A DNA stretch of 64,000 nt, taken from contig NC_010003.1 of the NCBI RefSeq assembly GCF_000018605.1, positions 1-64,000 on the forward strand, given 5' to 3'. The translations under genes were made by a program, and so were the position numbers. Shown in pieces: positions 1-64,000 of the stretch. Every line of letters begins with the position of its first letter. Position 1 is the stretch's first letter. The stretch comes from Petrotoga mobilis SJ95 (lineage in GTDB: Bacteria > Thermotogota > Thermotogae > Petrotogales > Petrotogaceae). A model generated the notes under the pieces. That model worked only from the letters and a program-made list of their open reading frames with translations. It ran no database searches and was not told where the DNA came from.

Positions 1-47
1 TCACCCCTTATGATAAAGTATATATTGGGTTTTATTCCAAGGGGTGA
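1..47 (+). promoter_or_regulatory. Inverted repeat in dnaA leader
   Basis: Positions 1-9 (TCACCCCTT) are perfectly complementary to 39-47 (AAGGGGTGA). The right arm is the Shine-Dalgarno sequence of dnaA. If both arms are transcribed, the ribosome site would be locked in a 9-bp GC-rich stem. The window starts here, so the promoter cannot be judged. Confidence 0.45.
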
Positions 48-52
48 AAATA

Positions 53-1417
53 ATGGAAAAGCATGAACTAATAGAAAAACTACGTTCCAACATGTCTAGA
101 GATACCTGGAATAATTGGCTAACAACGGCTCAAATTTTGGAATTAGACAACAAAAAAGTCGTTGTTGGATTAGGAAATTTATTTATTAAAGAAGCTGTCG
201 AGAAAAGATTCGGTTCAATAATAAAAGAAACTATAAACAATATCCTAGGCAAACCTGTAGAGGTTGTTTTTAAGGAAATCCCTATTAGCAAAGAACAAAA
301 AAATGCAGTAAATGGCCCAATAATAAAAAACAGGCCTTTGAAACTATCAGAGTTTAATCCTGAGTTCACCTTTGACAGCTTTGTTACAGGAAATTCCAAT
401 AGAATAGCTTATTATTCAGCCTTGGAAGTTTGTAAAAATCCTGGCAAATATAATCCTTTATTTATATATGGAGATGTTGGACTAGGTAAAACTCATCTTT
501 TACATGCAATAGGGAACTTTTTGATGGAAAATGCTCCTGATTTGAAGGTTAAGTATGTAACCGCTGAGGATTTTATGAATCAAATGATGGATGGAATAAG
601 AGCTAGTGATATGGAGAACTTCCGAGAACGGTTTAGAAGGAATGTTGATTTTTTATTGATAGATGATGTTCAATTTTTAATTGGGAAAAATACCGTACAA
701 AGCGAACTTTTTCATACCTTTAATTCTCTTTTTAACTCAAGAAAACAGATAGTAATATGCTCCGATAGAACGCCCGATGAATTGGCAACCTTTCATCCTA
801 GATTGATTAGTAGGTTTGAAATGGGTTTGATAACTGATATACAAGCACCTGATAAGGCAACAAAGTACCTAATAGCTAAGAAAATGGCACAAATGATTTC
901 TCTTCAACTTACCGATGATGTTGCTTATTATTTGGCTGAACATGTCGATACAAACTTAAGAAAACTTCGGGGCGCAATTATGAACCTTCTGTTGCAAAGT
1001 CAAATTTCAGGTGCACCAGCAAATATCGAATCTGCAAAAACGATAGTGAATTCAATGATGAGAATGAACGCGAACAAAGTTAGGTTCCAATCACCAGAAG
1101 TTCTTGAAACTGTGAAAATAGATACCGTTATAGATTTGGTTGCTGCTGAATTTGATATAAATAGAAAGGATATCTTCTCATCATCTAGAAAAAAAGAAAT
1201 AGCATTAGCACGTCAAGTTTTAGCTTATCTTTTTAAGACCACTATGAAGTTGAAAACCAAAGATATCTCCGAAAAATTAGATAAAAATCATTCTACTATT
1301 ATTCATTCCATCAAAAAAATAGAACATTCTTTGTTGATGGGAAATGAAATGATAAAAAATAAGATCAACAACATCAAGAACAAATTGGAAGATGAAAAAG
1401 GGATTCTTACTTTATAA
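53..1417 (+). CDS. dnaA: Chromosomal replication initiator DnaA
   Basis: DnaA is the AAA+ ATPase that opens oriC and loads the replicative helicase. The N-terminal domain I is followed by a short linker and the AAA+ domain, with Walker A GDVGLGKTHLL near residue 140 and Walker B LLIDDVQF near residue 205. The C-terminal domain IV carries the DnaA signature DKNHSTIIHSIKK. The length (454 aa) is normal. I start at ATG 53 because AAGGGGTGA lies 6 nt upstream; an in-frame GTG at 44 sits inside that ribosome site. The gene is monocistronic and followed by a strong terminator. I saw no clear DnaA-box cluster in the 52 nt visible upstream, so the origin is probably outside the window. Confidence 0.97.
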   Translation: MEKHELIEKLRSNMSRDTWNNWLTTAQILELDNKKVVVGLGNLFIKEAVEKRFGSIIKETINNILGKPVEVVFKEIPISKEQKNAVNGPIIKNRPLKLSEFNPEFTFDSFVTGNSNRIAYYSALEVCKNPGKYNPLFIYGDVGLGKTHLLHAIGNFLMENAPDLKVKYVTAEDFMNQMMDGIRASDMENFRERFRRNVDFLLIDDVQFLIGKNTVQSELFHTFNSLFNSRKQIVICSDRTPDELATFHPRLISRFEMGLITDIQAPDKATKYLIAKKMAQMISLQLTDDVAYYLAEHVDTNLRKLRGAIMNLLLQSQISGAPANIESAKTIVNSMMRMNANKVRFQSPEVLETVKIDTVIDLVAAEFDINRKDIFSSSRKKEIALARQVLAYLFKTTMKLKTKDISEKLDKNHSTIIHSIKKIEHSLLMGNEMIKNKINNIKNKLEDEKGILTL

Positions 1418-1427
1418 AAATAGAAGA

Positions 1428-1479
1428 AATCGGCCTCAAATTATGATTTAAACAAGAACAAATTGAGGCCGATTTTTTT
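1428..1479. terminator. Bidirectional terminator, dnaA / encapsulin
   Basis: The arms AAATCGGCCTCAA and TTGAGGCCGATTT form a long stem around a loop of about 20 nt, followed on the plus strand by a T-run. The other strand also ends T-rich, so it can serve both convergent genes. Confidence 0.85.
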
Positions 1480-1525
1480 ATTTATAATAATCAGGTTGTT
1501 GCAACAAATGTTTTTTAAAAGTAAT

Positions 1526-2323
1526 TTACATTTCTAAACCCACTATAGCTTCTGGCGTTACTACATGGAAGGTTAAACTTTCAGTGAAGAAAAATTTGAG
1601 CTGCTCGTCAAACTTGCTTTCATATCCTAAGGAAATATCTTGGCCTAAAATTAATTTAAAGTCTCCACCACGGTTAGAAACCACAAAACTTTCATCCACT
1701 TCATGCATAGGTTTCACTTTGGCGTCTATAATTTCTTTAACAACCAAATCCAAAGGATACGATAGATTCATGGTAAATAAATCTTGCCATAATTCTTTGT
1801 TGATCACTAAAGTATACGGTCCCTCAATCCCTTGCTCCATGAATCTCTTTTTTACTTCAAATAAAGATTTAACAAAATCTTTAAGGCTTTCTTTGGAGCT
1901 CTCCACAGAATTTTGTTTAGCAAGCGTTTGCAAGCCAATTATATTGGCTTTTTCTATACCTTTTAAAATTAATTTATTTTCAAAGGAAGCCAACTGCTTA
2001 GCAGCGGTTTCTAACCCTTCCAAATCCGGAGTTTTTAAGCCCCTTTCGATATTATCAAGCTCCCATTGTTTCAAAACAAATGGGTTTCTAATCTCTACTA
2101 TAGGTAAAACTTGTCTTATTCCCCATCCCAATCCATCTCTTGGGTTTTCTATAAGCTCGTTGGTACCTAAATTGTATGAAGAATAATCCCATCCATAAGG
2201 ACCTTCAACATCAATAATTGGTCTTATTTTTAATTTGTTCTTAAAAATCTCCTTTGCCCTTTCGTCTAATTCTTCCCAAGCTTCTTCAGTTATTGGAGCT
2301 AACTCTCTTTTAAGAAAATCCAT
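1526..2323 (-). CDS. Encapsulin shell protein (HK97-fold nanocompartment)
   Basis: This is the subunit of a proteinaceous nanocompartment. It matches the T. maritima encapsulin throughout: N-terminal FLKRELAPITEEAW, DVEGPYGWDY, the WELDNIERG segment containing the tryptophan that stacks with flavin in the T. maritima shell, EGPYTLVIN and RGGDFKLILGQDISLGYE. Its 265 aa equals the family length. It lies 31 nt downstream of the ferritin-like cargo gene on the same strand, so shell and cargo are co-expressed. Family knowledge: such shells store iron mineral made by the encapsulated ferritin. A 200-aa antisense reading frame over this gene is a shadow. Confidence 0.95.
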   Translation of the reverse strand: MDFLKRELAPITEEAWEELDERAKEIFKNKLKIRPIIDVEGPYGWDYSSYNLGTNELIENPRDGLGWGIRQVLPIVEIRNPFVLKQWELDNIERGLKTPDLEGLETAAKQLASFENKLILKGIEKANIIGLQTLAKQNSVESSKESLKDFVKSLFEVKKRFMEQGIEGPYTLVINKELWQDLFTMNLSYPLDLVVKEIIDAKVKPMHEVDESFVVSNRGGDFKLILGQDISLGYESKFDEQLKFFFTESLTFHVVTPEAIVGLEM

Positions 2324-2354
2324 TTTTACCCCTCCTTCATCTTTAGTATTTTTT

Positions 2355-2717
2355 CTACTTCAATCCTCTTAGTCCTAAATCACCTTTTTTATTCGAAGAA
2401 GATTCTTCTTTGCTTTCTCCTTCAACAGCTTCTTCCTCTACTTCCAGCAATGGCTTTTCTGTGAAAAGATAAGTCTTCAGTTCTTCATCCCATCCATCCA
2501 TGTTTCTTCTTAACCATTCAATAAGCATTACCGCATGTTCAATTTCTTCGTCTCTATTGTGTTCCATAATTTCTTTGATGGTTGGATCTTTGGAAACAGC
2601 TGCCCTTTGGTTGTACCAATCTATCGCTTCAATCTCCTCTTTTAAACTGTTTAATGCATAAACATAAGAACGATCCTTGTCGCTTAGTTCTTCATATGGT
2701 TCATGGTAATCTTGCAT
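2355..2717 (-). CDS. Encapsulated ferritin-like cargo protein (EncFtn)
   Basis: This is a ferroxidase cargo of the neighbouring encapsulin. The 120-aa chain has the EncFtn two-helix core; E27, E28, E30, W34, E58 and H61 line up with the metal-site residues of the family (E-x-x-E-x3-W and E-x-x-H). After a low-complexity acidic linker (about residues 93-110) the C-terminus GDLGLRGLK matches the cargo-loading peptide type (GDLGIRxL) that docks inside the shell. The family oxidises Fe2+ for storage in the capsid. A ribosome site (AAAAGGAGGG) precedes ATG 2717. It is first of the two-gene cargo-shell unit and lies downstream of a degenerate toxin-antitoxin pair. Confidence 0.93.
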   Translation of the reverse strand: MQDYHEPYEELSDKDRSYVYALNSLKEEIEAIDWYNQRAAVSKDPTIKEIMEHNRDEEIEHAVMLIEWLRRNMDGWDEELKTYLFTEKPLLEVEEEAVEGESKEESSSNKKGDLGLRGLK

Positions 2718-2727
2718 TAAGTTTCCC

Positions 2728-2749
2728 TCCTTTTAATTTTTGATTTACT
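2728..2749 (-). repeat. 22-bp leader repeat, copy 1
   Basis: The 22 bp at 2728-2749 match 3215-3236 with one mismatch. On the minus strand both copies end in AAAAGGA, the ribosome-site start, and both are followed about 10 nt later by ATGCAnGAT. The start regions of the cargo gene and of the antitoxin gene are therefore duplicates of each other. Confidence 0.75.
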
Positions 2750-2767
2750 GCTCTGTTAAGTAATATC

Positions 2768-2992
2768 CTATAAAAACAAAGTTTCTACATCCTTTATTCT
2801 TTCAAAATCCTTGTCCATTGTAACTACTTTCAATCCATGGTATTTAGCTATGCTATATTGATATGCATCATCAAAATCTAATTTCAGGATTTTTCTTACA
2901 CTTACAACTTCTCTGTATAGCTCCATCGGTAAAAACAGGAGTTTGGTATAAGGTGAATTTCTAAAAATACGTTTCGTATCCACTAAAAACAT
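2768..2992 (-). pseudogene. PIN-domain (VapC-like) toxin with internal deletion
   Basis: PIN toxins are small Mg2+-dependent RNases of about 130 aa with acidic residues spread along the chain. This frame keeps the N-terminal strand MFLVDT and the C-terminal motifs LDFDDAYQYSIA and VVTMDKDF, but is only 74 aa. Roughly 50 residues between them, including the central acidic helix, are missing, and the usual DTN is DTK. The start ATG overlaps the antitoxin stop (TAATG), the normal coupling of VapBC pairs. I infer a toxin inactivated by internal deletion without frameshift. It could still be translated as a remnant. Confidence 0.65.
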
Positions 2993-3204
2993 TATCTCCA
3001 CTCCAAAGCTTTGTGTTGCAGCTCAACAGAAGTAAATTCCTCTCTTATCTCTGATAGACCTCCTTCCCAGTCGAACTTGAATTTACCTCTCGAATTTTCT
3101 CTGCCTTGATACTTACTTAGTAGAAAATCCACATAATCTAAAACCTCTCTCCTCAAATCTTCGGGAAGCTTTTCCATTTTTCCCTCGATTTCTTTATCAT
3201 GCAT
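2992..3204 (-). CDS. DUF2281-type antitoxin of a VapBC-like pair
   Basis: This small 70-aa protein has the pattern of DUF2281/VapB-like antitoxins: an N-terminal EKLPEDLRREVLDYVDFLLSKY helix and a charged C-terminal tail (FKFDWEGGLSEIREEFTSVELQHKALEW) that normally binds the PIN toxin active site. It is translationally coupled to the truncated PIN gene. It reads in the same direction as, and lies directly upstream of, the encapsulin operon, with a near-identical leader. With the toxin broken, its present role is unclear. Confidence 0.75.
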   Translation of the reverse strand: MHDKEIEGKMEKLPEDLRREVLDYVDFLLSKYQGRENSRGKFKFDWEGGLSEIREEFTSVELQHKALEWR

Positions 3205-3214
3205 AATCTTTGAC

Positions 3215-3236
3215 TCCTTTTAATTTTTGATTGACT
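3215..3236 (-). repeat. 22-bp leader repeat, copy 2
   Basis: This is the partner of the copy at 2728-2749 (one mismatch) and sits immediately before the antitoxin start. The two copies bracket the toxin-antitoxin segment like the ends of a duplication or insertion. Confidence 0.75.
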
Positions 3237-3343
3237 ATCTCTAGAAACTTTTTATATAGCACCCTACAAATTTACTTTTTCATTTAAAATTATACCATTT
3301 TTTTATTTTTTTCAAAAAATTCCTAGATAGATCACAATATATG

Positions 3344-3352
3344 TTATAATTA
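3344..3352 (+). promoter_or_regulatory. Extended -10 promoter element
   Basis: TGTTATAAT is an extended -10 (TGn-TATAAT) about 50 nt before the start of the hypothetical gene at 3402. No good -35 is visible at the expected distance. Confidence 0.5.
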
Positions 3353-3401
3353 ACGTAGATGAGACATATTTTCTTTGAAACTTTGTTTGGAGGAATGTAT
3401 T

Positions 3402-4115
3402 ATGAGCGATTACGATGATGAAGATTTTAAAAAATTTTTAGATAGATTGTTTAAGGAACATCCAGAGCTTCAAAAGTTCAATCTTGAATTTTTAAAAAAC
3501 GCAGATCCCAGTGAAATGGACGAGATTATAGAAAATCTAAAAGAGGCTGCTTATAAATTCAAAGAAGCAGAGATCAGTGTAAGGTCAGAAGTGGAGGAAA
3601 AATTAAATTACAATATCGATGATTTAGAAATTAATTTCGATAACTTCTTAGAGACTATAACTATATTTCCGTTCGCATTAACTATCAACAGTGAGATGTT
3701 GAAAGAAAAAGATGCCAAAGGGAGATTGAGCGGTAAATTTTTTGGAATGTATATTGATTTTAAATACGATAACGTTTTTGAACTTTTATCTATTAGAAAG
3801 GTTGGAGCAATGAAGGTTGCTAGTTTGATGAGAAACAATTTTTTTAAATTTTTACCAATAAAACAAAAGATATATGATTACATAAAAACCGCCGTAAATA
3901 ATTATTTAAAGACCACTGGACTTGTTAAATATTTTGAAATAGACGAGATTAGAGAATTTAATATGTTAGTTGTATTGAGGAATAAACTTCATATTTCTAA
4001 TGATAAATTGTTCGAAGAAATTTTAAGTAACGAGGAAAACGAAAAATATTATATGATGAAAGCATATTTTATTACAGAGTTTGCTATTGCTGTAGTGGAA
4101 AAAGATAGTATTTAA
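3402..4115 (+). CDS. Hypothetical cytoplasmic protein
   Basis: I do not recognise this family. The 237-aa product is rich in Lys, Glu and Asn, has no signal peptide and no clear membrane helix. The N-terminal third is acidic and probably helical (SDYDDEDFKKFLDRLFKEHPELQKF). A central segment (NFLETITIFPFALTINSEML) is more hydrophobic. ATG 3402 is chosen because GGAGG lies 8 nt upstream; the in-frame TTG at 3375 has none. The gene stands alone behind its own promoter and its end overlaps by 4 nt the end of the convergent thiP-type gene. Its codon use looks like its neighbours, so it is probably a real native gene. Confidence 0.7.
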   Translation: MSDYDDEDFKKFLDRLFKEHPELQKFNLEFLKNADPSEMDEIIENLKEAAYKFKEAEISVRSEVEEKLNYNIDDLEINFDNFLETITIFPFALTINSEMLKEKDAKGRLSGKFFGMYIDFKYDNVFELLSIRKVGAMKVASLMRNNFFKFLPIKQKIYDYIKTAVNNYLKTTGLVKYFEIDEIREFNMLVVLRNKLHISNDKLFEEILSNEENEKYYMMKAYFITEFAIAVVEKDSI

Positions 4116-5650
4116 GTATTTGATTTTCTTGCTAACTTATTGCTTATATAAAAGATAAAGAAGATTAAAAGTATGTTCAGACCGCTTAAAGCATTTGCTT
4201 GTTGGTATAATCTCGCAGAGGAAAGGGAATAGTTAACCACACTGACAAGTGGAAAGTAATCTCTTACTTGCATAGTATAACTGATAGTGAATTCACCAAA
4301 AATTATTGCAAATATTTGAAGAAACGCACTTGTAAACGAAGTAAACAGAAGGGGTAATTCTACTTTTAGAAAGATAGTCGCTTTGTTTGCTCCGTCTATC
4401 TTTGCGGCTTCAATTATTTTATTGTCAAATCCTCGCACTGGCTGAAACAAAAATGAATACGCTATAGGAATGGTTATTAAGAAATATCCCAAGATCAATA
4501 ACAATACGAATGGAATATTGAACAATATATTTAAATAAAGTAGAGCCATACCCAAAAAAGCAGATGATATTCCCAAAGTAGCCATTACACTAACATTGAT
4601 GAGTTTACTGTAATTTTTTAATAGATAATATGCTGTTATTACAGCAAAGAAAGCTGATACAGTCGAGACTAAAAAGGAATTTAAAATAGATCTAACAACA
4701 GGATATACACTATTCAACTCTTTAGAGAATAAATTCAAAAATGAAGATATATCAAATTTCATATTTATAAAATCGAAAAAAGAAGCTGCAACACCAATTA
4801 AGACAATTGAATATTCAAAAATCAAGTAAAAGATGGATATTGTTCTACTTAAATATCCAGATTTTTTTTGAGAGAATGGTTCAAATTCAAAAGATATAGG
4901 TTCAAATTTTGATATAAAGATATTAAGAATTGTAAGAATTATGAGTTGAATTAAAGCATAAGATAAAGCCTTGGGAAAATCCAAAGTACTTCTCAATGTT
5001 GTAGAAATAGCCACTTCCAAAGTTGAATATCTTACTCCACCTAAACTTAAAACAATCGCAAAACTTGTGAAGTTATATGTAAATACTAAGAATAAAGCCC
5101 TTGAAATAGACGGAATGATCAAAGGTAATTCTACGTTAATAAAAGTTTTAAATTTACTCGCTCCTTCAATACTGGCTGTTTCTATAAAACTTGCAGGTAC
5201 CCTTCTAAGAGCTTCCGATATATAACGAACAAAGATAGGAGAGTTATAAAAGACATGGGCCAATATTATCGCTTTCAATGTGTACATAATGTTTATACTA
5301 AACCCCAATTTTGAAAGGATACCAACTGAAGAATAAACAAGAGTGAAAGCCATAACTGCCGAAATAGGTGGAAAAAAGAAAGGTATAAAAATAGTGTTGT
5401 CTAATAATTTAGAAATGATCCCCTCGTTTCTTGAAACAAAATACGCTGGAATCAAAGTTATTGCCAACGATAAAACAGATGAAAGAATAGATTGATAAAA
5501 AGTAAAGCCAAGGATCCGCCACGTACGCGGATCCAAAAAATTCGCTAAACCTTCTAAACGAAAAAAATCTTTAAATAAAAAAGAAAAAGGGATCAGCCAT
5601 AAGCTCAAAAATAAAATAAACAGTAAATTTTTGCCCTTTCTATTGTTCAT
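4112..5650 (-). CDS. thiP: Thiamine-type ABC transporter permease (ThiP-like, fused)
   Basis: This is an inner-membrane importer subunit with two tandem permease domains (about 512 aa, 10-12 predicted helices). Each half carries an EAA loop: IETASIEGASKFKTFINVELPLI in the first and IIEAAKIDGANKATIFLKVELPLL in the second. Such fused permeases occur in the iron/thiamine (AfuB/ThiP) group. It follows the binding-protein gene by 4 nt, and the unit sits behind a TPP riboswitch, which points to thiamine or a thiamine precursor. No ThiQ-type ATPase is next to it, so an ATPase must come from elsewhere. Early in the gene (5512-5534) a perfect 8-bp GC-rich stem stands out. Confidence 0.85.
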   Translation of the reverse strand: MNNRKGKNLLFILFLSLWLIPFSFLFKDFFRLEGLANFLDPRTWRILGFTFYQSILSSVLSLAITLIPAYFVSRNEGIISKLLDNTIFIPFFFPPISAVMAFTLVYSSVGILSKLGFSINIMYTLKAIILAHVFYNSPIFVRYISEALRRVPASFIETASIEGASKFKTFINVELPLIIPSISRALFLVFTYNFTSFAIVLSLGGVRYSTLEVAISTTLRSTLDFPKALSYALIQLIILTILNIFISKFEPISFEFEPFSQKKSGYLSRTISIFYLIFEYSIVLIGVAASFFDFINMKFDISSFLNLFSKELNSVYPVVRSILNSFLVSTVSAFFAVITAYYLLKNYSKLINVSVMATLGISSAFLGMALLYLNILFNIPFVLLLILGYFLITIPIAYSFLFQPVRGFDNKIIEAAKIDGANKATIFLKVELPLLFTSFTSAFLQIFAIIFGEFTISYTMQVRDYFPLVSVVNYSLSSARLYQQANALSGLNILLIFFIFYISNKLARKSNT

Positions 5651-5654
5651 AAAT

Positions 5655-6632
5655 TCAGTATAATAGAGCCTCCCATTCTTTCAGCCATTGTTCCAGATTG
5701 TTTGAAATTTCTTGAGCTGGAATTGTTAGAATTTTTTCGGGAACCACTGCATATTGGTAAACCTCAGGCAGTTCAACATCAATTACAGGGAACATCCATT
5801 GATTTAAAGGTATTTCTTTTTGAAAATCTTCTGTTAGCAAAAATTCTATGAATTTCTGGGCTAAATCTAAGTTATCAGTACCTTTAACGATGCCCGCACC
5901 TTCTATTTGAACATAAGCACCTTCTTTGGGGATAAAAACCTTGTACTTACTAGATCCATAGTAATATTGTGAATATGCGCTATCAGTTGCATAGCTGACC
6001 ATCATTGGTGCCTCACCAATTTCAAATTTTGCAAAGGAATCATCCCAGCTAGGACTCACCGTTAATATTGCAGGCTTAAGTCTTTCCCAAAACTCTTTCC
6101 ACTCATCTCCATACACTGCTATTGTCCATAGTAAAAAAGCTTGACCGGTGCTTGAGGCTCTTGGATCCTGTATTATCAACGAATTTTTATATTTCGTTAG
6201 ATCTTCAAAGGATTCTAATTTTTCTTCTATCCTTTCCGGATCATAAATGATGGCTATAGCTCCATAGTCATAAGGAATTACATAATATTCTGGATCAAAT
6301 ATCAATGCTTTATCTGTAATATTTTCAATGTTTTTTGGCTTGTAAGGGATCAATAAATCTTCTTCAACCGCCTTTGCTGCTAGTGATTGATCAAGCCCAA
6401 TGACAACATCTGCTCGAGGATTTTTCTTTTCCAACACCAATCTCGTAAGAACGTTACCAGCGTCACCTAATTTTACCACTTTTACTTCACATTCGTTCAT
6501 CTCTTCGAACTTTTGAAGCATTCCTTGCTCAATCCAACTGAAACTTTCATAAACATAGACAGTCAATTCCTCAGAAAAAACAGCAGAGAACAAAATAACT
6601 ATAATACCCACCAACGCGAAAAACCTCTTCAC
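5655..6632 (-). CDS. thiB: Thiamine-type ABC transporter substrate-binding protein (ThiB-like)
   Basis: This is an extracytoplasmic binding protein. A signal peptide (MKRFFALVGIIVILFSAVFS) is followed by LTVYVYESFSWIEQGMLQKFEE and ADVVIGLDQSLAAKA, both typical of the ThiB family, which also shows VSYATDSAY in the ligand cleft region. The length (325 aa) fits. It is the first gene after the TPP riboswitch, and the permease follows at once. Inferred substrate: thiamine, its phosphates or a pyrimidine precursor. Confidence 0.88.
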   Translation of the reverse strand: MKRFFALVGIIVILFSAVFSEELTVYVYESFSWIEQGMLQKFEEMNECEVKVVKLGDAGNVLTRLVLEKKNPRADVVIGLDQSLAAKAVEEDLLIPYKPKNIENITDKALIFDPEYYVIPYDYGAIAIIYDPERIEEKLESFEDLTKYKNSLIIQDPRASSTGQAFLLWTIAVYGDEWKEFWERLKPAILTVSPSWDDSFAKFEIGEAPMMVSYATDSAYSQYYYGSSKYKVFIPKEGAYVQIEGAGIVKGTDNLDLAQKFIEFLLTEDFQKEIPLNQWMFPVIDVELPEVYQYAVVPEKILTIPAQEISNNLEQWLKEWEALLY

Positions 6633-6716
6633 CTTAACTCACCTCTTTTAAATATTTTTTTGTTAACTTAAATGAGATAGTCCATAACATAGAATGCCCA
6701 TCATTAACTTACGTAA

Positions 6717-6758
6717 AACAAAAATCCTGTTCTTCACCAGCAAAGTGAGAACAGGATC
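6717..6758 (-). terminator. Intrinsic terminator of the TPP riboswitch
   Basis: On the minus strand a hairpin with arms ATCCTGTTCT and AGAACAGGAT, extended by an inner TCAC/GTGA stem, runs straight into TTTTTGTTTT. It lies between the TPP aptamer and thiB, so ligand binding would favour termination. Confidence 0.85.
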
Positions 6759-6777
6759 AAATTGAATACATATTTTT

Positions 6778-6863
6778 AGCCTCCCTTCGCTGGTATTATC
6801 CAGATCAGGTAGTCAGGGTCGATGCCTTTTTGGCATCCTCTCAGCCTTTCAGCTCCCCTGGCC
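6778..6863 (-). promoter_or_regulatory. TPP (THI-box) riboswitch
   Basis: Read on the minus strand, the element shows the classic THI motifs in order: GGGGAGC, CTGAGAGGATGCC, a short P3 hairpin, GCATCGACCCT, ACCTGATCTGGATAATACCAGCG and AAGGGAGGCT. It controls the thiBP-type genes by the terminator just downstream. This is the main content of the 343-nt gap 6633-6975. Confidence 0.95.
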
Positions 6864-6975
6864 ATTTGTTATTTACTTTCAAACTTATTATATCACATTT
6901 TTTTAAAATATGATAAAATATTTTAGAAATTATTTTTGTAAAACAATCTTATTATTTAAGGAAAGGGGTTAAAAA

Positions 6976-7725
6976 ATGAGAATTTCAGAATTAGAAAAGA
7001 TCATTAAAACCGAAATAAAAAGAGTAGAAAATGAATTTACTTTTGAAGAAAGACAGGCAAACTTAAAACCTTACGAGGTATCAAAATATATTGATCATAC
7101 CATGCTTAAAGCCACCTCAACACCTTTAGATATACAAGCATTATGTAAAGAAGCTAAAGATAACAATTTCTATGCGGTTTGCATTAATCCAACTTATGTA
7201 AGTTTATCAAAAGAAGTCCTTACAGATAGTGAAGTAAAAGTAGCAACAGTAATTGGGTTCCCTTTGGGAGCCAATACTATAGAAACAAAAGTTTATGAAT
7301 CTGAGAATTCGATTAAAGATGGCGCTGATGAATTAGATATGGTTTTGAATATAGGGAGACTTAAAGCACAACAGTACGATTATATTTATGATGAAATACA
7401 TGCTATTTCCTCATTGACTAAAGATTCCAAAAAACTATTAAAAGTTATTATTGAAACTTGCTACCTTTCGAAGGAAGAAAAAATAGCCGCTGTTGTAATT
7501 TCAAAACTAGCTGGTGCAGATTTTGTTAAAACCTCTACAGGCTTTGGAAGTGGAGGTGCTGAATTAGAGGACGTGGCATTGATGAAGTTCCTCTCAGGAA
7601 ATGGAATGAAAGTAAAAGCATCTGGAGGCATTAGAGACTTGAAAACAGCTTTAAAAATGATAGGTTGTGGAGCAGATAGAATAGGAACCAGTTCAGGATT
7701 AAAGATAATTCAAGAAAGTATATAA
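6976..7725 (+). CDS. deoC: Deoxyribose-phosphate aldolase
   Basis: DeoC cleaves 2-deoxyribose-5-phosphate to glyceraldehyde-3-phosphate and acetaldehyde in deoxynucleoside breakdown. Visible motifs: KYIDHTMLK at the start of the barrel, ELDMVLNIG with the catalytic Asp, KVIIETCYL, and VKTSTGFGSGGA with the Schiff-base Lys, then KASGGIRD. At 249 aa it is of normal size with a short N-terminal extension (about 35 aa), as in thermophilic homologues. The ribosome site GAAAGGGG precedes ATG 6976. It is a single-gene unit. Confidence 0.95.
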   Translation: MRISELEKIIKTEIKRVENEFTFEERQANLKPYEVSKYIDHTMLKATSTPLDIQALCKEAKDNNFYAVCINPTYVSLSKEVLTDSEVKVATVIGFPLGANTIETKVYESENSIKDGADELDMVLNIGRLKAQQYDYIYDEIHAISSLTKDSKKLLKVIIETCYLSKEEKIAAVVISKLAGADFVKTSTGFGSGGAELEDVALMKFLSGNGMKVKASGGIRDLKTALKMIGCGADRIGTSSGLKIIQESI

Positions 7726-7728
7726 ATA

Positions 7729-7750
7729 AAGGAGCACTTTCGCGCTCCTT
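7729..7750. terminator. Hairpin between deoC and cold-shock gene
   Basis: The arms AAGGAGC and GCTCCTT form a short stem. On the minus strand it is followed by TTTATTTATAT, so it best serves the cold-shock gene. The plus-strand tail (GGTGTATTTT) is weaker. Confidence 0.6.
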
Positions 7751-7791
7751 GGTGTATTTTGGGTTTAGATTATGGTATACACTTATAAGGG

Positions 7792-7989
7792 TTATAAGGG
7801 TCTTACATTTGAAGCTTGAGGTCCTTTGTCACCTTCGACAACTTCAAATTCAACTTCTTGATCTTCTTCTAACTTTCTGTAGCCATCCATTTGAACAGCT
7901 GAGAAGTGTACAAATACGTCGTTCCCATCTTCCCCAGTGATGAAGCCATAACCTTTCTTTGAATCAAACCACTTTACTTTACCTTTCAC
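7792..7989 (-). CDS. csp: Cold-shock protein (CspA family)
   Basis: This is a 65-aa single OB-fold RNA/DNA-binding chaperone. The RNP1 and RNP2 motifs are clear: [10 protein letters not shown] and DVFVHFSAV; the protein opens with the family signature [12 protein letters not shown]. The start is GTG 7989, preceded by a strong ribosome site (GGAGGTAAC). The gene has its own promoter at 8052-8080, leaving a leader of roughly 55 nt. Family role: melting of mRNA structure and adaptation to lower temperature. Confidence 0.95.
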
Positions 7990-8051
7990 TTTGTTACCTC
8001 CAAATTTCTACCGCGCCACCCATTGCAGCATACGGAATGTGTTGCAAAAGA

Positions 8052-8080
8052 ATTATAATACAAAACGGACAGGAATGCAA
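8052..8080 (-). promoter_or_regulatory. Promoter of the cold-shock gene
   Basis: On the minus strand TTGCAT and TATAAT are separated by 17 nt, reading toward the cold-shock gene. Confidence 0.7.
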
Positions 8081-8172
8081 GTTAATTTTTTATTAACAGT
8101 ATATGAATTATTAATAAACCCAACCCAAAGATAATTAGGTACAACATTTTAAACAAATGTACAAGAAAAGAC

Positions 8173-8201
8173 TTGACAAGTTAAGAAATAATTGCTAAAT
8201 T
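8173..8201 (+). promoter_or_regulatory. Promoter of efp
   Basis: TTGACA (8173-8178) and TAAATT (8196-8201) are spaced by 17 nt, about 115 nt before efp. The leader between holds AT-rich sequence with an inverted repeat around 8238-8255. Together with the csp promoter this accounts for the 327-nt gap 7990-8316. Confidence 0.65.
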
Positions 8202-8316
8202 TATTCTGTAAAGGAATTCACCTATTTTTAAACATCATTAAATTCTAATAATGATTTTAGGACGTTAGTTTTTATTGCCAATCGGTGATTAACGAAAAAT
8301 GCAAGGAGGAAATTGA

Positions 8317-8874
8317 ATGATCGATGTAGGAGACTTAAGAAAAGGAGATATGATAGTTTATCAAAACGAAATGTACCGTGTAATTGAAGCCAATAAGCAT
8401 TTTATGGGAAGAGGCAGCGGACTGATTAGAACCCGCCTAAAAAGTGTCATAACGGGATTAATAAAAGAGGTTAGTTTTTCTAGTGGTGAGAAGGTTGAAG
8501 AAGCTGATATAAGTTTTAGGAAAGCCCAGTATTTATACAACGATGGCGATCATTATTACTTTATGCTACTCGACACCTATGAACAATATTCTTTGCCTGC
8601 TCAAGAGTTAGAAGATGAAAAATTTTATTTAACCGAAAATTTAGAAGTAGATCTAATCTTTTTTAATGGAAATCCTGTTTCTATTCAACTTCCCACAGTT
8701 GTGGTTCTAACCGTTATTGACACAGAACCTAACTTTAAAGGAAACACAGTGTCGGGTGGTGGCAAACCAGCAACATTAGAAACAGGATTGAAAACCACTG
8801 TCCCTTTTTTTGTGGAAAGAGGCCAAAAAATAAAAGTAGACACTCGCACTGGAGATTACCTAGAAAGGGCATAA
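8317..8874 (+). CDS. efp: Elongation factor P
   Basis: EF-P relieves ribosome stalling at polyproline stretches. The 185-aa chain has the three beta-barrel domains, ending with the family signature [40 protein letters not shown]. In the domain I loop, where many bacteria carry a modified Lys, the sequence is HFMGRGSG, so the tip residue is Arg (R32), as in T. maritima. It has its own promoter and is followed by a strong terminator. The ribosome site is AAGGAGG before ATG 8317. Confidence 0.97.
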
Positions 8875-8888
8875 AAAGTGCATATATT

Positions 8889-8926
8889 AAAGGCTCGATA
8901 TATTTTTATCGAGCCTTTTTATTTTT
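8889..8926. terminator. Terminator between efp and MATE gene
   Basis: The arms AAAGGCTCGATA and TATCGAGCCTTT form a 12-bp stem followed by a T-rich tail on the plus strand. The overlap with the end of the convergent MATE gene suggests shared use. Confidence 0.85.
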
Positions 8927-10352
8927 CTTGGGGTTGGTATTCATGTTTGCCTTCGGATGTATAAGATTCTTCGATTTCTTTTTCTTCATTGTTAATTTGA
9001 ACCTGATTTTTCTGTAGAGTATTCAAAATTTTTGTCTCTCTAATCACAAAAAATAATGTTAACAATGCTGATAAAACATCGGAAACAGGAAATGTGTACC
9101 AAATACCCATTAATCCAAAAAAGTGTGACATTACAAACACCATTGGAATAAATATCAATATTTGTCTTGACATTGATAACAATAATGCAGGACCAGCTCT
9201 ACCAATAGCTTGAAATAAAGATGCTCCAACAACTTGGAAACCTACCACCCATATAAACATCGTGTCTATCCTTAAAGCAGGAATACCTTCACTAATCAAG
9301 GACGGATCTGTTGAAAATATAGAGAGTAGAAAACCTGGAAATAATTGAACTAAAAGGAATGAAACTATGGACCATGTAAGAGCAGCAATTGTTGCCTTTT
9401 TCAAGACTTCCTTTACCCTGTCATATCTTTTGGCACCATAGTTATACGCAGCTATTGGTAAAAAACCTTGTGCAATCCCAAACATAGGCATAAAAAAGAA
9501 CATTAAAAGTCTATTTATTACCCCAAAGATTGCTATATGTAGAGAACTCCCGTACGTCCCTAGCAAATTATTTAAAACTATTGCTAGTAAACTTCCAGCA
9601 ACTTGTCTAACAAAAGCAGAAGAGCCAACCGCTAGTGTTTCAGACATGATATGCCAATCTAATATGAAATTCTTTCTATGAAATTTCAATGCACTTTTAC
9701 CACTCAAAAAGTAATATCCTATATAAACAACGCCAACAAATTGAGAAAGAACAGTAGCAACTGCTGCCCCCTTTACTTCCATATTCAATACAAATATAAA
9801 AATAGGATCAAGAATAATGTTCAATACTCCTGGAACGATCATAGCTATCATAGCATATTTTGCGTTACCTTCTGCTCTCATAACGTTGTGACTTGCCATT
9901 GCAATTGAAAAGAATATTGCTCCATAAAGGATTACACTCATGTAATCCTCTGAGTATGAAAGGATATCAGGTGTGGCCCCGAAGAGATTTAAAATAGGAT
10001 CTAAAAAGATAGTACCAAGAATAGTAAGAGCTATGCTTAAAACGAAGATAGCAGAAAAAATATTCCCTAAAGCGTTTTCTGCCCGCTCAACATCTTTGGC
10101 TCCTAAACTTCGGGATATTAATGTTCCCCCACCGATTCCTATCATTCCACCAAAAGCCATAATGATCATCTGAATTGGAAATGCAACAGATACTCCAGCT
10201 ATTCCAAGTGTACCAACACCTCGGGCAATGTATATAGTATCGACAAAATTGTACAAAGCTTGGACCAACATGGCAACTATTGCTGGTAATGACAGTTCCA
10301 TTAATAGCTTCCCTATCTTCTTGTCTTCAAGCTTATTGGTATTTTCTTCCAA
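8919..10352 (-). CDS. MATE-family efflux transporter
   Basis: This is a multidrug/organic-compound exporter of the MATE family with about 12 membrane helices in two homologous halves (477 aa). The N-terminal motif KIGKLLMELSLPAIVAMLVQALYNFVDTIYIARG is typical. A hydrophilic tail of about 30 residues (KNQVQINNEEKEIEESY) ends the protein. The start is TTG 10352, directly after the stop of the MarR gene with GGAGGTG upstream, so regulator and exporter are translated as one unit. The transported compound cannot be read from sequence. Confidence 0.9.
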   Translation of the reverse strand: MEENTNKLEDKKIGKLLMELSLPAIVAMLVQALYNFVDTIYIARGVGTLGIAGVSVAFPIQMIIMAFGGMIGIGGGTLISRSLGAKDVERAENALGNIFSAIFVLSIALTILGTIFLDPILNLFGATPDILSYSEDYMSVILYGAIFFSIAMASHNVMRAEGNAKYAMIAMIVPGVLNIILDPIFIFVLNMEVKGAAVATVLSQFVGVVYIGYYFLSGKSALKFHRKNFILDWHIMSETLAVGSSAFVRQVAGSLLAIVLNNLLGTYGSSLHIAIFGVINRLLMFFFMPMFGIAQGFLPIAAYNYGAKRYDRVKEVLKKATIAALTWSIVSFLLVQLFPGFLLSIFSTDPSLISEGIPALRIDTMFIWVVGFQVVGASLFQAIGRAGPALLLSMSRQILIFIPMVFVMSHFFGLMGIWYTFPVSDVLSALLTLFFVIRETKILNTLQKNQVQINNEEKEIEESYTSEGKHEYQPQEK

Positions 10353-10817
10353 TTACGACACCTCCTCATGATCTTTAGCTTTGTATTTTAGTATGTTAGT
10401 GAGCATTTTATCCAATATATGTTGAACCATTTCTTTTTCCTCAGTTGAAAGATTGTCTGTTATAATTCTTTCCCAATAATCATTCATCTTAACCATTTCG
10501 TTATAGATTTGGTAAGCTTTATTTGTCAAAAATATTCTATTGATTCGATGATCATTATCATCGATTTTTTTCGTAAGATAACCATTTTTTATAAGCTTCT
10601 TGATTGCTCTTGCGGTAGTTGCTTTATCGAAATTTAGATGCTCGTTTAATTCTTCTTGACTTATTCCATCTCCATTTTTAAGTAAGTACATAAGAAACTG
10701 AAATTGACCTCTTCCAATGTCAAACCTTTGAAGTTCTTTTTTCATCATCGAATTCATGGTTCTGAATAAACATGATATCTTGCTAATAACCGATGGATCT
10801 TGCTCTAAATTAAGCAA
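10353..10817 (-). CDS. MarR-family transcriptional regulator
   Basis: This is a 154-aa winged-helix dimeric regulator. The recognition region is GISQEELNEHLNFDKATTARAIKKLIKNGYLTKKIDDNDHRINRIFLT, with the DxRxxxxxLT wing typical of MarR. It is followed without gap by a MATE exporter, which it probably represses together with itself. Two inverted repeats of the form GTTGCAnnTGCAAC-like lie 126-174 nt upstream and are likely operators. The ligand is unknown. Confidence 0.9.
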   Translation of the reverse strand: MLNLEQDPSVISKISCLFRTMNSMMKKELQRFDIGRGQFQFLMYLLKNGDGISQEELNEHLNFDKATTARAIKKLIKNGYLTKKIDDNDHRINRIFLTNKAYQIYNEMVKMNDYWERIITDNLSTEEKEMVQHILDKMLTNILKYKAKDHEEVS

Positions 10818-10943
10818 CTTTTGATTTTGCCTCCTTTAAAAATCAGCTCTCCACTCTTCTAAGGAAGAGCCCAGTGATCAATTGAAACCTTCAGCCTGAC
10901 CATAAGGGAGAAATGGAAACAAAAATAATTATAGAAAAAAATT

Positions 10944-10991
10944 GTTGCATATACAACCATTTTCCCGTTAAAATTTGGTTGCATGTGCAAC
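10944..10991 (-). promoter_or_regulatory. Twin palindromic operator (MarR type)
   Basis: GTTGCATATACAAC at 10944-10957 and GTTGCATGTGCAAC at 10978-10991 are two copies of one 14-bp palindrome, 34 bp apart. The second has perfect 6-nt arms (GTTGCA/TGCAAC). They sit upstream of the minus-strand marR-MATE unit and just past the end of the next MATE gene. MarR proteins bind palindromes of this size, so control by the adjacent MarR is the simplest reading. Confidence 0.65.
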
Positions 10992-11016
10992 TAATATTTT
11001 CTGGTTTTATATTTTA

Positions 11017-12378
11017 CTACCATGCTTTTTTCTCTTTCCATCTTCCCTTTTGATAAAAATAAAAAAGGATGAAAGATTCTGCGATATCCCCGAACATATA
11101 AGAAAGCCACACCCATGTTAAGGGCTGGTTAAAAATATTAATAGCTACGATTAAAATGCATAATTGTATTCCCCACCTTGAAATAATGCTCGATAAAAGA
11201 AACGGAAAATTGTACCCCGATGCAGAAAAAGCACTTGCAAGGCCATAACCATATCCTAATACAACTAAACCTACTGATCCATACTTTAGAAATTCAGTTC
11301 CATATTTAATCACAATAGCGTCGTTTGTGAAGAGAGAAATCACACTTTCACCAAAACCAAACGCCATTACAATGAAAAATAACATTGCAACTGAACCTAA
11401 TATTCCCGTGATATTTGCAGCTCTTTCAGATCTTTTTATATCTCCGGCTCCTATCGCCTGACCAACCACAGAAGATGCCCCCATAGTAAGACCAAACAAA
11501 GGGACGAAGGCAAATCCAAAAATCCTGCCAGCGATCCCATTTGCTGCGATAGCCTGATTACCAAAAAGTGAGACAAAACCTAATATAACTATATTTGAAA
11601 GATTTCTAAAAAGTATTTCTACACCGTTTGGCATTCCTATAGTTATTAATTTTATATCAATATCTTTATTTAGTCTAAATAAACCTTTTATACGAGGTTT
11701 GACTTCATGAGTTCTGGAAAAAAGAATTAAAAAGCCTATAAGAAAAGCAATGGACTGAGAAACCACGGTTGCAATTGCTGCTCCCAAAACTCCAAAACCC
11801 AAGCCTGGTAAGTTGATAAAAGGTACCGTTTCAAAGATAAAAATAGGATCAAGAAAAAGGTTTAGTATGCTAACAAATATCATTATAATCATTGGTGTTT
11901 TAGCATCCCCCAAACATCTAAAAACAGTGTTTACAGAGTAGGAAGAGAACATTATCGGTAAAAAGAACAATCTTAAATAACCATACTCTAAACCATAATT
12001 CACCACAGTTTCATCTGCAAAAAGAGACATCAATGGTTCCAAAAACACTGCCATGAAGGTTGCAGCTATCAATGCAACCAAAAATTTGAAACTTATAGTT
12101 TGTTCAATTGATCTTGCAGTTTGATTATAATCTTTTTTACCGTATGCTTGAGATACCAATGAGATTGAACTTACACCAATAATCTCATTTAATGAATCCA
12201 CCATCCAAAATATAGTTGAAAAAATCGTCACCCCCGCTATCGCCTCACTGGAAATCATACCTATCCAAAAGATATCAACAAGATCGTAAACCATTTGGGC
12301 TGCCATACCAAACATTGTAGGTAGTGCCATCAACAAAATATGCTTTATTACACTACCTTTTGTTAGATCTTTTTCCAT
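11017..12378 (-). CDS. MATE-family efflux transporter (second)
   Basis: This second MATE exporter (453 aa, about 12 membrane helices) begins KGSVIKHILLMALPTMFGMAAQMVYDLVDIFWIGMIS, the typical first-helix motif, and repeats the pattern in the second half. It belongs to a different subgroup from the one at 8919. A second MarR gene is divergent at 12618 and may control it from the shared 239-nt region. A G-rich repeat (12415-12440) lies 41 nt before its start codon. The substrate is unknown. Confidence 0.88.
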   Translation of the reverse strand: MEKDLTKGSVIKHILLMALPTMFGMAAQMVYDLVDIFWIGMISSEAIAGVTIFSTIFWMVDSLNEIIGVSSISLVSQAYGKKDYNQTARSIEQTISFKFLVALIAATFMAVFLEPLMSLFADETVVNYGLEYGYLRLFFLPIMFSSYSVNTVFRCLGDAKTPMIIMIFVSILNLFLDPIFIFETVPFINLPGLGFGVLGAAIATVVSQSIAFLIGFLILFSRTHEVKPRIKGLFRLNKDIDIKLITIGMPNGVEILFRNLSNIVILGFVSLFGNQAIAANGIAGRIFGFAFVPLFGLTMGASSVVGQAIGAGDIKRSERAANITGILGSVAMLFFIVMAFGFGESVISLFTNDAIVIKYGTEFLKYGSVGLVVLGYGYGLASAFSASGYNFPFLLSSIISRWGIQLCILIVAINIFNQPLTWVWLSYMFGDIAESFILFYFYQKGRWKEKKAW

Positions 12379-12414
12379 ATATTCCTCCCATAAACATTAA
12401 AATAATTTAATTAA

Positions 12415-12440
12415 TAGCGCCCCTCACCCCTTCCCCACCC
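12415..12440 (-). repeat. G-rich repeat with G-quadruplex potential (copy A)
   Basis: On the minus strand four G-runs (GGG, GGGG, GGGG, GGGG) are joined by loops T, AA and TGA and end in CGCTA. This fits the canonical G-quadruplex pattern. The last G-run lies 41 nt upstream of the MATE start, on the coding strand. Confidence 0.75.
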
Positions 12441-12532
12441 TTAAAAATTCTTTTTAAGAACCTTTGATTATTTTACCATTAATGTATAAATAACTCAACT
12501 TTGTAAATTGTCAGATTGATTTTTCAAGAATA

Positions 12533-12541
12533 TGATATACT
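12533..12541 (+). promoter_or_regulatory. Extended -10 element before MarR gene
   Basis: TGATATACT is an extended -10 (TGn-TATACT) about 77 nt before the MarR gene at 12618. No well-spaced -35 is seen. Confidence 0.45.
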
Positions 12542-12617
12542 ATATTAGATATTGCGTTTTGATCATGACTGAATCCAGAAAATTAGAGAAATACTTCATA
12601 ATCTGGGGAGGAATAAA

Positions 12618-13055
12618 ATGGAAAATAACCCTTCAATTCAAATGGAAAAGATGATTAGAGAGATTTGCTCAAAAGTAAAAAGTGAAGGAAGAAAAGTTTT
12701 AAAAGAGTTCAACATTTCTCCGGCTCAGTTTGATGTTTTGCAAACCGTTTATTTCAAAGGTCCTAAAATGCTCAGTGACATCAGTAAAAGATTGGGGGTA
12801 ACAAAAAGCACAACAACTGGACTCATTAGAAGATTGGAAATTGCAGGATATTTGGTTAGGGAAAAATCAAAGAAGGATAAAAGGGTATATGTTGTTCAAA
12901 TTACTCAAGACGGGACTAATATAATAGAAAACGTGATAAAAAACAGGGTAATATTGATGGAAAAAGTATATGAAAAATTGGGAGAAAAAGAAAGAAGTGT
13001 AGAAATATTAAATGAAATCAATAAAATTTTGAATGAAAATCAAGGTGGGATATAA
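12618..13055 (+). CDS. MarR-family transcriptional regulator (second)
   Basis: This is a 145-aa winged-helix regulator with LSDISKRLGVTKSTTTGLIRRLEIAGYLVREKSKKDKRVYVVQIT, the recognition helix and wing of MarR proteins. GGGGAGG precedes ATG 12618. It is divergent from a MATE exporter, and only 2 nt separate it from the PEGA-domain gene downstream. It therefore heads a long plus-strand run of envelope-type genes and could regulate the exporter, the run, or both. The ligand is unknown. Confidence 0.88.
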   Translation: MENNPSIQMEKMIREICSKVKSEGRKVLKEFNISPAQFDVLQTVYFKGPKMLSDISKRLGVTKSTTTGLIRRLEIAGYLVREKSKKDKRVYVVQITQDGTNIIENVIKNRVILMEKVYEKLGEKERSVEILNEINKILNENQGGI

Positions 13056-13057
13056 CA

Positions 13058-14719
13058 GTGTATAGAAGGTTTTTAGTGTTTCTCGTATTAATCTTTACAA
13101 CATTTCTTTTTTCTTACACAATAAATCTAATAGCATTACCTGGTAGTGAAGTTTATTTTGATTCTCAATTTATGGGAACTGTTACAGAAACACCTTTTAC
13201 AATCGAAGTACCTAATGATACGGATGGTTATCTCCATGTAAAAAAACTGGGATACAGCGATTTTATTGTCCGTATAGAGCTTTTAGGAAGCGAATCCCAA
13301 ATTACAGCTGAACAAGTTCCTTTAGCCAAACTTATTTTTGATATCAACGTTGATTCTGCCAATATAAAATACACCTTTTTAAATCAAGATTACAATATAG
13401 CCTTACCCACATCTAATGAAGTTGATATTCCGTACAACGTAGAAAAAATAATTATAGAAAAAGATGGATTTTTTGCAAAAGAACTAAACCTTGAGTTGAA
13501 ACCATTTGATAAGAAAAATTTAAGGGTCTCTCTAATTCCTTCTAATGAAATATTGATTGAATCAAATCCTAACCAAGCAAACGTTTTTGTAGATGGAAAG
13601 TTAATTGGAACAACTCCTATTACCGTAAAAAGAGATAATTTCGATATAATTTTGTTGGAAAAAGAAGGTTATTTAGTTAAAACAATAAAAAATTTGCCTC
13701 AAGATGATAGAATCTTAATTGATTTAGAAAAAGGAATAGAACTCTTTGTTGATAGCGAACCAAAAGATGTGGGGGTATTTTTGGATGGTGAATATGTAGG
13801 AAGTACACCAATGAAAGGTTTATTCCCTACTGGCACATATAATTTAACATTATCTAAATTAGGATACGAATCTAAAGAAATGCTGATTGAATTAACCCAA
13901 AACGGCTTGAACAGATATTATGTTGAATTGAATCCATTTTTAAATACAATAAATTTTCTAAATTCTGAAAATTATGAATTCAATATCGATGGTAAATACG
14001 TAGGGAAAGGAATTGATTCGATTATTTTGGATGATTCACCACATTTTGTTAGAATTGTATCCGGAACAAAAAGTTTAGAATTTCCTATTTATAGAGATTT
14101 TTATGACAAAATGGAAAGTATAGATCTAAATAAACTTAGCACAGTAAATGTTTATGCTATGTCCAATACGAATGTGAGCTTTTTAGGAAAAACTCAAAAG
14201 ACTCCTGCATTCTTTCTTTACAATATGTTAAACAATGCCCAGTTTGTTAACTTAAGGACACTAAATAGAACGTACAGTGTACTTTTGGAACCTTCTGAAA
14301 GTGTGGATATTTATACGAGTAGTGATTTTGGTAATATTTTTATTACTACTAACGTTAAAGATCCCCTTATCTACATTGACGGTCAATATTTGAATTATAA
14401 TGATCGGTTTGGTTACCCTCTTAAATCTGGAGTCTATATGGTAGAGGTTAGAAAGTTTAACGAAATAAAACAACAAAAAGTAACCATAAACCCAGGCGAA
14501 AAAAGTTTCGTACATTTTGAATTTGATTCCGCTGTACCTGTAAAGGTCAATTTTACAGGGGAGAAGTATACCATCAATGGTGAAGAATATACCAACTCTC
14601 AGAAAACTTTCTTTTTACCGTCAGGTCCAACTCTGTTTTCAAATGGAGGCGTATCTGTAGTTCTTTTTGTAAACGAACCTATGTACGTTGATCTAGATAA
14701 ACTTTTTGGAGGGTTATAA
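13058..14719 (+). CDS. Exported PEGA-domain repeat protein
   Basis: A signal peptide (YRRFLVFLVLIFTTFLFSYT) is followed by several PEGA-type beta-sandwich repeats. Recognisable units include GSEVYFDSQFMGTVTETPFTIEVP, NQANVFVDGKLIGTTPITVK and KDVGVFLDGEYVGSTPMKGLFPTGTYNLTLSKLGYES. PEGA domains are found in surface-layer and cell-wall associated proteins. The later part (from about residue 300) keeps the same style but more diverged. The start is GTG 13058. The gene is tightly linked to the SLH/coiled-coil gene (2-nt gap). Likely role: periplasmic or toga-associated structural protein; a precise function cannot be given. Confidence 0.85.
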   Translation: MYRRFLVFLVLIFTTFLFSYTINLIALPGSEVYFDSQFMGTVTETPFTIEVPNDTDGYLHVKKLGYSDFIVRIELLGSESQITAEQVPLAKLIFDINVDSANIKYTFLNQDYNIALPTSNEVDIPYNVEKIIIEKDGFFAKELNLELKPFDKKNLRVSLIPSNEILIESNPNQANVFVDGKLIGTTPITVKRDNFDIILLEKEGYLVKTIKNLPQDDRILIDLEKGIELFVDSEPKDVGVFLDGEYVGSTPMKGLFPTGTYNLTLSKLGYESKEMLIELTQNGLNRYYVELNPFLNTINFLNSENYEFNIDGKYVGKGIDSIILDDSPHFVRIVSGTKSLEFPIYRDFYDKMESIDLNKLSTVNVYAMSNTNVSFLGKTQKTPAFFLYNMLNNAQFVNLRTLNRTYSVLLEPSESVDIYTSSDFGNIFITTNVKDPLIYIDGQYLNYNDRFGYPLKSGVYMVEVRKFNEIKQQKVTINPGEKSFVHFEFDSAVPVKVNFTGEKYTINGEEYTNSQKTFFLPSGPTLFSNGGVSVVLFVNEPMYVDLDKLFGGL

Positions 14720-14721
14720 CG

Positions 14722-16782
14722 ATGGCAAAAAAAATAGTTTTATTTTTACTTTTTACTTTTATTTCATTGAGTTTGTTATCCCAAACCAACATATCAGATT
14801 TACAACCATCCTCGCCAATATATCCTCAAGTGGTGAGAATGGTTGAATCAGGAATCATGTATCTGGACAATCAAGGCCGGTTTAGGGGTTCTCAACAAGT
14901 TTTAAGATATGATTTGGCCGAATTTGGTTCAAACATGCTCGATTATGTAGATGGACTTTATGGTCAAGATCTACAAGAAATAAGTAATAGATTACTTAAG
15001 CTCGAAAATTTAAATACTGAAATAAGACTGTACAATTTAGAAAGTACCGTTTTTGCCCACGATGACCGATTATCTTATTTGGACTCTACTATCCAAAATT
15101 TGGGGAAAAATGTATCGGATATATTAAAAGTAATTGATCCCAGTCAACCAATTAACGAAGACAATATTATCTTCCAAGAGATTTCTCAAGGAGCAATTGA
15201 TATTGCAAAAAAAACTGCACAAGATGAAGTTCAAATGATTGCTGAGTCTTCAATGGCATCTTTAACAATTTTTCAAGAACAACTTCACAATTTTGAACAA
15301 GAGGTAAAGAACTTAAACACCAAATACGATCAAACTATTGAAAGTTTGGAATCTGTATTGCTAACTTCTACACAAGAAAATAGAGAAGAACTAAAAAATT
15401 ATATAGACATGTTGTTAAATCTCGAAATAGACGGATTGAGAACATCTTTGACAAACATCGCTAAAAATGAAGTTTATCTATATAACGACACATTGTCTGC
15501 TACACTGAATAATCTTGATCAAAGAATTTTAAGGTTAGAAAGTGAGATACTTCCATATGAAAACAGTTATAATGAACTGAGTAAAAAGATTAATGAAAAC
15601 GAAGCCAAGCTGAATTTCATTCTCTCAAATGTTTCAACAAGTATTTCATCAGAAACATTAAACGATGAACTATTGTTGGGAATAAGAGCCGATATCGAAG
15701 GGTTGAAAGTAAAAACTAATAATCTCTCAAACGATCTAACTGTATTATATGATCAAGTGTCTTCTAACCAATCTTACATAGAAACTTTCGATGCAAGGCA
15801 TGCCTACTACAACTCTAAAATATTAGATTTGCAAAATAAATATAACACTCTTTCTGGGCAAATAATAATTCAGAACAAAAAATTGGATAACATAATTTTT
15901 GAATTATCAAAGCTTACGCCAACGTCATCAGAGATGGTTGCTCCTCAGTATACTATTGATATCAAAAATCTTCAAGAAAGAGTTTCAAGTTTAGAAAGAA
16001 CTATTGGTGCTTATTATGATCAAATTGGTGAGCTGACTGTATATGCTACGATGTTTGAAGAATTTAATGATAATTTGAATGAACTTTATTTGGCATTAGA
16101 AAAAAATAACGGTGATATTCAAACTTTAAAAGAACAAACAGAAGCGTTAAATGCTCAAATATCGTCTTTAGCAACTTTGACTAATTTAAATAAAGATACA
16201 TTATCACAAATAGGTGATATTACAAAAATAGCTGAAACAGTAGATTATTTGAATGATAACTATCAAGATTTGAACAGAACAAATGCGCAATTACAAAACG
16301 ACTTAATACAAGTAGAGAATAGATTATACAATATTGAAAATACTTTGAACAATTTTCAAATAACTTCTTCTGAGATAGAAGAACTTAAAAATTCTTATAA
16401 TTCTTTACTTGAAAAATACTATGAAATTAAAAGTGAGTCCGAATATTTGAATGATCCTATGATGTTAAAAAACGATCTCAAGGCAGAACTATCTCAGCAG
16501 TTAGCAACGGAGTTAGTTTCCCTCGAAAAAGAATTGAAAAATATCGAAGATGAACTTTCAAGTGTTGAATCAAGAATTTCTAACCTTGAAAAAACCGTTT
16601 TTCTTCACGATGAAAGTATTGCCATGCTTTCACAAAAAACTGATGAGACAGTAGAAAAAATTAATAATTTAGAAAGTTCTGTACAACAGATTGAAAAACC
16701 TAATCAGACTTATATTTCATCAATAATTATAGGACTTGTGGGGGTTTTGGTTGGTGCAGGAATTGTTTTATTATTCCAATAA
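14722..16782 (+). CDS. SLH/coiled-coil envelope anchor protein (Omp-alpha-like, long)
   Basis: The architecture is that of Thermotoga Omp-alpha. A signal peptide is followed by an SLH-like domain (residues about 20-80: SDLQPSSPIYPQVVRMVESGIMY...FRGSQQVLRYDLAEFGSNML), then about 550 residues of heptad-rich coiled coil, and a C-terminal hydrophobic segment (ISSIIIGLVGVLVGAGIVLLFQ). At 686 aa it is about twice the length of the other anchor at 52090. In the model for Omp-alpha, the SLH domain binds the cell wall, the rod spans the periplasm and the end anchors in the toga. Its neighbours (PEGA protein, LptA-like, patatins) support an envelope role. Confidence 0.82.
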   Translation: MAKKIVLFLLFTFISLSLLSQTNISDLQPSSPIYPQVVRMVESGIMYLDNQGRFRGSQQVLRYDLAEFGSNMLDYVDGLYGQDLQEISNRLLKLENLNTEIRLYNLESTVFAHDDRLSYLDSTIQNLGKNVSDILKVIDPSQPINEDNIIFQEISQGAIDIAKKTAQDEVQMIAESSMASLTIFQEQLHNFEQEVKNLNTKYDQTIESLESVLLTSTQENREELKNYIDMLLNLEIDGLRTSLTNIAKNEVYLYNDTLSATLNNLDQRILRLESEILPYENSYNELSKKINENEAKLNFILSNVSTSISSETLNDELLLGIRADIEGLKVKTNNLSNDLTVLYDQVSSNQSYIETFDARHAYYNSKILDLQNKYNTLSGQIIIQNKKLDNIIFELSKLTPTSSEMVAPQYTIDIKNLQERVSSLERTIGAYYDQIGELTVYATMFEEFNDNLNELYLALEKNNGDIQTLKEQTEALNAQISSLATLTNLNKDTLSQIGDITKIAETVDYLNDNYQDLNRTNAQLQNDLIQVENRLYNIENTLNNFQITSSEIEELKNSYNSLLEKYYEIKSESEYLNDPMMLKNDLKAELSQQLATELVSLEKELKNIEDELSSVESRISNLEKTVFLHDESIAMLSQKTDETVEKINNLESSVQQIEKPNQTYISSIIIGLVGVLVGAGIVLLFQ

Positions 16783-16797
16783 TTGCGGGAGGGAACC

Positions 16798-17598
16798 ATG
16801 GTTTACGGAATAGCTTTAGGGAGTGGTGGCGCTAGAGGAGCCGCTCACGTTGCCTTAATAGATGAACTGAAAGAAAGAACAATAAAGATCGAAGTAGTAA
16901 CAGGATCGAGCGTAGGTGCATTAGTAGGTGCCCTCTATGCTTTAAATCCTGATGTAGACCTATTTCAAATATTCAAAGACTTGACCCTTAAAAAGAAAAA
17001 AATGATAGATTCACAGTTTAGAACTCTAAACAACAGAATTACTAATTTCCCTAAAATGGTTGCAGGTAAAAGTTTTTTAAAAAGTGATTTCGTTTACGAT
17101 ATTTACAAGCAGTTGTATGGACGTAAACGTTTTTCCGATTGTAAGATAAAATTAGGAATCGTTTCATATGATTTAGAAAGCGGTGAAGAAGTGGAGATCA
17201 CAGAAGGGTACATTATCGATGCTGTTATGGCTTCCTCAAGTGTTCCCGGCGTTTCCCCTCCTTTAAGGTTAGGGGGCATGAGCCTGTTGGATGGAGGCGT
17301 TTTAACTCCTGTTCCAGTAAAATTAACTAAAAAACTAGGAGCAGATTATGTAATAGCAAGTAATTTAAATGGTGAGGTTAAGAATGATTTTAAGTTTAAC
17401 GACGGATTAGATTATATTATTTCCATTGAAGATTTTAAAAATGATCTTATGGTTAACTATGAAATAAATATAGCCGAAGAGGTTTATACATTCCCAATAG
17501 AGTATTCTTGGGAAGGATTTTCTTATTTTAACGAAATATACCAAGATGCTAAAAATTTTTTAAAATCCATACAAAATAAAGCGAGGGAACAACTTTGA
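16798..17598 (+). CDS. Patatin-like phospholipase (catalytically intact)
   Basis: This is a patatin-family serine lipid acyl hydrolase (RssA/YchK-like). The oxyanion loop GSGGARG is at residues 8-14, the nucleophile motif GSSVG at 36-40 (Ser38), and the catalytic Asp in DGG at 165. All dyad elements are present. I start at ATG 16798 (GGGAGGG 4 nt upstream); the in-frame TTG at 16783 has no ribosome site. The gene is directly followed by a diverged paralogue whose start overlaps its stop by 4 nt. Probable substrate: membrane phospholipid or other acyl lipids of the envelope. Confidence 0.88.
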   Translation: MVYGIALGSGGARGAAHVALIDELKERTIKIEVVTGSSVGALVGALYALNPDVDLFQIFKDLTLKKKKMIDSQFRTLNNRITNFPKMVAGKSFLKSDFVYDIYKQLYGRKRFSDCKIKLGIVSYDLESGEEVEITEGYIIDAVMASSSVPGVSPPLRLGGMSLLDGGVLTPVPVKLTKKLGADYVIASNLNGEVKNDFKFNDGLDYIISIEDFKNDLMVNYEINIAEEVYTFPIEYSWEGFSYFNEIYQDAKNFLKSIQNKAREQL

Positions 17599-18368
17599 AC
17601 TTAGTAATGGGTGGCTTTTTTGAAGGATTTTATTGGGAATCTGGCGTTTTAGAGTCTATAGCAAAAAAAGAAAACGCCTTAAATCTATATACTTCTAGTC
17701 TAGGAAGTTTAAGAGGATTATTTTATGCATTGTACGGAGTAAATTTTTTCGGACGTTTAAAAGATTTCATATACGAAAAAAATAATCCTTTACGCGAAGT
17801 AATAACTAATACAGAATTATACAACAGTAGATACGCCCAAACAACAGCATTGATAAGATTGGGAAGAGGGAAAATGTCGCTTTACAACCCTGATAATTTA
17901 AAAAAATTTTTGGAAGGTTATTTTGGTAACCAAACACTTTCTTCACTTCGGAAAAACGTAAGTTTCGAAGTCTTCGAGCTAAAAAATAAAGAAGTAATTA
18001 TACTGAAAAATGAAACAAAAATCGTTGATATGTTAATGATGGAATTAGCGTTCCCGCCTTATTACAGTTATTATGAATATCAAGGTGGATTTTTTATTCC
18101 AACCTCATATTTATCGTTTATTCCTCAAAAATTTCCTAAAGATGCAGTAATTATATCATTTGATCCCGCTTTAACTTATCCAGATCCAAAAAATACCGTC
18201 GAAATTCTTTTAAAAACCTCCTATTCTAGAACGTTAAAAAATTATCGTTTATTGACCGAAGACTTTAGTACTATCGAACCGCAAAAACAGTTGAAAGATT
18301 ATTTTAATATGTCCGCTTTTTTTGATGGTCAAAATCATGCTAACAATTTTTTGGAGGCAAAAGTATGA
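17595..18368 (+). CDS. Degenerate patatin-like protein (probable pseudoenzyme)
   Basis: This 257-aa protein follows the patatin gene with a 4-nt overlap. It preserves the layout of a patatin, but the key positions have changed. The oxyanion loop GGGxRG corresponds to MGGFFEG (residues 5-11, Arg to Glu). The nucleophile elbow GxSxG is TSSLG (33-37, Ser35 kept, first Gly lost). The DGG aspartate is replaced by Gln in YQGGFFIP (Gln163). I infer a non-catalytic partner or regulator of the upstream enzyme. The alignment is by eye and remote, so family membership itself is probable rather than certain. Confidence 0.65.
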   Translation: MNLVMGGFFEGFYWESGVLESIAKKENALNLYTSSLGSLRGLFYALYGVNFFGRLKDFIYEKNNPLREVITNTELYNSRYAQTTALIRLGRGKMSLYNPDNLKKFLEGYFGNQTLSSLRKNVSFEVFELKNKEVIILKNETKIVDMLMMELAFPPYYSYYEYQGGFFIPTSYLSFIPQKFPKDAVIISFDPALTYPDPKNTVEILLKTSYSRTLKNYRLLTEDFSTIEPQKQLKDYFNMSAFFDGQNHANNFLEAKV

Positions 18369-18991
18369 AGCGTTTCACTTTATTTTTTTTAATGCTTATA
18401 TTAACAAATTTGATTATTTATTCCGCACAAATAAATGTAAGAGCAGATGAAGTAAAAGGTGAAGAAAGTAGATACATACTGAAAAATAATGTCCTTATAC
18501 AGAAAGAAGATCTCTCTATTTCAACGGATTTTGCTACCATTACACTCGTTAACGACGAGTGGCGAGAAGTAAACACCGACAAGGTTTATATAACTGCCGA
18601 CACGTTTGAAGCCACATCCTCTTCTATGAACTTTGACCTTCAGACTGAAAAAGGAAAACTTTCAGGGAATGTTTTAGCTAAGATTTTTTTGGAAGAATCA
18701 GAGATCGAGATAAATTCTGATGAACTTCAGATTGATAACAATAACAAAAGATACGAGGGAAGATCTGAAAATATGGTTTTGATTAAAAAAGGGGATTATA
18801 TAATAAACGCAAAATCCTTTGTTTTTGTTGAAAAAGAAAACTTGCTCACACTTTCCGAAAATGTACATATAGTCAATTCTGTGGAAAAAATTGATATGAA
18901 ATCAGCATATGCCACATTCAATACCCAGACCAACGATATAGAAGCCCAGCAGGTTAATTTAATTTTGGAAGTAGCAGATGAGGAGGAATAG
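18365..18991 (+). CDS. LptA/OstA-like exported protein
   Basis: A signal peptide (KRFTLFFLMLILTNLIIYSAQ) precedes a repetitive beta-rich domain of the OstA/LptA/LptC type: INVRADEVKGEESRYILKNNVLIQKEDLSISTDFATI, later SEIEINSDELQIDNNNKRYEGRSENMVLIKKGDYIINAKSFVF. The jellyroll strands repeat about every 25-30 residues. In diderm bacteria this fold bridges the periplasm to carry lipopolysaccharide. Thermotogota have an outer toga without classical LPS, so the cargo here is an open question. The gene overlaps its neighbour by 4 nt within the envelope cluster. Length 208 aa. Confidence 0.75.
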   Translation: MKRFTLFFLMLILTNLIIYSAQINVRADEVKGEESRYILKNNVLIQKEDLSISTDFATITLVNDEWREVNTDKVYITADTFEATSSSMNFDLQTEKGKLSGNVLAKIFLEESEIEINSDELQIDNNNKRYEGRSENMVLIKKGDYIINAKSFVFVEKENLLTLSENVHIVNSVEKIDMKSAYATFNTQTNDIEAQQVNLILEVADEEE

Positions 18992-18993
18992 TT

Positions 18994-19509
18994 GTGAAAA
19001 AATTTTTTGTTGTTTTTTTCTTAGTTTCTCTATTTATTTCCGTCTTTTCGCAAACATATTATGAGATGGGTTTTTCTTTGCTGAATTATCCCGATGGTTT
19101 CAAATTTGCTTTAAGGAGTGGTTTGGAATCAGATTCCTTCAACCTTAATTTTGATCTTAGCCCAACTTTTGAAGAAACGTTCTCTTTGATCACGATTACT
19201 GATGTTTCTGTTAAAATTTTGGATATAAACCCGAACGCTTTTTTAGATGTTGGTTTATTATGGGTCTACGGTGAAGATTTTCCAGGTACTCTTGCATATG
19301 GAGGTTTCAATCTGAATTTTAACAACATTTTAGGAAAATTGTACATTGGATACCCATTCAACAATACCGACGATCCTTTGAACTATTTCGCAATAAAATT
19401 GGGTTATGTAGTTCCAAAACCTGCCGATTTCATCGATGATTTAAAGTTGGAGTTAAGGGTGGTAAATGGAAGGATTGACTTTTCAATCTTTTTGGTTGAA
19501 CCTTTGTGA
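18994..19509 (+). CDS. Small exported beta-rich protein
   Basis: I do not recognise a family. The 171-aa product has a clear signal peptide (KKFFVVFFLVSLFISVFSQ). It is then made of alternating hydrophobic and polar strands with many aromatic residues (YYEMGFSLLNYPDGFKFALRSGLESDSFNLNFDLSP, AYGGFNLNFNNILGKLYIGYPF). This pattern fits a small outer-membrane-type beta-barrel or a periplasmic beta-sandwich. The start is GTG 18994 with GAGGAGG upstream. It lies directly behind the LptA-like gene, as expected for an envelope component. Confidence 0.7.
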   Translation: MKKFFVVFFLVSLFISVFSQTYYEMGFSLLNYPDGFKFALRSGLESDSFNLNFDLSPTFEETFSLITITDVSVKILDINPNAFLDVGLLWVYGEDFPGTLAYGGFNLNFNNILGKLYIGYPFNNTDDPLNYFAIKLGYVVPKPADFIDDLKLELRVVNGRIDFSIFLVEPL

Positions 19510-19510
19510 A

Positions 19511-19963
19511 ATGAATAAAAATCAAGGGTTTCTACTGATAGAGAGTGTATTTGAAATTTTTATTGTTTCTTTAACAATGTTGATTGTAATAGGTACTTTT
19601 TCCGGTACATTGAACATTTTAAAAAGTTCACTGGAGGAAATGATTAATATAAATCTTATTTCAAATGCCATTATGGAAGTGATAGTTGTCGCAAAAAATG
19701 AGATGACTAATGTGACCTCCTACGATTCTGATTCTTCAACCGTCTTAGGAAATTCATCTGATGGTGAAACAGTTGGTTTTTCCTACAATAGATTTGCACA
19801 AAAGATCAACCGTTACAAAGACTCTGGGTGGGATAAAGGATCTACATTAATTTCAGAAAATATAACTGCTTTTTCATACGATGGAAAATTTTTAAAGGTA
19901 ACATGGAATGATGAGTATGAATTAAAACTTTTCATCCCTGGCCGTGTTACAAAGGAGCGCTAA
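19511..19963 (+). CDS. Type IV pilin-like / pseudopilin protein
   Basis: The N-terminus MNKNQGFLLIESVFEIFIVSLTMLIVIGTFSG is a class III (prepilin) signal: a short basic leader, G-F at the cleavage site, Glu at position +5 and a hydrophobic helix. The remaining 110 residues form a small globular domain. Such proteins are processed by a prepilin peptidase and act in type IV pili, DNA uptake or type II secretion. ATG 19511 begins 1 nt after the stop of the upstream gene, so translation may be coupled; an in-frame upstream ATG (19466) would bury the signal. No pilus assembly genes are nearby. Confidence 0.72.
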   Translation: MNKNQGFLLIESVFEIFIVSLTMLIVIGTFSGTLNILKSSLEEMININLISNAIMEVIVVAKNEMTNVTSYDSDSSTVLGNSSDGETVGFSYNRFAQKINRYKDSGWDKGSTLISENITAFSYDGKFLKVTWNDEYELKLFIPGRVTKER

Positions 19964-19997
19964 ATAAAGATGAGACTTAGGAGGAAAACATTAATCA

Positions 19998-21266
19998 ATG
20001 GCAAATGAAATAATCGAAACATATAAAATTTTAGAAGAAAGAATAAAGTCAGAAAACATTCAAATATATTTTGATATGTTGGATTCTCCTTATCCTTCTT
20101 TTAAATCCAAGGCTATTCAGGAACTAACAAAGCAAAAAATTGATGCCCCAAGGATTAAAGAATACTTAAAAGATCCCGATAAAAATGTCAGATTTTCTGC
20201 ATATAGGTACTTAGATAAAATGGGTCTTTTGGATGAGAATAATATAAAAGAAGCTTTGAAAGACATTTCAGCAAACCTCAGAAAAGAAGCAATCATCAGC
20301 TACATTCAAATGGGTATAAAACCTATAGAATTTATTTTGGAGTTTACCGAAGATCCAGATCCAATTGTTAGATATCATCTCATATCCACGTTTTTGGAAT
20401 TCTACCCACAAGACTCAGAAAAAATTATTAGCAAAATGAAAAATGATCCCTACGTTAAGATAAAACAATTGATTTCAGCTTTGGAAAACATCTCTGAAAC
20501 CTTAAAATCCGAACAAGTAGATAAAAGCGTTAAGGTTATGGCGCTAAGAAGATTTTATGAAAGAGACGATGCCTATACCTTTTTTAATTCACTAAAAGAA
20601 ACATACTTTGATTGCAACAATGAAACTAAAGGTATAATAATTAAATTCTTTTCAGGTTTACCATGTGAAGTTATAAATAAATTCATAGAAAAAATCGTGC
20701 AAGAAGAAAAGGATATTCACATTCTTCAACTAACTGCAAATACCTCAAAGAAAGTTTGTGGAATTGATTTTGTTCCTACTTGGTTGATCGACAAATTGGT
20801 AAACAGCGAAGAGGCAAAAGTCGTAAAGTTTGGATTAAAGTTAGCTTCTGAAAAGGAAGATATGGGGTATGTGGAATTTTGTAGGGACTTGTTATCGGCA
20901 GTAGATGATGACTTAGTCATCGGAGCGAGTGATTATCTTATTTATTTTCAAGACTATATGCTTAAAGATTACGTTCCGAACTTTCTCAATTCATTGTCCT
21001 CCAAACGAATAAGGGAAGGATTAAAAATAATCAGAAAATTAAAGTTAGATAATTTTTTAGAAGAAATATCATTAATCGCTCTCAACAAAATGTATCCTAT
21101 TTCCTTGAGAAAAGCCGCCGTCAATCTACTGAAATTTTTTAAAGCCAAAGATTATTGGGAAGTGCCAAATCAAATACTCAAAGACCCTTACGAAAACGGG
21201 AATTTAAAACTTGCTGCGTTAAATGCACTTCTACGTCTAAATGCGGAGATGGTAGTTAATTTTTAA
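19998..21266 (+). CDS. HEAT-like helical repeat protein
   Basis: This 422-aa, soluble, all-helical protein has HEAT/armadillo-like units, especially in the first half: YPSFKSKAIQELTKQKIDAPRIKEYLKDPDKNVRFSAYRYLDKMG, then DISANLRKEAIISYIQMG and DPDPIVRYHLISTFLEFYP. The D-P-D/x-V-R pattern recurs. Such solenoids bind other proteins. There is no signal peptide, so it is cytoplasmic. The gene follows the pilin-like gene by 34 nt and precedes comF by 7 nt. Its partner is unknown; a role with the envelope cluster or competence-type functions is conjecture. Confidence 0.75.
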   Translation: MANEIIETYKILEERIKSENIQIYFDMLDSPYPSFKSKAIQELTKQKIDAPRIKEYLKDPDKNVRFSAYRYLDKMGLLDENNIKEALKDISANLRKEAIISYIQMGIKPIEFILEFTEDPDPIVRYHLISTFLEFYPQDSEKIISKMKNDPYVKIKQLISALENISETLKSEQVDKSVKVMALRRFYERDDAYTFFNSLKETYFDCNNETKGIIIKFFSGLPCEVINKFIEKIVQEEKDIHILQLTANTSKKVCGIDFVPTWLIDKLVNSEEAKVVKFGLKLASEKEDMGYVEFCRDLLSAVDDDLVIGASDYLIYFQDYMLKDYVPNFLNSLSSKRIREGLKIIRKLKLDNFLEEISLIALNKMYPISLRKAAVNLLKFFKAKDYWEVPNQILKDPYENGNLKLAALNALLRLNAEMVVNF

Positions 21267-21273
21267 AAAGATA

Positions 21274-21894
21274 ATGACCACAATTTTTGAACCTCACTGT
21301 CTTGTTTGCAAAAAACCTATTGCCTTTGGAGAACTTATTTGCGACAATTGCAAAGAAAATCTTTATTCGCCTTCTCTTTCAAATGGTGCTTTTAAGGTTT
21401 ATCATTATGGAAAATACGAGTATCCTTTGTCCAACTTAATAAAAGAGTTCAAATACCATTCACATCCAAAAATTGCCCGGCTTTTGGGGAATATGTTAGC
21501 AAAGTTTTTTATAGATTTAAAATTTCCAGAACTAAATTATACTGTGTCATATGTACCTTCAAATTTCTCAAGTGTTCATGAAAAAGGCTTTGTACCTGCT
21601 CACTTAATTGCTCAGTATTTTTCAGACATCTTAGGCTTTCCCTTAATAAATCTCTTTTCCTCAAAAACTCTTAAAAGACAAGTTCAATTGGATTATAAAA
21701 AGAGAAATGAAAACGTTAAAAACAAGATAAAATTGATTCAGGATCCCCCAAAGAACATTATTATTATAGATGATGTGTACACTACAGGGGCTTCAATGAA
21801 CGAAGTAGGTAATCTACTCATTAAGAAATGTGATGTTTTAATTGGCATCACTGTAGCAAAAGCTTATAGGTATTCTTTTAATAAATCTTTATAG
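21274..21894 (+). CDS. comF: ComF-family phosphoribosyltransferase
   Basis: The protein starts with a zinc-ribbon (HCLVCKKPIAFGELICDNCKENL, two CxxC pairs) and ends with a type I phosphoribosyltransferase PRPP loop, IIIIDDVYTTGASMNEVG. This is the layout of ComF/GntX proteins, linked to DNA uptake in competent bacteria. Length 206 aa is normal. Its position at the end of a cluster containing a pilin-like gene makes a competence link attractive but unproven. The last 31 nt overlap the end of the convergent sugar-kinase gene. Confidence 0.88.
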   Translation: MTTIFEPHCLVCKKPIAFGELICDNCKENLYSPSLSNGAFKVYHYGKYEYPLSNLIKEFKYHSHPKIARLLGNMLAKFFIDLKFPELNYTVSYVPSNFSSVHEKGFVPAHLIAQYFSDILGFPLINLFSSKTLKRQVQLDYKKRNENVKNKIKLIQDPPKNIIIIDDVYTTGASMNEVGNLLIKKCDVLIGITVAKAYRYSFNKSL

Positions 21895-22787
21895 TTTTTT
21901 ATATCACAGATTGCACCAACATATTTTAATTTTTCTGCTGAAAATGCATTCCCTAACTTTGCAGCTTTTATAGGATCCAAACCTATAATCGTTCCTATGT
22001 ATAAACCTGACCAAAATGCATCCCCTGCTCCCGTTGTGTCTATTACCTCTTTTGCATAGGAGTCAAAATGAGTAATTTTTTTACCATCCGAAAATACAAA
22101 TCCCTTTTCACCTAAGGTAAGAATTACGTTTTTTACTCCCCATTCATGAAAAATATTTATGTATTCTTCTTCATTCTTATTTTCTTCGAAAATATGTGTA
22201 CAATCATCTAAAGAAGGCTTAATAAAATCCACGTAAGGCATAATCAATTTTAGAACATCTTCTATTTCTAAGGATGTTTTCCACAAGATCTTTCGATAAT
22301 TTGGATCAAATCCTATTAAAACATTATTATTTTTGGCAACTTTTAACAATTTAAGCGTGTTTTTTAGGTTTTTATCAGAAGATAATGACCAAGAAGAAAA
22401 ATGAAAGATATTTGCTTTTTTCACAATATCAAAGAATGAATCTTGAATTTCTAAATTTAAAGAGGCAGATCTCAATGGATAAAATTCTGGAGATGATTTA
22501 GACTTCAAAACATAAACAATATCTGTAGAAAATCCTTCATCTTGTAAGATGCCTTTTATATCAACATTATAATTTTTTAATTGTTCAAGGATAAATTCTC
22601 CAAAAGGATCCTTACCTATCCTTGAAATTATAGCGGATTTAAAACCCTGTTTAGAGATATTAACAGCTATGTTACTGGGGGAGCCACCTAAAAATTTGTC
22701 AAAAGAAGTTGCATTTTTTAATCCTCTTACATAATCTTTAGAGATGAAGTCTATCAATACCTCACCAAACGAGACAAAATTAATCAT
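21864..22787 (-). CDS. PfkB-family carbohydrate kinase (fructokinase-like)
   Basis: This 307-aa ribokinase-fold kinase phosphorylates a sugar or sugar acid with ATP. It carries GGSPSNIAVNISKQG near residue 35 (PfkB motif 1) and DTTGAGDAFWSGLYIG near residue 252 (motif 2, with the catalytic Asp). The sequence style resembles fructokinases and 2-keto-3-deoxygluconate kinases, but the substrate cannot be fixed. It is monocistronic. The 85 nt upstream hold a GCCTTAT/ATAAGGC inverted repeat but no clear promoter. Confidence 0.88.
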   Translation of the reverse strand: MINFVSFGEVLIDFISKDYVRGLKNATSFDKFLGGSPSNIAVNISKQGFKSAIISRIGKDPFGEFILEQLKNYNVDIKGILQDEGFSTDIVYVLKSKSSPEFYPLRSASLNLEIQDSFFDIVKKANIFHFSSWSLSSDKNLKNTLKLLKVAKNNNVLIGFDPNYRKILWKTSLEIEDVLKLIMPYVDFIKPSLDDCTHIFEENKNEEEYINIFHEWGVKNVILTLGEKGFVFSDGKKITHFDSYAKEVIDTTGAGDAFWSGLYIGTIIGLDPIKAAKLGNAFSAEKLKYVGAICDIKNYKDLLKEYL

Positions 22788-22872
22788 ACACTAATCCACC
22801 TTCTTTTTTTATCTTAGCTTATCGCTCCACTCTCCGCCTTATCTTTGAAAACTTCTTTTATTTCGCATAAGG

Positions 22873-23403
22873 CTATTTTTTATCGTCAGTTTTCAGGTAA
22901 TGCAAAAGAATAGTATCTTCATTTAATTTTTTAAAATCAGTCAGCTTGAAATTATATTTATCATTCACGTATTTGAAAATCGATAGATCACCTTCAATAA
23001 TTACTGGTTCGATAGTTAGAAAGATTTCATCAATTAAATTTTTCTCTAAAAACAAGGAGTTTATCGTAGAACCACCTATTAATGCAACTTCAGGGTATCC
23101 TTTCTTCTCTAGTTTATCCAACAATATCTCTGGAGGATTATCTGTAAAATAGAGATATTTGTCATATTTTAACTCAACTTCTTTATATTTTTCAGGATTT
23201 CCTGTCAACACAATATTAATTCTATTTTTTAAAGGAGATCCTATCTCTTCAAATGTTTTTCTCCCCATAAGTATTATGCCAATATCTTTGGTTATATTAT
23301 AGAAATGTTCCTTATCTTCTGCTGAGGACCAACTTCTCTGAGAATCATCTGACATTCGGATTTTTCCATTGATACTTTGAACCATAATTAACTTTACTCT
23401 CAT
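22873..23403 (-). CDS. RibD C-terminal / dihydrofolate reductase-like protein
   Basis: This single-domain NADPH-dependent reductase has the RibD_C/DHFR fold (176 aa). Motifs: MVQSINGKI at the start, IGIILMGRKTFEEIG (cofactor-binding GRKT), and EVALIGGSTINSLFLEKNLIDEIFLTIEPVIIEG, which is typical of this family. It is closer to RibD_C and YwjB-like proteins than to classical FolA. I start at ATG 23403, with GGGGAGG 9 nt upstream; the longer frame begins inside that ribosome site. The substrate could be dihydrofolate or a pyrimidinone of riboflavin synthesis; the sequence does not decide. Confidence 0.8.
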   Translation of the reverse strand: MRVKLIMVQSINGKIRMSDDSQRSWSSAEDKEHFYNITKDIGIILMGRKTFEEIGSPLKNRINIVLTGNPEKYKEVELKYDKYLYFTDNPPEILLDKLEKKGYPEVALIGGSTINSLFLEKNLIDEIFLTIEPVIIEGDLSIFKYVNDKYNFKLTDFKKLNEDTILLHYLKTDDKK

Positions 23404-23576
23404 AAAATTAATCCTCCCCAAACTTAAATTCTCTTAAAATTAATATTTTTTAGAATTTACAAAACTTCTTACCGCCCTAAGCACCCTAGATTAGTTCGAA
23501 ATGTTAAATTATTTTTGTTTTTTTAATAATAGTTATAACAGAATTTATCATTTTCAAGGAAAACTAAGATTTTTGG

Positions 23577-23636
23577 CTCTAATCGTCTTTATTCGGATTT
23601 AATTGGTTCTAATAGCTTCTAATTTCATATAATTAC
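23577..23636 (+). promoter_or_regulatory. Array of six 10-bp phased TAAT repeats
   Basis: The cores TAAT or TATT begin at 23580, 23590, 23600, 23610, 23620 and 23630, exactly one per 10 bp. Four units share (T/C)TCTAAT or TTTAAT-type sequence. The array ends 3 bp before the -35 of the sugar ABC promoter, and the last core starts 32 bp upstream of the -10. A second array with the same period and distance is at 54725-54768. Possible roles: tandem activator sites on one helix face, or bent DNA. Confidence 0.7.
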
Positions 23637-23639
23637 CTT

Positions 23640-23667
23640 TTGAGATGAAGGTTACATGTGATAAAAT
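23640..23667 (+). promoter_or_regulatory. Promoter of sugar ABC operon
   Basis: TTGAGA (23640-23645) and an extended -10 TGATAAAAT (23659-23667) are spaced by 16 nt, leaving a leader of about 50 nt. Upstream lies the phased array. These two elements are what the 322-nt gap 23404-23725 holds. Confidence 0.65.
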
Positions 23668-23725
23668 AACTAATGATTAATTTGTTTATTTAATTTATTA
23701 TATCATATCAGGAGGTGGCAGTAGT

Positions 23726-24967
23726 ATGAAAAAAGTAGTTGTTTTATTTGCTATATTGACGATGGTGTTGAGTGCCTTTTCTATTACCATTACAATGACA
23801 GCGGGTGCAGTAGGAAGGGAATTAGAAGTTCTCAATGAACAAGTTGAGATGTTTATGAAAGAAAACCCAGACATAACGGTAAATGTTCTTCCAATGCCCA
23901 ACAGCTCTACGGATAGGCACGATCTTTACGTTACTTACTTAGCTTCAGGTACCCCTGATCCAGATGTATTAATGCTTGACGTTATCTGGCCAGCAGAATT
24001 TTCGCCATTCTTAGTAGATTTGACTGATGACTATGATTATTTTGGACTTGATGGATTTTTCCCTGGAACCGTTGCTTCAAATACCGTCGATGGCAGTTTG
24101 GTAGCAGTTCCTTGGTTTACTGATGCAGGTATTCTTTATTACCGAAAAGATTTGTTGGAAAAGTACGGTTACGATGTTCCAGAAACATGGGATGAACTTT
24201 ATACAATTGCAAAAGATATATCCCAGAAAGAAGGAATCGAAGGTTTTGTATGGCAAGGAGCCAGGTATGAAGGTTTAACCTGTGACGTTATGGAATTCGT
24301 CCATAGTTTTGGTGGAGAAATAATGAAAGATGGAGAAGTTGTCGTTGATGATCCTGAATATTACGATAACAATGTTGCAGCAATAACCTTTATGGATAAA
24401 TTAATAGAAGATGGCGTAAGTCCAAGGGGAGTAACTACCTACATGGAAGAAGAAGCTAGAAGAATTTTCCAAAATGGTGACGCAGTTTTTATGAGAAACT
24501 GGCCATACGCATGGTCCTTAGTTAACGCTCCCGAGTCACCAGTTGCTGGAAAAGTTGGTATAACGGTTCTTCCAAAAGGGCCCGAACCAGATGGAAGGAA
24601 TTCTGCTACTTTGGGTGGATGGAACCTTGGTATAAACGCAAACTCTTCTGCTGCAGAGGTAGAAGCTTCTAAAAAACTGATCAAATTCTTGCTTAGTAAA
24701 GAACAACAAGTTTACAAAGCGGTTTATTCAGGTCAAACACCAACTATGATCGAAGCATACAACGATCCAAGAACTATTGAAGCAAATCCTTTCTATGCTG
24801 ATCTTTTAGATGTTTTCTTGAATGCTGAACCAAGACCAATTTCTCCAATATATGCTGAAATTTCTTACGAGATACAAGTTGCTGTTCACGAAGTTTTAAC
24901 GCAGCAAGCTGAACCTGAAGATGCTCTAAACAACTTAGCAGAAAATCTCAAATCTATAGTTGAATGA
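23726..24967 (+). CDS. Sugar ABC transporter substrate-binding protein (maltose/trehalose type)
   Basis: This is a periplasmic or exported family 1 solute-binding protein of 413 aa. The signal peptide is KKVVVLFAILTMVLSAFS. The mature part shows MPNSSTDRHDLYVTYLASGTPDPDVLMLDVIWPAEFSPFLVDLT and VPWFTDAGILYYRKDLLEKYGYDVPETWDEL, typical of trehalose/maltose binding proteins of Thermotogales and Thermococcales. The permease genes follow after a stem-loop at 25000-25034. The ribosome site is AGGAGGTG before ATG 23726. The exact sugar is inferred from family likeness only. Confidence 0.9.
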   Translation: MKKVVVLFAILTMVLSAFSITITMTAGAVGRELEVLNEQVEMFMKENPDITVNVLPMPNSSTDRHDLYVTYLASGTPDPDVLMLDVIWPAEFSPFLVDLTDDYDYFGLDGFFPGTVASNTVDGSLVAVPWFTDAGILYYRKDLLEKYGYDVPETWDELYTIAKDISQKEGIEGFVWQGARYEGLTCDVMEFVHSFGGEIMKDGEVVVDDPEYYDNNVAAITFMDKLIEDGVSPRGVTTYMEEEARRIFQNGDAVFMRNWPYAWSLVNAPESPVAGKVGITVLPKGPEPDGRNSATLGGWNLGINANSSAAEVEASKKLIKFLLSKEQQVYKAVYSGQTPTMIEAYNDPRTIEANPFYADLLDVFLNAEPRPISPIYAEISYEIQVAVHEVLTQQAEPEDALNNLAENLKSIVE

Positions 24968-24999
24968 AAAAGAAGAATTTGATATAATTTTCATAGGTG

Positions 25000-25034
25000 G
25001 GCGGTAAACGGAGTTCCTCCGTCTACCGCCTTTC
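25000..25034 (+). terminator. Stem-loop between binding protein and permease genes
   Basis: The 14-nt arms GGCGGTAAACGGAG and CTCCGTCTACCGCC (one mismatch) close on a TTC loop and are followed by TTTCT. The weak T-run suggests partial termination or protection of the upstream mRNA 3' end, which would keep binding protein in excess over permease. Confidence 0.7.
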
Positions 25035-25071
25035 TGTATAATATAGTAGACTATAATTAGGGGGTGCGTTA

Positions 25072-25974
25072 ATGAAAGTAAAAGGTACGTATAAGAGATC
25101 CGATATCTGGCTTGCCTTTTGGCTCATTATTCCAACTTTAATTGCTATCGGTATTACCGCCTTCTATCCTCTAGGACAAACTCTTTATGATAGTTTCTTC
25201 AAATGGTCTCTCAGACCAGGATTTGAAAGAGAGTTTGTAGGATTTCAAAATTATGTCAATTTGTTTCAAGATCCCAGATTTTTGAGTTCTTTGTGGAATA
25301 CAATTTATTTCACTTTTTTTTCTGTACTTATAGAATTCCTTTTGGGATTAGGAACAGCTTTAATATTGAATGCGGATTTTAAATTGAGAGGTTTGGTAAG
25401 AGCAGCAGTTTTAATACCATGGGCAATACCTACAGCCGTCTCTTCCCAAATGTGGAAATGGATGTATAATGATCAATATGGTGTAATAAGTTTAATGCTA
25501 TATAATCTAGGAATACTTGAGGAAGGTACCCCCATTCTAGGAACTCCAGGTATGGCTATGGCTGCGATTATAGGCGTTGATGTATGGAAAACTACTCCTT
25601 TTGTTGCTCTTTTACTCCTTGCAGGACTTCAAATCATACCTAATGAGTTATACGAAGCAGCTAGAATTGATGGCGCCACTATATGGAAGCAATTCACTTC
25701 TATCACTTTACCTGTGTTAAGGCCTACGATTGGTGTAACGTTGATCTTCAGAACTTTGGACGCTTTGAGGGTTTTCGATATTGTTTACATCATGACACAA
25801 GGAGCAGTGGGAACGGAAACTCTCGCAGTTTACAATAGGTCACTTTTAATGGATAATATCTTCTCTCCAAGAGGTTTGTTTGGTTATGGCTCTGCATTAT
25901 CGGTTGTAATATTTTTGATAATTGGTATATTTACAATAATCTATATGCGCTCGTTGAACATTAAATTAGATTGA
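25072..25974 (+). CDS. Sugar ABC transporter permease (MalF type)
   Basis: This 300-aa inner-membrane permease has six predicted helices. The EAA loop ELYEAARIDGATIWKQFTSITLPVLRPT marks the ATPase contact. The N-terminus SDIWLAFWLIIPTLIAIGITAFYPLGQTLYDSFF is typical of MalF/UgpA permeases. It is second in the operon, behind the binding protein and before the MalG-type permease (13-nt gap). No ATPase gene is in the operon; a shared MsmK/MalK-type ATPase from elsewhere is usual for such Thermotogales systems. Confidence 0.92.
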   Translation: MKVKGTYKRSDIWLAFWLIIPTLIAIGITAFYPLGQTLYDSFFKWSLRPGFEREFVGFQNYVNLFQDPRFLSSLWNTIYFTFFSVLIEFLLGLGTALILNADFKLRGLVRAAVLIPWAIPTAVSSQMWKWMYNDQYGVISLMLYNLGILEEGTPILGTPGMAMAAIIGVDVWKTTPFVALLLLAGLQIIPNELYEAARIDGATIWKQFTSITLPVLRPTIGVTLIFRTLDALRVFDIVYIMTQGAVGTETLAVYNRSLLMDNIFSPRGLFGYGSALSVVIFLIIGIFTIIYMRSLNIKLD

Positions 25975-25987
25975 GGAGGGCAAAAAT

Positions 25988-26839
25988 ATGAGATGGGGAA
26001 TGCGAGCAAAAAGAAATACTCAACGTACAATTTTATATATTCTGGTTATACTGATGGTTATCTTTTACATTTTCCCTTTCTATTGGGCAATTAAAAGTTC
26101 TTTTACTGCCGATCAGTACCTTTTTACAAAAAACATTACACTCTGGCCTCAAGGTTTTACCTTTGAAAACTATATAAAGGTTTTCACAGAGAGACCTTTT
26201 GGATTAAATATATTAAATTCTATTATAGTTGCTGGAGCTACGACTATTTTCTCAATAATCGTTGGTTCTTTTGCAGCCTACGCAATAGCTCGTTTAAAGA
26301 TTCCTGGGAAAGGGCCTTTGATGTTACTGATACTTGCGGTAAGTATGTTCCCTCAAGTTTCTATATTGGGTGGCCTTTTTCAGTTGCTCAGAAATTTAGG
26401 ATTGATAAACACTTATGCTGGGCTGATAATCCCATATATTGCATTGAACTTGCCTTTAACAACGTGGATTTTACAAAATTTCTTCAGAGAGCTTCCCAAA
26501 GAGATAGAAGAATCTGCTTATATAGACGGATGTTCAAAATTTGAAACTTTGTGGAGAATTGTTTTGCCTCTTTCCGCTCCAGGTTTGGTCACGACTGGTT
26601 TGTTAGCTTTTATTCAAGCTTGGAATGAGTTTTTATTTGCTCTAACTTTTATGCAAACTCCTGAAAAATACACAGTTCCTGTGGCAATTGCTATGTTTAC
26701 AGGTAAAACCTTCTACGAAGTTCCTTGGGGACAACTAATGGCGGCGTCTGTAATAGTTACGATGCCTTTAGTTATTTTAGTTTTAGTGTTCCAAAACAGG
26801 ATAGTTCAAGGTTTAACGGCCGGTAGCGTTAAAGGATGA
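25988..26839 (+). CDS. Sugar ABC transporter permease (MalG type)
   Basis: The second permease subunit has 283 aa and six predicted helices. The EAA motif is ELPKEIEESAYIDGCSKFETLWRIVLPLSAPGLV, and the segment WNEFLFALTFMQTPEKYTVPVAIAMFTG is characteristic of MalG-like proteins. GAGGAGGG lies just before ATG 25988. glmM follows 5 nt downstream, so sugar import and amino-sugar synthesis are probably on one transcript. Confidence 0.92.
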   Translation: MRWGMRAKRNTQRTILYILVILMVIFYIFPFYWAIKSSFTADQYLFTKNITLWPQGFTFENYIKVFTERPFGLNILNSIIVAGATTIFSIIVGSFAAYAIARLKIPGKGPLMLLILAVSMFPQVSILGGLFQLLRNLGLINTYAGLIIPYIALNLPLTTWILQNFFRELPKEIEESAYIDGCSKFETLWRIVLPLSAPGLVTTGLLAFIQAWNEFLFALTFMQTPEKYTVPVAIAMFTGKTFYEVPWGQLMAASVIVTMPLVILVLVFQNRIVQGLTAGSVKG

Positions 26840-26844
26840 TGTAG

Positions 26845-28167
26845 ATGAAGTTTTTATTCGGTACAGACGGCATAAGAGAGGTCGTTAATGAAAAGCTGAC
26901 CGTTGACTTGGCGATGAAACTCGGAAACGCACTTGCTAACCTTTTTGGTTCAGAGTATAAAAAATTGTATATTGCAAGAGACACACGAAATTCAGGAAAG
27001 GTATTGGAAATGGCTTTAGCTTCTGGAGCATTGGTAGGTGGAATGAATGTAGAGTCATGTGGAGTTCTGACTACACCAGGATTAGCATTTATAACGAAAA
27101 TAGAAAAATCTATAGGTGTTGTCATTTCTGCATCTCATAATCCTCCAATGTACAACGGATTAAAAGTTTTTTGTGAAGGATTTAAAATTTCAGATGAAAC
27201 AGAAGAAAAGTTAGAAGAAAAAATTTTGAAAGGTCTACTTAAATACAGTGATTATAGAGATATTGGAAGATACATAGAAGACTCTTCAAAAAAAGAATAT
27301 GTTGATTATGTGGTTTCTCTATATAAAAAGAACTTACAATGTAATGATTTAAAAATTGCTGTTGATGTCGCTAATGGAGCTGCTGGAGCGATAATAAACG
27401 ATATCTTTGGTGAACTTGGCTTGAATTATACGGTATACCAAAATGCCCCAGATGGTTTCAATATCAACGAAAACTGTGGTTCTACATCACCTCAAACATT
27501 ATCTAAAATCGTTAAGGAAGAAAAATATGACTTTGGCATCTTGTTCGACGGGGATGCAGACAGATGCCTTTTTATTGATCGCTTCGGTAATCTCGTAGAT
27601 GGTGATGTTTTGATGGCTATCAACGCTCTGAAATTAAAGGCTCAAGAAAGACTAAAAAACAAAATTGTTGTTTCAACAATTATGAGTAATTTAGGTTTGG
27701 AAGAGTATTTAAAGAAAAATGAAATACATCTTATACGTACAGACGTAGGAGATAAATACGTTTTGGAAAAAATGCTACAAGAAAATGCTACAATCGGTGG
27801 TGAGCAATCAGGACACATTATATTTCTTGATAGATCCACTACCGGCGACGGAATAATTACCGCTTTAGAGACTTTGGAAACGCTGAAATATTTTTCTAAG
27901 TCTCTTGATAATTTTCTTCAAGAAATTCCTAAATATCCACAACACTTGGAAAACGTTACAGTAAAAGATAAAGTAAAAATCATGAAGGACAGCAGAATTG
28001 AAAATTTAATAAGAAAATATCAAAGTATTGAAGGATTCAGAATTGTAGTCAGACCTTCAGGAACTGAACCAAAAATAAGAATCATGACAGAAGGGTCCAA
28101 TGAAGAAACAATTAAAACATGCGTCACAGAATTTAGCCAACTTATACAAAGTATTGATAACGAGTGA
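26845..28167 (+). CDS. glmM: Phosphoglucosamine mutase
   Basis: GlmM interconverts glucosamine-6-phosphate and glucosamine-1-phosphate on the way to UDP-GlcNAc and peptidoglycan. The 440-aa chain begins FGTDGIRE. The phosphoserine loop is ISASHNP (Ser97), the metal loop is DGDADRC near residue 237, the sugar loop GGEQSGH near residue 317, and the phosphate loop RPSGTEPKIRIM near residue 405. It differs from phosphomannomutases by the SASHNPPMYNGLK signature. It is last in the sugar ABC operon, before a strong terminator. Confidence 0.92.
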   Translation: MKFLFGTDGIREVVNEKLTVDLAMKLGNALANLFGSEYKKLYIARDTRNSGKVLEMALASGALVGGMNVESCGVLTTPGLAFITKIEKSIGVVISASHNPPMYNGLKVFCEGFKISDETEEKLEEKILKGLLKYSDYRDIGRYIEDSSKKEYVDYVVSLYKKNLQCNDLKIAVDVANGAAGAIINDIFGELGLNYTVYQNAPDGFNINENCGSTSPQTLSKIVKEEKYDFGILFDGDADRCLFIDRFGNLVDGDVLMAINALKLKAQERLKNKIVVSTIMSNLGLEEYLKKNEIHLIRTDVGDKYVLEKMLQENATIGGEQSGHIIFLDRSTTGDGIITALETLETLKYFSKSLDNFLQEIPKYPQHLENVTVKDKVKIMKDSRIENLIRKYQSIEGFRIVVRPSGTEPKIRIMTEGSNEETIKTCVTEFSQLIQSIDNE

Positions 28168-28175
28168 AATAGCTT

Positions 28176-28212
28176 AAAAAAACGGGGTTAGTGTTAAAAA
28201 GCCCCGTTTTTT
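28176..28212. terminator. Bidirectional terminator, glmM / htrA
   Basis: AAAAAACGGGG and CCCCGTTTTTT pair around a 14-nt loop. Both strands end in T-runs, so it serves the convergent glmM and htrA genes. Confidence 0.88.
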
Positions 28213-28228
28213 AATTGATTATTCTGGT

Positions 28229-29590
28229 TTACCTATAGAAGAATTGAACAACGTACCTCACATTATTTCTATAAACTATCAATGCCACATAACTGTTCTT
28301 TTCAACTGAGGAAGCTATTTTTTCCCAGTCAGCTACGTTCTGTATGTCGTAATACACTCCATTAACCGCTATCTCTGTAATAACATCACCTGCTCTTAGC
28401 CCAAGCGCGTATGTATCGTCTTGTATTTCTTCAACGATGACTCCTTGAATGCTACTTCTTATACTGTATTTTTGTCGATCTTCTGAAGTTATATCCCTAA
28501 CTACGATTCCAAAATAGGCTTCTACAACTTCAGGCGTTTGGCTCCCCAAAGTTACATTGAAAGTAATCCTTTCTCCAAACCTATCGACAACAACCTCTAC
28601 AGTATTCCCTGCTGGATAAGTAGCCAACAATGAAGTTAAATCGTCTGTATTTTCAATTTTTTTACCGTTCACTTCAACTATTACGTCATTCACTTTTATA
28701 CCTGCTTTCTCAGCAGCTCCTCCTGGTACCAAATCTTGGACATAGGCTCCTTTGTCTACTTTTAACCCCAAAGATTTTTTCAATTCTTCAGTTATATCGC
28801 TGATGTATACACCTAAATAAGCTCTTTGAAAGGTCCCTGTTTCCATTACAGAATCAGCAAATCTTTTCGCTATGTTAATAGGAATGGCGAACCCTATGTT
28901 CACGCTTCCTAACTGAGGATCTACTGCGATTGCAGTGTTGATCCCAATGACTTCCCCATGTATATTCAGTAAGGGACCTCCACTATTACCTGGATTAATA
29001 GTTGCATCAGTCTGTATTAAATCAACATAATTCCCATTTCCATCGGGTTTTGGAATGCTCCTATTGGTTGCACTTATAACCCCTGCCGTAACAGTATTTT
29101 GTAAACCCAGTGGATTGCCTATAGCTATAGCATCCTCTCCAATCCTAATCTTGTCTGAATCACCTAAAGGTAGCGTTGGTAAATCTTCATCAGCACTTAT
29201 TTTTATTATTGCTAAATCGAGATCTTCATCACCACCTACCAACTCGGCGTCATAGTCCTTTCCATTCGGCAAGGATACAGATATCTTCTCTGCACTATCT
29301 ATCACATGGTAATTTGTCAATATATAACCTCTTTTATCGAAAATAAAGCCAGACCCCACTCCTTTTGTTTGATACTCTGGCATTTGTTGACCAAAAAATC
29401 TTTCAAAAAAATCTTGAATGTATGGGTCGACAGGAACTGGAGCTGAACGAGTGGATTCAATATTTACAACCGCTGGAGCGGCCTCTTCAACCACATTAAC
29501 TATGGGGCTTTCGTATCCTTCATTCACAATTGAAAACGAAGATATGGAAAGCAAAAATACTGTCAAAATCAAAACGATAGATTTTTTCAT
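28229..29590 (-). CDS. htrA: HtrA/DegP-family serine protease
   Basis: This exported trypsin-like protease handles misfolded envelope proteins. A signal peptide (KKSIVLILTVFLLSISSFS) is followed by the protease domain with catalytic His in LTNYHVID, Asp in DLDLAIIKI and Ser in GNSGGPLL. Two PDZ domains follow (around residues 255-350 and 360-450; ligand loop YLGVYISD and GAYVQDLVPGGAAEKAG). Length 453 aa fits DegP/Do proteins. It stands alone and ends at the shared terminator with glmM. Confidence 0.95.
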   Translation of the reverse strand: MKKSIVLILTVFLLSISSFSIVNEGYESPIVNVVEEAAPAVVNIESTRSAPVPVDPYIQDFFERFFGQQMPEYQTKGVGSGFIFDKRGYILTNYHVIDSAEKISVSLPNGKDYDAELVGGDEDLDLAIIKISADEDLPTLPLGDSDKIRIGEDAIAIGNPLGLQNTVTAGVISATNRSIPKPDGNGNYVDLIQTDATINPGNSGGPLLNIHGEVIGINTAIAVDPQLGSVNIGFAIPINIAKRFADSVMETGTFQRAYLGVYISDITEELKKSLGLKVDKGAYVQDLVPGGAAEKAGIKVNDVIVEVNGKKIENTDDLTSLLATYPAGNTVEVVVDRFGERITFNVTLGSQTPEVVEAYFGIVVRDITSEDRQKYSIRSSIQGVIVEEIQDDTYALGLRAGDVITEIAVNGVYYDIQNVADWEKIASSVEKNSYVALIVYRNNVRYVVQFFYR

Positions 29591-29679
29591 ACTAGCACCT
29601 CCGATTATTCTAGTTATTTAAATTATAAACCAACTTCTTAAAAGAAACTTAAAAGCTTGAATTTTCAGTTTTGTTGTTT

Positions 29680-30270
29680 CTATTGTTTTCTACTACCTGG
29701 TTTTACTAATTGTAAACCTTGGATACATAAAGGACAGTTTTCTGAGGAGTAGGTAGCAGCTTGTATCTTAACTAGAGATATGATTTCTCTGTTTTCTAAA
29801 ACAATTTTATCAGACCTATTGACGATACAGGCGAATGAAGTCACGTATCCTCCGTTACTTTCAACCAATTTTGCAACTTCCAGTGTGGATTTTCCTGTAG
29901 TTATTACATCTTCTACTATTAGTATTTTGCTGTTATTATTTATGACCTGATCTCTACGTAAACTCATGTTTCCTTTTTCATTTCTCTCTGCGAATAAAAA
30001 TGGTACTTTTAAAGCTCTCGCCACTTCGTATCCTATGATAATTCCTCCCAATGCGGGGGAAACAACGTAGTCTATTTTTGAGGCTACTTTATCAGCAATT
30101 AATTTGCCAAGAAGTTCCGAATACTCTGGATATTTAAGAACTTTTGCACATTGAATATATGTGTCTGAATGTAATCCGGAAGATAATAAAAAGTGCCCCT
30201 TTAAAAAGGCCCCGGTGTCTTGCAGTATTTTTAATACTCTAGTTTCATCATTTTTTGTGTTATCTATCAT
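29680..30270 (-). CDS. pyrE: Orotate phosphoribosyltransferase
   Basis: PyrE joins orotate and PRPP to make orotidine 5'-monophosphate in pyrimidine synthesis. The 196-aa protein has the family start GAFLKGHFLLSSGLHSDTYIQCAKVL, the mobile loop FAERNEKGNMSLRR, and the PRPP-binding motif KILIVEDVITTGKSTLEVA. The tail CPLCIQGLQLVKPGSRK matches the PyrE subgroup of thermophiles. No other pyr genes are adjacent. A G-rich repeat lies 54 nt before the start codon. Confidence 0.93.
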   Translation of the reverse strand: MIDNTKNDETRVLKILQDTGAFLKGHFLLSSGLHSDTYIQCAKVLKYPEYSELLGKLIADKVASKIDYVVSPALGGIIIGYEVARALKVPFLFAERNEKGNMSLRRDQVINNNSKILIVEDVITTGKSTLEVAKLVESNGGYVTSFACIVNRSDKIVLENREIISLVKIQAATYSSENCPLCIQGLQLVKPGSRKQ

Positions 30271-30319
30271 TAAGATTTTTACCTCCTGATATCTCTTTTT
30301 ATATACTCTAAAATTATGT

Positions 30320-30347
30320 TAGCGCCCCTTTGCCCCGCTCCCCACCC
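30320..30347 (-). repeat. G-rich repeat with G-quadruplex potential (copy B)
   Basis: On the minus strand four G-runs (GGG, GGGG, GGGG, GGGG) are separated by T, AGC and CAAA and end in CGCTA. It lies in the gap between the hydrolase gene and pyrE, 54 nt before the pyrE start, with the G-rich strand as the coding strand. Confidence 0.8.
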
Positions 30348-30373
30348 AATTTTTATTTCTAAAGAATTTATCT

Positions 30374-31117
30374 CTATTTTAAAAATTCTAAAATCTTATC
30401 ATAAAATTTATTTTTATTGTAAATGCATTCAAATAACTCATGTTTACCTTTGGAAAAAGAAATTTTGGAAATGTTTGAATTCTTTATCTTCTTATACTCT
30501 TCGATGTTGACTATTTTATCTTCCTCTCCAAAAAGCAACAATGTGGGAATATCAACCTTTTCGATTTCATTCAATGCAATATCAGCTTCGTCAAACATTT
30601 GTCGAGCAGTTCGAACGGTTATTTTATCGTGTACCAGGGGATCTTTTTCATAAAATTCACAAGCTTTTTCATCCGTCGATAGATCATAAGGATTTATCCG
30701 ATTTGAAAAGGAAAGGGTAGGAAATATTGAGAAAAGGTTTAAAAGCCAACTCAATTGTTTAATATCACCCAAGGCAGGAGAAGAAAGTATAAGTTTTTTC
30801 GGTTTTTTCTCTGTTATTTCAACAAATCTTGTGGCGACCAACCCACCAAGAGAGTGTCCGAATAGAATATATTCTTCTTGAACATAATTTTCCAAAAAAG
30901 AATAAACTTCGTAAAAATTCTCTATATCACCTTTTTTCCCAGAAGTATAACCGTGCCCGGGAAGATCAAAGGTATACACAGCAATCCCTTTTTCATTTAA
31001 TTGCTTAATGAAATTCACGTATCTTCCAGAATATTCTCCGAGACCGTGAATCAGATATAAAGTTTTATAGTTATAGGTGTTTGGCATGTAGTATCTATGA
31101 TATATTTTCATAAACAA
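30374..31117 (-). CDS. Alpha/beta hydrolase (monoglyceride lipase / lysophospholipase-like)
   Basis: This 247-aa alpha/beta-hydrolase fold enzyme has the serine nucleophile in LFGHSLGGLVA, the oxyanion region LIHGLGEYSGRYVNF, an acid in LLFGEEDKIV and a His in GKHELF. HGxxExxxRY is the Hydrolase_4 (monoacylglycerol lipase) signature. It probably cleaves acylglycerol or lysophospholipid esters in the cytoplasm. It lies 13 nt downstream of rho on the same strand, so they may share a transcript. Confidence 0.88.
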   Translation of the reverse strand: MFMKIYHRYYMPNTYNYKTLYLIHGLGEYSGRYVNFIKQLNEKGIAVYTFDLPGHGYTSGKKGDIENFYEVYSFLENYVQEEYILFGHSLGGLVATRFVEITEKKPKKLILSSPALGDIKQLSWLLNLFSIFPTLSFSNRINPYDLSTDEKACEFYEKDPLVHDKITVRTARQMFDEADIALNEIEKVDIPTLLLFGEEDKIVNIEEYKKIKNSNISKISFSKGKHELFECIYNKNKFYDKILEFLK

Positions 31118-31130
31118 ATTATATCACAGT

Positions 31131-32456
31131 TCACAAAGCTTTTTGATTTTCTATCGCTTCCATTATTTCATCATTAGTTTTATGCTTTCGTAATAAACTC
31201 AAGATGAATTCCAAGGCTTCTTTTGGGGACATATCGTTAATGAACTTTCTTAGAATGATTGTATTTTTCATCTCATCCGGACTATATAACAATTCTTCTT
31301 TTCGGGTACCCGATAATTTTAAGTTTATGGCAGGAAATATTCTCTCATTAGACATTTCTCTAGCTAACACCAGTTCCATATTTCCTGTACCTTTAAATTC
31401 TTCAAATATCACTTCATCCATCTTCGATCCTGTTTCTATTAATGCAGTGGCTAAAATAGTAAGACTACCGCCTTCTCTAATCTTTCTTGCAGCACCAAAA
31501 AATTTCTTTGGGAAAATTACAGCGGCAGGGTCAAGACCTCCACTCAGCAATTTCCCACTGGATGGTACATAAAGGTTGTATTCACGTGCAACTCTCGTCA
31601 AACTATCAACAAGGACAACTACATCGTGGCCAAACTCAACCAACCTCTTAAAATGTTCCAAAGCCATTTCTGCGATTCTTATTTGATTTTCTGGATCCAT
31701 ATCGAACGGTGCTGCTATGACGTTAGCATCTACTGTATCACGAATATCCGTTACCTCTTCAGGTCGTTCGTCTATTAAAAGTATGTACCTTCTAGTATCG
31801 GGGTAATTTTCAGCAATGGAGTTAGCAATATCTTTTAACAGCGTGGTTTTACCAGCCTTAGGGGGAGCAACTATTAAACCTCTTTGCCCAAAACCTATAG
31901 GAGAGAATAGATCAATAATTCTGGAACTGTATGGTGCGTTTTTATGTTCCAAAACCATTCTGGTTTTGGGATACTCGGGAGTCAAATTTTCGAAAGAGAC
32001 TCTATCCCGAGCGTTTTCGGGAGGTAAAGAATTTACCGCTTCTACTCTTAATAAGGCAAAAAATCTTTCACCTTCTTTTGGAGGTCTTATTTGACCAGCT
32101 ATTATGTCTCCCGTGAAAAGGTTGAATTTTCTAATCTGTGATTGAGAAACATATATATCATCGGTTCCAGGCAACAACGAGTTGTCTACGCTTCTCAAGA
32201 AACCGTAACCATCCGGCAATACTTCCAAAATTCCTTCATAGAAGAAGTATCCGATTGATTCAGTTTGCTTTCTTAAAATAGCAAACTTTAATTCGCTTTT
32301 TGTCATCTTGGAATAATTTGATATTTCAAGTTTACGAGCTAATTCGTATAATTCTTTTCTGGTCATTTCGTTTAATTTAGCCATATTAATTTCAATGGCT
32401 TGGATATTATCCCTACTTTGTTTCTTTGATACTAAATTGTTAGTATTTTCATCCAT
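31131..32456 (-). CDS. rho: Transcription termination factor Rho
   Basis: Rho is the hexameric RNA-dependent helicase that ends transcription. The 441-aa chain has the N-terminal RHO_N helix domain (NEMTRKELYELARKLEISNYSKMTKSELKFAILR; here TRKELYELARKLE), the RNA-binding cold-shock-like domain (YEGILEVLPDGYGFLRS), and the ATPase core with Walker A APPKAGKTTLLK, Walker B VVLVDSLTR and the Q-loop region. AAGGAGG precedes ATG 32456. A degraded G-rich repeat lies 62 nt upstream. Confidence 0.97.
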   Translation of the reverse strand: MDENTNNLVSKKQSRDNIQAIEINMAKLNEMTRKELYELARKLEISNYSKMTKSELKFAILRKQTESIGYFFYEGILEVLPDGYGFLRSVDNSLLPGTDDIYVSQSQIRKFNLFTGDIIAGQIRPPKEGERFFALLRVEAVNSLPPENARDRVSFENLTPEYPKTRMVLEHKNAPYSSRIIDLFSPIGFGQRGLIVAPPKAGKTTLLKDIANSIAENYPDTRRYILLIDERPEEVTDIRDTVDANVIAAPFDMDPENQIRIAEMALEHFKRLVEFGHDVVVLVDSLTRVAREYNLYVPSSGKLLSGGLDPAAVIFPKKFFGAARKIREGGSLTILATALIETGSKMDEVIFEEFKGTGNMELVLAREMSNERIFPAINLKLSGTRKEELLYSPDEMKNTIILRKFINDMSPKEALEFILSLLRKHKTNDEIMEAIENQKAL

Positions 32457-32513
32457 GTGAATCCTCCTTATTACCTTTAGTATATACTGTGTTTAGGAAT
32501 CCTAAAACTGTAC

Positions 32514-32541
32514 TAGCGCCCCTTCGCCCCGCAGCCTACCC
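32514..32541 (-). repeat. G-rich repeat, degraded (copy C)
   Basis: It has the same layout as the copies at 12415, 30320 and 38698, but the second G-run is broken. Minus strand: GGG, GG, then two GGGG runs separated by CGAA, ending CGCTA. It lies 62 nt before the rho start in the same orientation. Confidence 0.7.
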
Positions 32542-32865
32542 TTCTAAGGAAAGTAGTTTTACCCTTTCATTGCGAAGCTCAACCCACAAATTATCCTTTA
32601 TAAATGTAGGCATTTGACTTCTAGAGTAAGAATATAACATACAGATCATAATATATTAATGAATTTTGTGGGGATACCACAACATAAGAATGAAGTAATC
32701 CCTCAAAAGCAAAAAGGGTTAAAATCAAAAATAGTATTGTGAGGAGAACAATAAACGTTCTTGGGAGAATCTAAAAGAAGTTCAATCGTAATTCAGAAAA
32801 TATAATATAAAAAATTATCAAACACGATAAAACTTTTTAAAAGCCAAGCAATTTATTTTAAGACA
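32542..32865. other. Non-coding stretch upstream of rho
   Basis: These 324 nt hold no convincing gene. The longest ATG frame is about 27 codons (near 32660) with no ribosome site. A small stem TTGTGG/CCACAA is at 32666-32682. The stretch lies between the end of the DUF1385 gene and rho, so it may carry the rho promoter or a long leader; I see no clear -35/-10 pair. Confidence 0.5.
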
Positions 32866-33828
32866 TTAAGAATCGACTTTGAAAGAAGTTACGCCTGGAG
32901 CTAAGACTTTGCTTTCGGTACCTTGATTTTCAAGTAGGTTTCCATGTTTATCTAAAAGTATTTCCCCATCAAAATTTTCTTTGAGGGCATATTCTAAAGA
33001 TATGAGCCCTATTTCCAATTGTTCTTTTTCAGGTTCCTTGGTAGTAATTTTTTGAAGCAACAAACCCGGATAGGCAAGAATTTTTCCTATTTTTGTGTCG
33101 ATGATTTTTGCGGTGAACCTTTGAAATTCGTAAGCTAAGCCTGCAACTAATGGAAGAAGCACTATTCTAGATATTACTTTCTGTAAAGTTGAATTGAAGC
33201 CTAATCCTCCCGTTATGGCAAAAACAATAATCGAAGCAAAAACTGTAATTATCAAGAAACTAGTACCACATCGAGGATGTAAAGTTGTGTATTTTCGGGC
33301 GTATTTGACCTCTAAAGGTTCGTTGTTTTCGTAGGTATATACACTTTTGTGTTCGGCTCCGTGGTACTGAAAAACCCTTTTTATATCTTTCATGAAAGAA
33401 ATACCCCAGATGTAGGCGACAACCAAAAACGCTCTTATAAAGCCTTCAACAAATGCAAACCAAAATTCAGATTTAATATTGAAAGGTCTGGTTAAAAATA
33501 CAGGTAAAACACCAAACCCTAATGTTGCAACTGCAACCGCAAGCAATATGGCGATAACCATATCTTTTGTAGTTAATTCTTCATCTTCTTCTCCAGATAC
33601 TTTAGCCGAATAAGATAATGCGTTCATACCAATTATCATTGAATGTAGCAATACAAAAAAACCTCTTATAATGGGTATTTTTTCCCAAATTCCCCATGAG
33701 TTATCCTTTAATCTTTTAACTGCAATACTTCCGTCTTTTCTTTTTACCGCGACTACGGTATTTATTCCTTTCATCATTACGCCTTCGATAACCGCTTGTC
33801 CACCTACTGTTTTAGGTTTTGGTTTCAC
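32866..33828 (-). CDS. DUF1385 membrane protein (YqhQ-like)
   Basis: This 320-aa integral membrane protein has the DUF1385 signature GGQAVIEGVMMKG at the N-terminus, and FQYHGAEHKSVYTYE with TLHPRCGTSFLI in the middle. About five hydrophobic helices are visible. The molecular function of the family is not known. The start is GTG 33828 with AAGGAGG upstream, and its first 17 nt overlap the end of the small gene before it. It forms a unit with that gene and with the SpoVS gene. Confidence 0.88.
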   Translation of the reverse strand: MKPKPKTVGGQAVIEGVMMKGINTVVAVKRKDGSIAVKRLKDNSWGIWEKIPIIRGFFVLLHSMIIGMNALSYSAKVSGEEDEELTTKDMVIAILLAVAVATLGFGVLPVFLTRPFNIKSEFWFAFVEGFIRAFLVVAYIWGISFMKDIKRVFQYHGAEHKSVYTYENNEPLEVKYARKYTTLHPRCGTSFLIITVFASIIVFAITGGLGFNSTLQKVISRIVLLPLVAGLAYEFQRFTAKIIDTKIGKILAYPGLLLQKITTKEPEKEQLEIGLISLEYALKENFDGEILLDKHGNLLENQGTESKVLAPGVTSFKVDS

Positions 33829-34066
33829 TAGATTGGATCCTCCTTAAAATTTCTTCTGCAACACCTTGTTCAGTGACTACATAGTAAAATTTTATAGCCT
33901 CTTTGTCTATTCCATTGTTCTTATTAAGCACTTGAGACGCCTTTCTTCTCAATTTGTACCTTTCATCATTATTCAATTTTGTAATGTCTTTTATTATATC
34001 AAAAAGGTGCGTGTTTTGTGAACACGCTTCAATGATTTCCAATATTGCTTTCTCATTTTCATTCAT
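33812..34066 (-). CDS. Small hypothetical protein
   Basis: I do not recognise this 84-aa protein. It is soluble, helical and charged (NENEKAILEIIEACSQNTHLFDIIKDITKLNNDERYKLRRKASQVLNK) with a tail that looks like a winged-helix or oligomerisation segment (IKFYYVVTEQGVAEEILRRIQ). It lies 2 nt behind the SpoVS gene and overlaps the DUF1385 gene by 17 nt, so all three are translated together. This linkage is the only functional hint. Confidence 0.75.
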   Translation of the reverse strand: MNENEKAILEIIEACSQNTHLFDIIKDITKLNNDERYKLRRKASQVLNKNNGIDKEAIKFYYVVTEQGVAEEILRRIQSSETKT

Positions 34067-34068
34067 TT

Positions 34069-34368
34069 TTACTGTTGAGAATATTCTTCTGGGGAAATAC
34101 TTTCAGAAACCCTTGCAACGACTTTAAACTTAATACCAGTTCTTTTTTCTGAACCTACTTCAACCTCCACAAAACCAGGGATAACGTATATCTCCTTGCC
34201 TTTAGCCTCGATAAATCTCTTTGCAATGGCAATAGCCTTCACTGCTTGATTAACCGCTCCAGCTCCAATAGCTTGTAGCTCAACCTCGTCTGTTTTTGAC
34301 AGAACTCCTGCTATAGCTCCAGCAACTTTGTTCGGTGCAGATGAATGACTGACTTTCAACACTTCCAT
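34069..34368 (-). CDS. spoVS: Stage V sporulation protein S family (SpoVS)
   Basis: This 99-aa, Alba-like small protein matches SpoVS: KVSHSSAPNKVAGAIAGVLSKTDEVELQAIGAGAVNQAVKAIAIAKRFIE is highly typical. In Bacillus SpoVS affects sporulation and septation. It is conserved in many non-sporulating thermophiles, including Thermotogota, so a nucleic-acid binding or general regulatory role is more likely here. A ribosome site lies before ATG 34368. The gene heads a three-gene unit with a small unknown gene and the DUF1385 gene. Confidence 0.92.
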   Translation of the reverse strand: MEVLKVSHSSAPNKVAGAIAGVLSKTDEVELQAIGAGAVNQAVKAIAIAKRFIEAKGKEIYVIPGFVEVEVGSEKRTGIKFKVVARVSESISPEEYSQQ

Positions 34369-34442
34369 GTCTTGGCTCCTCCTTTGTGGACAGGCTATAT
34401 ATATTTATTCTATCATAAATTTTAATAATGTCAAAGAAAAAA

Positions 34443-34471
34443 TTGAAAAAAGAATATCTAAATGATATAAT
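34443..34471 (+). promoter_or_regulatory. Promoter of cobalamin-transport operon
   Basis: TTGAAA (34443-34448) and TATAAT (34466-34471) are spaced by exactly 17 nt. The start of transcription would fall near 34478, giving a leader of about 285 nt that contains the riboswitch. Confidence 0.8.
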
Positions 34472-34480
34472 TGATAAAAG

Positions 34481-34519
34481 AACAGCCTCACGGCAAATAA
34501 GGAAACAGCCTCACGGCAA
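34481..34519 (+). repeat. Two 16-bp direct repeats at the leader start
   Basis: AACAGCCTCACGGCAA occurs at 34481-34496 and again at 34504-34519 (23-bp period). Both lie just past the inferred transcription start and before the cobalamin aptamer. They may be a duplicated leader segment or a binding site. Confidence 0.7.
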
Positions 34520-34540
34520 GTAATGAAGTTAATATTTACT

Positions 34541-34682
34541 GCATTATTTTAAGGGAAAACGGTGAAAATCCGTTACGGTCGCGCCACCGTAATCGGGGAC
34601 GAAACTTACAAAAAGCCACTGGAGAGATCCGGGAAGGCGTAAGGAGTAGAGTGATCCGAAAGTCGGGAGACCTGAATAATGC
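34541..34682 (+). promoter_or_regulatory. Cobalamin riboswitch
   Basis: P1 is formed by GCATTATT (34541-34548) and AATAATGC (34675-34682). Inside, the conserved pieces appear in order: AGGGAAAACGGTGAAAATCCG, the TACGGTCGCGCCACCGTAA hairpin, GCCACTGGAGAGATCCGGGAAGGC and the B12 box AGTCGGGAGACCTG. It precedes a BtuFCD-type operon, as expected for an adenosylcobalamin sensor. Confidence 0.93.
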
Positions 34683-34684
34683 TG

Positions 34685-34758
34685 TTTTTTCTATCTCTTC
34701 GCGCCAAAGAGATAGAAAAAATGTTTAAATGGCGCTAATTTATACAAGGAGGCCATTT
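34685..34758 (+). promoter_or_regulatory. Riboswitch expression platform (two hairpins)
   Basis: A perfect 15-bp hairpin (34685-34699 with 34707-34721) follows the aptamer but lacks a T-run. A second inverted repeat, AAATGGC (34727-34733) and GCCATTT (34752-34758), includes the last G of the ribosome site AAGGAGG. The loop of the first hairpin (GCGCC) is complementary to GGCGC at 34731-34735. This suggests control of translation initiation rather than termination. Confidence 0.6.
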
Positions 34759-34761
34759 GGT

Positions 34762-35640
34762 ATGAGGAAGGTGTTATTTACTTTTTTTACAGTTTTGTTG
34801 TCGGTTGTTTTGAGCGCTGAGTATTTATTGGTGGACGACCTTGGAAGATTAGTTCCTTTTGAAGAGGAGGTCAACAGGGTTATTTCCGCCGCACCAGCTG
34901 TATCTGATTACATCAAATATCTAGGTTTAGAGGACAAAGTTGTGGGCGTTACAGATTGGGATATTAACATTGATGCCGAGAAAATTGGTAATTTAGTACC
35001 TTTAAACCTGGAGAAAATAGTTTCTTTAAGTCCTGATGTTGTATTTTTAACCGGAGGATTTCAAGAGCATGAGATTAGTAGGTTGGAAAGGTACAATATT
35101 AAATCGTTGGTGATTAATCCAGTGAGTTTCAACGATATTTACAGGGAAATTGTATTAATTGGCAGTATTTTGGGGGAAAGAGAAAAAGCCCAGGCTCTTT
35201 CAAATGAACTGAGGCAAAGTGTTTTAAATATTGCCAAAAACTCTTTCACTTGGAAAGATAAACCAACAGTTTTATATTTAATGGTTCAAAATAATGTATC
35301 TGAAATTTGGACAGCAGGAACCGGTTCATATATAAATGAGTTAATTGCCTACGCTGGAGGATTAAATTTAGCCGCTCCATATACTGGGAACAATGGTTTT
35401 TTACTGGTTGGACCTGAATTCGTCGTTGCTCAAAATCCTGATATAATAATTGTTTCCTCGTATTATGAAGGCGACGAAACCTCTAAAAATACTATCTTAA
35501 ATGCCGAACAGTTTAAAAACGTAAAAGCTGTTAAAGAAGGAAAAATAGTAATGGTCGATGGTAACAAAATGCATCAAGCTTCTCCATCATTGATCGATAT
35601 ACTTGAACAATTATACGAGTATTTTGGTGAAAATAGATGA
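34762..35640 (+). CDS. btuF: Cobalamin/corrinoid ABC transporter substrate-binding protein (BtuF-like)
   Basis: This exported binding protein belongs to the cobalamin/iron-siderophore class (two lobes joined by a long helix). The signal peptide is RKVLFTFFTVLLSVVLSAE. It is followed by VNRVISAAPAVSDYIKYLGLEDKVVGVTDWD, then LSPDVVFLTGGFQE and ELIAYAGGLNLAA. I start at ATG 34762, the 292-aa form, because AAGGAGG lies 9 nt upstream; an earlier ATG at 34729 is inside the regulatory hairpin. Cobalamin as substrate is supported by the riboswitch. Confidence 0.9.
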   Translation: MRKVLFTFFTVLLSVVLSAEYLLVDDLGRLVPFEEEVNRVISAAPAVSDYIKYLGLEDKVVGVTDWDINIDAEKIGNLVPLNLEKIVSLSPDVVFLTGGFQEHEISRLERYNIKSLVINPVSFNDIYREIVLIGSILGEREKAQALSNELRQSVLNIAKNSFTWKDKPTVLYLMVQNNVSEIWTAGTGSYINELIAYAGGLNLAAPYTGNNGFLLVGPEFVVAQNPDIIIVSSYYEGDETSKNTILNAEQFKNVKAVKEGKIVMVDGNKMHQASPSLIDILEQLYEYFGENR

Positions 35641-36647
35641 AACAGATCAAAAAACGAGGGGAGTTTCCCCTTGTTTTATTTCTCATAATCTCGAGCTTTT
35701 TATTAATTTTACTTTTCACATCCTTTGGGAGTGTCAAGGTTCCCGTTAAAGACATTTTCACCTCTTTAATAGCTAAAAACAACAACGATATTTACAACAA
35801 TTTGATTTTAAACATAAGGCTTCCAAGAGTGGTTGGAAGTTTTCTTGTTGGAAGCATATTAGCAGTTTCCGGGAATGTTTTACAATTGGTAGTACAAAAT
35901 CCCCTCGCAGATCCATACATTTTAGGAATCTCGTCAGGGGCAAGCTTTGGTGCTGTGTTATACACCGCGTTGAGCAGTATTTATGGTCTTTCTCTTTTTC
36001 TCGGACTGGAAACTTTTTCTTTTCTTTTTGGTATCTTAGCGACATTTATTGTTTTAATATTGGCTCGACAGGGTAAAAAACTCCCTGTTTTATCTCTAAT
36101 ACTAAGCGGGGTGATAATTAGTTTTTTGTTTAATTCTTTTACAACACTTTTTACCGTGATGTATTGGGGAAACTTAATTCACGTCAATACATGGTTGATG
36201 GGAAGTACAGCAGATTTAATTTGGAGCGACAATTTTAAATTTATTTTTACACTTATCTTTCAATTTATTTTAGTTTTATTATTTTCTAAACAACTGAACG
36301 TCCTTTCTATGGGGGATGACATGGCTGTATTCTCAGGGATAAACCCCGATAGATTGAAGCTTTTTTTGATTGTAATAAACGTTTTTGCAGTATCTTTTAC
36401 TGTGTCGCAGGTAGGAATAATTGGTTTTGTAGGACTTATTATCCCTCATATAGTTCGAATGATTAAAGGGCCGTACTCGTTTGTTTCAAATTTGTATTCA
36501 CTCTTCATTGGAGGAATGTTTTTAATGTCTGCCGATTTTGTTTCCAGAACACTATTTGCTCCAACAGAACTTCCTATCGGTGTAGTGACCTCAATAGTAG
36601 GTGCTCCAATTTTCATTTTTGTAATGAGGAGAAAAGAGAAAATATGA
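35637..36647 (+). CDS. btuC: Corrinoid ABC transporter permease (BtuC-like)
   Basis: This FecCD/BtuC-type permease has about 10 membrane helices and 336 aa. Typical pieces are LNIRLPRVVGSFLVGSILAVSGNVLQLVVQNPLADPYILGISSGASFGAVLYTA near the start and VGIIGFVGLIIPHIVRMIKGP with DFVSRTLFAPTELPIGVVTSIVGAPIFIFVMRR at the end. The ATG overlaps the btuF stop by 4 nt, which suggests coupled translation. Controlled by the cobalamin riboswitch. Confidence 0.92.
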   Translation: MKQIKKRGEFPLVLFLIISSFLLILLFTSFGSVKVPVKDIFTSLIAKNNNDIYNNLILNIRLPRVVGSFLVGSILAVSGNVLQLVVQNPLADPYILGISSGASFGAVLYTALSSIYGLSLFLGLETFSFLFGILATFIVLILARQGKKLPVLSLILSGVIISFLFNSFTTLFTVMYWGNLIHVNTWLMGSTADLIWSDNFKFIFTLIFQFILVLLFSKQLNVLSMGDDMAVFSGINPDRLKLFLIVINVFAVSFTVSQVGIIGFVGLIIPHIVRMIKGPYSFVSNLYSLFIGGMFLMSADFVSRTLFAPTELPIGVVTSIVGAPIFIFVMRRKEKI

Positions 36648-37414
36648 TAACATTTAACAACGTCCGTTTCACTTATGGAAATGGCTTTTTTTTGAAAATC
36701 GATGATTTAAAAATAATAAAAGGAGATATTATTTCTATAATTGGTCCCAATGGAGCGGGTAAAAGTACTCTGATCAAGATTCTTTCAGGGATCATCAGAA
36801 ATTACAAAGGAGAAATAATACTAAACGATAGTGAATTAAAGAATTATTCTAACAAAGAACTATCTAAGAAGGTAGCAGTTGTACCCCAAGAATTCAACAC
36901 CTCTTTCGATTACGATTTGGAAAGCATCGTTTCAACGTCAAGAATACCTTTCTCAAAGAGAATAAGCTTTTTTGAATCCGAACAGGACAAGAGGATTATC
37001 GATGAAGCCCTTCAAACTGTTGGACTAATAAATTATAAGAACAAGCCATTTTCATCTATGTCTGGAGGAGAAAAGCAAAAAGTTATGATAGCTCGAGCAA
37101 TTGCCCAAAGAACTCCCATATTGCTTTTGGATGAATTCTCTTCGCATTTAGACCCAGGTTATACCCAAAGTCTTTTGAAATTAGTTAAGGAAATGGTCAC
37201 CAAAGAAAAGAAAACGGTCCTAGCAGTATTTCATGATGTGAACAATGCTGCATTATTCTCCGATAAAATAATCATTATGAAGGATGGAACTGTTAAATAT
37301 TCAGGAACACCTGCAGAGGTGTTAACTGAATCCATCATGGGGGAAATCTTTGAAATGGATGCTTATATTATAAAACATCCGATAAAAAAAGTCCCTCAAA
37401 TTTTATTCAAATAA
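36644..37414 (+). CDS. btuD: Corrinoid ABC transporter ATPase (BtuD-like)
   Basis: This ABC ATPase of 256 aa has Walker A GPNGAGKST near residue 40, the Q-loop VPQEF, the signature MSGGEKQKV near 140, Walker B ILLLDEFSSHLD and the switch His in VFHDVN. It overlaps the permease gene by 4 nt. The set of binding protein, permease and ATPase is thus complete, unlike the two other importers in this window, which lack an ATPase. Confidence 0.93.
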   Translation: MITFNNVRFTYGNGFFLKIDDLKIIKGDIISIIGPNGAGKSTLIKILSGIIRNYKGEIILNDSELKNYSNKELSKKVAVVPQEFNTSFDYDLESIVSTSRIPFSKRISFFESEQDKRIIDEALQTVGLINYKNKPFSSMSGGEKQKVMIARAIAQRTPILLLDEFSSHLDPGYTQSLLKLVKEMVTKEKKTVLAVFHDVNNAALFSDKIIIMKDGTVKYSGTPAEVLTESIMGEIFEMDAYIIKHPIKKVPQILFK

Positions 37415-37424
37415 GGTGTGAAAA

Positions 37425-38177
37425 ATGGCTACTATCGACGTAATCGGTGGGATTTTTTTAGACATTTATATAGTTAAAAATGATGGTTTTCACAATTCTG
37501 AAATTTTACAACTTCCGGGAGGATCGGCACTAAATGTGGCTATCGGTCTTTCTCAATTAGGCCATAATGTGAGGATGTTCGGTAATGTGGGAAAAGATTT
37601 CGTTGGAGAGTACTTGTTGGAAAAACTATCCTTTCATTCTGTTAATGTTGAATGGATAAAGATGATTGATAAAAACACTGCTACTTTTATTACATTAAAT
37701 GAAAAACCAATTGCAATAGATAGAAGAATAAATGATTTAGATTTGTTTATACCAAAGAATAAATCAGAGTATCTCTTCATCACTACCGAAACTAATGAAC
37801 GAATAATAAACAGCGATATTTTTCTGAATTACAAAAAAATCTTTTTTGATATAGGTCCCAGGCCAAAGTTAATAGATAAAAGGTGTGAAAATGTGTTTTT
37901 TATTGGTAACGAAAAAGAGTGTGAAAATTTTCTGTTTACCTGTGATGTTGTGAAGATGGGAGAAAAAGGGGCCAAATGGGGTGAAAAAATAGTAGCATTA
38001 TCTGGCCAAAAGGCTTCATATGAAATCGGTATGGGTGACGTGTTTGATACAGTCTTAATAGACGGAATTTTGAATGATTTAGAAGAAGAACTAATTCTAC
38101 AAAATGCCGTGGACGCTACTCAGAAAATCTCAGAATACTTAGGAGCTTACAACAAAATTATCAATATGGAGTTTTAA
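37425..38177 (+). CDS. PfkB-family kinase in the cobalamin operon
   Basis: This 250-aa ribokinase-fold protein is short for the family. Motif 1 is present (LPGGSALNVAIGLSQLGHNVRMFGNVGKDFVGEYLL). Motif 2 reads IGMGDVFDTVLIDGIL, so the usual GAGD is GMGD but the catalytic Asp is kept. It lies 10 nt behind btuD and so is probably under the cobalamin riboswitch. Candidate substrates would be nucleosides (for instance alpha-ribazole precursors) or sugars; the alpha-ribazole idea is inference from context. Confidence 0.75.
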   Translation: MATIDVIGGIFLDIYIVKNDGFHNSEILQLPGGSALNVAIGLSQLGHNVRMFGNVGKDFVGEYLLEKLSFHSVNVEWIKMIDKNTATFITLNEKPIAIDRRINDLDLFIPKNKSEYLFITTETNERIINSDIFLNYKKIFFDIGPRPKLIDKRCENVFFIGNEKECENFLFTCDVVKMGEKGAKWGEKIVALSGQKASYEIGMGDVFDTVLIDGILNDLEEELILQNAVDATQKISEYLGAYNKIINMEF

Positions 38178-38186
38178 TAATTGTTT

Positions 38187-38639
38187 TTATTTAGTTTTAA
38201 CTGCTAAAGCTTCTTTCTTCTCTCCATATTCTATCACGTCTTTTAAAGTAATCTTAGATAACTCGTTGAATATTGCATCTTGTACCCTTTTCCAGACAAA
38301 TTCGACAGGACAATTTTTTTGATTTTCACATTCACCCCCGGAAACACAGTCGTAAGAATTCAACGGCACTTCTAAGACTTCTACAATTTCAGAAAGATTG
38401 ATTTTCTCAGGTGCTTTTGTGAAATAAAATCCTCCAAATTTACCTTTTTCTGAAGAAACTATCTTGGCTTTTTTTAATTCAGCAAAGATCTTCGCTAAAA
38501 ATTCTTGTGAAACACCAGAACTTTCGGCAATCTTTGCTATTGAGATTTTGGTGTTTTTCTCATCTTCGTTTCTATTTTGAAGTTTATACATTTCATACAA
38601 ACCACGTATGGCATAACAACTTTTTACTGTTAACGACAT
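38187..38639 (-). CDS. Rrf2-family transcriptional regulator (IscR-like)
   Basis: This 150-aa winged-helix regulator has the Rrf2 start SLTVKSCYAIRGLYEMYKL and a helix-turn-helix around ISIAKIAESSGVSQEFLAKIFAELKKAKIVSSEKGKFGGFYF. The cysteine cluster CVSGGECENQKNC matches the Fe-S ligands of IscR-type members (C-x5-C-x5-C), so it may sense iron-sulfur status or redox. No isc/suf genes are near. A G-rich repeat sits 63 nt before its start codon. Confidence 0.9.
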   Translation of the reverse strand: MSLTVKSCYAIRGLYEMYKLQNRNEDEKNTKISIAKIAESSGVSQEFLAKIFAELKKAKIVSSEKGKFGGFYFTKAPEKINLSEIVEVLEVPLNSYDCVSGGECENQKNCPVEFVWKRVQDAIFNELSKITLKDVIEYGEKKEALAVKTK

Positions 38640-38697
38640 TAAACTCCCTCCGCCTTTATTTTTTTTATAGTCCCTTGAAGAATTCTAAGACCCTTTT

Positions 38698-38725
38698 AAG
38701 CGCCCCTTCGCCCCGCTCCCCACCC
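38698..38725 (-). repeat. G-rich repeat with G-quadruplex potential (copy D)
   Basis: On the minus strand four G-runs (GGG, GGGG, GGGG, GGGG) are separated by T, AGC and CGAA and end in CGCTT. It is the best-preserved copy, and it lies 63 nt upstream of the Rrf2-family gene in the coding orientation. Confidence 0.8.
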
Positions 38726-38779
38726 ATAAGGAAAAGGTTTTATTATTTTGACCCAAACCCAGAAAATCATAGGAGTCTT

Positions 38780-39325
38780 TTACCTTTTCGCTCCTCTATC
38801 TGCTCTAACAGAAAACGGCATTCTTTTCACAATCATCGGTATAAATAACAGTTGAAGAATTATACCGGGAATTCCGAACATATAACTCATCAAAATTGAA
38901 GTTAGAGGACTAAGGTTTATGTTAAGTATTAGTCCTATGGTGTAATAAGCTATCATATATACACCTCTACCTATCAACATTGATACTATAAGATTAAAAT
39001 ATATGTTTTTCTTATTTAAAAGTCCTGAAATAAATCCGTAGGTTGCAACTTCTATAGTCATAAATATAAAAACAGGGAATGGTGGCATACCAAAAAGCAA
39101 GAAATTTAAAACAGGCATCAAAGCCCCTACAAGTAATCCAATCGTTGCCCCTTCCATGATACCAGCCATTAAAGCAACAAAATGCAACGGTAAGATTATT
39201 GTTCCCAGCATTGGATTGCCAATACCATGAACCAAAAAAGAAAAAATAACAACACCCAATGCTATATATACAGGCGATCTTGCGACTCTTCTTAGGGTTG
39301 TTTGGCGAGCAGTAGTGTTTTCCAT
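38780..39325 (-). CDS. ECF transporter S component
   Basis: This 181-aa hydrophobic protein with about six helices has the style of energy-coupling factor (ECF) substrate-capture subunits: RSPVYIALGVVIFSFLVHGIGNPMLGTIILPLHFVALMAGIMEGATIGLLVGALMPVLNFLLFGMPPFP. Such S components bind a vitamin or its precursor and use a shared EcfAAT module. The substrate is not determined by sequence alone. No Ecf ATPase or T gene lies nearby. The short basic tail (RMPFSVRADRGAKR) faces the cytoplasm by the positive-inside rule. Confidence 0.78.
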   Translation of the reverse strand: MENTTARQTTLRRVARSPVYIALGVVIFSFLVHGIGNPMLGTIILPLHFVALMAGIMEGATIGLLVGALMPVLNFLLFGMPPFPVFIFMTIEVATYGFISGLLNKKNIYFNLIVSMLIGRGVYMIAYYTIGLILNINLSPLTSILMSYMFGIPGIILQLLFIPMIVKRMPFSVRADRGAKR

Positions 39326-39353
39326 CTAAATCACTCCTATTTTGATGTATGAG

Positions 39354-40055
39354 CTAAATTGTAATTAAATTTTTGAACGTATAACTGTTTTGTTTTGAAT
39401 AAGGTACTACTTGAAACAAATCCATGTTGAAACAAAATTCCAGATCATCTTTGAGCCCAAGGTTTTTAAGCCTTTTGGCATGATCGGAATTCATAATTAA
39501 ACTTCTCTTGCTATTTGTTAAATTTAAAGATACTTTTGCGCCATCGTTCAAGTGGTAAGTTTGCTTTTCCATGATTCTTTGAACAAATAATCCAGCTAAA
39601 TATGAATCTTCTAAAGAAACGACCCCATTGGTACCAGAGCACACTATGCCAATATTTTGAAAATCCCTCTGTATTATGAAATCTACGACAGAAGAGAAAT
39701 TTAGCAACGAAAGGGCAATCGTATCCCCAAGTTCGTTTATTTTTTTCATAGCTTTAGATCCGTTGGAAGTGGTTAGTACAATCGATTTTTTCCTTATTTT
39801 ATCAGAATTATTTAAAAATTCCAACGGAGAATTGCCAAAATCAAAACCTTCTAACTTTATAGCCCCTCGTTCTCCAGCGAGTAAATATCCCATATTTTTC
39901 AATTCTTTTGCCATGTTGATGTCGTCTGTTACAAAAATTTCTTCAGCACCACAATGTAGTAATGCTGATATGCTAGAAGTAGCCCTTAAAAGATCGATAA
40001 GGACATAGATCTGATGATTTTTTATATTCTCATTCGGTAGAAAATAGACATTCAA
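39354..40055 (-). CDS. 2-phosphosulfolactate phosphatase family protein (ComB-like)
   Basis: This 233-aa protein matches ComB: VLIDLLRATSSISALLHCGAEEIFVTDDI near the start, LAGERGAIKLEGFDFGNSPLEF, TTSNGSKAMKKI, and GVVSLEDSYLAGLFV. ComB is an Mg2+-dependent phosphatase that makes sulfolactate in coenzyme M synthesis of methanogens. Bacteria carry it too, often with unknown substrate. No other coenzyme M genes are seen here. It lies near a phosphoglycerate-mutase-like gene. Confidence 0.85.
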   Translation of the reverse strand: MNVYFLPNENIKNHQIYVLIDLLRATSSISALLHCGAEEIFVTDDINMAKELKNMGYLLAGERGAIKLEGFDFGNSPLEFLNNSDKIRKKSIVLTTSNGSKAMKKINELGDTIALSLLNFSSVVDFIIQRDFQNIGIVCSGTNGVVSLEDSYLAGLFVQRIMEKQTYHLNDGAKVSLNLTNSKRSLIMNSDHAKRLKNLGLKDDLEFCFNMDLFQVVPYSKQNSYTFKNLITI

Positions 40056-40086
40056 TTCTCGTTCAAAAAGACTTTCTTCTGTTATC

Positions 40087-40740
40087 TTAATCGATCTCCT
40101 TTTCTTCTGGAGTGAGATAGGTTTCTAGCCCATAATATTCGAGATGCCACGTTTCGTTTAAAGAAGCTAAAACGTATCTATAATCTCCTTCATATATAAC
40201 GTGTGAGACAGACGTATTGTCAACTCTAAAAGAAGTGTGTTGATTAAGTGGAATATTGAGAATCCATGAAATAATGGTCCTAATGGTTAAACCATGTGCA
40301 ACTACCACTATTCTATCCTCTAAGTTATGCTCCTTAACTATCCTTTTTATTGCCCTTACCGCTCTTCTTTGAACATCACCTAAAGCCTCAACACCTTCCA
40401 CCAATGCCCAGATATCTTTATGCCAATATTCTAATTCTTCTTTGTAATTAAGAAGTATCTCTTCTAACTTTTTCCCATCCCAACTTCCTATATTACATTC
40501 GTTCAAATCAGGATCTTTTACTATTTGCAAATTGTGGTATTGATTGATGATTTCTCCCGTTTTAATAGCTCTTTTTAGAGCGGATGTATACATTGCATCT
40601 ATTTTCATATCTTTAAATCTTTCTGCGGTTGCCTTCGCCTGACTAATTCCTTCTTCATCAAGCTCTACGTCTCTTTGACCTTGCCAAATTCCCATTTTGT
40701 TCCAAAGTGTAGCTCCATGTCTTACTAAATAAATATCCAA
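40087..40740 (-). CDS. Histidine phosphatase (phosphoglycerate mutase-like)
   Basis: This 217-aa member of the histidine phosphatase superfamily has the phosphohistidine motif LVRHGATLWN at the start, SALKRAIKTGEII, the acid region ALGDVQRRAVRAI, and the second His in VVAHGLTIRTII. Possible roles are cofactor-dependent phosphoglycerate mutase, or a phosphatase such as CobC (alpha-ribazole phosphatase); the motif style fits the broad GpmB/CobC group. It lies 17 nt behind guaA on the same strand. Confidence 0.88.
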   Translation of the reverse strand: MDIYLVRHGATLWNKMGIWQGQRDVELDEEGISQAKATAERFKDMKIDAMYTSALKRAIKTGEIINQYHNLQIVKDPDLNECNIGSWDGKKLEEILLNYKEELEYWHKDIWALVEGVEALGDVQRRAVRAIKRIVKEHNLEDRIVVVAHGLTIRTIISWILNIPLNQHTSFRVDNTSVSHVIYEGDYRYVLASLNETWHLEYYGLETYLTPEEKEID

Positions 40741-40757
40741 AACTCAAACACCTCCAA

Positions 40758-42281
40758 TTATTCCCATTCTATTGTAGCAGGGGGTTTTGATGAAATATCG
40801 TAAACCACTCTTGTAATTTCTTCAACTTCGTTGGTTATTCTGCTGGAAACTAAGTCCAAAATTTCAAAGGGAACCTTAGACCAATCTGCAGTCATTCCTT
40901 CCACACTATCAACGGATCTTAAAGCTGCCACATAGCCATAACTTCTTTTATCCCCAGTTATACCAACCGTTTTTACCGGTATTAAAACAGCGAAAGCCTG
41001 CCATACTTTATCGTACCAGCCTGTTTCTTTAAGGGTGTTTATAAAAATATTGTCTACCTTTTTTAAAATGGTGAGTTTTTCATCGTTTATTTCTCCCATG
41101 ATTCGAATCGCCAATCCCGGTCCTGGAAATGGATGCCTGTACAGTATCTCTCTTGGGAGACCTAAGATTTCTCCAACGCTTCTAACTTCGTCTTTGAAAA
41201 GTTCTTTAAGTGGTTCCACTATTTTTAAATCTATATCCTCTGGAAGCCCTCCCACGTTGTGATGGCTCTTTATCTTGAATGTCTTTTTCCCGGATTTTGC
41301 ACTTTCTATGACATCTGAATATATTGTTCCCTGTATTAAATACTCGCAACCTTCTTCTTTTTTTGCTTCTTGCTCAAAAACCCTTATAAACTCTTCCCCT
41401 ATGATCTTACGTTTTTGTTCGGGATCGGTGACCCCTTTTAATTTGCTTAAAAATCGCTCCTGGGCGTCTACTGTTGTCAAATTCAAACCCATATAATCTC
41501 TGAACGTGCTTTCAACTTCTTCAACTTCGTTCATTCTCAAAAAACCATGGTTTACAAAGATAGCTTTCAGGTTGTTGCCAATAGCCCTGTGGGTTAGTAC
41601 AGCGGCAACCGATGAATCTACTCCACCTGATAAAGCTATAATTGCCTTTTTATCACCTATTGTATCTTTTATTTCTTTTATCTTATTTTCAACAAAATCC
41701 ATCAAGGTCCAAGAACCTTTCAAACCACATATACCCTGAATGAAATTTTTCAATATATCAATTCCGAATTCAGTATGTCTAACTTCGGGGTGAAATTGGA
41801 TGCAGTATATATTTTCTGATTCGTTTTCAAAAGAAGAGATGATATTGTTTGAGGTGAGAGAAGTAATTTTAAATTTCTCAGGAACTTTAGTTACCATATC
41901 CTTGTGGCTCATCCAAACGTTAAACGTACTGGGAATCTTTTTAAACAAGAGGGATTGATCGGTTATGTTAATCTTCGTTTTTCCATACTCAGCTATACCT
42001 CTTTGTTCAACCTTCCCGCCAAGTTTCTTCGCTATAAGTTGCATTCCATAACAAATACCTAAAATAGGTAGTTCAGCGTTCAAAATTTCATCTGATATAT
42101 CGGGTGCATCGATATTATAAACACTGTCAGGTCCACCGGATAAGATTATGCCTTTCACATTGCTAAGGGATATATTATCGTCATACTGAATTACTTCTGA
42201 AAATACCCCCAGATCCCTAATCCTTTTTGCTAAAAGCTGAGTGTACTGAGAACCATAATCGATAACAAGAATCTTTTCCAT
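40758..42281 (-). CDS. guaA: GMP synthase (glutamine-hydrolysing)
   Basis: GuaA converts XMP to GMP. The N-terminal glutaminase domain has the catalytic Cys in GICYGMQLIAKKLGG (near residue 76) with the His/Glu pair in HPEVRHTEFG; the ATP pyrophosphatase domain has the P-loop ALSGGVDSSVAA near residue 218, and the C-terminal dimerisation domain ends SSKPPATIEWE. Length 507 aa is normal. It is the first of a possible run with the phosphatase gene. Confidence 0.97.
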   Translation of the reverse strand: MEKILVIDYGSQYTQLLAKRIRDLGVFSEVIQYDDNISLSNVKGIILSGGPDSVYNIDAPDISDEILNAELPILGICYGMQLIAKKLGGKVEQRGIAEYGKTKINITDQSLLFKKIPSTFNVWMSHKDMVTKVPEKFKITSLTSNNIISSFENESENIYCIQFHPEVRHTEFGIDILKNFIQGICGLKGSWTLMDFVENKIKEIKDTIGDKKAIIALSGGVDSSVAAVLTHRAIGNNLKAIFVNHGFLRMNEVEEVESTFRDYMGLNLTTVDAQERFLSKLKGVTDPEQKRKIIGEEFIRVFEQEAKKEEGCEYLIQGTIYSDVIESAKSGKKTFKIKSHHNVGGLPEDIDLKIVEPLKELFKDEVRSVGEILGLPREILYRHPFPGPGLAIRIMGEINDEKLTILKKVDNIFINTLKETGWYDKVWQAFAVLIPVKTVGITGDKRSYGYVAALRSVDSVEGMTADWSKVPFEILDLVSSRITNEVEEITRVVYDISSKPPATIEWE

Positions 42282-42311
42282 TGAAGAACCTCCGAAAACG
42301 AAATGTTTTGA

Positions 42312-43604
42312 TTATAACATTATAACCCTTTGCTTTTTATCAGGTTCATATGAAGATAAATCCCTGTTTTTGAATAATAAGGTGTAAATATTACTTGCCA
42401 AAAAATCGTATTCAATCTGATTTAAATAGATTTCAGGAATACTTTGATACCTTTTTTTGCTTGATAATAAATTGTCGTTTAATCTATTATATATTTTTCT
42501 GTATGTCGATGGGGTAGTAATAATTGGATAAGCAGAAAGATCTTTCATTTTACCAAGTAACTCTTGCCCCTTCTCTGTGAAGGCTAAAACCCTTAAATAT
42601 TGTGGTCCGTGATTGTTGTATAATTTCACGTCTCTTTCTTTTAAATCAAAAAAAATCTTTAAAAGCGTTCTTTTTACTCGCGTCAACGTAAACCTTTTCG
42701 TCTTGACGTGGTTTACTAATTCTGTGAGGTTGGAACTTATTTTCGAAAATTTTGAATATCTAGTTTCTAATCCTTCTTTTACACCGTCTATTTGTATTAA
42801 TTCTTCTTTTTTCATCATTCGCAGCTTACCTAAAATCATATCTCTCATATCTTCAAACATGATTGGAGCCTTACCTTTCTCAATCTCCCTGCGAAGAACT
42901 TCATATGAAAGGGATGGAACCCCCTGTCTAACTTTGTTCATCTCGTTTTTTTCTATAAGATTTCGTATCGCAGTGGCACTGGAAATTTCACCTGTGAATT
43001 CTTTTTGATTATATTCAGCTTTTATTCTTTGAATAGTGTGTGGAATAATCTTTGAATCATATAATTTTAAGGCATTTAAATACTCTAAACCTAAGATATC
43101 GTTTGATTGTTCTAATATGTCTATCACATTGGGTTCGTAATTTGAAGATTCTAAATACTCGACTAAGGCAAACTTTCGAGCATTTGGAAAAGATAAACCT
43201 TTTTTTAAATGTTTATTGAGTAACTTTTTAAAAGTTTTGGGTTGTTCGTATAAAATGTTCGATATTTTATCCAAAACTTCTAAATTACTCGATTCACTAC
43301 CAAAAACTATATCTGTAACAACATTGGTTCTCTCTAATACGCCTATGGACCCCATAGCGAAGCCACTTGCATCTTGTATACAATAGACAAAAGGCAATTC
43401 GAAGACGATGTCTACTCCCATATTTACCGCAACTTCTGCACGCGAAAACTTATCCAAGATCGCAGGTTCTCCTCTTTGGACAAAATTCCCACTCATCACA
43501 GCGATTGTGTAATCAGGGTTAATTAAAGTTTTAGCTTCTCTCAAATGATGAAGGTGTCCATTATGAAAGGGATTGTATTCAACAACTACACCTAAAACTT
43601 TCAA
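42312..43604 (-). CDS. tmcAL: tRNA(Met) cytidine acetate ligase (TmcAL)
   Basis: TmcAL makes N4-acetylcytidine at the wobble position of elongator tRNA-Met from acetate and ATP. The 430-aa protein (formerly DUF795) starts with the nucleotidyltransferase HxGH motif in VVEYNPFHNGHLHHL, followed by AVMSGNFVQRGEPAILDKFSRAEVAVNMGVDIVFELPF and SSATAIRNLIE, all characteristic. GuaA follows 30 nt downstream. Confidence 0.9.
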   Translation of the reverse strand: MKVLGVVVEYNPFHNGHLHHLREAKTLINPDYTIAVMSGNFVQRGEPAILDKFSRAEVAVNMGVDIVFELPFVYCIQDASGFAMGSIGVLERTNVVTDIVFGSESSNLEVLDKISNILYEQPKTFKKLLNKHLKKGLSFPNARKFALVEYLESSNYEPNVIDILEQSNDILGLEYLNALKLYDSKIIPHTIQRIKAEYNQKEFTGEISSATAIRNLIEKNEMNKVRQGVPSLSYEVLRREIEKGKAPIMFEDMRDMILGKLRMMKKEELIQIDGVKEGLETRYSKFSKISSNLTELVNHVKTKRFTLTRVKRTLLKIFFDLKERDVKLYNNHGPQYLRVLAFTEKGQELLGKMKDLSAYPIITTPSTYRKIYNRLNDNLLSSKKRYQSIPEIYLNQIEYDFLASNIYTLLFKNRDLSSYEPDKKQRVIML

Positions 43605-43670
43605 AATTGGTCTCCTTATGTAAAATATTGCCTTTTATATTTATTATACCAGATTTGTGTACGTCATTTG

Positions 43671-43900
43671 CAAACATCATTTGCGAAGCAAATGAGCTAT
43701 TGGTAATTATTTCTAAGGCATTACAAAAAGGCGTTTTGCACAGGGCGGCAAAAGCTTCGCAAATGAGAATAAGGATGCTGTTTCAAAAGCATTACAAAAA
43801 AACGTTTTGCACAGGGCGATACATCATTTGCTCCGCAAATGAGGGTTTGGATGTTGTTTCAAAAGCATTACGAATAAAGCGTTTTGCAAAAAGCAGCAAA
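43671..43900 (+). repeat. Three tandem copies of a ~74-bp hairpin repeat
   Basis: Hairpins CATTTGC-GAA-GCAAATG (43678-43694) and CATTTGC-TCC-GCAAATG (43825-43841) start copies 1 and 3; copy 2 (around 43750-43822) keeps only a degraded left arm. Each is followed by a tail containing GCATTACnAA and CGTTTTGCA, then CAGGGCG in copies 1 and 2. A related single copy in inverse orientation is at 54935-55040. This fills most of the 389-nt gap 43605-43993 upstream of surE. A 106-codon reading frame through it is a by-product. Confidence 0.75.
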
Positions 43901-43993
43901 ATTAATTTAGTATTTAATAAATTATAAAATAAATATGTTAAAATTATAAAAAGCAAATTAATAGATATATTTAAAAAAGGAGTAGAAAGACTT

Positions 43994-44752
43994 GTGAATA
44001 TTTTACTTTCAAATGATGATGGAATAATGTCTCCAGGTATTATCACACTAAAAACTTATCTCCAGCAAAAGCATGATGTTTACGTTGTCGCTCCCGACAT
44101 CGAAAGAAGTGCAACAGGGCATGGAATTACAGTGAGAAACCCTCTTTGGGCTAAAAAAGTTAAGTTTGGAGATACTTTCTTTGGTCACGCAGTGAATGGA
44201 ACACCTGCCGATTGTGTTAAAATTGGATTAGACGCGATATATAAAGACATACATTTCGACGTGGTAATCTCCGGTATAAATAGGGGAGCCAATCTTGGAA
44301 CAGATGTCCTTTATTCTGGTACCGTTTCTGCGGCGTTGGAAGGCGCTGTTGGTGGTTATCCTTCTATCGCTGTTTCATGTGTTGACTTTTCCAATCCTAA
44401 CTTTGAAGATGGAGCAAAGGTTGTTTTGAACATATTGGAAAAATTAGATTTGAACAATTGGCCAGAATTTACTACATTAAATGTCAATATCCCAAAAATC
44501 CCTTACGATGAAATGAAGGGGATAAAAATTACCAAGCAGAGTAGAAGAAGATACCAAGATTACTTTGAAGAAAGAAAAGATCCTTTTGGGAATTCTTATT
44601 ATTGGATGTTGGGAAATATCATAGAAGATGATAACGATGACAATTCAGATTACAACGTAATAAATCAAGGTTATGTTGCTGTAACGCCGCTAAGTGTTTT
44701 CATGACAAAATATGATTTTATAGATGAATTAAAATCTTGGTTGGAGGTTTAA
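43994..44752 (+). CDS. surE: 5'/3'-nucleotidase SurE
   Basis: SurE is a metal-dependent phosphatase acting on nucleoside monophosphates and related compounds. The N-terminus NILLSNDDGIMSPGI carries the metal-binding Asp pair; HAVNGTPADCVKIGL and VVISGINRGANLGTDVLYSGTVSAALEG are family signatures. Length 252 aa is normal. The start is GTG 43994 after AAAGGAG. It heads a tight run with def and fmt (4-nt gap, then a 4-nt overlap). Confidence 0.95.
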   Translation: MNILLSNDDGIMSPGIITLKTYLQQKHDVYVVAPDIERSATGHGITVRNPLWAKKVKFGDTFFGHAVNGTPADCVKIGLDAIYKDIHFDVVISGINRGANLGTDVLYSGTVSAALEGAVGGYPSIAVSCVDFSNPNFEDGAKVVLNILEKLDLNNWPEFTTLNVNIPKIPYDEMKGIKITKQSRRRYQDYFEERKDPFGNSYYWMLGNIIEDDNDDNSDYNVINQGYVAVTPLSVFMTKYDFIDELKSWLEV

Positions 44753-44756
44753 AAAG

Positions 44757-45293
44757 ATGGAAATTAGACTTATTGGGGACCCTGTTTTAAGAAAAAGGGC
44801 AAAAAAAGTGGAAAATTTCGATGACAATTTAAAAGATGTCGTTGATGAGATGTTTTCTACAATGTATCTATACGATGGAGTAGGTTTAGCTGCACCTCAA
44901 GTGGGAATATCTTTGAGGTTTTTCATCATGGATTCTCGGGAAGAAAATGAAAAGGGCAAAAAAGTTGTTATTAATCCCGAAATAATAGAGTTCTTAGGAG
45001 AAGAGGTTAGCTTTGAAGAAGGATGCCTAAGCATTCCTGATATATTTGAAGATGTTGTTAGACCTGAAGGTGTGAGGGTGCGTTATCAGGATTTAAGTGG
45101 CAACGTTATAGAGGAAGAACTTCACGGGTATCAGGCAAGAATATTTCAACATGAAACAGATCACCTTGAGGGAATTCTATTCACTGACAAATTACCCATT
45201 GTAAAGAAAGCCAGGTTAAAAAAGGAATTGAACCAACTAATAGAAAAGGGCAAAAAACGTGCATGGGAGTTAGGTGAAACGGTAAAAACATGA
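44757..45293 (+). CDS. def: Peptide deformylase
   Basis: Def removes the N-formyl group from nascent proteins. All three metal-site motifs are seen: GVGLAAPQVG (motif 1), EEGCLSIP (motif 2, with the metal Cys) and FQHETDHLEG (motif 3, HExxH-like with two metal His). The 178-aa size fits, with a charged C-terminal helix. It overlaps fmt by 4 nt, so formylation and deformylation genes are coupled. Confidence 0.96.
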   Translation: MEIRLIGDPVLRKRAKKVENFDDNLKDVVDEMFSTMYLYDGVGLAAPQVGISLRFFIMDSREENEKGKKVVINPEIIEFLGEEVSFEEGCLSIPDIFEDVVRPEGVRVRYQDLSGNVIEEELHGYQARIFQHETDHLEGILFTDKLPIVKKARLKKELNQLIEKGKKRAWELGETVKT

Positions 45294-46249
45294 CAAATAG
45301 TAAGGATTTTAAAATTGTTTTCATGGGGACACCTGATTTTGGTGCCCAAGTTTTGGAAGAACTAATAAAAAACAATTTCAATGTTGTTGGAGTATTTTCC
45401 CAACCTGACAAACCTAAAGGGCGGGGGAAAAAGTTTCAACCACCAGCGGTTAAGGAAGTTGCCCTAAAATACAATGTCCCGGTATTTCAACCAAAAAGCG
45501 TTAATAAGGGAGAGGGGTTTGACTTTTTGAAAGAGCTGAACCCTGACATTATTATCACCGCAGCTTTTGGAAAAATATTAAAAACAAATGTTTTAAAACT
45601 TCCACCTAAAGGATGTTGGAATGTACATGCTTCTTTATTGCCAAAATATAGAGGAGCAGCCCCAATTCAACGCGTTATAGAAAATGGAGAAAAAGAAACG
45701 GGAATCAGTATTTTCAAGATGGTAGAAGCTCTTGATGCGGGAGATATAGCCATTCAAAAAAGTGTCCCCATTGAAATAAACGACAATTACGGCATAGTTT
45801 ATGAAAAATTATTATCACTTGCAAAAGAAACTGTTTTAGAGTTTTTGAACTCATTCGATCATTTAACTTTGAAACCACAAAACGAAGAAGAAGCCTCATA
45901 TGCAGAAAAAATTACAAAAGAAGATCTAATTGTAGATTTTAATAATGATGCTATAAAGGTTCATAACAAGATTAGAGCTTACGATCCATACCCCGGGGTA
46001 AGAAGCGTCTACGAAAAAGAAGAGGTAAAGATATTTGGTTCGGAATTTTCTGATGATTTGTTTACAATAGAAAATAAAGAAGAACCAGGAACAATAATAC
46101 GTATTGAAAAAGACGGAATACTTGTAAAATGTAGAGATGGGGCTGTAAAGATAAAAGAGATACAATTCCCTGGTAAAAAAAGAATATCTACAATAGATGC
46201 CATCAATGGGAAAAAACTAAAATTATTGGGACATTTCAGCCCTTATTAA
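45290..46249 (+). CDS. fmt: Methionyl-tRNA formyltransferase
   Basis: Fmt formylates initiator Met-tRNA using 10-formyltetrahydrofolate. The 319-aa chain starts KIVFMGTPDFGAQVLEEL and has the catalytic region NVHASLLPKYRGAAPIQRVIENGEKETGISIF, with the Asn-His-Asp set (D in LDAGD). The C-terminal tRNA-binding domain follows from about residue 205. Its last 14 nt overlap the end of the convergent tatD gene. Confidence 0.96.
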   Translation: MTNSKDFKIVFMGTPDFGAQVLEELIKNNFNVVGVFSQPDKPKGRGKKFQPPAVKEVALKYNVPVFQPKSVNKGEGFDFLKELNPDIIITAAFGKILKTNVLKLPPKGCWNVHASLLPKYRGAAPIQRVIENGEKETGISIFKMVEALDAGDIAIQKSVPIEINDNYGIVYEKLLSLAKETVLEFLNSFDHLTLKPQNEEEASYAEKITKEDLIVDFNNDAIKVHNKIRAYDPYPGVRSVYEKEEVKIFGSEFSDDLFTIENKEEPGTIIRIEKDGILVKCRDGAVKIKEIQFPGKKRISTIDAINGKKLKLLGHFSPY

Positions 46250-47003
46250 AGAAAAACTTTTCAGCATTGCTTTTTGTGATCTCTTTCAAAGTTTCAACAT
46301 CTATCCCTTTTATTTCTGATATTTTTTCATAAACATATTTTACATAAGTTGGGTTGTTTCTTTTTCCTCTGTATGGTACGGGAGGTAAAAATGGTGAGTC
46401 TGTTTCAGGTAAAATTCTTTCAACAGGTGTTTTTTCAACCACTTCCCTCAATTTATTATTTTTTGGATAAGTAATCGGCCCATCAAAACCTAAATATAAT
46501 CCCAAATCCAAGAATTTCTCAGCCATTTCCCAATCACTTGAAAAACAATGAACGACACCTTTTCTTGCTGGCAACCCTTTTTTCTGCAAGAAATTGTATG
46601 CCTCTTCATATGCGTCTCTAATATGGAAAACTACCGGTAAGCCCATTTCTTCAGCAATATCTAATTGTGCATCCAAACTTTTATACTGATCTTGTTTATT
46701 CGTTTCCCAATAAAAATCCAATCCAATTTCTCCAATAGCTACAATCTTAGGCTTTCCTGCCAGTTCTTTTATTTTATCTAAATCTGTTTCCTTTAAATCC
46801 TGGCTTTCAGTGGGATGTATTCCGACAGCTCCAAATATTTTTTCCTCATCTTTTACAAAATCAACGACACTTTTTGAAGACTCTACATTTATACCAATTT
46901 CTATCAACAGATCCAACTCTTCATTAGCTTTTTTCAACATCTCTTGCCTATCATCATCAAACTGTTTGAGTAACAAATGGCAATGGGTATCAATAAAATT
47001 CAA
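46236..47003 (-). CDS. tatD: TatD-family metal-dependent hydrolase/DNase
   Basis: TatD proteins are Mg2+-dependent 3'-exonucleases/DNases of the amidohydrolase fold. Metal-binding motifs are seen at FIDTHCHL (start), IGEIGLDFYW (near 92), VVFHIRDA (near 130), VHCFSSD (near 155) and ETDSPFLPP (near 205). Length 255 aa is normal. The gene lies alone, convergent with fmt with a 14-nt overlap. The usual Thermotogota neighbour metG is not here. Confidence 0.93.
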   Translation of the reverse strand: MNFIDTHCHLLLKQFDDDRQEMLKKANEELDLLIEIGINVESSKSVVDFVKDEEKIFGAVGIHPTESQDLKETDLDKIKELAGKPKIVAIGEIGLDFYWETNKQDQYKSLDAQLDIAEEMGLPVVFHIRDAYEEAYNFLQKKGLPARKGVVHCFSSDWEMAEKFLDLGLYLGFDGPITYPKNNKLREVVEKTPVERILPETDSPFLPPVPYRGKRNNPTYVKYVYEKISEIKGIDVETLKEITKSNAEKFFFNKG

Positions 47004-47037
47004 ATTATTTGCTCCCTTCTCAAAATAGACTTCACTA

Positions 47038-47460
47038 TCACCTAAAATTATACAGATTGAGACCTACTTCTGAATCAAATTTTCTCTCTACTGCACCCTC
47101 TATACTTTCAACTACTATTTCAGCGGTTCCGCTAACTATTGCAGAATTCAAATGGCCACCATAAGAATGAAGATCTGAATCTGAGGTACTTACATGTAAA
47201 TGCAAATAAGTCTCTCCATTCATAGTAGATATGTTACCTGTGAGATTCAAAATTTCAAAATCTCCTTTAAACTCTTTTGAAAAGTATTTCTTTTCATGAG
47301 TATTGAACAAACCAATTGTTATATCGTTCGTTGAACCCAAACCATATACGGTTCCTAATTTTATTGAATTTTTTGAACAGAACTCTTTCAATGTTGAAAC
47401 GATTTCTTCTCCCTTATCCAACCTAACTATGTATTTACTACCAAATTTAGCAAAATCCAT
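47038..47460 (-). CDS. PPC/DUF296-domain protein
   Basis: This 140-aa protein has the PPC (plants and prokaryotes conserved) fold. The signature HLHVSTSDSDLHSYGGHLNSAIV and the opening RLDKGEEIVSTLKEFCSKNSIKLGTVYGLGS identify it. In bacteria these form trimers, and the conserved His/Gly-rich site may bind metal or nucleotide; the function is not established. Gene spacing (34 nt before tatD) allows a common transcript. Confidence 0.85.
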   Translation of the reverse strand: MDFAKFGSKYIVRLDKGEEIVSTLKEFCSKNSIKLGTVYGLGSTNDITIGLFNTHEKKYFSKEFKGDFEILNLTGNISTMNGETYLHLHVSTSDSDLHSYGGHLNSAIVSGTAEIVVESIEGAVERKFDSEVGLNLYNFR

Positions 47461-47596
47461 CTGGCACTCCCCCTTTAATTAAATTATAAAAATCATACCA
47501 CACATTTGTTATGATGGCTTTAAGCAAAAGAAAAACATTGTTAGTTTGCTTTATTAATTTATAATTAATGATTTATATGGTAAAATAGTATAAAAG

Positions 47597-47607
47597 AAGG
47601 GGCGCTA
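47597..47607 (+). repeat. Short remnant of the G-rich repeat (copy E)
   Basis: AAGGGGCGCTA equals the 3' end of the G-rich repeats and lies 64 nt before the HAD gene, in the same orientation relative to its gene as the other copies. The 5' G-runs are absent. It follows an extended -10-like TGGTAAAAT near 47579-47587. Confidence 0.5.
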
Positions 47608-47666
47608 ATACTCATAAAAGAAGAAATTTGTTTTTAAAAAAGTTACAGTTTGGAAAGGGGAAGAAT

Positions 47667-48500
47667 ATGAAAAAAACCTTTGTTTTTGATTTGGATGGAA
47701 CTCTTTTAAATTCTGAGGTAAGAATTTCGCCAAAAACATACCAAGCTTTAAAAAGATTAAAAGAAGAAGGACATATTATAATAATAGCAAGTGGAAGAAT
47801 GTACGCTTCAACTATGTACGTAGTGGAAAACTTTCTACCTTTTTTGAAAGGGAATGTGATTATTTCCTCATACAACGGGGGATATATAGTCGATCACAAT
47901 GGAAAAGTAGTTTTTGAAAAAGGTGTAGCAAATGAAAGTGCAATTAAATGTATAAAATTTCTTAGAGACCTTAATATCCACAGACATATCTATATAAACG
48001 ATAAACTTATTTCGGAAATAGACGATAAAGAGATTAGAGATTACTCTAAACATTCATTTGTTGATTACGTACTGGTAGATGATTTAATAGCTGAAATAGA
48101 AACCTCATCTCACCCAACATTAAAAATATTGGCAATTGGAGAGCCAGATAAAATAGACGTAATTAAAAAATTAGCGGAAAATGAGCTCCAAGGAGAGTTT
48201 AACCTTATGAAATCTTGGGATACCTATTTGGACTTTATTCCTTACGGTGTCTCCAAAGGAAATAGCTTGAAGATAATTTCAAAAATCTACAACTTAGATC
48301 CAAATACTCTTTACGTTTTTGGTGATTCCGAAAACGATATAGACATGCTTGAATTAACAAAAAACAGTTTCGCGATGGGAAACGCTAAAGAAGATGTAAA
48401 AAAAGTAGCAAATTACTTGTTACCAAGTAACGATGAGGATGGTGTGGCATATGCCATTGAAAAGATACTGGCTGATGATCTCGATAATGTTAATATTTAG
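47667..48500 (+). CDS. Cof-type HAD-superfamily phosphatase
   Basis: This is a haloacid dehalogenase-like hydrolase of subfamily IIB (277 aa). The nucleophile motif is VFDLDGTLLNS; IIASGRMYASTMYV is motif II; motif IV is FGDSENDIDMLEL. Such enzymes dephosphorylate sugar phosphates, FMN or pyridoxal phosphate; the substrate cannot be chosen here. I start at ATG 47667 (GGAAAGGGG upstream), not at the longer frame from 47628. The end overlaps the next gene by about 50 nt. Confidence 0.88.
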   Translation: MKKTFVFDLDGTLLNSEVRISPKTYQALKRLKEEGHIIIIASGRMYASTMYVVENFLPFLKGNVIISSYNGGYIVDHNGKVVFEKGVANESAIKCIKFLRDLNIHRHIYINDKLISEIDDKEIRDYSKHSFVDYVLVDDLIAEIETSSHPTLKILAIGEPDKIDVIKKLAENELQGEFNLMKSWDTYLDFIPYGVSKGNSLKIISKIYNLDPNTLYVFGDSENDIDMLELTKNSFAMGNAKEDVKKVANYLLPSNDEDGVAYAIEKILADDLDNVNI

Positions 48501-49263
48501 CTTTACTTTTGGAAGTATATACGATATAATAAAAGAGGATAATCAAATAGTTGGAAAATTTTTTCATACTTTAACCGATATTGAAAATACTGAATTAGAC
48601 CCAAATTACATCGTGGGGTATTTTTTAGATTTAAATGAGATTGATCCCGAGCTTTGTTATTTGGCTTTAGGATCAGTTAGAAACTTTTCTTTAATTCAGG
48701 ATTTTTCAAGAGAATTAGGTTATTACCTTAAAAACTTGGGAATTGATTTTGTTGTGTTCGGTAATTTAATGATTTTGGAAAAAGATGCAGATGATCCTTT
48801 GAAGTATATTGGAAATTCACCTTATTTGATATCTGAAATTCTTTATAGAATGATAAGAGGGTTAGAAACAAGTGGAGTTACCCCTGTAATCATTGTAACC
48901 TCCAAAGACGATAGAAATGCCACACAATCATTACTTCAAAAGAGTGGATCGTTTTATACTTATTCAGGTCAAATAAAGAATGTAGATCTCTTTTTTGATG
49001 GTAATAATCTTTATTTGCAGAAAAACAATCTATTTTCACTTCCGTGGAATTACGGTAAAGATACTCTCGAAGAAACAATTCAGGAAATTTTTAACAATAG
49101 CATCGTATTAACGGGATGGCGTGATGAAGGAGAAAACTTATTATATAGAAAAATAAACACTACAGATTTAAAATCAGTAACGTATTTTTCCAAATCAGTT
49201 GAAGAAAGTGCAAGGAAGGTTTTTTCTGGTGAATTACTACCTACCGGAAATAAAAATTGGTAA
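48451..49263 (+). CDS. Exported glycoside hydrolase family 3-like fragment (tentative)
   Basis: The N-terminus (MPLKRYWLMISIMLIFSFTFGS) is a signal peptide. The middle, DPELCYLALGSVRNFSLIQDFSRELGYYLKNLGIDFVVFGNLMI...NSPYLISEILYRMIRGLETSGVTPVI, follows the layout of the N-terminal part of GH3 beta-N-acetylglucosaminidases (NagZ), but the KHFPGHG motif is not recognisable, and the chain is only about 270 aa. I infer a degenerate or specialised relative next to murA. The start is uncertain: ATG 48433, 48451 and 48475 are possible, and the gene overlaps the HAD gene by 50 nt (at the chosen start). Confidence 0.55.
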   Translation: MPLKRYWLMISIMLIFSFTFGSIYDIIKEDNQIVGKFFHTLTDIENTELDPNYIVGYFLDLNEIDPELCYLALGSVRNFSLIQDFSRELGYYLKNLGIDFVVFGNLMILEKDADDPLKYIGNSPYLISEILYRMIRGLETSGVTPVIIVTSKDDRNATQSLLQKSGSFYTYSGQIKNVDLFFDGNNLYLQKNNLFSLPWNYGKDTLEETIQEIFNNSIVLTGWRDEGENLLYRKINTTDLKSVTYFSKSVEESARKVFSGELLPTGNKNW

Positions 49264-49296
49264 AAGTTCTTTCATTATTTCTTAGGGGGGCTAAAA

Positions 49297-50589
49297 TTGA
49301 AAAGCATTGGTTTAGATACATCTGGAAAAATGATCGTAAAAGGACCTCAAAAGGCAAAAGGCACTTTAACCGTTTCTGGAGCAAAAAACGCCGTGCTACC
49401 AATTATGGGAGCATCTTTACTCACTGATGATGATATTGATTTAAGGAATGTCCCAGATCTAGCAGACGTGAGAACCATGATTGAAATACTAGAAAGTGCA
49501 GGAAAAGTAATAGAACGTTTCGATGATCAATTGATAATTAAGAGTTCAGGTAATATCAATTCTGAGATTCCATATGAACCCGTAAGGAAAATGAGGGCTT
49601 CTTTCAACGTTTATGGTCCATTAACCCTCAGGAATGGTTATGCGAAAGTTGCACTTCCAGGTGGATGTTCTATCGGTGCAAGACCTGTGGATTTTCATTT
49701 AGAGGGTTTAAAAAAGTTGGGAATAGAAAGTACGATTGAACACGGTTTCGTAACCAGTAAATTGAACAATCCTAACAGTTTTATAAATATATCCTTACCT
49801 TTTCCAAGTGTTGGAGCCACAGAGCATGTCTTGACCACCGCTTGCTTACTAGAAGGCGTAAAAACGACTATCACCAATTGCGCTATAGAGCCAGAAGTAA
49901 CTGATTTAGTAAACTTTCTAAATAAAATGGGAGCTAAAATTACAGGTGGTGGAACCTCAATATTGAAAATTGAAGGCGTAAAAAAATTATCGGGGGTAAA
50001 ATACACCATAATTCCTGACAGAATTGAAGCTGGTACATACATCATACTAGGTAAACTCGTGGGCGAAAAACTAACCATAAAAAATGTATCTGCTGAACAT
50101 CTAAATAGTTTATTCTCAGTATTTGATAATATTGGAAGCCCAGTAGATTACGACGAGAAAAAAAGAGAAGTAAAAGTATCAGAAACTCTTCTCAATCCAT
50201 TAAATAGTATCAGCATGGAGACAGCTCCTTTCCCGGGATTTCCAACAGATTTGCAACCTCAGATCACAACATTTTTATCTTTGGTCCCAGGCAGATCTAC
50301 AATAACAGAAACTGTGTTTAAAAGTAGATTTTACCATATTGACGAATTGAACAGAATGGGAGCTAAGATTAGGGTAGAAGACAACACGGCAATTATAGAA
50401 GGAGTAAACAAACTATCGGGAGCGCCTGTAGAAGCTACAGATCTTAGAGCCGCAGCAGCTTTACTTATAGCTGGACTCGTTGCAGAAGGAGAAACAATTA
50501 TTTCGAATGTGGATCATATCTTTAGAGGATATGAAAACATACACGAAAAATTGGAACAAGTGGGTATAGAATTAATTTATGAAAAATAA
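49297..50589 (+). CDS. murA: UDP-N-acetylglucosamine 1-carboxyvinyltransferase
   Basis: MurA adds enolpyruvate to UDP-GlcNAc, the first committed step of peptidoglycan synthesis and the target of fosfomycin. The 430-aa chain shows the KN pair in VSGAKNAVLPIM and the catalytic Cys in LPGGCSIGARPVDFHL (about residue 126 from the TTG start). Cys at this position means fosfomycin-sensitive type. The start is TTG 49297 behind AGGGGGG; ATG 49330 is a weaker choice without a ribosome site. A strong terminator follows. Confidence 0.95.
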   Translation: MKSIGLDTSGKMIVKGPQKAKGTLTVSGAKNAVLPIMGASLLTDDDIDLRNVPDLADVRTMIEILESAGKVIERFDDQLIIKSSGNINSEIPYEPVRKMRASFNVYGPLTLRNGYAKVALPGGCSIGARPVDFHLEGLKKLGIESTIEHGFVTSKLNNPNSFINISLPFPSVGATEHVLTTACLLEGVKTTITNCAIEPEVTDLVNFLNKMGAKITGGGTSILKIEGVKKLSGVKYTIIPDRIEAGTYIILGKLVGEKLTIKNVSAEHLNSLFSVFDNIGSPVDYDEKKREVKVSETLLNPLNSISMETAPFPGFPTDLQPQITTFLSLVPGRSTITETVFKSRFYHIDELNRMGAKIRVEDNTAIIEGVNKLSGAPVEATDLRAAAALLIAGLVAEGETIISNVDHIFRGYENIHEKLEQVGIELIYEK

Positions 50590-50605
50590 TGTTTTTTAGT
50601 TTTTA

Positions 50606-50639
50606 AAAAAGCTGGCTTCTTATAGCCAGCTTTTTGTTT
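50606..50639. terminator. Bidirectional terminator, murA / porin
   Basis: AAAAAGCTGGC and GCCAGCTTTTT form an 11-bp stem with T-runs on both strands, between convergent murA and the porin gene. Confidence 0.88.
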
Positions 50640-50650
50640 TATCAATCATC

Positions 50651-51985
50651 TCAGAATTTAAATTCAGCTTTGAGATATAGATACCAATGTAAGTCTGCTA
50701 AGGTATCTGCTCCGATTACATTACCATAAACGTCCAGAGTTTCGTTGCCAAGGTGGGCACCTGCAGACATGTAGTCGTTGAAAGCATAAGAAACGTTGGC
50801 TATATATGCTATTGGATTTTCTGCCTGTTCTCCATCTTCGAAGAAATAGTAAACATCTGCACCTAAAGTAACAGGAACTTCAGCCACACCATAGGTTATA
50901 TATCCATGAGGTGTAATAGATAATGTACTTGCGAAGTCAGTTAAATCAGCAATTGTAACAGGTACTTCTACTCCTGCAACACTTAGTTCTGAAATAGCGT
51001 ACTCAACGGTTGGAGTAAGAGCCAAGGAATACACAGGTGTTGCTTCTAAAAAATCGATTGTTAATGTATCAGTTAAATCAACAGTCAATGGGTCCAAAAG
51101 ATAGCTCAAATCTACCCCTGCTGTGACTTCTTGTGTGTCAGCCCAACTAACAGTGACATATATATCATTTGCAACTTCTTCTGCATAAACAGTCTTTAAG
51201 TTATTCTGCCATGTCAACCCAACGTGGGGTGTAACTGTTAATGTATCCATTTTATATGGGTATTTATAAGCAGCATCTACTCTATATGCCGTAGCAGATG
51301 AGGCCTCGTCAGAAGCATCTAAGAAATTCAGTAAACCAAAAGCTAAATCAGCACTTAATTCACCAGGAATTGGCACTTCTGTAACTTCTACTTCAACCGT
51401 AACTCTATTGTTGGAGGCATCTTCAAATTTGAAAGCTCCAGCAACAAGACCTTTTACTCCACTTACATCGAGATCGTAACTAGCACCTAAAATCATATTC
51501 CCAGGGATTGCAAAGTCTCCTGTAGCATGTTCTGTAACCTCTCCAGCTACTGTGTCAGCTAATACGACATTAACTCCGTAATCTGTTAACCCAAGTTTTA
51601 AAGAGCCTACAGCGTTAGTAAATCCGCTTATGGTGTAATTACTTAAAGCTATAACGCTTGGTTGGAATCTTAATAACCATGCTTCTTGCTCATATTGAAC
51701 GTAGTTTAAGGATAATGCTGGTGATACATCAGTAACATAACCTGAGGCATCCTTAGTCACATTTACAGGTGAAAACGTGAAACCTGCTGTTAAAGTTGCC
51801 GGAAGTGTGGTTGTAAAACTAACATCCATACTGACATCGTAGTCCAACACTGATTCGATATCCAACGGACTCTCATCCATCTTGAATTCAAAACCAGCTG
51901 TACCGCTAACATCATACACTGGCTCTACTGCAAAAAGTGCAAATGAAGCAAAAACTACCAACAAAGACAATAAAACTTTCTTCAT
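50651..51985 (-). CDS. Toga outer-membrane porin (Omp-beta-like beta-barrel)
   Basis: A signal peptide (KKVLLSLLVVFASFALFA) is followed by about 420 residues of alternating amphipathic strands, many ending in aromatic residues. The chain ends with the terminal aromatic pattern YLYLKAEFKF typical of outer-membrane beta-barrels. In Thermotoga, Omp-beta is the porin of the toga and lies next to the Omp-alpha anchor, as here. The strand rich repeats use D, T, V and A heavily. It has its own strong promoter at 52035-52064, besides possible read-through from the anchor gene. Confidence 0.82.
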   Translation of the reverse strand: MKKVLLSLLVVFASFALFAVEPVYDVSGTAGFEFKMDESPLDIESVLDYDVSMDVSFTTTLPATLTAGFTFSPVNVTKDASGYVTDVSPALSLNYVQYEQEAWLLRFQPSVIALSNYTISGFTNAVGSLKLGLTDYGVNVVLADTVAGEVTEHATGDFAIPGNMILGASYDLDVSGVKGLVAGAFKFEDASNNRVTVEVEVTEVPIPGELSADLAFGLLNFLDASDEASSATAYRVDAAYKYPYKMDTLTVTPHVGLTWQNNLKTVYAEEVANDIYVTVSWADTQEVTAGVDLSYLLDPLTVDLTDTLTIDFLEATPVYSLALTPTVEYAISELSVAGVEVPVTIADLTDFASTLSITPHGYITYGVAEVPVTLGADVYYFFEDGEQAENPIAYIANVSYAFNDYMSAGAHLGNETLDVYGNVIGADTLADLHWYLYLKAEFKF

Positions 51986-52034
51986 ACAAAAACCCCCTTC
52001 TACTTTTGATTTAATTTTTTAAAAAATCCTTACT

Positions 52035-52064
52035 ATTATAGCAAACATCCATAGTACTTGTCAA
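52035..52064 (-). promoter_or_regulatory. Strong promoter of the toga porin
   Basis: On the minus strand TTGACA and TATAAT are both consensus, spaced by 18 nt. The promoter lies in the 104-nt gap between the anchor and the porin gene, with a T-rich leader before the ribosome site AGAAGGGGG. Confidence 0.8.
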
Positions 52065-52089
52065 TACGAATCATACATTTGATAAAATT

Positions 52090-53046
52090 TTATTGAGGCA
52101 TGAAGATACCAACGGCACCTAAAATAACTCCCAAACCAGCTACTAACCATAACATTGTTTTATCTTGCGCTTTTTGTATTTCTGCATTTTGAGCTTCAAC
52201 TTGTTGACTTAACTCTGTTATCTTTGCTTCGTTAGAAGCAGCTTTTTTTGCTAAATCTGGTAAAGCCTTAACATACATCTGATTTAGCTCAGCTATAGTT
52301 CTTACTTCTGCTAAATCTTGAGACAAAGATGCGATTTGCTCTTCATTTGTAGATACCCTGCTACTTAATTCGTCGATCTTGTCGTAAGTATCGTATTTGA
52401 GATTCAAATGTTGCCTAGTCATACTTGTTTTGAATTCTTCAAGCGAAGCAATCCTTTCTTCGTTTGAAGCTACTTTCTGAGAAAGCGAAGGCAATGCTTT
52501 GACAAACATTTGATTTTGTTCAGCTAAACTCTTTGTTTCTTCTACCGTTACCTCTAATTGACTAACCGTTGCTTTTAAACCAGCTACGTCCTGACTAACT
52601 GCCAACAGATCAGTCTCTAAAGCATCACCAATGTTTTTGGCTCTATAGGCTGTCTTTTTAACATCTTGATATGTTGCCTGCAGATCGGATAAAAGATCAT
52701 CCGCTTGCAACTGCTCATTCAATGAATTGAACTGACTTTCAACGTTATTTACCTTCTTTGAAAGATCATCTACTTTGACTTCCAAATAGGCTAAATCGCT
52801 CGTCTTTGCGATTTCAGGAGAGTTTTCTAAATAAGTTACCAACCTCGACATCCAAACTGCTGCATCCGACCTTGTCAAAGGTTCATAGCCTCTAAATGTT
52901 GGTTCGTCTACAGGAATTACACCTTTTTCAACCAGCTTCATAACGTAATCATACGCCCAATGATCCTCTCCTACGTCGGTGAAGCCAAGTGAAAAAGCAG
53001 ACACCACAAATACCATTACTGCAAATAAAGCAAGCGTTTTCTTCAT
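52090..53046 (-). CDS. Toga anchor protein (Omp-alpha-like, SLH and coiled coil)
   Basis: Signal peptide (KKTLALFAVMVFVVSAFS), then an SLH domain (LGFTDVGEDHWAYDYVMKLVEKGVIPVDEPTFRGYEPLTRSDAAVWMSRLVTYLE, residues about 20-75) that binds the cell wall. A coiled coil follows (about 85-290) with internal repeats: EQNQMFVKALPSLSQKVASNEERI and ELNQMYVKALPDLAKKAASNEAKI are near copies. It ends with a hydrophobic helix (TMLWLVAGLGVILGAVGIFMP). This is the Omp-alpha design that spaces the toga from the cell. It is encoded next to the porin, and a longer relative is at 14722. Confidence 0.88.
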   Translation of the reverse strand: MKKTLALFAVMVFVVSAFSLGFTDVGEDHWAYDYVMKLVEKGVIPVDEPTFRGYEPLTRSDAAVWMSRLVTYLENSPEIAKTSDLAYLEVKVDDLSKKVNNVESQFNSLNEQLQADDLLSDLQATYQDVKKTAYRAKNIGDALETDLLAVSQDVAGLKATVSQLEVTVEETKSLAEQNQMFVKALPSLSQKVASNEERIASLEEFKTSMTRQHLNLKYDTYDKIDELSSRVSTNEEQIASLSQDLAEVRTIAELNQMYVKALPDLAKKAASNEAKITELSQQVEAQNAEIQKAQDKTMLWLVAGLGVILGAVGIFMPQ

Positions 53047-53113
53047 TCTTCCTTACCCCCTTTTATGATTTTGATTTGATAAAAAACTACTTTTCTCAAA
53101 AAACCGTCACTAT

Positions 53114-53142
53114 ATTATACTATATTTAAAGAAATTTTGCAA
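53114..53142 (-). promoter_or_regulatory. Promoter of the toga anchor gene
   Basis: On the minus strand TTGCAA and TATAAT are spaced by 17 nt, followed by a leader of about 65 nt to the Omp-alpha-like gene, with the ribosome site AAAGGGGG. Confidence 0.72.
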
Positions 53143-53145
53143 AAT

Positions 53146-54339
53146 CTATTTCATCTTTTTTATTTTAAAAAAACTCTTTTTCCCAACTCTTAATATAGCT
53201 CCATCATCACAATCAACAACATCTTTGAAATCCTTTATTTTTTCGTCGTTGATTCTAATGGCACCTTGCATTATAGCCCTTTTTATTTCACTGTTGCTAT
53301 CGTAAACGTTGGTCTTGGAAACTATGTCTAAAATCGTTTCTCCACTTTTAATTTGAATCTCTGGCAAATCTTCGGGCATTTCTCTTTTCTGGAAGATTGA
53401 GACAAAGTTTTGTTTAGCTTTTTCTGCTTCTTCTTTATTATATAACAAATTAACTATTTCTTCTGCTAAAACCATTTTAATATCTCTTGGATTCACTTCT
53501 TCACTCTTCATTTGATTTTCAATATCTTTTATTTTATCTTTTGGAGTATCTGTTAAATATTTCATATACTTAATAATAAGATGATCAGGAATAGACATAA
53601 CTTTACCGAAAATATCTTGTGGAGAATCGTTAAAAGCTATATAATTGTCGTAACTTTTACTCATCTTTAGGTACCCATCTGTTCCTTCAATCAAAGGCAT
53701 TGTAAGCACCACTTGTGGGGACTGACCGAACTCTTCTTGAAGCTTTCTTCCAACTAAAAGATTGAAAAGTTGGTCTGTACCTCCAAGTTCCACATCAGCT
53801 TCAATAACAATAGAATCATACGCTTGTGCTAAAGGATACAAAAATTCAGATATACTTATAGGCTGATTTTCTTTTAACCTTTTACTGAAATCATCTCTTT
53901 CAAGCATCCTGGCAACTGTGTATCTTGATGATAGGTTAATTATATCAGCAAAAGATAATTTGGAAAGCCATTCGCTGTTAAATTTTACCACAGTTTTATC
54001 CGGGTGAAGAATTCTAAAAGCTTGTTCAACGTATGTCTTAGAATTTTCTCGGACTTCATCTTCAGAAAGTAAAGGTCTCGTTTTTGATCTTCCAGAAGGG
54101 TCTCCTATTCTTGCCGTGAAATCCCCGATTATTAAGTAAACTATATGACCTAACTCTTGAAACTGTTTTAACTTTCTTAAAACAACAGCATGGCCTAAGT
54201 GAAGATCAGCTCTAGAAGGATCCACTCCCAACTTAACTTTTAATTGGCCTTTTTCTCTTAATTTGTTCAAAAAATCTTCTGGTGTAATAAAATCTACGGA
54301 ATCTTCTTGTATAATTCTAAGTTGGTCTTCAGGGTTCAA
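53146..54339 (-). CDS. tyrS: Tyrosyl-tRNA synthetase
   Basis: This class I synthetase attaches Tyr to tRNA-Tyr. The HIGH motif is HLGHAVVL, and the KMSKS motif is KMSKSYDN near residue 230. The C-terminal S4-like RNA-binding domain is ETILDIVSKTNVYDSNSEIKRAIMQGAIRINDEKIKD. Length 397 aa and the motif form fit the TyrRS type with short KMSKS loop seen in Thermotogota. SecG lies 15 nt upstream, so they may be co-transcribed. Confidence 0.95.
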   Translation of the reverse strand: MNPEDQLRIIQEDSVDFITPEDFLNKLREKGQLKVKLGVDPSRADLHLGHAVVLRKLKQFQELGHIVYLIIGDFTARIGDPSGRSKTRPLLSEDEVRENSKTYVEQAFRILHPDKTVVKFNSEWLSKLSFADIINLSSRYTVARMLERDDFSKRLKENQPISISEFLYPLAQAYDSIVIEADVELGGTDQLFNLLVGRKLQEEFGQSPQVVLTMPLIEGTDGYLKMSKSYDNYIAFNDSPQDIFGKVMSIPDHLIIKYMKYLTDTPKDKIKDIENQMKSEEVNPRDIKMVLAEEIVNLLYNKEEAEKAKQNFVSIFQKREMPEDLPEIQIKSGETILDIVSKTNVYDSNSEIKRAIMQGAIRINDEKIKDFKDVVDCDDGAILRVGKKSFFKIKKMK

Positions 54340-54354
54340 ATATTGGTTCCTCCT

Positions 54355-54591
54355 TTAAGCTATTATCCAAGTTACCAAAAAACAGTTGATCATGAAAAGT
54401 ATGCCAAAAGTTAGAGCAATTTTGGAGGTTTTATCTAGCCCTTTTTCTCTTCCAAAATTGGTGGCAGAACCGCCTGCACCAAATGCCCCACCTAATTCAC
54501 TGTTTTTTTGCATTCTTTGCAGTGCAAAGTAGATTACTCCTAAAGCTAAAATGATATGAATAATTATAAGCAAGACTCCTAGAAAACCCAT
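54355..54591 (-). CDS. secG: Preprotein translocase subunit SecG
   Basis: SecG is the small accessory subunit of the SecYEG channel. The 78-aa protein has two membrane helices (GVLLIIIHIILALGVIYFAL and KIALTFGILFMINCFLVTWII) joined by the conserved Q-rich and glycine-rich loop QRMQKNSELGGAFGAGGSATNFGREKGLDKTSK. It starts with a good ribosome site (AGGAGG) before ATG 54591. It precedes tyrS, 15 nt apart. Confidence 0.9.
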   Translation of the reverse strand: MGFLGVLLIIIHIILALGVIYFALQRMQKNSELGGAFGAGGSATNFGREKGLDKTSKIALTFGILFMINCFLVTWIIA

Positions 54592-54724
54592 AAATTTCCT
54601 CCTCTTTATAACTTAGATTATCAATGAAATTTTATAATTCCTTTTTTATTATATCATACGAATAAACGTTATGCAAACCTTTTTCAAATTTCTTAAAATA
54701 GAGAAAAACGAAGTTTTTCTCACT

Positions 54725-54768
54725 TATTCGATGATAATCGCCTATAATCGTCTCTAATCAGGAATAAT
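54725..54768 (+). promoter_or_regulatory. Array of five 10-bp phased TAAT repeats
   Basis: The cores TATT, TAAT, TAAT, TAAT, TAAT start at 54725, 54735, 54745, 54755 and 54765, exactly 10 bp apart; the first three are TATTCG, TAATCG and TAATCG. The last core starts 32 bp before a TAAAAT -10 box, the same distance as in the sugar ABC promoter (23577-23636). No good -35 is seen, which would fit an activator-dependent promoter. A TTTGATTA/TAATCAAA hairpin lies between array and -10. Confidence 0.7.
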
Positions 54769-54796
54769 TTGATTAGCTTTTTTTTAATCAAAAAGG

Positions 54797-54802
54797 TAAA
54801 AT
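54797..54802 (+). promoter_or_regulatory. -10 box upstream of the LacI/pullulanase locus
   Basis: TAAAAT at 54797-54802 is placed 32 bp after the last TAAT core of the array. It lacks a recognisable -35. If used, the transcript would run about 320 nt before the LacI gene, through the G-rich and hairpin repeats. Confidence 0.45.
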
Positions 54803-54818
54803 AAGATTGAGTAAAAAA

Positions 54819-54830
54819 GGAAACGGTTCC
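54819..54830 (+). promoter_or_regulatory. Probable LacI-type operator
   Basis: GGAAACGGTTCC is an imperfect palindrome with a central CG, as in LacI-family operators. It lies 17-28 nt past the -10 box, over the likely transcription start. A related half-match (GAAAC and TTTTC) is at 56161-56176 before the pullulanase. Confidence 0.5.
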
Positions 54831-54836
54831 TTATTG

Positions 54837-54934
54837 GTGGAAAGCGGGGCGAAGGGGCAAATACTCCTTTATCCTTTAGGTAAAGGAGCTTGGAGAAGGG
54901 GCAAAAACTCTTTTATCCTTTAGGGTGGGGAGCG
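54837..54934 (+). repeat. Tandem G-rich repeat region (copy F)
   Basis: A G-rich repeat (GGTGG, GGGG, GGGG runs at 54837-54857) is followed by a second partial unit 44 bp on. The near-identical pieces are at 54864-54880 and 54908-54924, each TCCTTTATCCTTTAGG-like. A third copy start (GGGTGGGGAGCG, 54923-54934) is cut off by the hairpin repeat. The orientation toward lacI is the same as the other copies, but the distance (about 270 nt) is larger. Confidence 0.7.
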
Positions 54935-55040
54935 TTTGCTGCAATTTGCAAACTATGTTTTTTTGCAGTTTTATGCAAAATGGTTTTTTTCGTAATGTTT
55001 TTGAATAACTTTCCTAATCTCATTTGCTTTGCAAATGATG
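54935..55040 (-). repeat. Single copy of the CATTTGC hairpin repeat
   Basis: On the minus strand it reads CATTTGC-AAA-GCAAATG, then ATTCAAAAACATTACGAAAAA, then TTTTGCA and GCAGCAAA, matching the tail of copy 3 at 43825-43900. Thus the same family occurs 11 kb away, and it directly abuts the G-rich repeat. Confidence 0.7.
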
Positions 55041-55057
55041 TATTGAATTCGGGGTTT

Positions 55058-55077
55058 TTAAGGGGCTTGCCCCTTAA
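55058..55077. repeat. Perfect 9-bp palindrome hairpin
   Basis: TTAAGGGGC-TT-GCCCCTTAA is a perfect stem with a 2-nt loop in the lacI leader. No T-run follows on the plus strand. Together with the array, operator and repeats it makes up the 538-nt gap 54592-55129. Confidence 0.65.
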
Positions 55078-55129
55078 TGTAGGGCTGAAGCTCCGCTATA
55101 TATATAATTATGATTCCGAGGTGAATATT

Positions 55130-56134
55130 GTGAAAGAGAAAAAGAGAAATCCAAATCCCACTATTAAAGACGTAGCACGACTCGCCAACGTTGGAATAGC
55201 AACAGTTTCAAGGGTATTAAATAATTCCGAAAAGGTAAGCGAAAAGACAAAAGAGAAAGTTCTAGAAATCATAGAAGAGTTGGGATATTCTCCCAACATT
55301 AACGCTAGAACATTATCTTCAAAAAATATAAATTCTCTTTCTTTTGTAACACCAGACATGGGAAACGAATTTTATGGAATCATGTATTCTCTACTTGAAA
55401 AGAAAATTTCTCGAAATAATTATAGGTTGATTGTTTTTCCCCTCATAGATCAGATATCTCTGGAAAAGATTAAGCAAAATACTGATCTAATTTATCAAAC
55501 CGATGGTGTGTTTATCTCTTCTCTTTCCGTTTCAAGTATTTTTCATAACAGAATTCCCCCTAAGAAAATAATATTGATCGATTCATATGATGAGAGATTC
55601 GATTCTGTTTACGTTGATAATTATCAAGTCGGGAAAACAGCCGCTCAATATCTCATAAATAATTCACCTGCAAATAGTACTTTCTATTTAGTTACTTTTA
55701 AGGAGCTCAACAATGAATTTACCTCTTTCGTCTTCAAAAAAAGAGACGAAGGTTTTTTAGAAGTTATGGAAGAGAACAATAAAAAGGTAAAGATTATATA
55801 TAGCGATTTATTGTGGGATGGGGGGTATAAAGCGATTGGAACCCTTATAAAAAGGCGCCCCAGAAAATATTCATCCATTTTTGCAACATGTGACATGATT
55901 GGAGTAGGTGTCAAAAAATACTTGGAAGAAATGAATATGTATCCAAAAAAGGATTATTCATTGATAGCTGTTGACAATCTTCCTATTAGTAGGCTATTTC
56001 AATTAACAACGATTAGACAACCGATTAGCGAAATGGTCGAAATTGCTTATGAGATGTTCGTCTCTTCCATGGAAGGAAGAGAAAAAGCTGAACATTACAA
56101 ATTGGAAGCCAAAATAGTAGAAAGAGAAACATAG
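55130..56134 (+). CDS. LacI-family transcriptional regulator
   Basis: The N-terminal helix-turn-helix and hinge are clear: TIKDVARLANVGIATVSRVLNNSEKVSEKTKEKVLEIIEELGYSPNINARTL. The periplasmic-binding-protein-like effector domain follows (SLSFVTPDMGNEFYGIMYSLLEKKI; VDNLPISRLFQLTTIRQPISEM). I start at GTG 55130 (GAGGTGA upstream); the longer frame back to 54890 runs through repeat DNA. The gene lies 74 nt before the pullulanase, so the likely ligand is an alpha-glucan oligosaccharide. Operator candidates are at 54819 and 56161. Length 334 aa. Confidence 0.9.
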   Translation: MKEKKRNPNPTIKDVARLANVGIATVSRVLNNSEKVSEKTKEKVLEIIEELGYSPNINARTLSSKNINSLSFVTPDMGNEFYGIMYSLLEKKISRNNYRLIVFPLIDQISLEKIKQNTDLIYQTDGVFISSLSVSSIFHNRIPPKKIILIDSYDERFDSVYVDNYQVGKTAAQYLINNSPANSTFYLVTFKELNNEFTSFVFKKRDEGFLEVMEENNKKVKIIYSDLLWDGGYKAIGTLIKRRPRKYSSIFATCDMIGVGVKKYLEEMNMYPKKDYSLIAVDNLPISRLFQLTTIRQPISEMVEIAYEMFVSSMEGREKAEHYKLEAKIVERET

Positions 56135-56160
56135 AAGATATTATTATTTTTTTCTATATT

Positions 56161-56176
56161 GTGGAAACCTTTTCAC
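56161..56176 (+). promoter_or_regulatory. Possible LacI-type operator before pullulanase
   Basis: GTGGAAACCTTTTCAC is an imperfect palindrome (GTGxAAA and TTTxCAC) 33 nt before the pullulanase start. It shares GGAAAC with the site at 54819-54830. Confidence 0.4.
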
Positions 56177-56208
56177 TATATCACAACTTCAAAAGGAGGT
56201 CGGTATTT

Positions 56209-58908
56209 ATGAGGAAAGTAGGTTACTTTTTGCTAGTATTCTTCTTAATTTCTTTGTTGTTAGGTTGTTCCGCGCAAGCAGATCAAGCCACACAAACTCA
56301 AGCTTTGCCTGAAGAGGTTGAAAGTACAAATCCTAACAATTTTGTAAGCCTTTCTGAAGGGAAAACCGCTGCTAACTTTGACGCACAGACCGTTTTGATC
56401 GTACACTATCACAGACCTGATGGTGATTATGAACCTTGGAATCTTTGGATTTGGCCAAGTAAACCTGTTTCCAAAGAAGGCGCTAGATATTTATTTGAAG
56501 GTGAGGATAGTTTTGGTAAGTATGCGATTGTCAAATTTGAGGAAAAACATGAGGAGTTGGGGTTCATTGTAAGAACAGATAGTTGGGAAAAAGATATTTC
56601 AATGGATAGATTCGTGAGTATACCTGAAAGCGGAGTTGCTGAAATATGGGTCTTATCTGGAGTAGAGAATTACTATACCGATCCTAAAAACCTTGACTTA
56701 AGTCCCCGAGTAAATGCAGCTATCATGGATTCTTTCGATGAAATAAAGGTTAGTCTAACGGTACCCTTTGATACAAAAGAGTGGGAAGGAAAAGTCCACT
56801 TTTATCAGGTCGATGGTTCTGATCCTATTGCCATGGATGTATCAGATGTTTATAAAACCGATCCCACCGATATTTCTGTTACCTCAAATATTACAATAAA
56901 ACTAGCTAATCCAATATCTTCCCAGGATGTGGATAAATTGTATAAAATAGATATAGAAGGATATGTATCAGAAAATTATGTGATTATGCGTAATATTTTA
57001 GATGAGGAAGTTTTTCATTACTATGGGAACGATTTAGGAGCGGTTTATTCTCCAGCTAAAACAGATTTTAAAGTATGGTCCCCAGTATCCTCAGAAGCAA
57101 AGGTACTACTTTTCCATGATTATTTGGATGAAGAACCATATAAAGAAATTCCCATGTCAAAAAACGATAACGGAGTTTGGCATGCCACTATGAACGGTGA
57201 TTTAAAAGGGCAATATTATCTATATGAGTTCGTATCTTATGGCGAAACAAGAAGAACAATAGATATTTATTCCACAGCTCTTGCCGTCAATTCCGCGAAA
57301 TCAGCTATTATAGATTTGAATGATACAGACCCAGTAGGTTGGAATAACGATACAAGACCTGTTCTTAAAAATCCTGAAGATGCAATTGTTTATGAAATTC
57401 ATGTAAAAGATTTTACAATAGATGAAAGCTCTGGAGTTCCAGAAGAGTACAGGGGTAAATATCTTGGATTGACTGTAGACAATACACAATCCCCCACAGG
57501 TGTGAAAACAGGATTATCACACCTAAAGGAACTTGGAGTTACTCACGTTCACATTATGCCTATTCAAGATGCTGGTTCTTTAGATGAAACTAAATTCGAT
57601 GAGCAATACGGTTGGGGATACGATCCCTTAGTGTACAATGTTCCAGAAGGTATTTATTCGACAGATCCATACGATCCATTAAAGAGAATAAATGAAGTGA
57701 AAACCGTAGTCAAAACTTTTCACGAAAACGGTATAAGGGTTGTGATGGATGTTGTGTACAACCATACATACCAAGTCGGAAAGAATTCACCTTTCGATCA
57801 AACAGTTCCTTACTTCTATTACCGTACTGATCAATCTGGGAAATATACAAATGGATCTGGAGTGGGGAACGAAGTAGCCACGGAAAGGTTCATGGTGAGA
57901 AAATACATAGTAGATAGTTTAAAGTATTGGGTCGATGAGTATCATGTTGATGGATTCAGATTCGATTTATTAGGTTTATTTGACAAAGAAACGGTAAAAA
58001 CAATATCAGAAGAATTACATGCCCTACTACCAGACGTACTTTTGTATGGAGAACCATGGACTGGTGGCGGTCAAATAACGTTTGGCAAAGGAGACCAAAA
58101 AGGTTTAGAGGTAGCTGTATTCAACGATGATGTTAGAGACGCTATTAGGGGAAGCGTATTTGAACCTGAGGTCAAAGGTTTTGGATTAGGGGCTGCAGGA
58201 CAACAAACAAAGATAAAAAGAGGTGTTGTCGGATCTATTGAATACGACAGCACAATAAGATCATGGGCACAAGACCCACAAGAAACTATGAACTACGTTT
58301 CCAACCATGATAACCATACCTTATGGGATAAAAATGCACTTGCTCTCGGTGTAAAACCGTGGGAAGAAGAGTTAGACCCACAAACTTTAGAAACCTTAAA
58401 AGCCTCTCAAAAATTCTCCAATGCAATGATCTTAACGATGCAGGGTGTACCCTTCTTACACGGTGGGGTGGATTTTGCAAGGACTAAGAACGGTAATCAT
58501 AACCCATACAATGTTTTAGAACCAAACGTATACGACTGGAACAGGAAAAGCGAATTTTACGATATATTTGAGTATTACCAAGGTATGATAGAATTAAGAA
58601 AAGCTCATCCTGCTTTTAGAATGACCAATAGTGAAGATATAATAGCTCACATTGAATTTTTCGAACTACCTAAAGAATATAGAAAAACCGTTGCTTTTAT
58701 CATAAAAGATAATGCAAACAACGATCCATGGAAAAATATTGTGGTTGTCTACAATGCAGAACCAGAATCTTCTGTTCAAATCACACTACCTGAAGGCGAA
58801 TGGAATTTAGTTGTAAATGAAAACACAGCTGGTACCGAAACACTGAATGTAGTGGAAGGAACAATCGAAGTGTCACCTTTATCCGCTTACGTTTTATATC
58901 AAAACTAA
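56209..58908 (+). CDS. pulA: Type I pullulanase lipoprotein
   Basis: This GH13 enzyme cleaves alpha-1,6 links in pullulan and branched alpha-glucans. Signal: a lipoprotein start with lipobox LLLGCS. Domains in order: a CBM41-like starch-binding region (VLIVHYHRPDGDYEPWNLWIW), a CBM48 region (YSPAKTDFKVWSPVSSEAKVLLF), then the GH13 barrel. The type I pullulanase motif YGWGYDP is near residue 470; the catalytic nucleophile is in DGFRFDLLG, the acid/base in LYGEPW and the third acid in VSNHDNH. A chain of about 899 aa (from ATG 56209) is near the usual size. ATG 56209 has AAAAGGAGG upstream. It is anchored outside the membrane, feeding sugars to transporters. Confidence 0.93.
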   Translation: MRKVGYFLLVFFLISLLLGCSAQADQATQTQALPEEVESTNPNNFVSLSEGKTAANFDAQTVLIVHYHRPDGDYEPWNLWIWPSKPVSKEGARYLFEGEDSFGKYAIVKFEEKHEELGFIVRTDSWEKDISMDRFVSIPESGVAEIWVLSGVENYYTDPKNLDLSPRVNAAIMDSFDEIKVSLTVPFDTKEWEGKVHFYQVDGSDPIAMDVSDVYKTDPTDISVTSNITIKLANPISSQDVDKLYKIDIEGYVSENYVIMRNILDEEVFHYYGNDLGAVYSPAKTDFKVWSPVSSEAKVLLFHDYLDEEPYKEIPMSKNDNGVWHATMNGDLKGQYYLYEFVSYGETRRTIDIYSTALAVNSAKSAIIDLNDTDPVGWNNDTRPVLKNPEDAIVYEIHVKDFTIDESSGVPEEYRGKYLGLTVDNTQSPTGVKTGLSHLKELGVTHVHIMPIQDAGSLDETKFDEQYGWGYDPLVYNVPEGIYSTDPYDPLKRINEVKTVVKTFHENGIRVVMDVVYNHTYQVGKNSPFDQTVPYFYYRTDQSGKYTNGSGVGNEVATERFMVRKYIVDSLKYWVDEYHVDGFRFDLLGLFDKETVKTISEELHALLPDVLLYGEPWTGGGQITFGKGDQKGLEVAVFNDDVRDAIRGSVFEPEVKGFGLGAAGQQTKIKRGVVGSIEYDSTIRSWAQDPQETMNYVSNHDNHTLWDKNALALGVKPWEEELDPQTLETLKASQKFSNAMILTMQGVPFLHGGVDFARTKNGNHNPYNVLEPNVYDWNRKSEFYDIFEYYQGMIELRKAHPAFRMTNSEDIIAHIEFFELPKEYRKTVAFIIKDNANNDPWKNIVVVYNAEPESSVQITLPEGEWNLVVNENTAGTETLNVVEGTIEVSPLSAYVLYQN

Positions 58909-58924
58909 TAAACTTTAGAAAATC

Positions 58925-58952
58925 AAAGGGGCGAATTTTTTCGCCCTTTTTT
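58925..58952 (+). terminator. Terminator of pullulanase
   Basis: AAAGGGGCGAA and TTCGCCCTTT pair with one bulged G, followed by TTTTTT on the plus strand. It separates the pullulanase from the Na+-NQR genes. Confidence 0.82.
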
Positions 58953-58980
58953 AATTCTTACAAATTGATAAAATGAATCG

Positions 58981-59009
58981 TTGATATCTAAGGTCATATA
59001 TGTTAAAAT
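58981..59009 (+). promoter_or_regulatory. Promoter of the Na+-NQR operon
   Basis: TTGATA (58981-58986) and TAAAAT (59004-59009) are spaced by 17 nt, about 45 nt before the first gene. No NqrA gene lies between terminator and promoter. Confidence 0.7.
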
Positions 59010-59053
59010 ATCAATAGATTTATTAATTTAGATTTAATTAAGGGGGTGTTCAT

Positions 59054-59962
59054 GTGGCATCAGGCTTTTTCCAAAAACAGGTTATGATGAGAAGAGTACT
59101 GTACTCACTGATACCTGTCTACGCTTTTGCTTTTTACATGTACGGATGGAGATTGATTTTTCTATCTATATTTGTTTATGGTTTTGGGATTTTGACAGAG
59201 TACATTATGGAAAAAAGACAAAAACGTCAAGTTAGCGAAGCTGTATTAGTCACCAGTACTTTATTCGTCTTATCCCTTCCTCCTGCAACGCCTTGGTGGA
59301 TCGCCAGTATTGGGATTATTTTTGGTGTTTTATTTGCAAAAGAAGTTTATGGGGGTTTTGGAAGAAATATTTTTAATCCAGCCATTGCTGGTAGACTTTT
59401 TATTTACATAACCTTTCCAAATATTATGACCCAATCATGGCTTCAACCGGGAAATTTTGGGAGAGCGACATCTGATATCTTAACCTCAGCAACACCTCTA
59501 CAAGTTTTAGCAAATGGTGAAAGTTTCGGCTTGTTTGAATTATTTTTTGGACTCAGATCAGGTTCAATGGGAGAAGGTCCTATATTTCTAATACTTATCG
59601 CTGCAATTTATCTCATCGCCACAAAAACCGCTAGTTGGAAAATTATGTTATCCACATTCTTGAGTGCTTCTATATTGACAGGCCTTTTTTCTTTAATAGG
59701 CGTACAGGAAGCCTCCTATCCTTTAGAATTCTTGCTAGCAGGAAGTTTCATGTTTGTCACCGTTTTTATGGCAACAGATCCTGTAACTGCACCAAAAAAT
59801 GAAACTTCTAAATGGTTTTATGGAATTATAATAGGAGTTACGGCTATACTTATCAGAACGTTTTCTCTTTTCCCAGAAGGTACGAGTTTTGGAGTGTTAA
59901 TGGGTAACACCTTTGCTGCTTTGTTGGATACAGCTTTTGCTACAAAGAAGGTGAAAGCATGA
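59054..59962 (+). CDS. nqrB: Na+-translocating NADH-quinone reductase subunit B / RnfD
   Basis: This membrane subunit of the NQR/RNF family has about 8-10 helices and 302 aa. Typical pieces are YGGFGRNIFNPAIAGRLFIYITFP, the covalent-FMN site TSATPLQVL (Thr), and FMATDPVTAPKNETSKWFYGIIIGVTAILIR. It is shorter than many NqrB (about 410 aa) because the N-terminal part is short. The start is GTG 59054 after AGGGGGTG; ATG 59052 is out of frame. The next subunit overlaps the stop by 4 nt. Confidence 0.9.
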   Translation: MASGFFQKQVMMRRVLYSLIPVYAFAFYMYGWRLIFLSIFVYGFGILTEYIMEKRQKRQVSEAVLVTSTLFVLSLPPATPWWIASIGIIFGVLFAKEVYGGFGRNIFNPAIAGRLFIYITFPNIMTQSWLQPGNFGRATSDILTSATPLQVLANGESFGLFELFFGLRSGSMGEGPIFLILIAAIYLIATKTASWKIMLSTFLSASILTGLFSLIGVQEASYPLEFLLAGSFMFVTVFMATDPVTAPKNETSKWFYGIIIGVTAILIRTFSLFPEGTSFGVLMGNTFAALLDTAFATKKVKA

Positions 59963-60570
59963 AAAGGGAAGGTAGAGTTTATACCATTATATTCACATTT
60001 ATTATTTCTTTTGTGTTTGTTTTCGTTTTGGCAGTAGCAAATGAACTAACAAAAGATACGGTAGCAAGGAATCAAGAATTGTTCCAAATTAAAGCAATAT
60101 TATCTGCAATGGGTATATCTTATGAAAGTGATGAAGAAGCCTTTCAAAAATACAACTCTATGGTTTCAACTGAATCTATTAATGGCTCTCAACTATACAC
60201 TGCCGAAGTAAACGGACAAAATGTCTATGCTACCATCTTCACTGGTAGTGGACTATGGGGCACTATCACGGGTGTCTTAGCTGTGAACGAAGATGTTTCT
60301 AGAATTGTTGGCATTGATTTTATATCTCAAAACGAAACACCTGGATTGGGAGGAAGGATAGAAGAAGATTGGTTCAAAAGGCAGTTTTCCGGTCTTAAAA
60401 TTATAGACAGTCAAATAAGAGTAGTAACTGGGCAAGGTTCCGGGGACTACGACTACGAAAACGGACAAGTTGATGCAATAACCGGTGCAACAAGAACTTC
60501 TGAGTCTATTGAAAGAATTGTAAACGAGACGATTGCAAATTTGAAAGATATTCTGGGGGTGAATAGTTAA
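59959..60570 (+). CDS. nqrC: Na+-NQR subunit C / RnfG
   Basis: This single-span subunit carries covalently bound FMN. The N-terminal helix (TIIFTFIISFVFVFVLAVANEL) anchors it, and the flavin-linkage motif DAITGATRTSES (Thr in S/TGAT) is near residue 175, followed by a short tail. The segment GSGLWGTITGVLAVNEDVSRIVGIDFISQNETPGLGGRI is typical. It overlaps nqrB by 4 nt and nqrD by 1 nt. Confidence 0.9.
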   Translation: MKREGRVYTIIFTFIISFVFVFVLAVANELTKDTVARNQELFQIKAILSAMGISYESDEEAFQKYNSMVSTESINGSQLYTAEVNGQNVYATIFTGSGLWGTITGVLAVNEDVSRIVGIDFISQNETPGLGGRIEEDWFKRQFSGLKIIDSQIRVVTGQGSGDYDYENGQVDAITGATRTSESIERIVNETIANLKDILGVNS

Positions 60571-61181
60571 TGGCTCAGAAAAGTTGGATAGAAATTGCTA
60601 AAGATAATTTATGGTATAACAATCCTGTATTCATCCAAATACTCGGAATATGTTCCACATTAGCGGTAACTAACACTTTAATAAACACATCCATTATGAC
60701 TCTGGGAGTCGTTTTTGTGACAGGCTTATCGGCGTTGACGGTTTCTTTGTTAAAATCTTTCATTCCTAGGAAAGTCAGAATGATAGCCCAAACTTTGATA
60801 ATATCTTTTTATGTTATAATTGTTGATATCGTTCTACGGGCTTATGTACCTGATGTCAGTAGAGCCTTGGGACCTTACGTAGGTTTGATCATAACTAATT
60901 GTATAATAATGGGAAGAACAGAAGCTTTTGCTCAATCTAACCCTCCATTACTTTCTCTGTGGGATGGTTTAACTAGTGGAATAGGGTATATGTATGTTCT
61001 TTTGATGGTTGCATTTGTGAGGGAGTTATTGGGCTTTGGAACAGTTTTTGGATTTCAAGTATTACCAGATAACTTTGTAAATTGGACTATAATGGTTATG
61101 CCTCCAAGTGCCTTCTTTATGTTAGCTATTTTTATATGGATACTCAAAGGTTACCAGTTTAGAAAGGAGGTTAAAAAATAA
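60570..61181 (+). CDS. nqrD: Na+-NQR subunit D / RnfE
   Basis: This six-helix subunit of 203 aa is part of the ion channel. The motifs QILGICSTLAVTNTLINTSIMTLGV and LGPYVGLIITNCIIMGRTEAFAQSNPPLLSLWDGLTSGIGY are characteristic. It overlaps nqrC by one nucleotide and abuts nqrE with an AAAGGAGG site just upstream. Confidence 0.9.
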   Translation: MAQKSWIEIAKDNLWYNNPVFIQILGICSTLAVTNTLINTSIMTLGVVFVTGLSALTVSLLKSFIPRKVRMIAQTLIISFYVIIVDIVLRAYVPDVSRALGPYVGLIITNCIIMGRTEAFAQSNPPLLSLWDGLTSGIGYMYVLLMVAFVRELLGFGTVFGFQVLPDNFVNWTIMVMPPSAFFMLAIFIWILKGYQFRKEVKK

Positions 61182-61774
61182 TGTCCCCTGACGTAGGTTT
61201 GATATCTTTATTCTTTGCTTCTATTTTTACAAGCAACATACTTCTTGCAAATTTTTTAGGAATGTGTTCCTTTATATCGGTTTCAAAGGATTTCACTTCT
61301 TCTAATGGGTTGGGTCTTGCAGTAACCTTTGTTATGACTATAACTACCGCAATTAATTGGCTTGTATACCATTATTTGTTGATTCCTTTCGGTTTAGAAT
61401 ATCTTAGATACATAGTGTTCATAATAGTTATTGCCGCAATAGTTCAGATATCAGAAATGGTTATAGAGAGGATGTCAACTAATTTGTACATGAGCTTAGG
61501 TATTTTTCTTCCATTGATCACTGTTAATTGTGCTATACTGGGTGTAGCTCTTTTTATGCAGATTAGAAATTATAATTTCCTTCAATCAGTTATATTTGGA
61601 CTTGGTTCAGGCTTAGGTTGGTGGTTAGCAATCATATCACTAGCCGCAATAAGAAAAAAGGTTGATAAATCTCCCGTACCGGGACCGTTAAAAGGACCTG
61701 GAATTACCTTAATCACGATTGGACTTATGGCGATGGCTTTTATGGGATTTTCCGGTATGCTAAACGTACAGTGA
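61181..61774 (+). CDS. nqrE: Na+-NQR subunit E / RnfA
   Basis: This six-helix subunit of 197 aa is homologous to NqrD in inverted orientation. LASIFTSNILLANFLGMCSFISVSK-type sequence (here FFASIFTSNILLANFLGMCSF) carries one of the Cys residues that hold the intramembrane iron centre, and NCAILGV with FGLGSGLGWWLAIISLAAIRKK is family-typical. Start ATG 61181 with AAAGGAGG upstream. Confidence 0.9.
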   Translation: MSPDVGLISLFFASIFTSNILLANFLGMCSFISVSKDFTSSNGLGLAVTFVMTITTAINWLVYHYLLIPFGLEYLRYIVFIIVIAAIVQISEMVIERMSTNLYMSLGIFLPLITVNCAILGVALFMQIRNYNFLQSVIFGLGSGLGWWLAIISLAAIRKKVDKSPVPGPLKGPGITLITIGLMAMAFMGFSGMLNVQ

Positions 61775-61784
61775 GGTGATTGAT

Positions 61785-62903
61785 GTGAACGCAATTTTAG
61801 TTGCTTCATTTATAATAGGTGGATTGAGTGCGGTTTTAGCTGCTATGATTGTGGTTGTTGATAGCGTAGTTAACAATTATGGTGAAGTTAAGATCGATAT
61901 CAATAATGGAAAAAAGGAGTTAAAGGTAAATGGAGGCGCTCCACTACTTACTACTCTTTCCGAGCAAGGCATCTTTATCCCTTCAGCATGTGGTGGTAGG
62001 GGAAGTTGTGGGGCATGCAAGGTAAAAGTTTTATCAGATATAGGACCAATTTTACCCACGGAAGCGCCACTTTTAGACGAGGAAGAAATGAAACAAAATA
62101 TAAGATTATCATGTCAAGTGAAAGTAAAATCTGACATAGCGATAGAAATTCCAGAAGAGTTATTTTCTGCAAAAATTTTTAAAGGTGTGGTTGAAAAAAT
62201 AAATGATTTGACATATGATATAAAAGAAGTTAAAATTAAACTTGTCGAGCCCAATGAAATCGAGTTTAAAGCTGGACAGTATATGCAATTGGTTATACCT
62301 CCCTACGAGAAAATAAACGAATATACACAAAGGGCATATTCCATTGCATCGTCGCCAAGTCAAAAAGATTCCATAGAATTTTTTATCAGACTTGTTCCAG
62401 GTGGAATTGCGACAACTTATGTTCACAAATATCTAAAAGAAAATGATCAAATGGAATTGGTTGGTCCTTTCGGTGAATTTTATATGAGAGATACGGATGC
62501 AGATATGATATGTGTTGCAGGAGGTTCAGGGTTAGCTCCGATAAAATCTATCGTTGCAGATATGTTCGAAAGGGAAATAACCAACAGAAACGTCTGGTTG
62601 TTTTTCGGGGCAAGAAGCTTGAAAGATCTTTATTATCTGGATTTCTTTCAAGACATGGAAAAGAAATGGGACAGATTCCATTTTGTTCCTGCACTTTCAG
62701 AACCACAACCTGAAGATAATTGGAAAGGAGAAACGGGACTTATAACAGATGTATTGGGAAAATATTTTAAAGAAAAAATGGACCAAAATACCCAAAAGGA
62801 AGGATATTTATGTGGAAGCCCCGGTATGATAAATGCCTGTGTTAAAGTAATGACAGCGAACGGCATATCCGAGGATAAAATATATTATGACAAGTTCGCG
62901 TAA
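61785..62903 (+). CDS. nqrF: Na+-NQR subunit F (NADH dehydrogenase, 2Fe-2S)
   Basis: This is the NADH-oxidising subunit. One N-terminal helix (ILVASFIIGGLSAVLAAMIVVVDSVV) is followed by a plant-type ferredoxin domain whose 2Fe-2S ligands are in CGGRGSCGAC and LSCQ (C-x5-C-x2-C...C). Then come the FAD-binding motif RAYSIASSP and the NAD-binding part (CVAGGSGLAPIKSI, GYLCGSPGMINA). I prefer GTG 61785, with GAGGTGAT upstream, over GTG 61776, which overlaps that site. RNF complexes do not have this subunit, so the cluster is of NQR type. Length 372 aa. Confidence 0.9.
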   Translation: MNAILVASFIIGGLSAVLAAMIVVVDSVVNNYGEVKIDINNGKKELKVNGGAPLLTTLSEQGIFIPSACGGRGSCGACKVKVLSDIGPILPTEAPLLDEEEMKQNIRLSCQVKVKSDIAIEIPEELFSAKIFKGVVEKINDLTYDIKEVKIKLVEPNEIEFKAGQYMQLVIPPYEKINEYTQRAYSIASSPSQKDSIEFFIRLVPGGIATTYVHKYLKENDQMELVGPFGEFYMRDTDADMICVAGGSGLAPIKSIVADMFEREITNRNVWLFFGARSLKDLYYLDFFQDMEKKWDRFHFVPALSEPQPEDNWKGETGLITDVLGKYFKEKMDQNTQKEGYLCGSPGMINACVKVMTANGISEDKIYYDKFA

Positions 62904-62926
62904 TTAAAAGGAGGTGTTTTTCCTCA

Positions 62927-63379
62927 ATGAAAATGACTGAAGATTTAAAGAAAGCCTATGAAAACATGAAGCCCGGAGTTATAACCGCTGATGGATTTTT
63001 AGGTGATGATGAAAGACTTTTGGTTGACATAATTGAAAGTGATGAAGAAAAAATTAGGGCTTTAAACATAAATTTACAAGATGACCTTAAAAAGATTAGA
63101 TACCTTTTTGAAAAAGGGAAAGAAACCTTTGAAGAACCTGTAACCGTTGACAATAAATGGCTTATAAAAGTGGATGAAGCTAGAGGACATTTACCTTGTC
63201 CCTTTGAAGACGGTATTTTTAGGAAAGTTAATTTAAGAATTAAAAATTTAGATAACAAAGAAGAACTTCTTATCACAGAATTATCGCTTCACTTGATAGA
63301 AAAACATCATTTTTTCCAAGGTAAGGGGTCACCATTCAGGGTAGACCCTGAAAAACTCAAAAAAGTCTTAGAAGGATAA
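62927..63379 (+). CDS. Hypothetical protein behind the NQR operon
   Basis: I do not recognise a family for this 150-aa soluble protein. It is acidic and helical at the start (TEDLKKAYENMKPGVITADGFLGDDERLLVDIIESDEEKIRAL), and the middle holds a conserved-looking motif, WLIKVDEARGHLPCPFEDGIFRKVNLRI. The single Cys lies in HLPCPF. It follows nqrF by 23 nt with AAAGGAGGTG upstream and precedes argF by 20 nt, so it is probably on the NQR transcript. Function unknown. Confidence 0.75.
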   Translation: MKMTEDLKKAYENMKPGVITADGFLGDDERLLVDIIESDEEKIRALNINLQDDLKKIRYLFEKGKETFEEPVTVDNKWLIKVDEARGHLPCPFEDGIFRKVNLRIKNLDNKEELLITELSLHLIEKHHFFQGKGSPFRVDPEKLKKVLEG

Positions 63380-63399
63380 AAAGGAGGAATTAAAGAAGC

Positions 63400-64000
63400 A
63401 TGCCTATCAATTTAAGAGGAAGAAGCCTTTTAACGTTGAAAGATTTCACACCAGAAGAGATAAAGTATCTTTTGGAGCTTTCAAAAGATCTAAAAGCCAA
63501 AAAGCGAATGGGTATTAAGGGGGATTTGTTAAAGGGTAAGAACATAGTTTTGCTATTTGAAAAAACATCAACAAGAACAAGATGCGCCTTTGAAGTAGCT
63601 GCTTTCGATGAAGGGGCAAACGTTACATTTCTAACTAACAGTCAAATGGGAAAGAAAGAGTCAATAGAAGATACGGCAAGAGTTTTAGGAAGATTTTACG
63701 ATGGTATAGAATTTAGAGGCTTCAAGCAAGAAACGGTAGAAATTTTAGCAAAATATTCAGGTGTTCCCGTGTGGAATGGTTTAACAGATGAAGATCATCC
63801 CACCCAAGTTTTGGCAGATTTCTTAACTATTATGGAAAATTTTGAAAAACCTCTTAATAAGATCAAGTTTGTGTACGTTGGTGATGGAAGAAACAATATG
63901 GCAAACGCCCTCATGATTGGTGCCTCTAAAATGGGTATGGATTTTGTAATTATTTCTCCAAAAGAACTTTTCCCAAGTAAAGAACTGATAAGTGAAATGG
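63400..64000 (+). CDS. argF: Ornithine carbamoyltransferase (5' part, cut by window end)
   Basis: ArgF makes citrulline from ornithine and carbamoyl phosphate. The frame starts [34 protein letters not shown] and has the carbamoyl-phosphate motif [13 protein letters not shown] near residue 56, then [22 protein letters not shown] and [11 protein letters not shown]. The start is ATG 63400 after AAGGAGG. About 200 codons are inside the window; the frame runs off the end open. The enzyme is an arginine-pathway one although its neighbours are NQR genes. Confidence 0.93.

Follow-up and report, generated by a model that had tools for sequence, protein, structure and literature searches.

The window analysed here, the 64-kb stretch at the start of the single 2,169,548-bp contig of Petrotoga mobilis SJ95, has a GC content of 34% and contains two arrays of TAAT-type cores. 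Array 1 (23580..23639, plus strand) consists of six 10-bp units, TAATCGTCTT, TATTCGGATT, TAATTGGTTC, TAATAGCTTC, TAATTTCATA and TAATTACCTT, with cores starting at 23580, 23590 (TATT), 23600, 23610, 23620 and 23630. It is preceded by a block of A/T tracts (AGATTTTT, 23557..23579, plus strand; AAAA at 23560) that shares its helical register and keeps a fixed distance from the -10. The last unit adjoins a -35-like TTGAGA (23640..23645, plus strand; 16-bp spacer), followed by an extended -10, TGA plus TAAAAT (23659..23667, plus strand). The gene downstream encodes an ABC transporter solute-binding protein (SBP_bac_1; 23726..24967, plus strand) and heads an operon with permeases.

Array 2 (54725..54774, plus strand) has five units, TATTCGATGA, TAATCGCCTA, TAATCGTCTC, TAATCAGGAA and TAATTTGATT, with cores at 54725 (TATT), 54735, 54745, 54755 and 54765, and also follows an A/T-tract block (GAGAAAAACGAAGTTTTTCT, 54695..54724, plus strand). 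Its promoter has a -10 TAAAAT at 54797..54802 (plus strand); 3' of this lie a LacI-type operator-like palindrome (AAGGAAACGGTTCCTT, 54817..54832, plus strand) and genes for a LacI-family regulator (55130..56134, plus strand) and a pullulanase (56161..58908, plus strand). Core spacing is exactly 10 bp throughout both arrays, and the final core starts 32 bp before TAAAAT in each (23630 to 23662; 54765 to 54797)—the layout and coordinates given by an earlier sequence-only reading were reproduced exactly. Beyond these two arrays, the 64-kb window holds no run of at least three TAATs at any spacing from 7 to 14.

Two other kinds of element occur in the window. Rfam places its two riboswitches, cobalamin (34529-34693, plus strand) and TPP (6765-6869, minus strand), away from the arrays, and a structured RNA at the arrays was rejected. 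The leader of the LacI gene (54840-54935) carries two imperfect copies of GGGGCGAAGGGGCAAA..CTTTATCCTTTAG; GGGGCGAAGGGGC stretches like these copies recur in further intergenic regions of Petrotoga (L319, L241) and represent a dispersed repeat.

Genome-wide occurrence and promoter register

Genome-wide counts were obtained from pattern and model searches and from sampled stretches. About 35 arrays were collected across the genome; the two noted at first are both real, but the element had been under-called. The pattern TAATN6TAATN6TAAT has 41 matches, and when both gaps are left free, the 10/10 spacing accounts for 20 of the first 100 TAAT-triplet matches listed, any other pair of spacings accounting for 0-5. 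In a 464-kb sample, made up of the window and 20 stretches spaced evenly over the genome, runs of four TAATs occur at a period of 10, the sole other case being one run at the multiple 20. A five-unit score above 20 with the unit position weight matrix (PWM) is reached at 25 positions in this sample, against none in reversed sequence. The high-scoring places are intergenic; as exceptions among the runs and arrays, a TAAT run at 1415501 sits inside a gene and the array at 1939333 is directed away from the only nearby promoter.

Arrays contain 4-6 repeats at exactly 10 bp, and the consensus of 121 units is T-A-A-T-Y-R-N-N-W-W, or TAAT-Y-R-N4. The step at unit positions 1-2 is TA in 99% of units and that at positions 5-6 is pyrimidine-purine (YR) in 72% (CG, TG, TA and CA all occur), whereas YR steps elsewhere in the unit reach at most 20%. 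This concentration of YR steps at two places argues for a deformability code beyond AT-richness.

The units are directional and face a sigma-A promoter, with cores 32, 42, 52 and so on bp 5' of the -10 hexamer. An automatic scan picked the best -10 hexamer blind to phase; for 25 of the 35 arrays, this hexamer started at 2 (mod 10), counted from the cores (p about 7e-18). Manual correction raises this to about 29 of 35: in four further arrays (336760, 522449, 1009811 and 2115964), a phase-2 promoter emerges once the array start is corrected or the hexamer ranked second is taken. A small second class (951192, 1888796, 1942661 and 1964749) has phase 6, with the -10 lying 4 bp further, at a distance of 36 or 26. 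What is kept of the 32-bp distance is its phase; the value may be 32, 42 or 52, and the phase-6 class departs from it.

When 29 rows are anchored on the -10 (-12 to -7; up to three rows imperfectly anchored), TA starts occupy -44, -54, -64, -74, -84 and -94 in 17, 19, 24, 24, 24 and 15 rows, respectively, and then end. The units tile up to the -35, whose first T is also the final position of the last unit, and the -35 boxes of array promoters match TTGACA at a mean of 4.8 of 6 positions. The 5' A/T tracts stand in array register (AAAA at d=102 and GA..ATTTT at d=94-88 from the -10). Ordinary promoters show a mild enrichment of single TAATs in array phase, to which array-bearing promoters contribute.

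Downstream genes and conservation

The genes downstream of arrays, part of whose identities were assigned from sequence by eye, include those for sugar-binding proteins (23726, 70774 and 1550293), four LacI and one GntR regulator, peptide-binding proteins, OppD and the chaperone GroESL. Further targets are glutamine synthetase (GS), glutamate dehydrogenase (GDH), two aminotransferases, prephenate dehydratase, FBPase, GH4, a beta-galactosidase-like glycosidase and GcvT. The set is not specific to alpha-glucan use. Neither of the two rRNA promoters checked carries a TAAT array.

Two side observations concern sequences beside arrays. At L074 (minus strand, from about 192050 to 191930), no ORF follows the array promoter (start 192133); in its place is a roughly 100-nt stretch that ends in a terminator-like hairpin and may be a small RNA gene. 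Three other Petrotoga genomes keep the array of this locus, and a comparison with Rfam gave no convincing match. Separately, the palindrome TGAAAWWWWTTTCA has 20 sites in the genome, against 3 for the reversed control (e.g., 336768, 1416329, 1423380, 1583576, 1668716, 1712834, 1715245, 1724322 and 1739625). About half of these precede a TAAT array by 15-34 bp, and others are placed just 3' of a -10; the genes concerned serve amino-acid and peptide use (GDH, aminotransferases and Opp proteins) and, assigned by eye, include methylmalonyl-CoA-mutase-like and threonine-dehydrogenase-like genes. We take the palindrome to resemble the archaeal FL11 feast/famine site.

Arrays are present in all six Petrotoga genomes, with 30-37 matches to the five-unit model in five of them (SJ95 included) and 13 in the sixth. 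Outside the genus, among 103 Thermotogota, the sister-genus genome G035 has 8 matches, genus g3 has 2-3, and no other genome exceeds 2. Gene-anchored regions upstream of gene 23726 keep six cores, the 10-bp spacing and the 32-bp distance in G047, G049 and G051; variable columns number 2 of 24 in cores and 24 of 36 in spacers. Judged from these alignments, the cores are kept while the spacers drift between species. No array lies directly upstream of the orthologue in G035, G036 or G037, and G035 has a TAAT run about 430 bp upstream. G047, G049, G051 and G035 all retain the groES array, which is followed by a CIRCE-like element, and phase 2 to the -10 is also seen in other species and genera. 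An exact search for four cores plus TATAAT across 84,980 species, in which records near SJ95 may be omitted, returned 17 unrelated, scattered single matches.

The sequence-only reading had proposed a search of related genomes, and arrays do recur there upstream of coding sequences and are kept in close relatives. Random scatter, placement inside genes or loss in relatives would have spoken against an element of this kind; the strong-score arrays are instead intergenic and conserved. The analysis shows a directional, one-turn-period element that is locked to predicted sigma-A promoters and is under selection.

Possible readings of the arrays

The arrays look like an undescribed docking track, either for a transcription activator or for RNA polymerase itself. 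The former reading, to which we give a little less than an even chance, is of a tandem operator whose protein would recognise specific sequence, deform the DNA and line up head to tail, in register with RNA polymerase. A single global, lineage-specific protein would bind the array, each 10-bp unit, with its TAAT core and flexible YR step, taking one protomer. Protomers would stack head to tail on one helix face, from about -94 to the -35 box, and the TA and YR steps would be where the DNA is deformed; the resulting filament could offer sigma region 4 and the alpha-CTDs a surface in register with them and so activate the sigma-A promoter. Local repressors (LacI type, HrcA/CIRCE and others) would be superimposed on this activation. 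We infer the binding, the oligomerisation and the activating effect alike; of the one-face tandem element for an activator proposed earlier, the tandem arrangement, the single face and the fixed helical distance stand, and the activating protein is a matter of inference. A more ambitious claim, that the arrays are an undescribed bacterial promoter element—a one-protomer-per-turn filament track into the -35, acting genus-wide as an activation platform for nutrient-uptake and metabolic genes—is possible but doubtful.

The main rival is an extended UP element, though we lean against it. The TAAT cores would then be multiple alpha-CTD subsites (-44, -54, -64 and so on) that recruit polymerase and guide upstream wrapping without a dedicated activator. 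The cores at -44 and -54 fall within the ranges of the known subsites, which are proximal at -45 to -37 and distal at -58 to -45 (PMC2613000). The exact tiling to the -35 box, the complete sigma-A promoters with good -35 boxes and the coexistence of arrays with CIRCE and LacI-type operators fit as well, and RpoA has the alpha-CTD DNA-binding residues. In T. maritima, UP elements are suggested by an increase in AT content upstream of the -10 (PMC3636130), and alpha subunits use phased A-boxes in H. pylori (PMC4081817).

Several observations, however, argue both against the UP element and for a dedicated protein. The 4-6 conserved units outnumber the two alpha-CTDs of a polymerase, and occupancy is highest at -64 to -84 (24/29) rather than at -44 and -54 (17-19/29). 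The invariant TpA and the deformable YR step are foreign to the A-tract signature; an invariant TpA is unlike narrow-groove A-tracts. Both rRNA promoters are without an array, while the targets form a nutrient set (sugar and peptide uptake, GDH, GS, aminotransferases and FBPase). Finally, the taxonomic range is narrow although the alpha-CTD contact residues are identical in array and non-array genera, which rejects alpha-CTD divergence as the source of the lineage restriction. As a separate observation, the linker that joins alpha-NTD to alpha-CTD in RpoA includes an acidic, E-rich stretch in Petrotoga and its nearest genera (G000, G047-G051 and G035-G037).

The dedicated-protein reading draws further on the rigid 10.0-bp direct repeats with fixed direction and phase 2 to the -10, on the conservation of core over spacer columns (2/24 against 24/36), and on the precedent of BldC on 9-bp repeats (PMC5859096). 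Four findings weigh against it. The -35 boxes are good (4.8/6), but a poor -35 is common where a promoter depends strongly on an activator; arrays are found together with several unrelated operators, as would equally be expected of a constitutive enhancer; single TAATs in array phase show mild enrichment at ordinary promoters; and the search turned up no candidate protein. HTH_17, the fold class of BldC-like proteins and the sole family tested, has one sub-cutoff match in the genome, with an internal stop, and no BldC homologue above cut-off.

An improbable reading is an architectural module, in which phased flexible (TA plus YR) and A-tract DNA is wrapped by a nucleoid protein such as HU or by polymerase, with no sequence-specific protomer per unit. 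TA and YR steps do occur once per turn, as in easily wrapped TATAAACGCC-type DNA, and phased upstream A-tracts keep a fixed register. In a wedge model, the 5' flank is somewhat curved (mean z 1.1), but the array shows no excess over dinucleotide shuffles (mean z 0.3). Static curvature of phased, intrinsically bent DNA—the alternative first offered for the arrays—is thereby weakened and unsupported for the array itself, and the strict TAAT core and fixed direction exceed the needs of flexibility.

An operator for an alpha-glucan-specific activator is very improbable: both window arrays flank sugar-uptake and pullulanase genes, but the genes behind about 33 further arrays are groESL, GDH, GS, peptide transporters and others. 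The alpha-glucan link drawn from the window is a window effect because the genome-wide targets are many unrelated metabolic genes plus groESL, and the specific operator is rejected on this list. Chance periodicity, for which only the AT-rich window speaks, is practically negligible and is rejected on the enrichment restricted to the 10-bp period, the PWM result against reversed sequence, the phase-lock and the conservation of cores between species.

Significance and comparison with known systems

Rigid in its very regular one-turn spacing and phase-locked to the -10, this architecture is shared by about 35 promoters and has been conserved throughout the genus. The arrays pose a testable question: is a sigma-A promoter driven by a tandem filament or by more than two alpha-CTD subsites? 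A search of the open-access literature on tandem repeats, phased UP elements and the promoter motifs of Petrotoga or Thermotoga found no description of the array, in agreement with the earlier reading, which knew of no described Thermotogota motif of this form; the one genome-wide motif paper covering P. mobilis reports only TTGAC-N18-TATAAT (PMC5217627). Carbohydrate regulation in Thermotoga is described as purely local, with no global sugar regulator found (PMC3750489). A dedicated array-binding protein would, in contrast, be a global regulator in Thermotogota.

BldC, a MerR-like protein of Streptomyces, binds head to tail to a variable number of 9-bp AT-rich direct repeats (PMC5859096). Its operators share with the array head-to-tail direct repeats in variable number upstream of promoters, an AT-rich core plus a C/G contact, and DNA distortion. 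They differ in their 9-bp unit (AATTNNNNC, against the 10-bp TAATYRNNNN), and they are not known to have a phase-lock to the -10 such as that of the array. The Petrotoga genome, moreover, has no BldC-type (HTH_17) protein above cut-off.

UP elements resemble the array in their AT-rich cores about one turn apart on the sigma-A promoter face; the -44 and -54 cores lie within -60 to -40 and adjoin the -35, but the array runs on to -94. An UP element consists of two A-tract-like subsites, is strongest at the proximal one and is typical of rRNA promoters; the array has 4-6 strict TAATYR units with TpA, peaks at -64 to -84, is absent from rRNA promoters and is confined to a subset of promoters. In the phased, UP-like A-tracts of H. 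pylori sabA (PMC4081817), AT elements stand 10 bp apart upstream of the -35, as in the array's 5' block. The array units proper, in contrast, are TAAT plus YR with no predicted curvature. C. perfringens plc provides another phased A-tract promoter element. Nucleosome-favouring repeats of the TATAAACGCC type have a TA step every 10 bp and CG half a turn away, and their consensus is near-identical to that of the array; however, the array is directional, phase-locked to promoters and bacterial.
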